A stretch of 38,158 nucleotides of DNA, taken from the NCBI RefSeq assembly GCF_900155395.1, contig NZ_LT699710.1, forward strand, positions 1 through 38,158. Reading direction: 5' to 3'. Positions within the stretch are counted from its first letter, which is position 1. Each line of letters begins with the position of its first letter. The translations under genes and the position numbers were made by a program. The notes under the pieces were generated by a model that saw nothing but the letters and a program-made list of their open reading frames with translations, was not told the origin of the DNA and searched no databases. Origin of the DNA: Merdibacter massiliensis (GTDB lineage Bacteria > Bacillota_I > Bacilli_A > Erysipelotrichales > Erysipelotrichaceae). Shown in pieces: positions 1-38,158 of this stretch.

Positions 1-69
1 AACGGCACCCGCAGGCAGGACATTGAGATTTATTACAGCTTTGTCGGCAAGATTGACTTGCCCGAATAA
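1..69 (+). CDS. C-terminal end of a large serine recombinase (partial)
   Basis: Only the last 22 codons are in the window. They read ...RQDIEIYYSFVGKIDLPE and then TAA. This ending is typical of the DUF4368-type C-terminus of large serine recombinases that integrate and excise Gram-positive conjugative and mobilisable elements. The stretch is clearly more GC-rich than the DNA that follows, which supports foreign origin. Such recombinase genes usually sit at the very edge of their element, and here the reading frame stops about 90 bases before host-like uvrA sequence begins. The catalytic serine domain lies outside the window, so family assignment rests on the tail alone. Confidence 0.75.
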   Translation, partial: NGTRRQDIEIYYSFVGKIDLPE

Positions 70-77
70 CCGCCCGA

Positions 78-127
78 CCTATCCGACACAATGGCCAAGT
101 GCCGGATAGGAACGGCAAAATTTTTTA
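78..127 (+). terminator. Terminator after the recombinase gene
   Basis: Arms 78-89 and 99-110 pair over 12 positions with one mismatch around a 9-base loop. A run of six T lies a little further on at 121-126, ten bases after the stem, so termination is plausible but the geometry is not ideal. Confidence 0.5.
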
Positions 128-129
128 TA

Positions 130-168
130 CTTCTATTACTTCTTTATCGCACATTAGCAAATGGCAAT
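130..168. mobile_element. Right junction of an integrated element (attachment site region)
   Basis: GC-rich recombinase sequence gives way to AT-rich host-like sequence here. Going upstream in the uvrA reading frame from the ATG at 161, a TAG is met at 155-157, so uvrA homology cannot continue further left. The crossover therefore probably lies around 150-168. Serine recombinases use a very short core, and the exact core cannot be fixed without the other end of the element or an empty site. Confidence 0.6.
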
Positions 169-604
169 GGATGTAAACAGTGCAATACCTTATTTTGAAG
201 ATGTGAAAACGATCTATGAAAAATTAAAAGTGTTACAGTATTTGGGTTTAGGCTATTTGACATTAGGTGAAGAGACGCCTCATCTATCAGGAGGAGAGGC
301 ACAACGTTTAAAATTAGCACAAGAGATACAACGAACACAAACGGATACATTATTTGTATTTGATGAGCCGACGATCGGCTTGCATCCACTTGATGTGAAA
401 GTGCTGCTGGAAGTTTTTCGATCTTTGATTCAAAAAGGAGCTACGATCATTGTTATTGAGCATGACTTGGATATATTGCGTCATGCAGATTATATCGTTG
501 ATATGGGACCAGGGGGCGGAAATGCAGGTGGAAAAATCGTTGCAGCAGGCCCTCCTGATGCTATTTCGAAATGTAAAGAAAGTATTACAGGGGCATTTTT
601 ATAA
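161..604 (+). pseudogene. 3' remnant of a uvrA-like gene, 5' part displaced by the element
   Basis: The 147 codons match the last part of UvrA-family ATPases. The ABC signature LSGGEAQRLKLA is at residues 42-53, Walker B TLFVFDEPT at 63-71, and the H-loop histidine of IVIEHD at 101, followed by the UvrA-style tail DMGPGGGNAGGKIVAAG. Full UvrA proteins are over 800 residues, with both Walker A motifs and the zinc modules upstream; all of these are missing. No ribosome-binding site precedes ATG 161 and the same frame is closed by a TAG just upstream. It is most likely untranslated debris of a gene cut by the mobile element. Whether the gene was canonical uvrA or a second UvrA-like paralogue cannot be told from this fragment. 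A canonical copy is probably elsewhere, since losing it would make cells sensitive to UV. Confidence 0.8.
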
Positions 605-606
605 AA

Positions 607-656
607 GAAAAGTTGTAGCTAGACCTGAGTTGTCATCAAATTAGTTACAACTTTTT
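607..656. terminator. Terminator between convergent genes
   Basis: AAAAGTTGTA at 608-617 pairs with TACAACTTTT at 646-655 and ends in a T-run. The A-run on the left arm lets it work in both directions, between the uvrA remnant and the lipoprotein gene facing it. Confidence 0.7.
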
Positions 657-663
657 ATTAGAT

Positions 664-1431
664 TTAATCTCTGTAATCCATGCTCCATTCTAAGAAAGTA
701 CCGCTGCTGGCATCAATTTCAAATTCATACTTGGCATTATTCTCGTAGAGTTCTCCTTTATAGAGATGCATGCCATCGTCCCATTCTTCTTTGATATACA
801 AGTTGTTGCTGTTGGAACTATTTGCTTTTGCAAGCACTAATTGTTTTGCTTCATCTATGGTTATTTCATTTCCTGTCGCATTGCGATAATCAAATAATTC
901 TTGATCCGATTCTAAGATCGTACCGCTTGTAGAAATCTTATATTCGTAGTAAGCATCTGTTGTTTGGAATTCAATTTCATAAACTGCAAAACCATCCTCA
1001 TGTTCGGTTTCCTCTTTTGTAAAAGTAACAGCAGATGCGTCAATTCCTGCATCATGTAAAGCAATGTTTTTGGCATCCTCTAATGTTTTATCAGCAGAGT
1101 TTTGAACAGAATCATTTCCCGTCGTGTCATTATCTGACTGGGCAGGAGAAGATGGTATGCTTTGGAAAGAAGATCGTAAAATTTCACCATTTTCTTTTGT
1201 AAGAATGACTTGGTATGTCTTTTCAGAGGTAGAAAAGACAACAACATAGGTATCTTTACCATCCAATGTTGATGATTCGATCTTCATCGAAGCTATTTCT
1301 TCCTTTGCGGTACCTGTGCTGTCTAATGCAAGCTGTTCTGCTTCTTGACTGCTGATCATATTTGATCCGCAACCAGATAAGCAGATGATCAAGAAGATTA
1401 TAGAAATGATGTAAAAAATATTTTGTTTCAT
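664..1431 (-). CDS. PepSY-domain lipoprotein linked to a two-component system
   Basis: This is a 255-residue secreted lipoprotein with an N-terminal hydrophobic segment and lipobox LSGC (Cys21). After a linker rich in Ser, Asp and Asn it carries repeated PepSY-like units: SSQEAEQLALDSTG near residue 27, TLEDAKNIALHDAG near 116 and TIDEAKQLVLAKAN near 190. The last two end in the YEYKISTSGTILE / YEFEIDASSGTFLE type hairpin. PepSY domains are known from protease propeptides and are thought to inhibit or sense peptidases; here an extracytoplasmic sensing or accessory role is inferred. The start has an AAGGAG site eight bases upstream. The gene follows the kinase by 15 bases, so it is the third gene of the regulator-kinase-lipoprotein operon and may feed signal to the kinase sensor loop. 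Confidence 0.85.
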   Translation of the reverse strand: MKQNIFYIISIIFLIICLSGCGSNMISSQEAEQLALDSTGTAKEEIASMKIESSTLDGKDTYVVVFSTSEKTYQVILTKENGEILRSSFQSIPSSPAQSDNDTTGNDSVQNSADKTLEDAKNIALHDAGIDASAVTFTKEETEHEDGFAVYEIEFQTTDAYYEYKISTSGTILESDQELFDYRNATGNEITIDEAKQLVLAKANSSNSNNLYIKEEWDDGMHLYKGELYENNAKYEFEIDASSGTFLEWSMDYRD

Positions 1432-1446
1432 AGGATGCTCCTTTCC

Positions 1447-2811
1447 TTAGAAAGATTGTGATTGATTCTTTGCTGGCAGGGTGATGAAGAATGTGGTGCC
1501 TGTGCCAAGTGTGCTTTCGACCTGAATGTGTCCTTCATGGGCTTGAATGATCCACTGGACCATGGATAAACCTAAGCCGCTGCTGTCAAGCCGGCTTCGT
1601 GCGGGATCAATTTGATAGAAGCGGTCCCAGATGTGCGGCAAGTTTCCTTTGCTGATTCCGATACCGTCATCTTTGATGGTGATGGAAATTTCTTCTTTTT
1701 TGGTAACTGTAAACCAGATATGTCCATTTTCTTTTCCATAAGTGACTGCATTTTGCAGTAAATTCGCAAGCATTCGAATCAATAATGTTTGATCTGCAAC
1801 AATGAAGATATCATTTTCAATCTCGGAAAGCAAAGAGATTTTAGCTTCATTTGCTATTTCTTTGTATTCCTCTGCCACGCTCTCACAAAGCTCACTGAAA
1901 GAAAACTCTTCTTTCTGCAGCTGTTCTCGTCCTTGATCGGCACGAGAAAGCTGAAGCAGCTGCGAAATCATATGCGAGAGAGATCGTACCTTCTTTTGGA
2001 TCAATTCTACTTGCGAGCGAGTTTTTGCATCTAGATCTTGCCGGGAAAGCATCGTATCGCATTGCATCATCATCACACTGAGAGGTGTACGCAATTCATG
2101 TGAAACATCGCTTGTGAATTGGCGTTCTCTTTTTACGGTTTCTTCGATTTTATCCAACATTGTGTCGAAAGTTGCAGCTAATGTATAGATTTCGTCTTTT
2201 CCTTTTCCTAATTGTACACGCTGACTTAAATCTTTTTCTTTTTGGATTCGTTGTACGGTTGCGGTGATCTGGCTTACTGGGGCCAAAGCCCGTTTGCTTA
2301 ACAGATAACCAAAAACAGCGCTGATCGCAATGAAAACAGGGAATAAAATAAGTGCTAACTGTAGAATAAAACGAAAGTTGCGTTCTGCATCAGTAATGGA
2401 GATGACGCCGCGTATCAATAATTGTTCATTATGGATCGTAAATGACATGTCTAATACATAATAAGATAGATCATCTGTATCAATACGCCGTATTTCATCA
2501 ATTTGAAAAGGAAGATCATACGTGAAGTGATAAGGCAAACGGCCATATAATAATTCTCCGCCTGTATCATATACAGATAGATAAACACCCTCTTCTACCT
2601 GCAAAAGATCAGAATCAAATTCCAGTCTTCCTTGCCGTTGCGTGACAGCATCAAAAGAGGAAGAAACCCGATCCTGTAGCAGATCTTGTGCATCACTTAG
2701 TATCACTTGTGAGCTGAGTGAAAACAAAAGAGAACAAGTGATCACAAACAGAAAGATCATGATGATCGTATATAACATGGCAAGACGAGCCTTTAATGAT
2801 AATCGTTTCAT
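1447..2811 (-). CDS. Membrane sensor histidine kinase
   Basis: The 454-residue kinase has two membrane helices (about 11-33 and 148-171) flanking a ~110-residue extracytoplasmic sensor region, then a HAMP domain (about 172-225). The dimerisation domain carries the phospho-accepting His238 in FTSDVSHELRTPL. The ATPase domain shows the N-box NLLQNAVTYG, the G1 box DDGIGIS and the G2 box SSGLGLSM. It belongs to the classical HisKA/HATPase_c group and should phosphorylate the regulator encoded just upstream. Its start codon overlaps the regulator's stop as ATGA, which indicates translational coupling. The signal is unknown; the neighbouring PepSY lipoprotein hints at a cell-envelope or peptide cue. 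Confidence 0.93.
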   Translation of the reverse strand: MKRLSLKARLAMLYTIIMIFLFVITCSLLFSLSSQVILSDAQDLLQDRVSSSFDAVTQRQGRLEFDSDLLQVEEGVYLSVYDTGGELLYGRLPYHFTYDLPFQIDEIRRIDTDDLSYYVLDMSFTIHNEQLLIRGVISITDAERNFRFILQLALILFPVFIAISAVFGYLLSKRALAPVSQITATVQRIQKEKDLSQRVQLGKGKDEIYTLAATFDTMLDKIEETVKRERQFTSDVSHELRTPLSVMMMQCDTMLSRQDLDAKTRSQVELIQKKVRSLSHMISQLLQLSRADQGREQLQKEEFSFSELCESVAEEYKEIANEAKISLLSEIENDIFIVADQTLLIRMLANLLQNAVTYGKENGHIWFTVTKKEEISITIKDDGIGISKGNLPHIWDRFYQIDPARSRLDSSGLGLSMVQWIIQAHEGHIQVESTLGTGTTFFITLPAKNQSQSF

Positions 2812-3479
2812 GCAGTCTCCTTTAATACATAGCCATGACCACGTATCGTATGAATCAGTTTCTGATCAAAACCATCATCAATTTTTTTGCGGAGATGGCG
2901 GATGTAAACATCAATTACATTGGATGCTCCGGTATAATCATAATTCCATACATGCTGTTCCAAACGTTCTCTTGTTAACACATTTCCAGCATTGCGCATC
3001 ATATAACATAATAAGGTATATTCTTTTGATGATAATGTGATTTCTTTTCCACTTCGTGTTACCTGATGGGTGTCCAAAGAAACACACAGATCACCGACAC
3101 GCAGTTCGTTTTGTTTCTGTTGCGGCGTTCGCAATAAAACACGGAGCCTTGCCGATAGTTCTTCAAAAGCAAAAGGCTTGATCAGATAGTCGTCTGCTCC
3201 TGCATCTAACCCTTTTACTCGATCATCTATGCTATCTTTTGCTGTTAATAAAAGGACAGCCACGTTATTTCCATTTTCTCTTAATGTTCTCAATACAGTG
3301 AGACCATCGATTTTTGGCATCATGATATCTAATATAATTGCATCATAATCTGCCATTCGAATATAATCGATTGCTTCTTCACCGTCGTAGCAAGAATCAA
3401 CACTATAATGTTCTTTGGTCAGCCGTTGGGCAATAAGATCATTCAAATCATGTTCATCTTCAGCAATTAAAATACGCAT
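2808..3479 (-). CDS. OmpR-family response regulator
   Basis: This is a 223-residue DNA-binding regulator. The receiver domain has the acidic pocket E7/D8, the phospho-acceptor Asp51 in IILDIMMPKIDG, and Lys101 in LIKPF. The C-terminal winged-helix domain includes the typical LTRERLEQHVWNYDYTGASNVIDVYIRHLRKKI stretch (in pieces). An open frame extends 22 codons further upstream, but the AAAGGTGG site lies just before MRILIAEDE, so the start at 3479 is preferred. It is the first gene of the three-gene operon and is cotranscribed with its kinase. Its target genes are not visible here; autoregulation is common in the family. Confidence 0.94.
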   Translation of the reverse strand: MRILIAEDEHDLNDLIAQRLTKEHYSVDSCYDGEEAIDYIRMADYDAIILDIMMPKIDGLTVLRTLRENGNNVAVLLLTAKDSIDDRVKGLDAGADDYLIKPFAFEELSARLRVLLRTPQQKQNELRVGDLCVSLDTHQVTRSGKEITLSSKEYTLLCYMMRNAGNVLTRERLEQHVWNYDYTGASNVIDVYIRHLRKKIDDGFDQKLIHTIRGHGYVLKETA

Positions 3480-3515
3480 ACGATACCACCTTTCATATAA
3501 GGATTCTATAGGAAT

Positions 3516-3545
3516 ATTATAACGGAAAAGTAAATAGGAAACCAA
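3516..3545 (-). promoter_or_regulatory. Promoter of the two-component operon
   Basis: On the minus strand TTGGTT (3545-3540) is followed after 18 bases by a perfect TATAAT (3521-3516), about 37 bases before the regulator start. Confidence 0.6.
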
Positions 3546-3569
3546 CTTATTTAGAATAGTAAGAATAGG

Positions 3570-3598
3570 TTGAAAATGGATAGGATAGTCTCTATAAT
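3570..3598 (+). promoter_or_regulatory. Sigma-A promoter of the M50 protease gene
   Basis: TTGAAA (3570-3575), a 17-base spacer and TATAAT (3593-3598) form a near-consensus promoter 28 bases before the ATG. Confidence 0.8.
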
Positions 3599-3626
3599 AA
3601 AAACTATCTATACAAGGAGGTTTGTC

Positions 3627-4277
3627 ATGCTGAACATTCGAACATTGATATATGTTGTTCCTGCAATTTTGATCAGTGTTACATTACATGAACTTGCTCA
3701 TGGCTATGTTTCATATAAAATGGGAGATCCAACACCGAAGGAAGATGGGCGCTTGTCTTTAAATCCTTTACGTCATTTAGACCTGTTTGGTACGCTTGCT
3801 TTGTTATTTGCCGGTTTTGGCTGGGCCAAACCGGTCAGAGTAGATGCAGGATATTATAAAGATCCAAAAACAGGAATGGTCTGGACTGCTTTTGCCGGTC
3901 CGCTTGCCAATTTCATTCTTTCTTTTATATGCATTTTTCTTTTCGTTTTGATGCTGAAATATGGTCATATTTTAGTAACAAATGATTTATTTTATTCTGT
4001 TTTTGGCTACTTGAGCGAGCTGTTGAATTACACGGCGGTTTTATCGTTGGGACAGGCGATTTTCAATATGATACCGATCCCGCCATTGGATGGTTCGAAA
4101 ATTTTATATGGCATGTTGCCAGATTCTGTTTATGAATGGTTTTTGCGTAATGAGTATTTATTATCTGGCATCATATTTCTGTTATTATTAACAAACGTGA
4201 TCAATGGGCCGTTATTGCAATTACGAAATGTGGTCTTTAATGGAATGACCAATATTGCTTTACAAATTTTATTTTAA
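3627..4277 (+). CDS. Site-2 protease family (M50) membrane metalloprotease
   Basis: This 216-residue multi-pass membrane protein has the zinc motif HELAH at residues 21-25 inside the first membrane helix. The second conserved motif, NMIPIPPLDG at 147-156, supplies the third metal ligand Asp155. It is the compact 'rhomboid-sized' M50B type, with no PDZ or CBS domain. Family members cut membrane-embedded substrates such as anti-sigma factors; the substrate here is unknown. The start at 3627 is set by TACAAGGAGG nine bases upstream; a longer open frame lacks any such site. The gene is monocistronic between its own promoter and terminator, and is divergent from the two-component operon. Confidence 0.92.
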   Translation: MLNIRTLIYVVPAILISVTLHELAHGYVSYKMGDPTPKEDGRLSLNPLRHLDLFGTLALLFAGFGWAKPVRVDAGYYKDPKTGMVWTAFAGPLANFILSFICIFLFVLMLKYGHILVTNDLFYSVFGYLSELLNYTAVLSLGQAIFNMIPIPPLDGSKILYGMLPDSVYEWFLRNEYLLSGIIFLLLLTNVINGPLLQLRNVVFNGMTNIALQILF

Positions 4278-4307
4278 AAAAAGCATCCACCACAGATGCT
4301 TTTTTTA
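4276..4307. terminator. Intrinsic terminator after the M50 protease
   Basis: AAAAAAAGCATC and GATGCTTTTTTT form a clean hairpin with a T-run on either strand. Confidence 0.85.
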
Positions 4308-4333
4308 TGAAAGGGTATCCTTTCTATATATCT

Positions 4334-4391
4334 AATGTCAGAGAGAAAATTGGGAAATAGGATAATAAAACTGACATTAAATACCAATTTT
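4334..4391 (-). other. Interleaved inverted repeats after glmS
   Basis: Two complementary pairs lie in order a-b-a'-b': 4384-4391 pairs with 4346-4353 (AAAATTGG), and 4371-4379 pairs with 4333-4341 (CTGACATTA). The order would allow either alternative hairpins or a pseudoknot in the 3' end of the glmS transcript. No clear T-run follows, so a normal terminator is not evident; the pairs are short and AT-rich. Confidence 0.35.
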
Positions 4392-6204
4392 ATTCGACCG
4401 TTACTGATTTGGCCAAGTTACGAGGTTTATCAATTTCACAGCCGCGCAATACAGCAGTGCGATAAGCAATCAACTGCAATGGCAACACGCTCAACACTGC
4501 CTGGATCATGCGATCCAGAGGTGGCAGCGGTATGACAATGTCACAGACTTCTTTATGCACACGGAAATTATCCCTGCATACAAGAATGACTTTTGCGCCA
4601 CGCGCTTTTACTTCACGAATGTTACTGATCGTTTTATCAAATAATTGTGGTTCCGTAGCGATGGCAATGACTGGAGTGCCTTCCTCAATTAGAGAAATCG
4701 TACCGTGTTTGAGCTCTCCTGCTGGATAAGCTTCACTGTGTATATAGGAAATTTCCTTTAATTTGAGAGACCCTTCCATGCAGAGAGCATGATCCAGGCC
4801 ACGCCCGATAAAGAAGACATGTTCATGACCGGCTAATACATTTGCGCTTTCTTCCCAATTGCCATTTTCTAATATTTCAGAAAGAAAATCCGGTAATTGA
4901 TGAAGCTGTGCAAGAATCAGCTGTTTGCGTTCTTCATTCATATGTCCGCGCAATGAAGCTAATTGTAAAGCGATATAGGCTAGTAAAGTTACCTGTGTTG
5001 CATATGCTTTTGTTGTTGCAACGGCAATTTCAGCTTTTGCCATCGTGTAAGCAACGAAGTCAGCTTCTCTTGCCAATGAGCTGCCAACAACATTGACAAT
5101 AGCAAGAGTATCGATGTTTCGTTCTTTAGCTAATTTCAATGCGGCTAAAGTATCAGCCGTTTCCCCGCTTTGCGATACAAGAATCACAAGTGTTTGCGGA
5201 TCTAGCATTGGATTGCGATAACGAAATTCACTGGCAACATCCACTTGTACAAACATTCGTGCTTCCGACTCGATCAATTCTTTGGCAATCATGCCGGCAT
5301 GGTAGGCGCTTCCGCAGGCAATGATCATGATATGTGCATATCGATCATATGTGAAAGGACGATCAATATTTGATAAGATGCCGTCTCTTTCAAATGTCTG
5401 CAATGTCTCTTTGACCGCTTCCGGTTCTTCATGAATTTCTTTTAACATGAAATGATCATAGCCGTTTTTCTGAATGGATTGCACATCCATTGTTGTTGTT
5501 TGATATACCGGCTCTTTTTCATTTCCCTGCGCATCGAAAAGTTGAATTTGATTTCCTTTTAAAACGGCAACCTCTTTTTGATCTAATACGACATAGCTGC
5601 GTGTATAAGCAAGCAACGCAGGAATATCGCTCGCAATAAAAGAAGCATATTCATTTTTTGCTACGATCAAAGGTGATTGATAACGCATCGCATATACAGT
5701 GTTTGGATATTCATCAAATAAAATAGCAAATGCATAGGATCCTTTTAATTGTTCTTTTGCCAGCTGCAATGCGGCTAACGGATCTCCTGTTTTTTTGTAA
5801 GCAGCATCAATACAGGCACAGGCTACTTCTGTATCCGTTTCTGATTGGAAATGATAGCCTTGTGCTTCTAATTGTTTTGATAATTCATGATAATTTTCTA
5901 TGATTCCATTATGCACGAGAGTGACATGGCCCTGATGATGCGGATGTGCATTTGTTTCATTTGGTTCTCCATGTGTTGCCCATCTTGTATGTGCAATGCC
6001 GCAACAAGATTGAATAGGATTTTTTTCTACCCGTTCTTGTAAACGGGATACCTTGCCTTGGCTTTTTATGATTTGTATATTATTCGAGGCAAAAAATGCA
6101 ATTCCGCTTGAATCATATCCTCTATATTCCAGTGTTGAAAGACCATGTAATAACACGTCTTGCGCATCTTGGCGATACGAACTATATCCGACAATTCCAC
6201 ACAT
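4390..6204 (-). CDS. glmS: Glutamine-fructose-6-phosphate aminotransferase (isomerising)
   Basis: GlmS makes glucosamine-6-phosphate from fructose-6-phosphate and glutamine, the first step towards UDP-GlcNAc for the cell wall. The 604-residue protein is full length. Cys2, exposed after Met removal, starts the N-terminal amidotransferase domain (CGIVGY), which also has HTRWATHGEPNETNAHPH. Two SIS sugar-isomerase domains follow (SQSGETADT near 375 and the second near 475-590), and the strongly conserved tail PRNLAKSVTVE is intact. A longer frame runs 30 codons upstream, but GGGAGG lies 12 bases before MCGIVGY and the catalytic Cys must be residue 2, so 6204 is the start. Expression is very probably controlled by the ribozyme in its leader. 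Confidence 0.98.
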   Translation of the reverse strand: MCGIVGYSSYRQDAQDVLLHGLSTLEYRGYDSSGIAFFASNNIQIIKSQGKVSRLQERVEKNPIQSCCGIAHTRWATHGEPNETNAHPHHQGHVTLVHNGIIENYHELSKQLEAQGYHFQSETDTEVACACIDAAYKKTGDPLAALQLAKEQLKGSYAFAILFDEYPNTVYAMRYQSPLIVAKNEYASFIASDIPALLAYTRSYVVLDQKEVAVLKGNQIQLFDAQGNEKEPVYQTTTMDVQSIQKNGYDHFMLKEIHEEPEAVKETLQTFERDGILSNIDRPFTYDRYAHIMIIACGSAYHAGMIAKELIESEARMFVQVDVASEFRYRNPMLDPQTLVILVSQSGETADTLAALKLAKERNIDTLAIVNVVGSSLAREADFVAYTMAKAEIAVATTKAYATQVTLLAYIALQLASLRGHMNEERKQLILAQLHQLPDFLSEILENGNWEESANVLAGHEHVFFIGRGLDHALCMEGSLKLKEISYIHSEAYPAGELKHGTISLIEEGTPVIAIATEPQLFDKTISNIREVKARGAKVILVCRDNFRVHKEVCDIVIPLPPLDRMIQAVLSVLPLQLIAYRTAVLRGCEIDKPRNLAKSVTVE

Positions 6205-6399
6205 AAAATTATTGATTCCTCCCATTGGTGTGTACTGAAAAACGACAATAAAAAGAATCTTCAAGAAGATCGTTCTTTTTAATGGCCGTTTCATTTGGAC
6301 ATCATAAAAAAGATATAAAAAAGCATATGAAAAAACTGACCTGATTGAATCAGATAAATTCTATCTATATCGTATTATGATGAAATGAAATAATCAGTC

Positions 6400-6546
6400 A
6401 TGATGAAAACACCATGGGTGATGAACGATGTTTTGTGGCAATTTTGCTTTTTGTCAAACGTTCTTACGATTCACCTCATACCGTGACAGTACCCGCCGAG
6501 TCTTTCGATCACTGTCAACCTCGTCAACCTCGTAGGTCCAGGCGCT
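6400..6546 (-). ncRNA. glmS ribozyme (glucosamine-6-phosphate-activated self-cleaving RNA)
   Basis: Read on the minus strand, the leader contains the hallmark order of this ribozyme: A|GCGCC at 6546-6541 (cleavage between A at 6546 and G at 6545), GTTGACGAGG, then TCGGCGGGT in the core, and a closing hairpin ATGGTG-TTTT-CATCAT at 6415-6400. The class is known to cleave its own mRNA when glucosamine-6-phosphate binds, after which the 3' fragment is degraded, giving feedback control of GlmS. It lies about 200 bases before the glmS start and in the right orientation. The exact 3' boundary is approximate. Confidence 0.93.
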
Positions 6547-6591
6547 CATTACTAGCAGTCACTTTCCTCCTCACTGGCTAATAACTGCTTT

Positions 6592-6622
6592 ATAGTATGT
6601 CATAAAATAAGAATAGTTACAA
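6592..6622 (-). promoter_or_regulatory. Possible glmS promoter
   Basis: On the minus strand TTGTAA (6622-6617) and TACTAT (6597-6592) are separated by 19 bases, roughly 45 bases upstream of the ribozyme cleavage site. The spacing is long, so this is tentative. The 6205-6864 gap otherwise holds only the ribozyme, AT-rich sequence and the divergent liv promoter. Confidence 0.4.
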
Positions 6623-6684
6623 GATAAAGATAAAAAAATAACTTAAAAAATTACACCATGGAAAGAATAAAATAAAGAAAATAG

Positions 6685-6699
6685 AAGAAATATTGAAAA
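6685..6699 (+). promoter_or_regulatory. 15-base sequence shared by liv and opp upstream regions (copy 1)
   Basis: AAGAAATATTGAAAA occurs here, 70 bases before the liv -35, and again at 12281-12295 at the opp promoter. A shared regulator site is possible, but the sequence is AT-rich and could recur by chance. Confidence 0.3.
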
Positions 6700-6768
6700 A
6701 ATATGTAAGTTTTTTGATGAAAAATGATATGTTTGTGAAAATAATATGATTTGTTTATGTCAAACGCC

Positions 6769-6797
6769 TTGAAATTGCATTCTAAACAATTTATACT
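6769..6797 (+). promoter_or_regulatory. Sigma-A promoter of the liv operon
   Basis: TTGAAA (6769-6774), 17-base spacer, TATACT (6792-6797). AT-rich sequence just upstream could act as an UP element. The leader to livJ is about 60 bases. Confidence 0.75.
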
Positions 6798-6864
6798 ATT
6801 TACAACCATCTATAATATAGGTGTGCATTTCGGAAATGAAAGAGGAAAAGAGGAAGCGATTCAT

Positions 6865-8040
6865 ATGAAGAAATTTCCAAAAATTTTGGCAGCTAGTGCA
6901 ATGATGCTGACAGTATTGGCTGGCTGTGGACAAAGCGGTGGTGGTTCAACAGAACTAAACGACGGGGACACCGTAAAAGTCGGATTAAACTATGAATTAA
7001 GTGGCAAAACTGCTACCTATGGTTTGGCCATGGAAAAAGGAAGTCAGCTGGCAATCAAACAATACAACGAACGTACAGATAAGAAGTATACAATTGAAGT
7101 TGTATCGCAGGATTGCAAGAGCGACGCAACAGAAGCGTTGTCGATTGCGACGAAACTAATGACAGAAGAAGGGGTGGCATTCCAGGTTGGACCGGCTACT
7201 TCTACAGATGCATTGTCGACATATCCGGTATCTACGGATGCAAAAGTACCGGTATTAAGCCCTGCAGTTACATTAAATGACGGCATGCTTCAATCAGACG
7301 GCGAAGCTTACCCATATGCATGGCGTACTTGCTTTGAAGATCGTGCACAGGCAAGTGCGATGGCAATTTATGCTTATGATAATTTAGGAAAGCGAAAAGC
7401 AGTTGTCTATGCAGATAGTGCAAATGAATATGCAACTGGTTTGGCTGACGATTTTATTAAAAAATTTGAATCTTTAGGCGGAGAAATCGTAGCTAGTGAA
7501 AACTATGTACAAGGAGATACAGATTTCAATGCAGTTATCTCTAAACTGACCGACATGGATTTTGATGTGATGTATGTTCCAGGATATTATGGTGAAGCAG
7601 GTTTGATCATTAAACAGGCACGTGCAGCTGGTTTAGATCAGACAATCTTGGGACCTGATGGAATGGATTCTCCAAAACTGGCGGAATTGGCAGGCGCTTC
7701 TGCTTTGAATAATGTGTACTTCACAACCGCATATACAACAGTAAATGCTTCAGATGATCTATTGAGCTTTATCGAAGCTTATAAAGCAGAATACAATGAA
7801 GAACCAGATATGTTCTCTGTATTGGCTTACGATGCAACAAATCTTGGTTTGCAGGCTTTGGAAGAAGCAGGAGCAACAGGAGAAAAATTAAATGAAGCCA
7901 TCAAAAATATTCAATTTAGTGGATTGACAGGAAGCTTCACATTTGATGATGCACATACACCAACAAAGAAGGTTCTTGTTGTTGAACTGCAAGATGGTGT
8001 ACAGGTAAACCCGGTAGAGGTTGACCCAAACGCTGAATAA
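6865..8040 (+). CDS. livJ: Branched-chain amino-acid ABC transporter, substrate-binding lipoprotein
   Basis: The 391-residue protein is the extracellular receptor for the transporter encoded downstream. It has a Lys-rich start, a hydrophobic helix and the lipobox LAGC (Cys21), so it should be anchored to the outer face of the membrane. The mature part is a periplasmic-binding-protein type I fold of the Leu/Ile/Val group, beginning VKVGLNYELSGKTATYGLAMEKGSQLA. The frame is open 38 codons further left, but the ribosome-binding site GAGGAAG and the lipoprotein signal fix the start at 6865. It is the first gene of livJHMGF and is followed by a terminator hairpin that should leave it in excess over the permease genes. 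The actual ligand (leucine, isoleucine, valine or a related amino acid) cannot be told from sequence. Confidence 0.9.
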   Translation: MKKFPKILAASAMMLTVLAGCGQSGGGSTELNDGDTVKVGLNYELSGKTATYGLAMEKGSQLAIKQYNERTDKKYTIEVVSQDCKSDATEALSIATKLMTEEGVAFQVGPATSTDALSTYPVSTDAKVPVLSPAVTLNDGMLQSDGEAYPYAWRTCFEDRAQASAMAIYAYDNLGKRKAVVYADSANEYATGLADDFIKKFESLGGEIVASENYVQGDTDFNAVISKLTDMDFDVMYVPGYYGEAGLIIKQARAAGLDQTILGPDGMDSPKLAELAGASALNNVYFTTAYTTVNASDDLLSFIEAYKAEYNEEPDMFSVLAYDATNLGLQALEEAGATGEKLNEAIKNIQFSGLTGSFTFDDAHTPTKKVLVVELQDGVQVNPVEVDPNAE

Positions 8041-8056
8041 TTTCAGTACAAACATG

Positions 8057-8086
8057 TGGAGAAAGAATCTTCTTTCTCCATTTTTT
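8057..8086 (+). terminator. Partial terminator between livJ and livH
   Basis: TGGAGAAAGAA (8057-8067) and TTCTTTCTCCA (8070-8080) form a perfect stem with a tight loop, followed by six T. It lies inside an operon, so it probably ends most transcripts after livJ and lets a minority through to the permease genes. Confidence 0.8.
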
Positions 8087-8131
8087 GCATAAGTGTGCAT
8101 AAAGTGAAAGTTATTGAAAGGAGAGAGAACA

Positions 8132-9013
8132 GTGACACAGTTTTTGCAACAGCTAGTGAACGGATTATCACTAGGAAGCATCTATGCGCTGATCGCTTTG
8201 GGATATACGATGGTATACGGCATCATCAAATTGATCAATTTTGCGCATGGAGATATCTATATGCTGGGAGCATTCGTTGCATTCTATGCTACGCGTTTTT
8301 TTCAGTTGAATTTCTTTGTCGCAATGATCTTAGCAATGGTATTTTGCGGTGTGTTAGGTGTTTTGATCGAACGTATCGCATATAAACCGTTACGCCATGC
8401 GACAAGGATCACCGCATTGATCACCGCAATGGGTGTCAGTTACATATTAGAGTATGGAACACAGTTTATTGCGGGGAGTGACGTTAAGACGTTCCCGGAA
8501 GGATTGTTAAGTAATCTGACTTTAGAACTGGGAGGTGTCCGTATCACTTCACAACAAATTTTGATATTTGCGGTGACGATCGTTTTGATGCTTGCTTTGA
8601 CATATATCGTTAATCGTACACGGATGGGCAGAGCTATGCGTGCAGTCAGCGTGGATGAAGAAGCAGCACAGCTGATGGGAATCAGCGTGGATCGAACGAT
8701 TTCATTTACTTTTTTGGTAGGCAGTGTCTTGGCTGGTGCTGCCGGTGTATTGGTCGGTGTATATTATAATTCAATCAATCCGTTGATGGGCATGACACCG
8801 GGTTTAAAAGCATTCATTGCGGCTGTTTTTGGCGGTATCGGAATCATTCCAGGTGCTATGATCGGGGGACTTTCTATCGGTATTGCGGAGACGCTGGTTA
8901 TCGCGTATGGCTCATCCTTATATAAGGATGCAATCGTTTATGTGATCTTGATCTTGATCCTGATCATCAAACCAGCCGGCTTGTTTGGAAAAAATGTGAA
9001 AGAGAAGGTGTAG
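8132..9013 (+). CDS. livH: Branched-chain amino-acid ABC transporter permease (LivH type)
   Basis: This 293-residue multi-pass membrane protein is one half of the membrane channel. It shows the family's opening LQQLVNGLSLGSIYALIALG and GYTMVYGIIKLINFAHGDIYMLGAF, and near the C-terminus the EAA-like AVFGGIGIIPGAMIGG loop that contacts the ATPases. The start is GTG at 8132, supported by AAAGGAGAG eight to fifteen bases upstream; a TTG-initiated extension of six codons would contain the ribosome-binding site itself. It is followed three bases later by livM, its partner permease. Confidence 0.93.
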   Translation: MTQFLQQLVNGLSLGSIYALIALGYTMVYGIIKLINFAHGDIYMLGAFVAFYATRFFQLNFFVAMILAMVFCGVLGVLIERIAYKPLRHATRITALITAMGVSYILEYGTQFIAGSDVKTFPEGLLSNLTLELGGVRITSQQILIFAVTIVLMLALTYIVNRTRMGRAMRAVSVDEEAAQLMGISVDRTISFTFLVGSVLAGAAGVLVGVYYNSINPLMGMTPGLKAFIAAVFGGIGIIPGAMIGGLSIGIAETLVIAYGSSLYKDAIVYVILILILIIKPAGLFGKNVKEKV

Positions 9014-9016
9014 AAG

Positions 9017-9979
9017 ATGTTGAAGAGATATTTTTCAAAAGAGAACATCTGCTGGATCTTACTGGCAGCAGCATCCTTTACACTGATAACGTTTTTGATG
9101 AATGTAGGAATCATTGGCAGTTATTATCAGATCACTTTATATAATATATGTATTAATGTGATCTTGGCAGTATCTTTAAACCTGATCATAGGAGTTTGCG
9201 GTCAATTTTCCTTGGGACATGCCGGTTTCATGTGTATTGGTGCATACAGTGCAGCAATCATCGTACGTTCAATGGGAAACATGCTTGGGTTTGCTTTAGG
9301 TATTGGTGTCGGTATCGTTATTTCCACGATTGCTGCTTTGATCGTCAGCATTCCAACTTTGCGTTTGCGCGGAGATTACTTAGCAATTGCAACGCTTGGT
9401 TTTGCGGAAATCATTCGTATCATTGTCATTAATATGGAGATCACCAATGGTGCTGCAGGTATTACAGGCATCACGAAATTGACAACTTGGCCGTTGTTGT
9501 TCCTGTTTATGGTCATCAGTATCATGATTGTTACAAATTATTCCAGAAGTCGACAAGGACGCGCATGTATTAGTATCCGCGAGGATGAGATTGCCTCGGA
9601 AGCAATGGGAATCAATACAACTCGTTATAAGACGACCGCTTTTGTCATTGGTGCTATTTTGGCAAGTGTTGCTGGTGCATTATATGCATGTAACTTCTAT
9701 GTCATCAAACCGGATTTATTTACTTTTAATAAATCAATCGATATTTTGGTCATGGTCGTATTCGGTGGAATGGGTTCTATGACGGGAAGCGTTATTGCGG
9801 CAGTGTTTATCGGCATCTTAAATACGCTGTTACAGAACTTCTCCAGTATCCGTATGGTCGTATATGGTATCGTACTGGTTGCAATTATGATCTTTCGTCC
9901 AAGCGGACTGCTTGGAACAAAAGAGTTTACCTTCTCTGCTTTGTGGAAAGGAAGAAGAAAGGAGAAGAAAAAGAAATGA
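9017..9979 (+). CDS. livM: Branched-chain amino-acid ABC transporter permease (LivM type)
   Basis: The 320-residue second permease subunit has many hydrophobic helices and the family motifs LNLIIGVCGQFSLGHAGFMCIGAY and LRLRGDYLAIATLGFAEIIR. The coupling-loop region VVFGGMGSMTGSVIAA sits near residue 245. It should pair with LivH to form the pathway for the amino acid. The C-terminal tail is very basic (KGRRKEKKKK), and the stop overlaps the livG start as ATGA, so the two are translationally coupled. The start ATG at 9017 lies three bases after the livH stop. Confidence 0.93.
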   Translation: MLKRYFSKENICWILLAAASFTLITFLMNVGIIGSYYQITLYNICINVILAVSLNLIIGVCGQFSLGHAGFMCIGAYSAAIIVRSMGNMLGFALGIGVGIVISTIAALIVSIPTLRLRGDYLAIATLGFAEIIRIIVINMEITNGAAGITGITKLTTWPLLFLFMVISIMIVTNYSRSRQGRACISIREDEIASEAMGINTTRYKTTAFVIGAILASVAGALYACNFYVIKPDLFTFNKSIDILVMVVFGGMGSMTGSVIAAVFIGILNTLLQNFSSIRMVVYGIVLVAIMIFRPSGLLGTKEFTFSALWKGRRKEKKKK

Positions 9980-10752
9980 CATTGTTAAGTGTAAAGGGAC
10001 TGACAAAGAATTTCGGAGGCCTTTGCGCCGTTTCCAATGTCAGTATGGAGATCAATGAAGGAGAATTGATTGGTCTTATTGGTCCCAATGGTGCAGGAAA
10101 AACAACATTGTTCAATTTGCTGACAGGTGTATATGAGCCAAGCGAGGGAAAAATTGAATTAAATGTCAATGGAAAGATGACAAGCATTGGTGGAATGAAA
10201 CCTTATCGTGTAACGCAGCTAGGTCTGGCGCGGACCTTTCAGAACATTCGGTTGTTTAAATCGATGAGTGCTTTAGATAATGTAAAAATTGCAATGCATA
10301 AAGACATTCACTATGGATCTCTTGCGGCAATTCTTCGCTTGCCTTCTTATTATAAAGAAGAGGAGCGTGTAGAAAGAGAAGCATTAGAGTTATTAAAGGT
10401 GGTTGGCTTGTATGATAAGCGAGAAGAACGTGCGGAAAACCTTCCTTATGGAGAACAGCGCCGTTTGGAGATTGCTCGTGCTTTGGCAACAAAACCAAGA
10501 ATTTTGTTTCTGGATGAACCAGCAGCTGGTATGAATCCGCAAGAAACAGCCAGTTTGACAAAACTGATCTATCAGATACGAAATGATTTCCGTATAACGA
10601 TCGTATTGATCGAACATGATATGTCGTTAGTCATGAAAATCTGTGAGCGAATTTATGTATTAGATTACGGTAAATGTATCGCAAACGGGCAACCAGAGGA
10701 AATTAAAAATAATGAGTTTGTCATCAAGGCATATCTTGGGGAGGAAATCTGA
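9976..10752 (+). CDS. livG: Branched-chain amino-acid ABC transporter ATPase (LivG type)
   Basis: One of two ATPases driving the Liv transporter (258 residues). Walker A GPNGAGKTT begins at residue 36, the LivG-type signature is LPYGEQRRLEIARAL, Walker B is ILFLDEPAAGMNP and the switch histidine is in IEHDMSLV. The LivG hallmark LARTFQNIRLFKSMSALDNV is present. The start at 9976 overlaps the livM stop (ATGA) and has AAAGGAGAAG upstream. An upstream in-frame ATG would place the ribosome-binding site inside the coding region and was not used. Confidence 0.95.
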   Translation: MTLLSVKGLTKNFGGLCAVSNVSMEINEGELIGLIGPNGAGKTTLFNLLTGVYEPSEGKIELNVNGKMTSIGGMKPYRVTQLGLARTFQNIRLFKSMSALDNVKIAMHKDIHYGSLAAILRLPSYYKEEERVEREALELLKVVGLYDKREERAENLPYGEQRRLEIARALATKPRILFLDEPAAGMNPQETASLTKLIYQIRNDFRITIVLIEHDMSLVMKICERIYVLDYGKCIANGQPEEIKNNEFVIKAYLGEEI

Positions 10753-10753
10753 T

Positions 10754-11464
10754 ATGGCGATGCTGGAAGTAAAAGATCTGCATGTGCATTACGGTATGAT
10801 CCATGCCTTGAAAGGTGTCAGCATGCAGGTGAATCAAGGAGAGATCGTTGCGCTGATTGGTGCGAATGGTGCCGGGAAAACGACATTATTGCATGCGATT
10901 AGTGCAATATTGAAAAAAAGCGGCGGCGATGTCCTCTTTGAAGGGAAATCCTTAGACAAGGATAGTGCAAAACAAATCGTAGAACTGGGAATCACACAGG
11001 TACCGGAAGGAAGAAGGATCTTTTCCGGATTAACTGTATATGAAAATTTGATGATGGGCGCTTTTCTGCGAAAGGATAAGGAAGGCATCAAAGAAGACTT
11101 GAAAAAAATTTATGAGCGCTTTCCGATTTTAGAAAAACGCAGCAGCCAGGACGCGAGTACACTATCTGGCGGAGAACAGCAGATGCTAGCAATGGGACGT
11201 GCGTTGATGGCTCGCCCGAAGATCTTGCTGCTGGATGAACCAAGCATGGGATTGGCGCCTATATTGGTAAAAGAAATATTTCGCATCATCCAGGAAATCA
11301 ATAAACAAGGTACTACGATCTTGTTAGTTGAACAAAATGCGCGAATGGCCTTATCTATCTGTGATCGTGCATATGTCATGGAAACGGGAAATATCGTATT
11401 AAGTGGAAGTGGAGAAGAATTGTCAAATAGTGAACAGATTCAAAAGGCATATCTAGGAGGATAA
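10754..11464 (+). CDS. livF: Branched-chain amino-acid ABC transporter ATPase (LivF type)
   Basis: The second ATPase (236 residues) has Walker A GANGAGKTT at residue 36, signature LSGGEQQMLAMGRALM, Walker B LLLDEPSMGLAP and the LivF-specific VPEGRRIFSGLTVYENL. It forms a heterodimer with LivG under the LivHM channel. The start is placed at MAMLEVKDLHVHYG, one base after the livG stop, behind GGGGAGGAAATC; a 14-codon upstream extension inside livG is less likely. Confidence 0.95.
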   Translation: MAMLEVKDLHVHYGMIHALKGVSMQVNQGEIVALIGANGAGKTTLLHAISAILKKSGGDVLFEGKSLDKDSAKQIVELGITQVPEGRRIFSGLTVYENLMMGAFLRKDKEGIKEDLKKIYERFPILEKRSSQDASTLSGGEQQMLAMGRALMARPKILLLDEPSMGLAPILVKEIFRIIQEINKQGTTILLVEQNARMALSICDRAYVMETGNIVLSGSGEELSNSEQIQKAYLGG

Positions 11465-11467
11465 AAC

Positions 11468-12115
11468 ATGTTTGTAAAAGAGAATATGACAAAGAATCCG
11501 GTATGCATTGCACCGGAAAGTACCATAACACAGGTTGTCGATCTGATGAGCGAAAAAGGACTGCATCGTTTGCCGGTAGTCAATGGAAAACGAATTGTAG
11601 GATTAGTCACAGAAGGTGTGATTTCATCTAGCGGTGCAAGCAAAGCAACCAGCTTAAGCATTTATGAGTTAAATTATTTGCTGTCGAAAACAACAGTAGA
11701 TACGATCATGATCAAAAATGTGATCACGATCAATGAGAATGCATTAATGGAAGATGCCGCTATGATGATGTTGAAAAATGATATCGGCTGTTTACCAGTT
11801 GTGGATGATAATGGAGAAATCAGCGGTATCTTGACGCAAAATGATGTGTTTAATGCCTTTTTGGAAATTCTTGGATATCGAGAAGAAGGCAGCAGAATCA
11901 CGATCAGCGTAAAAGATGAATTGGGAGCAATCGGAGAGATTTCCAAAGTCTTTGTAAGAAATGCATGCAATATCACGCATATTGGTGTTTATAAAAATGA
12001 AAATGGACTGGCAGATATCATCTTCCGTATTGATTCTCAAGCAACGGATGGTTTGATAGAAGATCTTGCAAAGAATGGCTATGAAGTGACAAGCGTTTTA
12101 CATTCAAAAATGTAA
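11468..12115 (+). CDS. CBS-CBS-ACT regulatory protein at the end of the liv operon
   Basis: The 215-residue soluble protein has two CBS domains (about 7-52, MTKNPVCIAPESTITQVVDLM, and 78-135, MIKNVITINENALMEDAAMMM) and a C-terminal ACT domain (about 139-210, ISVKDELGAIGEISKVFVRNACNITHIGVY). CBS pairs bind adenosine nucleotides and ACT domains usually bind amino acids. The arrangement resembles AcuB-family proteins. Lying three bases after livF behind AGGAGGATAAA, it is cotranscribed with the transporter. A role as an energy- and amino-acid-responsive modulator of uptake or branched-chain metabolism is inferred; no enzyme activity is expected. Confidence 0.88.
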   Translation: MFVKENMTKNPVCIAPESTITQVVDLMSEKGLHRLPVVNGKRIVGLVTEGVISSSGASKATSLSIYELNYLLSKTTVDTIMIKNVITINENALMEDAAMMMLKNDIGCLPVVDDNGEISGILTQNDVFNAFLEILGYREEGSRITISVKDELGAIGEISKVFVRNACNITHIGVYKNENGLADIIFRIDSQATDGLIEDLAKNGYEVTSVLHSKM

Positions 12116-12124
12116 ATGTTTACA
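12111..12124. promoter_or_regulatory. Possible catabolite-response (cre-like) palindrome
   Basis: TGTAAATGTTTACA is a near-perfect palindrome and matches the Gram-positive cre consensus TGWAANCGNTNWCA except at the central C. It overlaps the stop codon of the CBS-ACT gene and the left arm of the hairpin at 12120. It is 165 bases before the opp -35, so any effect on opp would be indirect. Confidence 0.3.
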
Positions 12125-12158
12125 AGGATTTGTCTAAATTATAGACAAATTCTTGTAA
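12120..12158 (+). terminator. Long hairpin closing the liv operon
   Basis: A 17-pair stem (12120-12136 with 12142-12158, one G-T wobble) with a 5-base loop follows the CBS-ACT stop codon directly. The sequence after it is AT-rich but has no true T-run, so termination efficiency is uncertain; it may also protect the 3' end of the transcript. Confidence 0.6.
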
Positions 12159-12280
12159 TATTATAAGAACCTTGTACAAATGTGTACGTTTTGTGAACAT
12201 TTACGCAAAATATGTAAATAATATGTACACAAAATTTAAAGAATGTAAATATTTATGGGATTTTCATGTAAATTGCTTGC

Positions 12281-12317
12281 AAGAAATATTGAAAATTTTC
12301 AAAAAATAGTGTATCCT
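12281..12317 (+). promoter_or_regulatory. opp operon promoter with overlapping palindrome
   Basis: TTGAAA (12289-12294), 17-base spacer, TATCCT (12312-12317). The -35 lies in a perfect 14-base palindrome TTGAAAATTTTCAA (12289-12302). Bases 12294-12308 match the CodY consensus AATTTTCWGAAAATT at 13 of 15 positions. The shared 15-mer copy 2 is at 12281-12295. Amino-acid-responsive repression is a reasonable hypothesis. Confidence 0.55.
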
Positions 12318-12350
12318 TTACACTATATTAAGAAAAGGAACTGGTGATGT

Positions 12351-13268
12351 ATGTTAAAGTATGTGTTAAAACGTGTATTGATTGGCTTCATCACTCTGTT
12401 TGTATTGGGAAGTGCAACCTTCTTTTTGATGAAGGCAGTACCTGGTTCTCCAGTCAATGGTGAACGTTACCGTACAGCAGAGGCGCAGAAATTAGCCATT
12501 ATACGATACGGGTTGGATAAGCCTGTTTTCGAACAGTATACCGCATATCTAGGTCGATTAGCACACGGTGATCTTGGTGAAAGTTATATCAAGGAAGGTG
12601 TGTATGTTGATCGTACGATTGCAACAACGTTCCCTGTAACAGCACGATTAGGAGGCATTACATTCTGTTTTGCACTGATCGTAGGAATTACTCTTGGAAC
12701 AACGGCTGCTTTGTCCAGCAAGAAATGGATAAATAACTTGTGTATGTTTATCGCAACCATTGGTGTCAGCGTACCTTCATTCTTATTAGGTATGTTTTTG
12801 ATCATTATATTTGGCGTGGAGCTAAAGTTATTGCCGTTTGTTGGTTTACGAACTCCAGCTAATTATATTTTGCCGGTCATTGCATTGGCACTATATCCAA
12901 TTTCAATGATCGCACGTTTGACCCGCAGCTCAATGTTAGAGGTCATGAAACAAGATTATATTATCTTAGCGCGTTCAAAAGGTACACCTTATAAAAAGGT
13001 AGTCATAAAACATGCGTTGAAAAATGCAATGTTACCAGTAGTTACGTATGCCGGTCCAGCATTTGCATTTATGTTGACAGGAAGTTTCATTGTTGAAACA
13101 TTATTCTCAATTCCAGGTACTGGACGTGAGTTCGTTTCAAATATTTCCAATCGTGACTACCAGATGATCATGGGATTGACTTTGTTCTTAGGTGCATTGA
13201 TCATCACATTTAATATCTTGACAGATATCGTATCTGCCATTATAGATCCGCGTATTAAGTTGCAATAA
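12351..13268 (+). CDS. oppB: Oligopeptide/dipeptide ABC transporter permease (OppB type)
   Basis: The 305-residue inner-membrane channel subunit opens with the classic MLKYVLKRVLIGFITLFVLGSATFFL (in short) and keeps the gap PGSPV loop. The conserved ATPase-coupling region reads MLEVMKQDYIILARSKG near residue 197, followed by HALKNAMLPVVT. It pairs with the OppC-like subunit encoded next. AAAAGGA lies about eleven bases before the ATG. It is the first gene of a five-gene operon with the receptor last. Whether the substrate is oligopeptides or dipeptides cannot be read from the permease. Confidence 0.92.
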   Translation: MLKYVLKRVLIGFITLFVLGSATFFLMKAVPGSPVNGERYRTAEAQKLAIIRYGLDKPVFEQYTAYLGRLAHGDLGESYIKEGVYVDRTIATTFPVTARLGGITFCFALIVGITLGTTAALSSKKWINNLCMFIATIGVSVPSFLLGMFLIIIFGVELKLLPFVGLRTPANYILPVIALALYPISMIARLTRSSMLEVMKQDYIILARSKGTPYKKVVIKHALKNAMLPVVTYAGPAFAFMLTGSFIVETLFSIPGTGREFVSNISNRDYQMIMGLTLFLGALIITFNILTDIVSAIIDPRIKLQ

Positions 13269-13282
13269 GGGAGGGGATTAAA

Positions 13283-14266
13283 ATGTTTAAGAAGAAAAAC
13301 ACAGAAATTACACCAACTCCTCAAGCAACAACAAGCGTAAGCGCAGAAGCTGTTTTCGAGCCAACGCCGGATATGTTTGAAAAGCTGGACGAATCCAGTA
13401 AAAATGCTGAAAAAATTGCATATGAAAGTAAAACATATTTTAAAGATGCTTGGGGACGTTTCAGAAAAAACAAAATGGCTATGGTCGGATTGATCTTCCT
13501 GGCTATTATGATTGTATTATGTGTATTTGTTCCAGTCTTTTCACCATATACGTATGATGGACAGGATCTGGATGCAATCAATCAGATGAGTTCATTGGCA
13601 CATCCAATGGGTACAGATTATTTAGGCCGTGATTTGCTCGTTCGTGTCATGATGGGTGGTCGTATTTCATTATCTGTTGGTTTTGCTGCTGCAGCAATTT
13701 CCATGTGTGTAGGTATCACATATGGAGGAATTTCTGGTTATTTTGGCGGCAAAGTTGATATGGTTATGATGCGAATCGTGGATGCGATGTATTCTATTCC
13801 GGATATGTTGTACATTATTTTGATTACCGTTGTATTGGAACCTAGTATGGGTTCGATCCTGCTGGGTATTTGTATTTCCAGCTGGATGGGTATGGCTCGT
13901 CAGGTACGTGCACAGGTCATGACGTTGAAGGAACAAGAATTCTCTTTAGCTGCATTTGTGTTAGGTGCCAGCAAAAAACGTATATTGTTTAAGCATTTGA
14001 TCATCAATAGTATGGGACCGATCATCGTATCTGTTACCTTATTGGTACCAAGTGCTATCTTTAATGAAGCTTTCTTAGGCTTCTTGGGTATCGGTGTTCC
14101 AGCACCAAATGCCAGCTGGGGTACTTTAGCGAATGATGCAAAACGATTTATGACGACACAGCCGATGCAGGTCATTTGGCCAACGCTTGCTATCTGTTTA
14201 ACGATGTTGGCATTAAACTTCATCGGTGATGGCTTGGGCGATGCCTTAGACCCGAAAAAGAAGTAG
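13283..14266 (+). CDS. oppC: Oligopeptide/dipeptide ABC transporter permease (OppC type)
   Basis: The 327-residue second permease has a long N-terminal cytosolic segment (about 60 residues) before the first helix, as usual for OppC. It carries HPMGTDYLGRDLLVRVMMGGRISL and the coupling motif LKEQEFSLAAFVLGASKKRILFKHLI. The Asp-Xaa-Gly-rich end GDGLGDALDPKKK is typical. It is read 14 bases after oppB behind AAGGGAGGGG. Confidence 0.93.
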   Translation: MFKKKNTEITPTPQATTSVSAEAVFEPTPDMFEKLDESSKNAEKIAYESKTYFKDAWGRFRKNKMAMVGLIFLAIMIVLCVFVPVFSPYTYDGQDLDAINQMSSLAHPMGTDYLGRDLLVRVMMGGRISLSVGFAAAAISMCVGITYGGISGYFGGKVDMVMMRIVDAMYSIPDMLYIILITVVLEPSMGSILLGICISSWMGMARQVRAQVMTLKEQEFSLAAFVLGASKKRILFKHLIINSMGPIIVSVTLLVPSAIFNEAFLGFLGIGVPAPNASWGTLANDAKRFMTTQPMQVIWPTLAICLTMLALNFIGDGLGDALDPKKK

Positions 14267-14281
14267 GAAGGGGATTTTTCA

Positions 14282-15292
14282 ATGGCAATGTTGGATATTA
14301 AACACCTGACTACAGAATTTACGACCGATAACGGTATCGTAAGGGCCGTTCGTGATGTCAGCCTGCATGTAGACAAAGGTGAAGTATTGGGAATCGTTGG
14401 TGAATCTGGATCTGGAAAAAGCCAGACGATGTTCTCCGTTATGGGTTTGCTAGCACAAAACGGAAAGATCACTGAAGGTTCTATTACAATCAATGGCGAA
14501 GAGATTTCTCCAGCCATGATCGAAGATAAAAAAGAATATGAAGAAAAAATGGATCGCATTCGTGGTAATGAGATGGCAATGATCTTTCAGGATCCAATGA
14601 CTTTCTTGAATCCGGTGCTCCGTATTCAGACACAGCTTATTGAGCCGATTATAAACCACAATCCAGGTATATCAAAGAAGGAGGCAATTGATCGCGCCAT
14701 CGATTTGATGCGTAAAGTAGGTATTCCTTCACCTGAGACGCGTATCCGTCAGTATCCATTCCAATTTTCCGGTGGTATGCGTCAGCGTATCATCATTGCG
14801 ATCGCATTAGCCTGTGATCCAAAGATCATCATTGCAGATGAACCGACAACTGCACTGGATGTAACCATTCAGGCGCAGGTTTTGGAATTGATCAGCAATT
14901 TAAAAGAAGAAATTGACTCAGGTATTATCATGATCACGCATGATTTGGGAGTTGTAGCAAGCATTTGTGATCGTATTGCGATCATGTATGGCGGCAAGAT
15001 CGTAGAAGAAGGAACAACAGATGAAATCTTCTATAATCCAAAACATCCATATACAAAAGGACTGTTGAGCTGTATTTCCAATCCGGATGAGATTGAGCGC
15101 AAGGAGTTGCATCCAATTCCTGGTTCACCGCCAGATTTATTAAATATTGAAGATAGCTGTCCATTCGCAGATCGTTGCGAAAAGGCAATGAAGGTGTGCA
15201 AGATGGCAATGCCGAAAGCTGAGAAGTTCAGCGAAACGCATTTCTGCAGCTGCTGGTTAAATCATCCATATGCACAAGGGAAAGGAGAGTAG
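14282..15292 (+). CDS. oppD: Oligopeptide ABC transporter ATPase (OppD type)
   Basis: The 336-residue ATPase has Walker A GESGSGKSQT near residue 40, signature FSGGMRQRIIIAIAL, Walker B IIIADEPTTALDVT and the switch His in MITHDLGVV. The C-terminal oligopeptide-transporter extension has the Cys-containing CPFADRCEKAMKVC motif, which in related proteins holds an iron-sulphur cluster. The next residue after GK in Walker A is Ser, so ATP and magnesium binding should be intact. It works with OppF as a heterodimer. Confidence 0.95.
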   Translation: MAMLDIKHLTTEFTTDNGIVRAVRDVSLHVDKGEVLGIVGESGSGKSQTMFSVMGLLAQNGKITEGSITINGEEISPAMIEDKKEYEEKMDRIRGNEMAMIFQDPMTFLNPVLRIQTQLIEPIINHNPGISKKEAIDRAIDLMRKVGIPSPETRIRQYPFQFSGGMRQRIIIAIALACDPKIIIADEPTTALDVTIQAQVLELISNLKEEIDSGIIMITHDLGVVASICDRIAIMYGGKIVEEGTTDEIFYNPKHPYTKGLLSCISNPDEIERKELHPIPGSPPDLLNIEDSCPFADRCEKAMKVCKMAMPKAEKFSETHFCSCWLNHPYAQGKGE

Positions 15293-15295
15293 ACC

Positions 15296-16288
15296 ATGAG
15301 CGAAGAGAATAAAAAACAACCAATTCTTCGTGTGGAAGACCTCAAGGTTCACTTCAATGCCGGCGGAGGATTGTTTAAACCTAAGAAAGTTGTAAAAGCT
15401 GTTGATGGTGTAAGTTTCGAAATTATGGAAGGAGAAACTTTTGGTTTAGTTGGTGAGAGCGGTTGTGGAAAAAGTACAACTGGTCGAGCTATCGTAAAAA
15501 TCTATAATCCGACAGCAGGAAAGATTTATTATAAAGGAGAAGACATTACTTCTATCAAAGGAGATGCCTTAAAGGAATTTCGTCGAAATGTCCAAATGAT
15601 CTTTCAGGATCCATATGCAAGCTTAAATCCGCGTATGACCGTTGGTGAGATCATTCGTGAACCAATGGACATTCACAATATCTATAAAACAAAAGAAGAA
15701 AGAGAGAATCGTGTTCGTGAATTGCTAGAGATCGTTGGTTTGAAACCAGATCATATTCGTCGTTATCCACATGAGTTCTCTGGAGGACAGCGTCAACGTA
15801 TTGGTATCGCCCGTACATTGGCACTTCGTCCAAAGTTTATCGTCTGTGATGAGCCAATTTCCGCATTGGATGTTTCTATTCAGGCACAGGTCATCAATCT
15901 TTTGGAGCATATCCAAAAAGAGATGGGAATTGCTTATTTATTCATCGCACATGACTTAAGTATGGTCAAACATATTTCTGACCGTATTGGTGTCATGTAT
16001 TTAGGTCACTTGGTAGAGGTGGGGGACAGCGATGATGTTTACCATCGTCCACTTCATCCATATACACAAGCTTTGCTTTCGGCTGTGCCAATCCCAGATC
16101 CGAAAACAGCTCGTGAAAAACAAAGAATCGTTTTGGAAGGAGAGTTACCAAGTCCAATCGATCCACCGAGCGGATGTGTATTCCGTACACGCTGCCCGAA
16201 CGCAACTGAAAGATGTGCCAAGGCAAAGCCGCCAACTGTACGTGTTGGGGACCGCCTAGTATCATGTTTCATGTACGATGAAAACTAG
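15296..16288 (+). CDS. oppF: Oligopeptide ABC transporter ATPase (OppF type)
   Basis: The 330-residue ATPase has Walker A GESGCGKSTT, signature FSGGQRQRIGIARTL, Walker B FIVCDEPISALDVS and the hallmark MIFQDPYASLNPRMTVGEII. The C-terminal extension contains RTRCPNATERC. It follows oppD by three bases with a GGAGAG site inside the oppD end. Both ATPases have full motif sets, so both sites can hydrolyse ATP. Confidence 0.95.
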   Translation: MSEENKKQPILRVEDLKVHFNAGGGLFKPKKVVKAVDGVSFEIMEGETFGLVGESGCGKSTTGRAIVKIYNPTAGKIYYKGEDITSIKGDALKEFRRNVQMIFQDPYASLNPRMTVGEIIREPMDIHNIYKTKEERENRVRELLEIVGLKPDHIRRYPHEFSGGQRQRIGIARTLALRPKFIVCDEPISALDVSIQAQVINLLEHIQKEMGIAYLFIAHDLSMVKHISDRIGVMYLGHLVEVGDSDDVYHRPLHPYTQALLSAVPIPDPKTAREKQRIVLEGELPSPIDPPSGCVFRTRCPNATERCAKAKPPTVRVGDRLVSCFMYDEN

Positions 16289-16314
16289 GAGAATCTAGGA
16301 AAGGAGAAGAGGTT

Positions 16315-18000
16315 ATGAAAAAAATCTTAGCTTCCACAGCAGCTCTTGCAATGGTTGCAAGCACATTGACTGGATGTGGAGGAAGCGGTGACATTACTGC
16401 TGAATCTGGTAAAACAAATTTAACAGTAGCTGTCGGCGGAGACTTTGCATTGCCGGATCCGGCAATCGTTGATGATTCCATTACAGCAAACGTATTAGCA
16501 CAATGCTATGATGGACTTTACAAATTAGACAAGGATGGTAACGTTATTGCAAACTTGGCAACAGATTTACCAACGGTAAGTGAGGATGGTCTTACTTATA
16601 CAATCAAGATCAAAGATGGTCTTACTTGGAGCGATGGTACACCATTGACTGCTGAAGACTTCGTATGGTCTTGGATGCGTGCAATGACTACACAAGGTTA
16701 TTACAGAAACTTCATGTATAACTATATTGCTGGTACAACACATATGGTTACAAATGAAAAAGGGGAAGAAGTAGAAATGCCATATACAGATATGGCAGAT
16801 GTAGAAGCCAACATGGGTGTTCGTGCTGTCGATGATACAACGATCGAAATCAAATTGAAGATGGCAGCTCCTTACTTCACATCTATGCTTTGCAATACTG
16901 TATTCTACCCAGTAAACAAAAATGAAGTAGGTTCTGATCTGAAGAGCTCAGAATGGGCACAAAATGCTAGTGAGGAAGACCCAATCGTTACAAATGGTGC
17001 ATTCCAGATCACTGGTGTTAATATCAAAGATGCAATCACATTAGCTAAGAGTGAGAATTATGCTGATAAAGATAATGTTAAATTGGAAACAATGGAATTC
17101 AAAGTAATGGGTGACTTGGATTCTCAGACACAGGCATTCATCTCTGGTGAAGTTGATTTCGCTACTGCTGTTAACGTTCAACAGGTAAATGGTGATGAAC
17201 AGCTTCAAGGACATGTTTATGCAATCGATCCATTTGTATGTAACTACTATGTATTGGTAAATGCAGGTGATGAAAACGATGGATCAACAGAAGGATTGAA
17301 AGCATTGAAGGATAAAGATATCCGTCGTGCAATTTCTATGGCTATCGGACGTGACGCTGCTCGTAACGCTTATGGCTATGGCGATGACTTTTCTTATGAT
17401 TTGTATGCATTGATTCCTAGTGGTATCCCAGATGCTGAAGGAAATGATTTCTATGAGCAAGGTGGCAAACTGATCGATGATGATGTTGAAGCTGCAAAAG
17501 AAATCATGGAATCTAAAGGTTACAATGCCGATAATATGTTAACAATTACTTATAAGTACAACAACTTGGCTACTCATAAAGCAGTTGCTGAAGCTATGCA
17601 GAACTCTTTGAAAGAAATCTATATCAACCTTGAGTTGTCTGGATCTGAAAAAGAAGCATTCTTCGGTGATCGTGATGTTGGTAACTTCGAATTGTGCCGT
17701 CATGCTATGACAGCTGACTACTTAGACCCAATGTGCTATCTGTCCATGTATGTTGGTTCTACAACATCAGCTAACACAGTTGATGATGCTACATTTGAAC
17801 AAATGGTCAATGATGCTAACAAGTTAGATGGTCAGGAACGTATGGACAAGATGCATGAAGCTGAAAAATACTTGGTTGAAAATGCATATATTATCCCTCT
17901 GTTCGGATATACTGAACCATTCTTGAAGGTTAAGAATTTGACAAATATCAGTTCTTCACCAGAAGGTCATTATGACTTAACTCATGCATATTTTGAATAA
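16315..18000 (+). CDS. oppA: Peptide-binding lipoprotein (OppA type)
   Basis: The 561-residue extracellular receptor has signal and lipobox LTGC (Cys21), followed by a Gly/Ser linker. The mature part has the family-5 solute-binding fold: NLATDLPTVSEDGLTYTIKI, LTWSDGTPLTAEDFVWSW and DKDIRRAISMAIGRDA. Its size fits peptide-binding OppA rather than nickel- or sugar-binding relatives. The site AAAGGAGAAGAGG lies just upstream. Codon use is biased to A/T-ending codons with few rare ones, as in highly expressed genes. Being last in the operon, it is followed by two hairpins that may stabilise its message. Confidence 0.92.
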   Translation: MKKILASTAALAMVASTLTGCGGSGDITAESGKTNLTVAVGGDFALPDPAIVDDSITANVLAQCYDGLYKLDKDGNVIANLATDLPTVSEDGLTYTIKIKDGLTWSDGTPLTAEDFVWSWMRAMTTQGYYRNFMYNYIAGTTHMVTNEKGEEVEMPYTDMADVEANMGVRAVDDTTIEIKLKMAAPYFTSMLCNTVFYPVNKNEVGSDLKSSEWAQNASEEDPIVTNGAFQITGVNIKDAITLAKSENYADKDNVKLETMEFKVMGDLDSQTQAFISGEVDFATAVNVQQVNGDEQLQGHVYAIDPFVCNYYVLVNAGDENDGSTEGLKALKDKDIRRAISMAIGRDAARNAYGYGDDFSYDLYALIPSGIPDAEGNDFYEQGGKLIDDDVEAAKEIMESKGYNADNMLTITYKYNNLATHKAVAEAMQNSLKEIYINLELSGSEKEAFFGDRDVGNFELCRHAMTADYLDPMCYLSMYVGSTTSANTVDDATFEQMVNDANKLDGQERMDKMHEAEKYLVENAYIIPLFGYTEPFLKVKNLTNISSSPEGHYDLTHAYFE

Positions 18001-18016
18001 TATGTGAAAGATTCTG

Positions 18017-18076
18017 CGCCTATCTTAGATAGGCGTATGAAATAAAGCACACAGGAAACTGTGTGCCTTATTTCAT
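18017..18076 (+). terminator. Tandem hairpins between oppA and the M24 peptidase
   Basis: Hairpin 1 is CGCCTATC-tta-GATAGGCG (18017-18035). Hairpin 2 is an 18-position stem with one mismatch and a GAAA tetraloop (18037-18076). Neither is followed by a T-run: the ribosome-binding site of the next gene starts at once. They look more like a message-stabilising or processing element than a full terminator, so the downstream genes may be read from the opp promoter. Confidence 0.6.
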
Positions 18077-18091
18077 ATGAAGGAGGAACTT

Positions 18092-19318
18092 ATGAAAATT
18101 CGAAGTGTAAAAGAACAGTATGAATTACGTAACCAGTGTTTAAAGGAACGTTTGGAATTGATTCTTCCAAAAGTAATGAAGGATAGCGAAGTCGACATGT
18201 GGTTGCATGCCTCAAAAGAGTATAATGAGGATCCAACATTCCGCGCATTGACGCCAGCTCAGTATCCTACAGCACGCAGAATTACGATGTTTGCATTTGT
18301 AAAGGACGGGGATGATGTCATTCGTTATTCTTTAAGCATGCCAGATGAACATTTAACAGAATTTTATACGCCTTATTGGCAATTTGGCAAAGAAAGTCAA
18401 ATGGATGCTTTAAAACGTTTATTGGAACAATATGATCCGCAGAAAATTGCAATCAACGCATCTGCAAACTTTGCATTCTGTGATGGATTAAGCATGGGTA
18501 TCTATACATCATGGATGAAAGAATTAGATGAAAAATGGTTGGATCGTATGGTTAGCGATGATAACTTACCAATTAAATTAATGGAGATTCGTACGCCAAC
18601 GGAATTAAAATTAATTCCTGAAGTTGTGGAAGCAGCTTTCTCCGTAATGAATGCTATGTATACACCAGAGGTTATCAAACCGGGTGTAACGACGACTAGT
18701 GATGTTGAATTCTTCATGATGCAGACAGTAAAAGATATGGGATTGGAATATTGGTTTGAACCAACTTTGGACTTGCAGCGCGAAGGAAATGATGATCCGC
18801 GAATTACAGGTGTTATTGAACGAGGAGACTTGCTGCACTGTGATTTTGGTATCCGTTATATGAATTTATGTACAGATACACAGCGGCTGGCTTATGTTGC
18901 AAGAGAAGGAGAAGACAGTATCCCAGAAGATCTTTTAAATGGCATGAAAGTAAATAACCGTTTCCAAGATATCGTCCGCGAGTGCATGAAGGCAGGAAAA
19001 ACAGGAAACGAAGTATTATTAGAGTCTTTAGAAAAAGCAAAAGAAGAAGGTATTCGTGCTACGTTGTATTCTCATCCATGCAATATGTATGGACATGGTC
19101 CTGGACCAACGATCGGATTGTGGAATCAGCAGGTAGAAATCCCAATCAGAGGAGATGTCGTATTAGATAATGATACAACCTATGCATTAGAGTTAAATGT
19201 ATGTGTACCTTGTAAGACAAAAGATTATTATATTTATACAGAAGAAACTGTTTTATTAGATGAAAATGGTGTAAAATTCTTATATAAGGATCGCGATAAA
19301 ATTACTTTGATCAAATAA
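18092..19318 (+). CDS. M24-family metallopeptidase (Xaa-Pro aminopeptidase-like)
   Basis: The 408-residue protein has the creatinase-like N-terminal domain and the pita-bread M24 catalytic domain from about residue 175. Expected metal ligands are visible: Asp in HCDFGIRY, Asp in CTDTQR, His in MYGHGPGPTIG, Glu in YALELNV and Glu in TEETVLLDE. Such enzymes remove the N-terminal residue before proline, which suits a gene next to a peptide importer. No signal peptide is present, so it acts in the cytosol. An ATG at 18077 lies upstream of the AAGGAGGAA site, so the start at 18092 is chosen. Members with degraded motifs exist, but here the ligand set appears complete. Confidence 0.87.
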   Translation: MKIRSVKEQYELRNQCLKERLELILPKVMKDSEVDMWLHASKEYNEDPTFRALTPAQYPTARRITMFAFVKDGDDVIRYSLSMPDEHLTEFYTPYWQFGKESQMDALKRLLEQYDPQKIAINASANFAFCDGLSMGIYTSWMKELDEKWLDRMVSDDNLPIKLMEIRTPTELKLIPEVVEAAFSVMNAMYTPEVIKPGVTTTSDVEFFMMQTVKDMGLEYWFEPTLDLQREGNDDPRITGVIERGDLLHCDFGIRYMNLCTDTQRLAYVAREGEDSIPEDLLNGMKVNNRFQDIVRECMKAGKTGNEVLLESLEKAKEEGIRATLYSHPCNMYGHGPGPTIGLWNQQVEIPIRGDVVLDNDTTYALELNVCVPCKTKDYYIYTEETVLLDENGVKFLYKDRDKITLIK

Positions 19319-19329
19319 GGAGGATACTT

Positions 19330-19908
19330 ATGAGTAAGGGAACATTACTTGTATTGACAGGTGCCAGCAGCGTAGGAAAAGGTGCAATTCGTGACTGCTT
19401 GCTAGAAGATGATCAACTGCATTTGTTCTACTCTATTTCTATGACGACACGTCCAAAGAAAGATACAGAAAAAGATGGTGTTGATTATTATTTTGTCAAT
19501 CGTAAAACATTTGCTGATGCTGTTCGTTCACATGAGTTGCTAGAGTATACACAATTTGATGGCTATTATTATGGAACGCCGTTGGCATATATTGATTTTC
19601 TTTTGAAAATCGGGAAAAATGTACTGTTAGAGGTGGAAGCGCAAGGGGTAGGCCAAATCAAGCTTCGCTATCCTGATGCATTGGCTGTCTTTGTTGTACC
19701 AGAAAGTATGGAGGATCTGGAAAAACAAATTCGTGCACGTTATAATGATCCAGCTAGCGCAGATCTTCGTGTAAACAAAGCAAGTATGGAGATGGAATTA
19801 AGTTCATTGTTCCGTCATCAAGTAAAAAATAGTGATGCACAAAAAGCAAAAGAGGAAATTGCTGATATGTTAGCAAAACATCAAGCAAAATTAAAAGCAA
19901 AGGAATAA
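19330..19908 (+). CDS. Divergent guanylate kinase-like protein
   Basis: The 192-residue protein aligns along its length with guanylate kinases: P-loop region TGASSVGKGA (10-19), GMP-binding SISMTTRPKKDTEKDGVDYYF, GYYYGTP and VLLEVEAQG. Compared with the B. subtilis-type GPSGVGKGT loop, the P-loop reads GASSVGKGA, so the conserved Gly and the Thr near the magnesium site are replaced by Ser and Ala. The second Arg of the GMP-binding TTRxxR motif is Lys. Lid arginines seem to remain. It sits between a peptidase and a transporter rather than with rpoZ/priA as housekeeping gmk often does. It is probably a second, altered copy; activity is uncertain. Confidence 0.8.
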   Translation: MSKGTLLVLTGASSVGKGAIRDCLLEDDQLHLFYSISMTTRPKKDTEKDGVDYYFVNRKTFADAVRSHELLEYTQFDGYYYGTPLAYIDFLLKIGKNVLLEVEAQGVGQIKLRYPDALAVFVVPESMEDLEKQIRARYNDPASADLRVNKASMEMELSSLFRHQVKNSDAQKAKEEIADMLAKHQAKLKAKE

Positions 19909-19913
19909 ATCAT

Positions 19914-20789
19914 TTGCAAAACGAAAATATAAAAAAGGGAGTCTTCTTTCTGCTGTTGACTTCCTTTCTCTTTTCCTCACAGCAAGCACTTGGAAAAGTG
20001 TTATATTACCTCAGCAGTTTTGAACGTACATTTTATTTTTCTTTGGTTGCTGCAATTATCATGGCAATCTTATGCAAGAAAGAGCGGGTACCATTAATAG
20101 GAGCACAACCTAAATTCTTGTTTTTTCGCTCATTATTTGGATTTATCTCTACGATTCTAGTCTTTATGGCAGCAACAGATTCTTATCCGATCGCAAATTT
20201 ATCGTTGTTAAGCTCAACCTCAACGATTTTTGCATTAATAGCAGCCGTTGTATGGTTGAAAGAAAGAATGAGCAGAGGTCAGGTATTGTCTTTATTTATT
20301 GCGTTTAGCGGAATCTTATGTTTATTGAAACCGACAGGTGGATTTTTACAAATCGAATCATTATTGGCATTGAGCGGCGGATTCTTTGCTGGATTAGCTT
20401 ATACCGTTGTTCGTCGCTTAAAAGATGAATCACCCTTTTCCATTACTTTTTTCTTCATGGTATTCAGTGTCATTGTTTCATTTCCTCTAGCATGGATGCA
20501 AGGTATGCATCCATTGGGAGCATTTGAAATCGGTGTATTGCTTTTATTAGGTGTCGTTACAGCTGCAGCACAATTTTTCCTATCTGTAGCATACAGCTAT
20601 GCACCTTCTACAAAAATCTCCGTCTATTTATATTCACAAAGTTTATTTGCGTTTATGATCGGTATCGTTGCTTTTGATGAAATTCCGGATGTATTATCGA
20701 TCATAGGCGGTATATTATTGATCGTTGCAGGTATTTGGAATTTCATTTCTGGCAGAAATATGCAAAGGAGGCAGATGTATGAAATCTAA
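19914..20789 (+). CDS. EamA/DMT-family transporter
   Basis: The 291-residue membrane protein has about ten hydrophobic helices in two EamA repeats, with FFRSLFGFISTILVFMAATDSYPIANLSLLSSTSTIF in the first (quoted in part) and ALSGGFFAGLAYTVVRRLKDE opening the second. Family members export amino acids, metabolites or drugs. The start is a TTG at 19914, five bases after the kinase stop and preceded by AAAGGA; no ATG fits near the first helix. The end overlaps the aminotransferase start by eleven bases. Its setting suggests export of an amino acid or keto acid, but the substrate is unknown. Confidence 0.85.
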   Translation: MQNENIKKGVFFLLLTSFLFSSQQALGKVLYYLSSFERTFYFSLVAAIIMAILCKKERVPLIGAQPKFLFFRSLFGFISTILVFMAATDSYPIANLSLLSSTSTIFALIAAVVWLKERMSRGQVLSLFIAFSGILCLLKPTGGFLQIESLLALSGGFFAGLAYTVVRRLKDESPFSITFFFMVFSVIVSFPLAWMQGMHPLGAFEIGVLLLLGVVTAAAQFFLSVAYSYAPSTKISVYLYSQSLFAFMIGIVAFDEIPDVLSIIGGILLIVAGIWNFISGRNMQRRQMYEI

Positions 20790-21996
20790 GATGAAAAAAG
20801 CATTCCAGCAGTTTGAAGGAGGATTGTTTTCTACAGTTGAGAAAGCAGATGTAGGAGATGGGTTCGAACAAATGCGTGCTGCTGGCGTCGATATGATGAG
20901 CTGGGCAGACCCGTTTCAACCCGATGACGCTGTACCAAAACATGTGAAAGAGGCGGCTCTGAAAGCAATGGATGGATGTGACGGGGGTCATTATACAGCA
21001 CCAACCGGAAATCTTGCTTTACGTAAATGTATTGCGGAGCATTGGAAAGAACGTTATGGCTTGGAACTAGATCCGGCTAGAAACATCATCATTACACCTG
21101 GTAGCGACAGTGCTCTTTATTTTTCTATGTTACCTTTCTTAGAAGAAGGAGATGAGGTCATTGTACCAACGCCGTGTTATCCAAATAATTTACAAAATAT
21201 CACGATGGCAAATGCTAAACCAGTGTTTATGGAACTAAAGGCTGAAGATGGATATCAGATCGATCCGGAAACATTGGAAAGTCTGGTTACACCAAAAACA
21301 AAAATGATCGTATTGACACATCCGAACAATCCGACAACGACGGTATTCAATGCGGCATCTTTAGAAGCAGTCCGAAGAGTTGTTTTACAATATGATCTTG
21401 TGCTGATCGTTGATCAGGCATTTGAAGATTTTACGTTTGAAAATAAAATGATTGCTCCGGCAGCAATGAAGGATATGCTGGCACATACCGTAACGGTTTG
21501 CTCGGCATCGAAGGGTTTTGGATTAAGCGGTTATCGGGTAGGCTGGATCATTGCGGATGATGTCGTGATGGATGTATTATATGGATGTGCCGTCAGTGTG
21601 GTAGGTGCGACGCATACGGCATCACAACATGCGATCATTGCGGCATTCCAGGACACATCGTTTATGAAAGCTTATGGAGAAGCATATGATGCCAGACGGC
21701 ATAAAGCAGTCGAATTATTAGATTCCATTCCAGGAGTACATGTACCGCTGCCGGAATCAGGATTTCTATGTTGGGTAGATATTCACGAATTAGGCAATAG
21801 TAGCGAGATTTGTGCGCGGTTGCTGAAAGAGGCCAATGTTTCTGTTAATGATGGAATCAACTATGGTCCAGGAGGAGAAAGAGGCTTCCGAATGGTATTA
21901 GGTGTATATAAAGACAATGAGAAAGTATTTGATGCCTTAAGAAGAGTACGAGAAGTATTAATGAAGATCTCAAAAGAAAAAGGATTAAGCGCATAA
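20779..21996 (+). CDS. PLP-dependent aminotransferase, class I/II
   Basis: The 405-residue enzyme is of fold type I. Visible cofactor residues are the Asn of LTHPNNPTTT, the Asp of LIVDQAFEDF and the Schiff-base Lys245 in SASKGFGLSGYRVGW. A C-terminal FRMVLG supplies the carboxylate-binding Arg. The substrate-defining regions do not allow a firm choice among aspartate, aromatic, alanine or branched-chain groups. The start at 20779 lies behind AAAGGAGG and overlaps the EamA end, so the two are coupled. It closes the peptide-processing run and is followed by a strong terminator. Confidence 0.88.
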   Translation: MKSKMKKAFQQFEGGLFSTVEKADVGDGFEQMRAAGVDMMSWADPFQPDDAVPKHVKEAALKAMDGCDGGHYTAPTGNLALRKCIAEHWKERYGLELDPARNIIITPGSDSALYFSMLPFLEEGDEVIVPTPCYPNNLQNITMANAKPVFMELKAEDGYQIDPETLESLVTPKTKMIVLTHPNNPTTTVFNAASLEAVRRVVLQYDLVLIVDQAFEDFTFENKMIAPAAMKDMLAHTVTVCSASKGFGLSGYRVGWIIADDVVMDVLYGCAVSVVGATHTASQHAIIAAFQDTSFMKAYGEAYDARRHKAVELLDSIPGVHVPLPESGFLCWVDIHELGNSSEICARLLKEANVSVNDGINYGPGGERGFRMVLGVYKDNEKVFDALRRVREVLMKISKEKGLSA

Positions 21997-22000
21997 AAAA

Positions 22001-22033
22001 AGGTTGAACGTTCATTCGTTCAACCTATTTTTT
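22001..22033. terminator. Bidirectional terminator between the aminotransferase and the fusion gene
   Basis: AGGTTGAACG and CGTTCAACCT (22001-22010 and 22017-22026) form a perfect 10-pair stem flanked by A-run and T-run. It serves both convergent genes and overlaps the last codons of the minus-strand gene. Confidence 0.88.
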
Positions 22034-23824
22034 GTTTTGATAATATTCCTTTAAAAAGGATGTTTTATACTCTTCGAATGTACCATCTAAGATTGCCTGT
22101 CTTGCTTCTTCTGTCAATCGAATGATGAATCGCAAGTTATGCATGGAAGCAAGATTAAAATATTTTTCGCGATCTTTTGGATCAGAAGATTTCAATAGAG
22201 CACGTAATTGTCCGCGTGTCCATCCGGCTCGACAAGTAGGACAATCACAATCTTCTTCAATTAAATCATTGCTGTCTGCAAATTTCTTAATTGCAATATT
22301 TCCGTGTCGAGTATAGATACGGCCATGTCTTGCTTCTCTGGTAGGCGCAACACAATCGAATGTATCTGCTCCCATCTCTGTACCAATCAAAATATCATCA
22401 GGATGTGATAAGCCAAGTAAATGACGCGGTTTGTTTTCTGGTAATTCTTCACAGCACCAACGCAGGATATCACCAAGTGTTTCTTTTAGAAATGCACCGC
22501 CTAAGCCATAGCCGTCAAAATCCATCTTGGCAAATTTCTTAGCAGTGGAACGACGCAGATCTTCCCAACGACCGCCCTGCAGTACTCCATAAAGAGATTG
22601 GTGATAGCCAAGATCGTCACAATGTTTACGATGATAGTGAATACTTTTCTTTGCCCATCTTTCTGTACGCGCCAAGGCTTCTTTATTGTATTCATAAGTA
22701 TCAGCTAAAGAAGTTAGTTCGTCATATGCCATGTGAATATCAGCACCGATACGGCATTGAATTTCCATAGATTCTTTAGGACCGATAAAATCATCTTGGT
22801 CAGTGAATGGATCATGGAAATGAACTCCTTTTTCAGTAACGATTGCTAAACGGTCTTTTTTTTCGGTATTTACAATGTTTCTTTCTTTCTCCATACTGAC
22901 CACTTTTCCACAACCAGACCCAAGCGACATTACTTGAAATCCGCCAGAATCGGTTAAAGTTGGACCCTGCCATCCGGACCATTTCGCTAAACCGCCTTGA
23001 TCAGCAATAGTAGGGGATATGTTACGTAAATGATAACCATTGCTTAACATAGCTTGTGCGTGAATAGAGTGCAAGTCATGCATCGAAAGATAGCGAACTT
23101 CGCCGCGTGTGCCTACTGTCATAAAGGCAGGAGTGTGAATATCTCCATGTGGGGTATGAATGATGCCGGCACGGCCAAGTTTCCCGGGAATTCTCTTTGT
23201 GATCTCAAAATAAAATTGATTGTTGTTTTGATATTCACAGAGATCCGGCTGTAATTTGTTTTCGATCAAAGTTCCTATTAAAGATAGTACAACATTTAGA
23301 ATGATACCAATAAAAAAGGTAATAAGCAGCTGCAGCAAGATCTCATATAAGGGGAGAATAGCCAAATACGTTATGAATTCGAATATAGCAGCTGCAACCA
23401 AATAAGCGACAGCAGAAGCAGAGAAAGAACACACATAAAAATGCTGTGATGCTTTTTTTATATTGCGCAGCCGTAAAAAAAGAGCATTGTTTATGTAATT
23501 TGAAGCAAGAAATGCAAAAAGTAAGGCAAGAAAGGTTCGATACCACAAGACATGTAATGGAAGAAATTCCAAAATAAAGAGCAGCAGGACCATAACGAAA
23601 GCGATCCAGAAACTGGTAAAAGTTATGATCTTTGCTATGCGTTTTCCATAAAACTGAATGATCAAATCGCTTAATATATAGATAAATGGATAAATCAGTA
23701 CACCTCCAGCTATAGCGATCGAGGAAATCGTCCAATGTTTTATAGCAGCTAAATTACTTAGCATCAGCATTCCAACGGATAATGCGGCAAAAAAAATCAA
23801 TGTTTTCTGTTTTGTTTTTGACAT
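22025..23824 (-). CDS. Fusion of a queuosine-precursor transporter (YhhQ/VUT) with tRNA-guanine transglycosylase
   Basis: One continuous 599-residue frame. Residues ~9-192 are a multi-helix membrane domain with the VUT signature YILSDLIIQFYGKRIA, as in YhhQ, known to import preQ0/preQ1. Residues ~204-595 are a full tRNA-guanine transglycosylase, which swaps a 7-deazaguanine base into tRNA position 34. Asp292 (TDSGGFQVMS) and the nucleophile Asp490 (FDCVAPTR) are present, as is the zinc set Cys526, Cys528, Cys531 and His562. Differences from the Zymomonas enzyme: Cys158 is Leu370 (YDEL), GGLAVGE is GGAFLKE (442-448), and about 22 extra residues lie within 302-335. A direct hand-over of the imported base is inferred. 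The start is MSKTKQK; no ribosome-binding site precedes it. Function is inferred from families. Confidence 0.92.
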   Translation of the reverse strand: MSKTKQKTLIFFAALSVGMLMLSNLAAIKHWTISSIAIAGGVLIYPFIYILSDLIIQFYGKRIAKIITFTSFWIAFVMVLLLFILEFLPLHVLWYRTFLALLFAFLASNYINNALFLRLRNIKKASQHFYVCSFSASAVAYLVAAAIFEFITYLAILPLYEILLQLLITFFIGIILNVVLSLIGTLIENKLQPDLCEYQNNNQFYFEITKRIPGKLGRAGIIHTPHGDIHTPAFMTVGTRGEVRYLSMHDLHSIHAQAMLSNGYHLRNISPTIADQGGLAKWSGWQGPTLTDSGGFQVMSLGSGCGKVVSMEKERNIVNTEKKDRLAIVTEKGVHFHDPFTDQDDFIGPKESMEIQCRIGADIHMAYDELTSLADTYEYNKEALARTERWAKKSIHYHRKHCDDLGYHQSLYGVLQGGRWEDLRRSTAKKFAKMDFDGYGLGGAFLKETLGDILRWCCEELPENKPRHLLGLSHPDDILIGTEMGADTFDCVAPTREARHGRIYTRHGNIAIKKFADSNDLIEEDCDCPTCRAGWTRGQLRALLKSSDPKDREKYFNLASMHNLRFIIRLTEEARQAILDGTFEEYKTSFLKEYYQNKK

Positions 23825-23839
23825 GATGGCATTATAACA
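23824..23839 (-). promoter_or_regulatory. Extended -10 promoter giving a predicted leaderless mRNA
   Basis: On the minus strand TGT-TATAAT (23839-23831) is followed by six bases and then the ATG at 23824. Standard spacing puts the transcript start on the A of the ATG. The -35 region is weak, as is common with extended -10 promoters. Confidence 0.6.
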
Positions 23840-23885
23840 TAAAATATAGGAAATGAGCAGGAATATTTCGGTATTGCATAAGCTG

Positions 23886-23894
23886 TGGTACAAT
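23886..23894 (+). promoter_or_regulatory. Extended -10 promoter of the membrane-protein gene
   Basis: TGG-TACAAT (23886-23894), with only a weak -35 (TTTCGG, 17 bases up). It is divergent from the fusion-gene promoter 50 bases away. Confidence 0.5.
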
Positions 23895-23921
23895 AAGAAT
23901 CAAATGAGAGGAGCCATTTGC

Positions 23922-24734
23922 ATGAAAAAAATAATTCGAGTAATCTGTATTTGCTTGTTTGTCGGTGCGGCGGTTCTTTTTTCACTGTCTTTTACCACCA
24001 GAAATGTAGTGCAAGATGCCATGAAGGTGATGTTTCAAGAACAAACACAATGGAAAGAACAGCTGACAAGTTTGATCAGTGAGCAGTTTGCAGGCAATCC
24101 TGCAGTGAAAAATCAAGTAGAAGGCATAGTAGAGTCCGTAGTGAATAGTGATGCAATAGAACAGCAATTAGAAACATATACACAAATATTTTTAAATGAT
24201 TTGGTTAGCGGAAAAAGTGATGGAGACCAGATGAGTGCAGCTATTCGTTCTAGTATTCAGGAAGGATTAACCAAAGTAGAACTTCCTCAGCAAAGCATTA
24301 TTACAAAAGATCAATTATCACAAAGTATAGATCAAATATTAAATCATATTGATTTTGAATCAGTATATGAACAGGCCTTATTAAACATGCGGTCACAGCT
24401 AAGCCCATCACAATTTGCACTGTTACGAGTTGTCGATTGGTTACAAAGTGATAGTACTTATATTGGTACAATACTCATCCTGATAGCAAGTCTTGCAGGT
24501 TTTTTCTTAAGCGGGCTGTATAAAGGATTTCGTTCTTTGTCCATTGCAGCATGGCTGTCTACATTCATTGTTGGTGCAGGCTGGTTGATTTTACAATGGT
24601 CCATACAAACACAATCTGCTTCTTTTCTAATTTTATTAACAACAACAGCACAACGATTGTTGGTATGGGGAGCTATTCTATTTTTCATTGCAATTGTCTC
24701 CAGTGTCTTGCAGCACATATTGAAATATAAATAA
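23922..24734 (+). CDS. Membrane protein of unknown function
   Basis: The 270-residue protein has one N-terminal helix (about 4-24), a long hydrophilic region of some 160 residues rich in Gln, Ser and Glu and predicted mainly helical, then three hydrophobic helices near the C-terminus (about 185-205, 212-232, 240-262). The middle part resembles an extracytoplasmic, possibly coiled-coil, domain. No motif is recognised. The start at 23922 follows GAGAGGAGCC. It is divergent from the transporter-transglycosylase gene, but there is no functional evidence linking them. It is monocistronic, ending at its own terminator. Confidence 0.75.
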   Translation: MKKIIRVICICLFVGAAVLFSLSFTTRNVVQDAMKVMFQEQTQWKEQLTSLISEQFAGNPAVKNQVEGIVESVVNSDAIEQQLETYTQIFLNDLVSGKSDGDQMSAAIRSSIQEGLTKVELPQQSIITKDQLSQSIDQILNHIDFESVYEQALLNMRSQLSPSQFALLRVVDWLQSDSTYIGTILILIASLAGFFLSGLYKGFRSLSIAAWLSTFIVGAGWLILQWSIQTQSASFLILLTTTAQRLLVWGAILFFIAIVSSVLQHILKYK

Positions 24735-24743
24735 AATGAAGTT

Positions 24744-24773
24744 AAAAAAGCATCTGATTACCAGATGCTTTTT
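24744..24773. terminator. Terminator after the membrane-protein gene
   Basis: AAAAAGCATCTG and CAGATGCTTTTT pair around a 5-base loop, with T-run. Confidence 0.88.
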
Positions 24774-24788
24774 ATGAACCTCGCTTAT

Positions 24789-24817
24789 TTGACGTGATTG
24801 GTGAATTGTGATAAATT
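24789..24817 (+). promoter_or_regulatory. Promoter of the CNNM/CBS gene
   Basis: TTGACG (24789-24794), 17-base spacer, TAAATT (24812-24817), about 90 bases before the GTG start. Confidence 0.6.
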
Positions 24818-24906
24818 ATCATCTATACAGAGGTTTTGGATCATTTCATTCAAGATTTTCCATGACCAGAAAAATGAGTTCAACGATAAAAGAGGAGTGA
24901 TGTAGA

Positions 24907-26262
24907 GTGGACTCGATCCCCCGACAACTTTTGCTGCAGGCGGTGCTGATCTTGATCAATGCCTTTTTTGCAGCGACAGAGATTGCGGTAATTTCTTTAA
25001 ATAGTACAAGACTAGAAAAACAGATTGAAGAAGGAGACAATACTGCAAAAAGGCTTTTAAAGCTTGTAGAAGAACCGTCCGGATTTTTATCTACGATTCA
25101 GATTGGAATTACTTTAGCCGGCTTTTTAGGAAGTGCATTTGCGGCCGACAGTTTTGCAAACCGTTTAACCGCATGGGCTTGGAATGATCTGGGATTTACA
25201 TTGTTCCCGATGTCCGTGTTAAATACCTTGTCATTGATTGTCATTACGATCATCTTGTCTTATTTTACTCTGGTATTTGGCGAGCTGGTTCCAAAAAGAA
25301 TTGCAATGCAAAAGCCGTATGAAGTTGCAAAAATTTCATGCAGTATCGTTCGTATCGTGGCTTATGTCATGCGTCCGATCATTGCGATGCTTTCTTTCTC
25401 AACAAATGCGATCTTGCGCCTGCTGCATTTAAAGACAGATGCACAAGAAGATAGCGTCAGTGAAGAAGAAATACGCATGATGGTCGATCTGGGAGAGAAA
25501 CGTGGTGTACTGGATGAAGAAGAAAAAGAGTGGATCACGAATGTATTTGAGTTCGACGATACTCCAGTAAAAGATATCATGGTACGGGCAAATGAAGTGA
25601 TTGCTTTGTCGGCAGATTCAACAAAGGAAGACATTCTTCAATTGGTCAGCAAGGAAGGCGTATCCCGTATCCCTGTGTATGAAAAAGATCTTGATGATAT
25701 TATTGGCGTATTATATGCTAAAGATTTCTTGATCGAGTTACAAAAAGATCGTCCTTTCGTTTTGCGAAACATCCTGCGGGATCCCTATTTCATACCAGAG
25801 CAAATTACAGCAGATGTTTTGTTTAAAGATATGCAAACACGGAAAATTCGTTTTGCCATCGTGCTTAATGAATTTGGGGAAGTGAGCGGAATCGTAACGA
25901 TGGAAGATCTGCTGGAAGAAATTGTTGGAAATATCTATGACGAATATGATCAGCAAGAACTGCCAGAGATTATGCGGGTCGGACCTCATAAATGGAAAGT
26001 AAGCGGTAATATTGACATGGAGGATCTTTTAGAAGAAATTCCATTACCGGTAGAACTAAATGATTCTTACGATACATTAGGCGGCTTAGTGCTGTATCTT
26101 TTAGGAAGCATCCCTAAAGATGGTGCACGTTTCCGCTTAGAATGCGGAAATTATGTCTTGTATGTGATCAATGTACAGAATCATCGCATACAAGAAGTAA
26201 TCATTGAAGATATTTCAACACAAATAAAAAAAGAAGACAAAGATAAAGAGGATGAGGAATAA
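24907..26262 (+). CDS. CNNM-type membrane protein with CBS pair and CorC/HlyC domain
   Basis: The 451-residue protein has a CNNM membrane domain (to about 190; LINAFFAATEIAVISLNSTRLE and TLVFGELVPKRIAMQKP). A CBS pair follows from about 205 to 325 (VKDIMVRANEVIAL; VSGIVTMEDLLEEIVGNIYDEYD), then a transporter-associated CorC/HlyC domain to about 435. Relatives are magnesium and cobalt transport or efflux proteins, often annotated as hemolysins without good reason. The start codon is GTG at 24907 behind AGAGGAG. The tail is very acidic-basic (KKEDKDKEDEE). Magnesium homeostasis is the best guess. Confidence 0.9.
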   Translation: MDSIPRQLLLQAVLILINAFFAATEIAVISLNSTRLEKQIEEGDNTAKRLLKLVEEPSGFLSTIQIGITLAGFLGSAFAADSFANRLTAWAWNDLGFTLFPMSVLNTLSLIVITIILSYFTLVFGELVPKRIAMQKPYEVAKISCSIVRIVAYVMRPIIAMLSFSTNAILRLLHLKTDAQEDSVSEEEIRMMVDLGEKRGVLDEEEKEWITNVFEFDDTPVKDIMVRANEVIALSADSTKEDILQLVSKEGVSRIPVYEKDLDDIIGVLYAKDFLIELQKDRPFVLRNILRDPYFIPEQITADVLFKDMQTRKIRFAIVLNEFGEVSGIVTMEDLLEEIVGNIYDEYDQQELPEIMRVGPHKWKVSGNIDMEDLLEEIPLPVELNDSYDTLGGLVLYLLGSIPKDGARFRLECGNYVLYVINVQNHRIQEVIIEDISTQIKKEDKDKEDEE

Positions 26263-26266
26263 AATC

Positions 26267-26288
26267 AGGTTGTACTCAACCTCTTTTT
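26267..26288 (+). terminator. Terminator after the CNNM/CBS gene
   Basis: AGGTTG-TACT-CAACCT with a following C and five T. Short, but well formed. Confidence 0.75.
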
Positions 26289-26313
26289 CATTTGTCTAAA
26301 TCTAGTATAAACA

Positions 26314-26322
26314 TGTTATAAT
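26314..26322 (+). promoter_or_regulatory. Extended -10 promoter of the HAD gene
   Basis: TGT-TATAAT, with a weak TTGTCT 19 bases upstream. One of five copies of ATGYTATAAT in the window. Confidence 0.6.
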
Positions 26323-26374
26323 GGACAGGAAAAAAAGATATGATCAATTAAATGAAGGAGAAGGAGGATAATCA

Positions 26375-27208
26375 ATGATACGATTATTTGCAAGTGACCT
26401 GGATGGCACTTTGTTAAATGAGAAACATGAAGCGGATGATACAATTGAAAGAACGATTCAAAATATAGTGGATAGTGGGCGTTATTTCAGTGTTGCGACA
26501 GGTCGAAGCGCAGATATGGTGCAGTTTTCTAGTGTAGGGGATAAAATTTATTACGTCTGCATGAATGGTGCAGTGATCATGGATCCACAAAAAAAGGTTA
26601 TTTGCCAGCAGACAATCGATAAACAAGTATTGCGTGAATTATTAGAAAGGTTTCCATCCTCTTATTTAGAGTACATTACCCCAACACATACATTTATATG
26701 TCAAGAAAAGGAATCTTTTGCCTCTTTTATGGAAGAGAAAAGAAAAGGCTTGAAAAGTGCAGAAACATTCTTAAAACGTTTGCGGGAAAGAATAGACAAT
26801 GCTATGTCTTTTTCACAGAGTATGGATATGATCTTGCAACAAGATATCTGTAAGATCAATTGTCAGGTAAAAGATGAAGAAGAAGCAAATGCGCTTAATG
26901 CATTTTTAGATTCACATCAAGACGTTTTGGTAAATGCGCCGAGCAATCATGGCGGCTTTGAAATTACAAAAGCTGGAGTGAATAAAGGAACGGCTGTTTT
27001 ATGGCTTTCACAGAAACTGGGTATAGCACAAGAAGAGGTTGCTGTATATGGAGATGGAGGCAATGATCTGGAAATGCTGCAGATGTTTGCTCATTCTTAT
27101 GCACCGAGTTCCGCTTATGAGGAAGCAAAAGAAACAGCATCGATGATCATTGGGCCCTATCAGGAATATAGTGTGATCCGTCATATGGAGACATTACTAA
27201 AAAAATAA
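26375..27208 (+). CDS. HAD-superfamily phosphatase, Cof type
   Basis: The 277-residue soluble enzyme has motif I FASDLDGTLL with the nucleophile Asp8 and acid/base Asp10, a type IIB cap in the middle, and motif IV VYGDGGNDLEML near residue 225. Motif III is likely the Lys of AGVNKGTAV. Cof-type members dephosphorylate sugar phosphates, FMN, PLP and similar molecules, often broadly. The site AAGGAGGATAA is directly upstream. There is no genomic hint to its substrate. Confidence 0.92.
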   Translation: MIRLFASDLDGTLLNEKHEADDTIERTIQNIVDSGRYFSVATGRSADMVQFSSVGDKIYYVCMNGAVIMDPQKKVICQQTIDKQVLRELLERFPSSYLEYITPTHTFICQEKESFASFMEEKRKGLKSAETFLKRLRERIDNAMSFSQSMDMILQQDICKINCQVKDEEEANALNAFLDSHQDVLVNAPSNHGGFEITKAGVNKGTAVLWLSQKLGIAQEEVAVYGDGGNDLEMLQMFAHSYAPSSAYEEAKETASMIIGPYQEYSVIRHMETLLKK

Positions 27209-27246
27209 AGAATTTATTCCTTTCTGTAAGATAAAAGGCAGTGCTA

Positions 27247-27255
27247 TGTTATAAT
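27247..27255 (+). promoter_or_regulatory. Extended -10 promoter of the lipoprotein gene
   Basis: TGT-TATAAT in a TATG context, without a recognisable -35. It lies about 64 bases before the start codon. Confidence 0.6.
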
Positions 27256-27318
27256 TACCATAAAGACATACATACATAAAAACTGCGACATAATTGGATA
27301 ATGAGGAAAGGAAAAAGA

Positions 27319-28158
27319 ATGAGAAAGATTACAAGAATACGAGGGTTTTTAACTGTGGGAGCATGCTCTGCATTATTGCTTATGGGAGGCTGTTCAAAAG
27401 CTCCGGATGCTTTGACTTTGATGAATACTGCAAATGAAGAAATGCAGAAGCTAAACTCTTATGAGGCAACGATGGATCTCGCTTTTAAAGTGGGAATTGA
27501 GGATGGAGAAAGCAGTCTGAACATGAACCTAAATGGAAATGTGATGATGCAAAAGATCAATGATCCATTTGTTGCCTATAGTGATGCAACAATTTCTATT
27601 GATTCTTTTGGCCAAAAAGAAACGGTACAGTCGCAATCTTACCAGATTGAACAAGACGGGAAAATTGCAACATATATTAATGACGGAAGTGGATGGAGCA
27701 CTTCAGAAGAAGAAGGTATCTCTGCCGGGACAGCACAGGATACATTGGGATTATTTGATTACGATGTAGTAAAAAATTTACAACCGAAAGTGACTGGATC
27801 CAAAAATATCAACGGAAATGATTGTTGGGAAGTAACTTTTAGTGCAGATTTTGATCAATTGATGGATATTGCCGGCGAAGAAATTGATGATACATCCCGT
27901 TCGATGTTATCTGCGTTTGGATCGGATATTCAGTTAAATTGCAAGTTATATGTGGATAAAGATTCAAATCGTTACACAAAAGCGTCTGTTGAAATAATGG
28001 GATTAGATACATTTTTTAATATGCTGGCGGGTTTTAGCGATATGCCGGAAAATACAAATATTACTGTAGACAATCTGGTTATTGATTTTGTGTTTGGAAG
28101 TTTTAATGAAATTGAAAATATAGAAGCGCCGCAAGGAATACCAACAGATATTATTTAA
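27319..28158 (+). CDS. Lipoprotein of unknown function (DUF6612-like)
   Basis: The 279-residue lipoprotein has an N-terminal signal and lipobox MGGC (Cys25). The mature part begins DALTLMNTANEEMQKLNSYEATMDLAFKV (in part) and continues with alternating beta-strand-like stretches and a QSYQIEQDGKIATYINDG segment. This layout resembles LppX/LolA-fold and DUF6612 lipoproteins found in many Firmicutes, whose role is unknown. The ATG at 27301 is rejected because AGGAAAGG, the ribosome-binding site, lies after it. The protein is monocistronic and should be anchored on the cell surface. Confidence 0.8.
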   Translation: MRKITRIRGFLTVGACSALLLMGGCSKAPDALTLMNTANEEMQKLNSYEATMDLAFKVGIEDGESSLNMNLNGNVMMQKINDPFVAYSDATISIDSFGQKETVQSQSYQIEQDGKIATYINDGSGWSTSEEEGISAGTAQDTLGLFDYDVVKNLQPKVTGSKNINGNDCWEVTFSADFDQLMDIAGEEIDDTSRSMLSAFGSDIQLNCKLYVDKDSNRYTKASVEIMGLDTFFNMLAGFSDMPENTNITVDNLVIDFVFGSFNEIENIEAPQGIPTDII

Positions 28159-28202
28159 AGAGTTTTAATACAGATGTAGCAGTTATATGCAAATTGTCGT
28201 TT

Positions 28203-28236
28203 AAAAAACGTATATCCAGATGAATATACGTTTTTT
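28203..28236. terminator. Terminator shared by convergent genes
   Basis: AAAAAACGTATAT and ATATACGTTTTTT form a perfect 13-pair stem with an 8-base loop. It serves the lipoprotein gene and the CarD-like pseudogene, whose last stop codon lies within it. Confidence 0.9.
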
Positions 28237-28705
28237 ATAGGCTGTCGGTTAAGATAGCATTTAAATTTTGTATGATCATCGCATTTTCTTTATGCAGGGT
28301 AAACGAAAATATAGTGATCATACGGTCGAATAGGATCATATAGTAATGTTTCTTGCTGTCAACAAATTTCCGGCCAGTGCTTTCTGCATTTATTTTGTCT
28401 ATAAATAAGGTTTTTAATTACATAAGCCATTGCCTAAGGTCATAGCTGTCTAGAATGGATTTGCAGAAACGATCAACAGCGTTATGAGGGATGGATAATG
28501 TGGGCAGATGTAATAAACTTTTTAACAAGCCATCGGATTCATCACAATCAGGCAATGCCTGCAAGTGACGATACTTATTTGCTAAGGGGACTTCATAATA
28601 ACAGTCAGCAGATTCTATTGAATGCAAGATGTAGCGTTCCTCTTTTATTTCATCCACTTGTGCTAAAAATAATCGATACAATACGATTTCTCCAGGTTGA
28701 AACAT
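28235..28705 (-). pseudogene. CarD-like transcription regulator interrupted by an in-frame TAA
   Basis: The frame opens with MFQPGEIVLYR behind AGGAAGAAATC and runs 95 codons to TAA at 28420-28418. It then continues in the same frame for 60 more codons to the stop at 28237-28235. The first part resembles the RNA-polymerase-interacting domain of CarD/CdnL-type proteins (YYEVPLANKYRHLQAL). The part after the stop (LKTLFIDKINAESTGRKF...) resembles their helical C-terminal DNA-binding domain. The joined length, 155 residues, fits the family's roughly 155-165. The simplest reading is a single nonsense change that removes the DNA-binding half. Alternatively, the short form is a functional truncated product. 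Family assignment is by eye and moderate. Confidence 0.6.
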
Positions 28706-28728
28706 ATTGATTTCTTCCTATTTGTTAG

Positions 28729-28769
28729 AAAAAAAGTGTAGAAACAACAGGACTTACGTTGATCTACAC
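28729..28769 (-). terminator. Leader terminator or attenuator of the CarD-like gene
   Basis: On the minus strand GTGTAGA (28769-28763) pairs with TCTACAC (28742-28736), with an inner CAAC/GTTG pairing, followed by seven T. It lies between the likely promoter and the ATG at 28705, only some ten bases after the predicted transcript start. Confidence 0.65.
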
Positions 28770-28785
28770 TGCACGTTGTAAATAA

Positions 28786-28814
28786 ATTTTATCATTTTCT
28801 TCATTTTTTCGTAA
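28786..28814 (-). promoter_or_regulatory. Promoter of the CarD-like gene
   Basis: On the minus strand TTACGA (28814-28809), 17-base spacer, TAAAAT (28791-28786). Predicted start is near 28779. The divergent MerR-gene -10 (TATAAT, 28857-28862) lies just beyond. Confidence 0.5.
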
Positions 28815-28886
28815 GTTATTTTTCATAAGCAGATGATAAGAAACAGATGATATGTGTATAATGAAAGAGCAAGGATGGTTAGCAAT

Positions 28887-29684
28887 ATGGATAAGACATA
28901 CACAATATCTGAGATAGGCCGATTGTTATCTCTGGGCAATGATGCAATACGGTTTTATGAAAAAAAAGGACTTGTTCATCCTAAAGTGAACAGTGAAAAC
29001 CGCTATCGTTATTATACATTGGATAATATGCTGGAGCTGCTAGATATTATTTATTATCGACATTTGGACTTATCTATTTCGGATATCGTAAGTTTAAATG
29101 AAACAAAAGATCCGCAAGTAGTGATGGAACTTTTGCGGGAAAAGGAAGAAAAAACATTGTGGCGCATACGCTATGAACAGCAATTATTGAAGAAAGTAAA
29201 TTATATTCGGTATGCGTATGAAACAGCAGAAAAAAATGAAAATTGTTGCAGTATCCGCAATTTTCCAGAATCAATGGTTTTGTTTGAAAGCGAAAACCAG
29301 GAAAGTTTTTTTATTCATGATATTCAACAAATGACCCAAGAACAATTCGTATTATGTGCCTTTCATGATCTATATCGTCTTCATGACGATCAGATAAAAC
29401 GAGAACGTACTTTCGTAACGATGGAAACTTCAATCATAGATGAGCTAGATATGAAATTCTATTCAGAAAACAGACGAATATTACCGGCAATGAAATGTAT
29501 TTATTTGTGTGTAGCGTTAGAAAAAGGGGATTTGACCAACGAATGGATCCGGCGAATGCAAGAGTATGCACGTTCTGTCGGATTCAGGTTTAGAGATGAA
29601 TTTTACGTTCGGGAGATCCCGTTGACATTTTATAGAGATCATGCACATTATTATGCTGAAATTTTTTTACCGATACTTGATTAA
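28887..29684 (+). CDS. MerR-family transcriptional regulator
   Basis: The 265-residue regulator has the MerR winged-helix at residues 5-72 (TISEIGRLLSLGNDAIRFYEKKGLV, with the wing NSENRYRYY), a coiled dimerisation helix (about 85-115) and a long C-terminal domain of about 150 residues presumed to bind a ligand. It ends 73 bases before a MATE pump on the same strand, so it probably controls that pump in response to a toxic compound. An upstream ATG at 28854 gives eleven extra residues, but AAGGATGG lies between it and MDKTYTIS, so 28887 is chosen. TATAAT at 28857-28862 is the likely -10. Confidence 0.87.
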   Translation: MDKTYTISEIGRLLSLGNDAIRFYEKKGLVHPKVNSENRYRYYTLDNMLELLDIIYYRHLDLSISDIVSLNETKDPQVVMELLREKEEKTLWRIRYEQQLLKKVNYIRYAYETAEKNENCCSIRNFPESMVLFESENQESFFIHDIQQMTQEQFVLCAFHDLYRLHDDQIKRERTFVTMETSIIDELDMKFYSENRRILPAMKCIYLCVALEKGDLTNEWIRRMQEYARSVGFRFRDEFYVREIPLTFYRDHAHYYAEIFLPILD

Positions 29685-29757
29685 AAAAAGGATTCATAAT
29701 TCATTTGACATTGGTCTTACACCATGGTTTATAGTTCCCAGTGTAGGAGGTAGTCAT

Positions 29758-31092
29758 ATGAATAGAGAATTGAAACGGAAATTTTGGCGTTATGTTTTGC
29801 CATCAATGTTTACAATGCTGCTCAGCGGCTTTTATTCCATAGTCGATGGTTTATTTGTTGGAAATGCAATCGGGAATGATGCATTAGCCGCAATTAATAT
29901 TGCGTATCCTATTCAAGTGGTGATCAATGCTTCTGCCTTAGGGATCGGTATAGGCGGTGCAGTTGCAATGTCTTCCTATCGAGGAAAATCGTTACCAGAG
30001 AAAGAACAGCAAACAGTTATCACGACGATTGGCATGTTGTTTTTGATTGGTATTTTCCTATCTTCTATTCTTTATATATCATTGCCGATCAGCCTGCCTT
30101 TTCTAGGTGCTGAAGGAGCAATTTATAAGGGCGCATTTGCCTATATTCAAATTATTTTATTAGGCGGATTATTGCCTATGCTGGGCAATGGCTTGAGCCC
30201 ATTGCTTCGCAATGAGGGACGTACCGTAGTTGCTACAGCATGTATGAGCAGCGGATTGATCACAAACATTTTGTTGGATTATATATTTGTAATGAAACTT
30301 GGCATGGGCTTATCCGGTGCTGCGCTTGCAACCATCATCGCACAAGGTGTAGTGGCCGGCAGCGCTTCATTAAGCTTATGGATAACTCGTTTTTCATCTT
30401 GGAATCAATCTATGTTGTCAATTTCTTGGCCAATCGTCAAACAGATCATTTGCATCGGGATTGCACCCTTTGGACAAACTTTGGTACCATGTATTGTGAT
30501 CGTCTTGACAAACTGGATGTGTTTGCGTTATGGCGGAAATGACGCAGTGACAGTATATTCTGTCGTATCTTATGTGCTTTCCAGTGCGCAGTTATTATTA
30601 CAGGGCATTGGTGACGGTGTGCAACCGTTATTAAGTTATCACCATGGCAGAAAAGAAACAAAAATTAATCATCAATTATATCAAAAAGCACTTTTCCTAA
30701 CTTTGATTACTTCTGTCTTGCTGTGTATCAGCTGCTTTATTTTTGTGGATGTGCTCACGGCATTGTTTGGAGTTAGTTCGGCTATTTATGCGGAAACCAG
30801 AACGGCATTGCTGATCACAGCATTGGCATTCCCGTTTATTGGAATTACGCGTCTTACATCTGCTGTCTTTTATGCAATGGAACAAAATAGAAATTCAACA
30901 TTTTTGGTATATTTGGAGCCATGTTTTCTATTGCCGGTATGTTTGCTTGGCTTTTCATCCGTTTTTTCACTAACGGGGATATGGGTTGCATATCCTGCTG
31001 CACAAATATGTTTATGCATGTGTGCGCTGTTATTGAAAAGTCCAAATCTAGAGATGAAGGTAGAACAATTTTCGTTTTCAAGACAACAATAA
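29758..31092 (+). CDS. MATE-family multidrug efflux transporter
   Basis: The 444-residue membrane protein has twelve hydrophobic helices in two similar halves, with the MATE opening LPSMFTMLLSGFYSIVDGLFVGNAIG and LGIGIGGAVAMSSYRG. MATE pumps export cationic drugs in exchange for sodium or protons. The start at 29758 is fixed by TAGGAGGTAGTC; an open extension of 39 codons overlaps the end of the regulator gene in another frame. The conserved acidic residue of the N-lobe is not easily assigned by eye. It is probably cotranscribed with the MerR gene. Confidence 0.92.
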   Translation: MNRELKRKFWRYVLPSMFTMLLSGFYSIVDGLFVGNAIGNDALAAINIAYPIQVVINASALGIGIGGAVAMSSYRGKSLPEKEQQTVITTIGMLFLIGIFLSSILYISLPISLPFLGAEGAIYKGAFAYIQIILLGGLLPMLGNGLSPLLRNEGRTVVATACMSSGLITNILLDYIFVMKLGMGLSGAALATIIAQGVVAGSASLSLWITRFSSWNQSMLSISWPIVKQIICIGIAPFGQTLVPCIVIVLTNWMCLRYGGNDAVTVYSVVSYVLSSAQLLLQGIGDGVQPLLSYHHGRKETKINHQLYQKALFLTLITSVLLCISCFIFVDVLTALFGVSSAIYAETRTALLITALAFPFIGITRLTSAVFYAMEQNRNSTFLVYLEPCFLLPVCLLGFSSVFSLTGIWVAYPAAQICLCMCALLLKSPNLEMKVEQFSFSRQQ

Positions 31093-31133
31093 AAAAATGG
31101 ATGCTATTGTGTTGAGATAGCGTCCATTTTTTT
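31091..31133. terminator. Bidirectional terminator between the MATE gene and nrdI
   Basis: A 17-position stem with one T-G pair (31091-31107 with 31117-31133), with A- and T-runs at the base, separates convergent genes. Confidence 0.9.
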
Positions 31134-31145
31134 ATCGAAATCATT

Positions 31146-31499
31146 CTATTGATCAGCTAGTATTTGTTTTATGTTTGTTATATCTTGTTGTGTTCCAGCA
31201 TTTTCTACTTTATATAAGCAGGGAATCGCATATAGTTTTGCAATCTTATCCCCTGTCTGACAATAGGCATCGCCATAACCAGGATCACCTGATACGATCA
31301 CACCTTTTAAGTAGCTGTGGTTATCTGTTAAAAAGTTTTCAACTTCTGCTGGTATATCGCCATAGCCGTCTGTGTAAGTGAATAATATAAAATTTTCATT
31401 TATTTTTTCTGTTCCGGTAACAATAGGAAATGTATCTTGATTCAATTGATGAACGATAGATTCCACATTGCCGGTTCTAGAAGCATATGCAATTATCAT
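31146..31499 (-). CDS. nrdI: NrdI-like flavodoxin
   Basis: The 117-residue protein matches NrdI, the flavodoxin that delivers an oxidant to assemble the dimanganese cofactor of class Ib ribonucleotide reductase (NrdE/NrdF). FMN-contacting segments are visible: ASRTGNVE at the N-terminus, TYTDGYGDIP in the middle and SGDPGYGDAYC later. The tail LYKVENAGTQQDI fits NrdI well. AGGAGGACAATT sets the start at 31499; an ATG five codons upstream would overlap that site. No nrdE or nrdF gene lies next to it, which is unusual but not rare. Expression seems to be controlled by the palindrome over its promoter. Confidence 0.85.
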   Translation of the reverse strand: MIIAYASRTGNVESIVHQLNQDTFPIVTGTEKINENFILFTYTDGYGDIPAEVENFLTDNHSYLKGVIVSGDPGYGDAYCQTGDKIAKLYAIPCLYKVENAGTQQDITNIKQILADQ

Positions 31500-31511
31500 A
31501 ATTGTCCTCCT

Positions 31512-31568
31512 CATTAGTTAGTCCAAACTAACTAATGACAATTTATCATTTGTGAAATATTTTGTCAA
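31512..31568 (-). promoter_or_regulatory. nrdI promoter with a perfect palindromic operator
   Basis: On the minus strand TTGACA (31568-31563), 17-base spacer and TAAATT (31545-31540). A palindrome CATTAGTTAG-6-CTAACTAATG (31512-31537) lies over the predicted transcript start (about 31533) and before the ribosome-binding site. Position and shape fit a repressor site, for example MarR-type; no regulator gene is adjacent. Confidence 0.7.
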
Positions 31569-31656
31569 TAAATATGATAAGTAAGATGTTTCCAGGATCT
31601 AACAATGCATCGATGAGTGCATTTCTAGCACTTTCGTACAGTTTTTATTAAAAACA

Positions 31657-31665
31657 TGCTATAAT
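31657..31665 (+). promoter_or_regulatory. Extended -10 promoter of the ABC exporter gene
   Basis: TGC-TATAAT, about 25 bases before the start codon; the -35 is weak. Confidence 0.6.
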
Positions 31666-31690
31666 CTTTAACTATGATGGGGTGAACAGA

Positions 31691-33436
31691 ATGAAGATCA
31701 TGAAAACATTTATTCGATATTATCAACCATACTGGAAAGTATTTGTGTTTGATATGATCTGTGCATTGGGGATCAGTGTGATCGATCTAGCTTTTCCACA
31801 GATTTTAAATTATTTAAATGCGACACTGTATTTAGCAGATGCGCAAACGATTCGCAATTCTATCTTGCTATTAGCAATTGCTTTACTGATCATGTATTTG
31901 ATCCGCGCGGCTTGTAAATATTATGTTTCTGCGCAGGGACATATCATGGGTGCCAAAATGGAAAGGGATATGCGCAAGGAATTATTTGATCAATACGAAC
32001 GGCTTTCTTTTTCTTACTATGACAAAAATAATACAGGGGAAATGATGAGCCGATTGGTTAGTGATTTATTTGATATCTGTGAATTTGCCCACCATGGCCC
32101 GGAAAATGTGTTTATTTCTTTGTTAAAGATCATTGGTTCTTTTGTATTGCTGTGTTATATTCATGTACCTTTAACGATCTTGTTGATCATTGTAACAGTG
32201 ATCATGTTGTTGTTTTCCTTGCGGCAAAATCGGCGCATGCAGGAAACATTTATGGAAAATCGGCGTAAAATTGCCGGTGTCAATGCTTCTCTGCAAGATA
32301 CTTTAGGCGGTATTCGTGTGGTAAAATCTTTTGCAAATGAGAAGATCGAACAACAAAAATTTGAAAAAAGCAATGAACGATATCTGAAAAGCAAAATAAA
32401 TAACTATCATTGTATGGGATGGTTTCAAAGTGGAAACAATTTTTTTCAAGGGTTATTATATGTGACGATCTTAGTCGGCGGCGCTTACTTTATTGCGCAA
32501 GGCACTTTAGAACCGATCGCATTAGCGACCTATGCTCTGTATATCAATATTTTTGTAACACCGATCGAAGTGCTGGTGGAATTCACGGAGATGTTGCAAA
32601 AAGGATATTCTGGTTTTAAACGTTTTCATGAAGTGATGCAAACGAAAATCGAGATTGAAGATGCACCAGACAGCGTGCCACTAACCGATGTCAAAGGTAT
32701 TATTGATTATAAAGATGTTTGTTTCAGCTATGATGAGGAAGAAACTGTATTGGATCATATCAATATCCATATCGATGCCGGGAAATCAATTGCACTGGTT
32801 GGACCAAGCGGTGGCGGAAAAACTACGATCTGTTCATTATTGCCTCGCTTCTATGATGTGGACAGTGGAAGTATCACAATCGACGGTCAAGATGTACGGA
32901 AACTGACATTGGAATCTTTACGTCAACATATTGGTATCGTCCAACAGGATGTTTATTTATTTGCCGGCAGCATCGGCGAAAATATCGCTTATGGAAAACC
33001 AAATGCTTCCATGGAAGAAATCATGGCTGCAGCAAAAAAGGCGAATATTCATGATTTTATCATGAGTTTGCCGGATGGATATGATACCTATGTAGGAGAA
33101 AGAGGGACCCGCTTAAGCGGCGGACAAAAGCAGCGAATCTCGATTGCCAGGGTGTTCTTAAAAGATCCGAAGATCCTGATTTTGGATGAAGCAACCAGTG
33201 CCTTGGATAATGAGAGCGAACGTCATATTCAAAAAAGCTTGGAAGAGTTGATGAAGAATCGTACTTCTATTACGATCGCACATCGGTTATCGACTATTCG
33301 CGATGCAGACGAGATCATTGTGATTGGAGAAAAAGGAATAGAAGAACGTGGTACACATGAAGAATTATTAAAGAAAAATCAGGTATATGCACGTTATTAC
33401 CGCTTGCAGTTTGAAGGACTAAAAGAAATGGAATAA
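31691..33436 (+). CDS. ABC exporter, membrane and ATPase domains in one chain
   Basis: The 581-residue half-transporter has a six-helix exporter domain (about 15-310) and a C-terminal ATPase (about 335-575): Walker A GPSGGGKTT, signature LSGGQKQRISIARV, Walker B ILILDEATSALD, and H-loop IAHRLSTI. It should act as a homodimer, of the MsbA/multidrug class, exporting lipids, drugs or peptides. The catalytic Glu after Walker B is present. GATGGGGTGA just upstream suggests ATG 31691 rather than the GTG at 31682. There is no neighbour that indicates substrate. Confidence 0.93.
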   Translation: MKIMKTFIRYYQPYWKVFVFDMICALGISVIDLAFPQILNYLNATLYLADAQTIRNSILLLAIALLIMYLIRAACKYYVSAQGHIMGAKMERDMRKELFDQYERLSFSYYDKNNTGEMMSRLVSDLFDICEFAHHGPENVFISLLKIIGSFVLLCYIHVPLTILLIIVTVIMLLFSLRQNRRMQETFMENRRKIAGVNASLQDTLGGIRVVKSFANEKIEQQKFEKSNERYLKSKINNYHCMGWFQSGNNFFQGLLYVTILVGGAYFIAQGTLEPIALATYALYINIFVTPIEVLVEFTEMLQKGYSGFKRFHEVMQTKIEIEDAPDSVPLTDVKGIIDYKDVCFSYDEEETVLDHINIHIDAGKSIALVGPSGGGKTTICSLLPRFYDVDSGSITIDGQDVRKLTLESLRQHIGIVQQDVYLFAGSIGENIAYGKPNASMEEIMAAAKKANIHDFIMSLPDGYDTYVGERGTRLSGGQKQRISIARVFLKDPKILILDEATSALDNESERHIQKSLEELMKNRTSITIAHRLSTIRDADEIIVIGEKGIEERGTHEELLKKNQVYARYYRLQFEGLKEME

Positions 33437-33440
33437 GCAA

Positions 33441-33472
33441 AAAGTGTCTTGGAAACAGGACACTTTGTTATC
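33441..33472 (+). terminator. Weak terminator after the ABC exporter
   Basis: AAAGTGTC (33441-33448) and GACACTTT (33459-33466) pair; the T-run after is broken (GTTATC). Confidence 0.5.
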
Positions 33473-33498
33473 ATATTAGGTAGTTCATAGGAGGGTAT

Positions 33499-33957
33499 AT
33501 GATAATCATAGATGGAAAGGAAGATATAGAAACGATTCGCCAGTTAATCAATGAATATACGGTCCAATTAGGGAGAGATCTGTCTTTTCAACATTTAGAG
33601 GAAGAATTGCAGGATCCTGCTAAAAAATACGCAGCTCCCAATGGTGAAATTCTGCTGGCGGTGGAAAATGGCAAGCCGTGCGGGATGGTTGCTTATCATC
33701 GTCTTGACCATACAGTATGTGAGATGAAACGTTTATATGTACGAAAGGAAGTTCGTCAGCAAGGAATTGGTAAAGAACTTGTGGCACATATTTTGAAACG
33801 AGCAAAAGCAGCAGGATACAAAAAAATGGTGTTAGATACGATCGTACCGCTGCATGTAGCCATTCATTTATATAAAACATTCGGATTTACGACATGCGAA
33901 GCATACTATGATAATCCTATGGTGGATGTCATCTACATGTCTAAAGAATTAAAATAG
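33499..33957 (+). CDS. GNAT-family N-acetyltransferase
   Basis: The 152-residue enzyme has the acetyl-CoA-binding motif A MKRLYVRKEVRQQGIGKELVAHIL near residues 76-98 (quoted piecewise) and motif B around YKTFGFTTCEAYYDNP. GNAT enzymes acetylate small molecules, peptides or proteins; the target is unknown. ATAGGAGGG directly precedes the ATG. The short gap to the helicase gene contains a separate extended -10 promoter, so they need not be cotranscribed. Confidence 0.9.
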   Translation: MIIIDGKEDIETIRQLINEYTVQLGRDLSFQHLEEELQDPAKKYAAPNGEILLAVENGKPCGMVAYHRLDHTVCEMKRLYVRKEVRQQGIGKELVAHILKRAKAAGYKKMVLDTIVPLHVAIHLYKTFGFTTCEAYYDNPMVDVIYMSKELK

Positions 33958-33969
33958 ATTCTGGATCCA

Positions 33970-33978
33970 TGCTATAAT
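33970..33978 (+). promoter_or_regulatory. Extended -10 promoter of the SNF2 gene
   Basis: TGC-TATAAT, 20 bases before the chosen start, with the ribosome-binding site in between. A partial -35 TTAAAA is 18 bases up, inside the acetyltransferase end. Confidence 0.6.
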
Positions 33979-33997
33979 CAAAAAAGGAGGGATGTTC

Positions 33998-36900
33998 ATG
34001 CGTATATTAAGTACCGAAATTGAAGAGCTGTCTAAAAGACAAAGTAATTATGCATCTGCTTCCCGCATGCAGATACAAGATATGCTGCGCTCTTTGTCAA
34101 TTGAAGAACAATATGGACATCTTTTTGTACACGGCAGTTTGATCCACGGCGGTCATCTATGTAATTTTGAATTAGAAATTTCAGCATATGGTGAAATACT
34201 GGATCATTACTGCAGCTGCCCTTATCATGAAAAAGAGGATGCATGCGGACATATCATCGCTCTTTGTCAATATCTTGCTTTGCGTGAGTATAAACTACCT
34301 TATCATTTGGATGTTGCAGATGAACAAAGAAAAAGATGGAAAGACTATAAAGAACAGTTGCATCAGATTGCCATACATCAAAAACAGAAAGAGTCGCATC
34401 AATGGTTATATTCAGAAGGAGTCAAACAGTTTTCTTTCGAAGAGCCAAATAAAGAAAAGAAGAGTATTTCTTTATATCTGGATCTAAATCAGACGATAAG
34501 CTTACATGGAAATGCCTGTATAGTAAACGTACGGATTCGTCAGAAAAAGGAACGTCTCTATGTAGTGCGTGATCTTTATCAATTTTTGGACCATATTCAG
34601 AATGAAGCTTTTCACAGTTATGGTAAAGGGCTGCAGTTTGTGCATAGCATCGAGGCGTTTGATGATGCAAGTCAATCTATTCTCTATTTTTTGCGTTATT
34701 TATATTTACATAGCCAAACGATCATGAATCATCGTTCATTTCTTTTGAAGGGACAAGAAATGGATGCTTTGGTCAAGCTGTTATTAACATTACCTAAAGA
34801 ATATTGTAATTATCGTGTAATTAAAAAAACAATACAATTGCACCTGCAATTGAGTGTGCAAAAAAGCCATACACAGATTGCTCTTTTGTATGCGGCAGAT
34901 GAAAATGGACGTATTATTTCAAATCCATTGTCTTCGAAACAAGGCTTGTATGAAATGGATGAAAGTGAAAAAGTTTTATATCATTACCAAGGGGATGATG
35001 ACGGGCTTGTTTTGAACCTCTATCATGAATTGATGCAGAATAAGGAACTGTTGCTGGACCAAAGCGACTTATCGCAATTCTACTATACCTATTTATGCGG
35101 TTTATCTGCTTATATCCAATGGCAGGGAAATCTTTCTTTGGATAGTATAGCCGTATTGGAAGATGCTGTCCATTTATATTTAGACATGGATGAAAGTCAA
35201 AACTACTTATGTGCTAAATTGATGCTTTTATACAAAGATCGATCTTGCTCCGCCTTTACATCTGCTAGGCAAAATGTTTCTTTTAAAGCGATAGCCATTA
35301 AAGAATATCTGATTGGATGGATCGATCATATGGGGGAAGATGGAACTGCTTATCTGAAAAATGAAGAACATTGGTCTGATATGATTGAGAAGATTACACA
35401 CGCTTTGCAGGATTATTGTCAGATTTATGTAAGCGATCGCTTGCGCCGTATTCGCCGCCCGCGTCAATTGTCTATGTCCGTTGGCGTTCATGTAGAAAAT
35501 AATTTATTATCATTACAGTTGGATACCGGTGATATTGATTTAAAAGAATTATCTTCAATCTTAAAAAGTTACCGCCGAAAAAAGAAATATTATCGATTGC
35601 GTAATGGAGAGATGTTGGATTTAAACAGTGAACCATTAAAAGAAGCGAATACATTGTTTGAACAACTGCATATCAGTGAGCAGCAGCTGCAGGAAGAGTC
35701 CATCGTATTACCGAGCTATCGACTGTATAACTTAGGCGTGTTAAGCGATGAACAAAAGCAGGTTCAATATGACCAGAAAACAATTCTTCATCAACAAAAG
35801 GAATTGATGAAACAAAGAGAGCCGTTTGCGATACCAGATGCGTTTCATCATCAATTGCGAGATTATCAGAAAACGGGTTTTCAATGGTTAAAAACACTGT
35901 CTTCTTATGGCTTTGGCGGTTTATTGGCAGATGATATGGGATTGGGAAAGACCATTCAGATCTTAGCTTATTTGAAAAGTGAACAAGATAAAGAAAAACA
36001 GAGCCTGGTCATCTGCCCTGCATCTTTATTGTTGAATTGGCAAGATGAGGCGAAGCGTTTTGTTCCGTCTTTGATCTGTGCTCCGATCTATGGAAATAAA
36101 CAAGAGCGTATGAAACGTTTAAAGAACGCGGATGGTGCAGATTTGATAATCACATCTTATGACTATTTAAAGCGAGATTTGGATTTGTATTTAGAACGTT
36201 CCTTTGACACTGTGATCTTAGATGAAGCACAATATATCAATAATCCCAGTACAAAAAATGCGCGATCTGTGAAAAAACTGCGATGTCGTCAACGTTTTGC
36301 GCTGAGCGGGACCCCTATTGAGAATACGTTGACAGAGTTGTGGTCGATTTTTGATTTCCTGCTGCCGGGCTATCTGTATGATCATTCTTATTTTTCTTCT
36401 GTATATGAAAAAGCAATCGTCAAAGAACAGGACGAACACATGACCATGCGTTTACAACAATTGGTCCGTCCATTTTTGTTGCGCAGAACAAAGCAAGAAG
36501 TGCTTAAAGAACTCCCGGATAAAGAAGAGCATACCTTATTTTTTGAATTTGAAAAAAAAGAAAAAGAACTGTATTTGGCAAATGCAACTAGGATGCGGGA
36601 ACAGATCGAAAAAGAATCCAATGCGCGCAATAACAGTATTGAGATTTTGTCTTTGATTACACGATTGCGCCAGTTATGTCTAGATGATCGTCTTGTATAT
36701 GAAAATATAGAATATAATTCCAGCAAATTGAGAGGCTGTATGGAATTGATCCAAAATTGCATTCGTGCCAAAAAGAAGATCCTATTATTTTCTTCTTTTA
36801 CATCGATGCTCGATTTGTTAAAAGAAGAATTAGATAAAGAGGGAATTTCATATTATCTTTTAACGGGATCGTTAGCAAAAGAAAAAAGACATTCTTATGT

Positions 36901-37231
36901 AGAAAAATTTCAAAAGGATGATACACCTGTCTTTTTGATTTCATTGAAAGCTGGAGGGACTGGTCTTAATCTGACCGCTGCAGAAGTTGTGATTCATTTT
37001 GATCCCTGGTGGAATTTATCTGCTCAGAATCAGGCAACGGATCGTGCCTATCGAATTGGTCAACACAATAACGTGCAAGTATATCAATTGATCATGAAAG
37101 GGACGATCGAAGAAAGAATACAAGAGCTGCAGAATAAGAAAAAAGATTTGGCAGATCTGTTTGTGTCAACACAAAGCGATAATCTATTGCGTTCAATGAG
37201 CAGAGAAGAGCTGCTTTCACTGTTTGAATAG
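33998..37231 (+). CDS. SWIM zinc-finger SNF2-family helicase/ATPase
   Basis: The 1077-residue protein has an N-terminal SWIM zinc finger with Cys72, Cys74, Cys83 and His85 (CSCPYHEKEDACGH), a large variable middle part to about 600, and a two-lobe Swi2/Snf2 ATPase. Motif I DDMGLGKT lies near 645-652, motif II DEAQ at 742-745, motif III LSGTPIEN and motif VI QATDRAYRIGQ at 1012-1022. Such proteins are common in Firmicutes chromosomes and are thought to move along DNA or displace proteins such as RNA polymerase. Some defence systems use similar ATPases, but no defence partners lie here. The start at 33998 has GGAGG seven bases upstream. Confidence 0.93.
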   Translation: MRILSTEIEELSKRQSNYASASRMQIQDMLRSLSIEEQYGHLFVHGSLIHGGHLCNFELEISAYGEILDHYCSCPYHEKEDACGHIIALCQYLALREYKLPYHLDVADEQRKRWKDYKEQLHQIAIHQKQKESHQWLYSEGVKQFSFEEPNKEKKSISLYLDLNQTISLHGNACIVNVRIRQKKERLYVVRDLYQFLDHIQNEAFHSYGKGLQFVHSIEAFDDASQSILYFLRYLYLHSQTIMNHRSFLLKGQEMDALVKLLLTLPKEYCNYRVIKKTIQLHLQLSVQKSHTQIALLYAADENGRIISNPLSSKQGLYEMDESEKVLYHYQGDDDGLVLNLYHELMQNKELLLDQSDLSQFYYTYLCGLSAYIQWQGNLSLDSIAVLEDAVHLYLDMDESQNYLCAKLMLLYKDRSCSAFTSARQNVSFKAIAIKEYLIGWIDHMGEDGTAYLKNEEHWSDMIEKITHALQDYCQIYVSDRLRRIRRPRQLSMSVGVHVENNLLSLQLDTGDIDLKELSSILKSYRRKKKYYRLRNGEMLDLNSEPLKEANTLFEQLHISEQQLQEESIVLPSYRLYNLGVLSDEQKQVQYDQKTILHQQKELMKQREPFAIPDAFHHQLRDYQKTGFQWLKTLSSYGFGGLLADDMGLGKTIQILAYLKSEQDKEKQSLVICPASLLLNWQDEAKRFVPSLICAPIYGNKQERMKRLKNADGADLIITSYDYLKRDLDLYLERSFDTVILDEAQYINNPSTKNARSVKKLRCRQRFALSGTPIENTLTELWSIFDFLLPGYLYDHSYFSSVYEKAIVKEQDEHMTMRLQQLVRPFLLRRTKQEVLKELPDKEEHTLFFEFEKKEKELYLANATRMREQIEKESNARNNSIEILSLITRLRQLCLDDRLVYENIEYNSSKLRGCMELIQNCIRAKKKILLFSSFTSMLDLLKEELDKEGISYYLLTGSLAKEKRHSYVEKFQKDDTPVFLISLKAGGTGLNLTAAEVVIHFDPWWNLSAQNQATDRAYRIGQHNNVQVYQLIMKGTIEERIQELQNKKKDLADLFVSTQSDNLLRSMSREELLSLFE

Positions 37232-37262
37232 TTGAGATGTAGAATGTACATCTCAACTTTTT
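37231..37262 (+). terminator. Terminator after the SNF2 gene
   Basis: An 11-pair stem (37231-37241 with 37247-37257) and five T. It begins at the last base of the stop codon. Confidence 0.88.
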
Positions 37263-37285
37263 CATATATATGAATGGTGATCGAT

Positions 37286-37951
37286 ATGTATATCAGACGT
37301 TGGTTGTTTCCCTTTCTTTTATTCTTGACAGCTATTATCATGAGCATGCAAGTGCTGGCTCAGCCATATGATTTGCCATTAGCCGATATGACGTTTATTG
37401 TGGACAGCGGACATGGCGGGAAAGACGATGGAGCACAACGCAGTGATGTAAAAGAAGATGATATCAATTTAGCAATTGCGAAAAAATTAAAAGCGAAACT
37501 GATTGAACAAGGAGCAAATGTCATCATGACAAGAGAAGGGGACTATGATTTATCCGGTGATGATACAAATAACCATAAGCAGGAAGATCTGAAACGCAGA
37601 GTGGAAATCATTAACAGTGGAATGGTGGATTATTTTATCAGCATCCATTTGAACGCTTTTACATCTGCAAGTGCAAAAGGAGCACAAGTTTTTTATCAGG
37701 AGAAGAATACAGAGAGCGAGAAATTAGCAGAGCAAATACAAGCACAATTAAAAGAGAATACGGGCAGTCATTTATCGGCAAAGATCGGAGATTATTATAT
37801 TTTAAAGAAACCTTCTGTTTCAGGTGTATTAGTTGAATGTGGTTTCTTGTCCAATGCAGAAGAAAGAGAGAAGTTAAATGAAGATGCTTATCAAGAACTG
37901 TTAGCTGAAACGATTACAAAGGGGGTTATCCAATATTTAACAAAAAAATGA
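37286..37951 (+). CDS. cwlD: N-acetylmuramoyl-L-alanine amidase (CwlD-like)
   Basis: The 221-residue secreted or membrane-anchored enzyme has one N-terminal helix (about 5-25) and an Amidase_3 domain that cuts the bond between muramic acid and the peptide stem. Zinc ligands fit His43 (DSGHGGKDDGA), Glu57 (VKEDDINL) and His121 (ISIHLNAF); the catalytic Glu184 is in VLVECGFLSN. The compact form without cell-wall-binding repeats resembles CwlD, needed for muramic lactam in spore cortex, but this does not prove sporulation. GGTGA lies five bases before the ATG at 37286; an ATG at 37274 is a possible alternative. The gene lies just before an rRNA operon. Confidence 0.85.
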   Translation: MYIRRWLFPFLLFLTAIIMSMQVLAQPYDLPLADMTFIVDSGHGGKDDGAQRSDVKEDDINLAIAKKLKAKLIEQGANVIMTREGDYDLSGDDTNNHKQEDLKRRVEIINSGMVDYFISIHLNAFTSASAKGAQVFYQEKNTESEKLAEQIQAQLKENTGSHLSAKIGDYYILKKPSVSGVLVECGFLSNAEEREKLNEDAYQELLAETITKGVIQYLTKK

Positions 37952-37980
37952 AGAAAAAGTAAAAAAAGAGATAAAAAGTG

Positions 37981-38009
37981 TTGACAATGTAAAAGATGGG
38001 TGATAATAT
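37981..38009 (+). promoter_or_regulatory. Strong promoter of a ribosomal RNA operon
   Basis: TTGACA (37981-37986), 17-base spacer, TAATAT (38004-38009). It is the only perfect -35 on the plus strand in the window, right before an rRNA-type leader. Confidence 0.8.
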
Positions 38010-38158
38010 AAACGAGCGCTTGCGGAGAGCAAGCTCGATCTTTGAAAACCAAACAGAGAAACGTCAATTCAAAAAAAAGAAGAAGGACGCAAGTCCGGAT
38101 AAGAAAAGAAAAGACGCTAGCAAAGAAAAGCGAAGCGTAAGAAATGAGCTAAACAAAC
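38010..38158 (+). other. Leader of a ribosomal RNA operon (16S lies beyond the window)
   Basis: A GC-rich hairpin (GAGCGCTTGC...GCAAGCTC, about 38013-38036) is followed by GATCTTTGAAAACCAAACAGAG, the typical Firmicutes pre-16S sequence, and a purine-rich stretch. No reading frame is present. The mature 16S start is not reached. Confidence 0.7.

Follow-up and report, generated by a model that had tools for sequence, protein, structure and literature searches.

Transporter domains fused to tRNA-guanine transglycosylase (TGT) were searched for by Quaiyum et al. (2024), and QPTR is one of three such domains that they describe (PMC11130926). In the TGT of Zymomonas the choice between preQ1 and queuine is governed by Cys158 and Val233 (PMC3660597), and Bartonella henselae, which has the same gene content as the genome described here, keeps preQ1 (PMC11570991). 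No publication was found that ties queuosine to the Erysipelotrichaceae in a way that bears on this gene.

The gene analyzed here lies in a window of 38,158 nt of Merdibacter massiliensis DNA and joins a membrane domain of the VUT/YhhQ (QPTR) type to a TGT. An earlier note on this DNA had supposed that similar fusions might be known elsewhere, which proved correct: PMC11130926 reported QPTR-TGT fusions in 2024, so the architecture is not new, and the same join is present in at least nine genomes.

The fused gene and its surroundings

The gene is a single frame of 599 codons on the minus strand, running without internal stop from an ATG at 23824 to a stop codon at 22027-22025 (Table 1); the in-frame fusion described in the earlier note, which gave no strand, is thus confirmed. 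The ATG is conserved and common to relatives. The predicted protein matched the Pfam families Vut_1 (PF02592; residues 40-185, 44.9 bits, cut-off 27.2) and TGT (PF01702; residues 217-595, 346 bits, cut-off 26.3). Among the NCBIfam models it passed TIGR00430 (334.9 bits, cut-off 306.75) and scored 25.6 bits with TIGR00697 (queuosine precursor transporter), below the cut-off of 50.95. Modelled in full length by AlphaFold2 (mean pLDDT 89.5, pTM 0.82), the protein has six long helices and, after them, a TGT fold, an arrangement predicted to keep the TGT at the membrane on its cytosolic face. The junction matches the N-terminus of unfused TGTs (M-x-x-Y-K/Q-N-N-N), and by the codon listing M. massiliensis and its genus no longer have the former tgt start codon. 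Profile searches found a single TGT and a single PF02592 protein in the genome.

Table 1. Features of the fused gene in M. massiliensis (positions in the window).
Feature	Position	Strand	Basis
Fused gene, QPTR-derived membrane domain + TGT, 599 aa	22025..23824	-	open frame, Pfam, NCBIfam
Extended -10 element TGTTATAAT, ends six bases before ATG	23831..23839	-	sequence
Degenerate VUT/YhhQ domain, residues 1-196	23237..23824	-	AlphaFold2 model, conservation loss
Fusion junction, residues 197-215, EYQNNNQFYFEITKRIPGK	23180..23236	-	codon listing, 37 loci
TGT domain, residues 216-597	22034..23179	-	PF01702, TIGR00430
Class-specific insert of about 22 residues, ~residues 300-326, after SGGFQVMSL	22847..22927	-	motif spacing
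Base-pocket loop GGAFLKE, residues 442-448	22481..22501	-	loop length, alignment (canonical and actinobacterial TGTs)
D490, catalytic nucleophile (Zymomonas D280 equivalent)	22355..22357	-	alignment
Zinc site C526, C528, C531, H562 (Cys3His)	22139..22249	-	alignment
Two-way terminator-like hairpin, gene 3' end	22001..22026		consensus scan only

An assembly or sequencing artefact was considered and ruled out, because assemblies made independently for three genera contain the same join; among them are those of Candidatus Merdibacter merdigallinarum and Faecalicoccus acidiformans DSM 26963.

TATAAT, often within TGnTATAAT, ends six bases before the vut ATG in most relatives, fused and unfused, and the spacing suggests that a leaderless mRNA for vut or the fusion gene may be conserved. 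No preQ1 riboswitch was found in the 38,158-nt window or in the loci of ten relatives; since the promoter ends six bases before the ATG, there is no room for a leader. Elsewhere in the window, a glmS ribozyme (6414-6557, 53 bits) lies upstream of a minus-strand gene (4390-6294) with SIS and glutamine amidotransferase domains. A guanylate-kinase-like gene (19330-19908), flanked by an M24 peptidase gene and the gene for an EamA transporter, lies downstream of an oligopeptide ABC transporter cluster.

The TGT and transporter halves

The C-terminal half is classed as a bacterial TGT of non-canonical type. Alignment located the catalytic and zinc residues D292, D368, D490, C526, C528, C531 and H562, and together with the Pfam and TIGR00430 matches this bears out the earlier description of a complete transglycosylase with nucleophile and zinc site. 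The modelled half superimposed on the TGT of Z. mobilis with a TM-score of 0.92 (by target length). A structure search with a sister fusion aligned about 360 residues with TGT structures (Z 49, rmsd 1.6-1.8); the search list was filled by TGT entries, with no matches shown for the membrane half. The TGT half of M. massiliensis keeps 98% of the columns invariant in the other fusions, and its terminal branch is 0.075, compared to 0.03-0.05 in its sisters.

This TGT belongs to a divergent class, which scores about 330-360 bits with the TGT profile against about 520-560 bits for canonical TGTs of the family. In the divergent class the spacing from SGGFQ.SL to GV.F is 31 residues, compared to 9 in canonical TGTs, and the insert responsible is partly disordered in the model (pLDDT <50 at residues 298-311). 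From the pocket loop to LPxxKP there are 17 residues in all 41 measurable divergent TGTs and 20 in canonical ones. The pocket motif is GGAFLK in nearly all divergent TGTs and GGTSVGE in canonical relatives; the divergent TGT matched neither the canonical preQ1-type pocket GGL[AS]VGE nor the queuine-type pocket GG[LS][AS]G of Chlamydia and eukaryotes, having GGAFL instead. Position 158, a Cys in Zymomonas, aligns with Leu (DELT), and by its sequence the class fits neither Cys158/Val233 pattern. Most members have Glu directly after GGAFLK, others Ser, Asn or Lys, and because of this variation its equivalence to Glu235 of Zymomonas is doubtful.

The membrane half is a different case. Six membrane helices were predicted by the AlphaFold2 model (residues 3-29, 42-59, 61-85, 92-120, 129-153 and 159-195), but the earlier description of a complete membrane domain did not survive comparison with relatives. 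Only 33 of 71 family-conserved columns are kept and 38 are lost, the loop joining helix 3 to helix 4, which contains a short helix in the model of a sister, has lost 13 residues, and an Asp common to E. coli YhhQ and all aligned relatives is replaced by Ala. The stretch FIARALGS of relatives reads FYVCSFSA. Of the columns invariant in the seven other fusions M. massiliensis retains 44 of 82 (54%), whereas each of the other fusions, counted likewise, retains 86-98%. Its terminal VUT branch of 3.33 against a median of 0.22 corresponds to change about 15 times faster. Non-synonymous differences in this half (0.34-0.38 per site) are nevertheless lower than the synonymous ones (0.76-0.83, saturated, as in most pairs), indicating that some constraint is left, at least for the membrane helices. 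The closest VUT sequences come from its own genus, and replacement of this half by a foreign gene is therefore not indicated. The VUT half is not classed as a functional transporter of queuosine precursors, since defining features of one were looked for and found lacking.

Distribution of the fusion and of queuosine genes in Erysipelotrichaceae

The TGTs of 146 Erysipelotrichaceae genomes were assigned to the two classes by profile score, truncated copies being left aside. The fusion was found in 8 of 36 genomes with a divergent TGT (three Merdibacter, four of another genus and one Faecalicoccus), and a ninth on contig L108 brings the total to at least nine genomes in three genera. In 16 of the 36 an unfused vut gene lies directly upstream of tgt, and most of these pairs overlap by about 4-14 bases; in another three the sole PF02592 gene is distant and unlinked. 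The profile search found no PF02592 protein in the remaining nine (G102, G051, G014, G092, G052, G055, G001, G054 and G038), which also lack QueT. An unfused Faecalicoccus sister of the fused one has no PF02592 at all, and these cases together indicate that transporter loss happens in Erysipelotrichaceae. No recurrent same-strand neighbour that might be an alternative transporter was found beside tgt in the vut-less genomes.

Outside Erysipelotrichaceae, a sample of 392 genomes of the phylum contained no full-length relative of the fusion. Grouping of the fused TGTs as one clade was disfavoured (AU p 0.016); the junction length is identical in all three fusion genera, and one fusion event with later loss is possible. 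An Erysipelotrichaceae-type vut-tgt pair was also seen on a contig (L110) labelled Candidatus Saccharibacteria, a bin label that is probably wrong.

The two TGT classes differ in the genes that accompany them. QueA was found in none of 36 genomes with a divergent TGT and in all 15 canonical-TGT genomes sampled; for QueH the counts were 0 of 36 and 12 of 15, and for QueT 0 of 36 and 13 of 15. QueG was absent from all 57 Erysipelotrichaceae genomes searched. The QueC model gave 19-33 bits in nearly all genomes, mostly in frames of about 400-540 aa, and these weak matches are read as other PP-loop ATPases and not QueC. Positive controls were matched in the QueA, QueH, QueG, QueT and QueC searches; the Qng1 model had no match in the genomes searched, nor in any control. 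In these 57 genomes the family thus shows two exclusive regimes, a canonical TGT with QueA and usually QueH and QueT, or a short-loop TGT without any of them, and this split points to a TGT class in common gut bacteria whose base is unreadable from the known pocket motifs.

Searches of the M. massiliensis genome gave no second PF02592 protein and no QueT. PMC11130926 names an HlyIII protein of Bifidobacterium breve as a preQ1 transporter. HlyIII occurs in M. massiliensis, but also in the majority of genomes of either regime, and is for that reason uninformative as an importer; three HlyIII-family genes were counted in the Merdibacter genomes (G000, G040 and G082) and one in most relatives. The earlier remark that no other queuosine genes lie nearby extends to the whole genome, which has no QueA, QueH, QueG or QueT, and the salvage life style proposed on that ground is upheld by this gene content, the QueC model having given weak PP-loop matches only. 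With no known queuosine synthesis step in the genome, the base must be salvaged, and with nothing known to finish preQ1 on the tRNA, queuine is favoured: the base used by the divergent TGT would most likely be queuine, and possibly preQ1.

Role of the fused protein and comparison with known systems

Comparison among relatives shows that a vut gene (YhhQ/QPTR) and the downstream tgt, which usually overlap, merged into one frame in M. massiliensis and likewise in two other genera of the family, presumably by the first gene of the adjacent overlapping pair losing its stop and the second its start. The TGT half would swap guanine 34 of GUN-anticodon tRNAs for a gut-derived base, presumably one that requires no finishing on the tRNA, because the cell has no other queuosine synthesis step. 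Since the residue pattern of the VUT half is largely lost and the TGT is strictly conserved, the most likely product is a TGT carried on an eroded transporter that would now chiefly anchor the enzyme to the membrane and transport weakly or not at all; the loss of the start codon of tgt itself may be what keeps the frame open. Taken as a whole, this account of merger, salvage and a working TGT on an eroded transporter or anchor appears somewhat better than an even bet. A stricter version, in which a former importer without any transport serves as anchor or sensor for a TGT with a new type of pocket and the base enters by another route, is tentative. Erosion has to be reconciled with a VUT half that has no stop, six helices modelled at high confidence and some remaining constraint, and a dead VUT half would leave import unexplained, since the searches of the genome gave no other known importer.

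The fast change could also reflect a new substrate instead of decay, the VUT half transporting another 7-deazapurine or a nucleoside. The frame and the membrane helices were kept throughout that change and the genome has no other known importer of queuosine precursors, as this explanation would have it; on the other hand, the lost residues include ones common to E. coli YhhQ as well as an extracellular helix and loop, and the disappearance of many conserved columns at once looks like relaxed constraint rather than retuning. Change of substrate is the main rival to erosion, but we consider it rather unlikely, and erosion is preferred. Somewhat less likely still is the chimera envisaged in the earlier note, with a membrane half that imports the base and a tethered TGT that takes it at once. 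Both halves act in one pathway, and the six helices of the modelled single chain would leave the TGT facing the cytosol. Three genera retain the fusion, and in the other fusions the VUT half is well conserved. Against this, the VUT half is eroded in M. massiliensis, sixteen relatives lack the fusion, and nine have no PF02592 protein of any kind. Direct hand-over is therefore doubtful here and far more plausible for the other fusions, which offer a ready test of it, among them that of the cultured F. acidiformans DSM 26963 with its well conserved transporter half.

Separate production of the TGT, by an internal start or by cleavage, is the most improbable of these explanations. A genus-level group (g50) mostly retains an ATG at the old tgt start, and in M. 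massiliensis a TTG in the same frame lies close to where the last helix ends, but the old ATG is gone in Merdibacter and no clear Shine-Dalgarno sequence with a start is present at the junction. As to the base, the idea that preQ1 and not queuine is inserted as the final modification deserves more weight than any of these three, although it is still the less probable end point. It has a precedent in Bartonella (PMC11570991), and the pocket is without the GG[LS][AS]G of queuine-type TGTs; the pocket is, however, not of the preQ1 type either, its loop being 3 residues shorter and the Val233 region changed, and genomes with tgt only are usually taken as queuine users. The GluQRS product acts on full Q, and a class member near gluQRS on a Tsukamurella plasmid is a weak hint against preQ1.

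Outside the family, counterparts of the TGT half are encoded on plasmids of Arthrobacter and Nocardia. These actinobacterial TGTs have the same kind of insert, a short loop (GGALEK) and DELT for DEC, but are only 41-46% identical to the M. massiliensis TGT and are unfused in the records examined; an Arthrobacter plasmid has an annotated, unfused queuosine precursor transporter near tgt. Horizontal transfer between Erysipelotrichaceae and the actinobacterial short-loop TGTs is possible. The TGT near gluQRS on the Tsukamurella plasmid (L152:2507-5894) is a more diverged one of the short-loop type, with a zinc site that looks damaged (TQNYT for CDCYTC).

The queuine salvage system of Chlamydia trachomatis likewise consists of TGT and QPTR only, with no QueA, QueG or QueH, but its proteins are separate and its pocket is GG[LS][AS]G (PMC11570991), in contrast to GGAFLK with a short loop here. 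E. coli YhhQ/QPTR (COG1738) has a homologous six-helix domain, and the M. massiliensis half scores above the PF02592 cut-off; the two are nevertheless only 19% identical, and the M. massiliensis half has one loop missing and the conserved Asp changed to Ala. Among the closest described proteins are the QPTR-bTGT fusions listed in Table S1 of PMC11130926, which also hold PF02592 and bTGT in one protein; the available part of that report does not mention degeneration of the QPTR half and does not describe activity.
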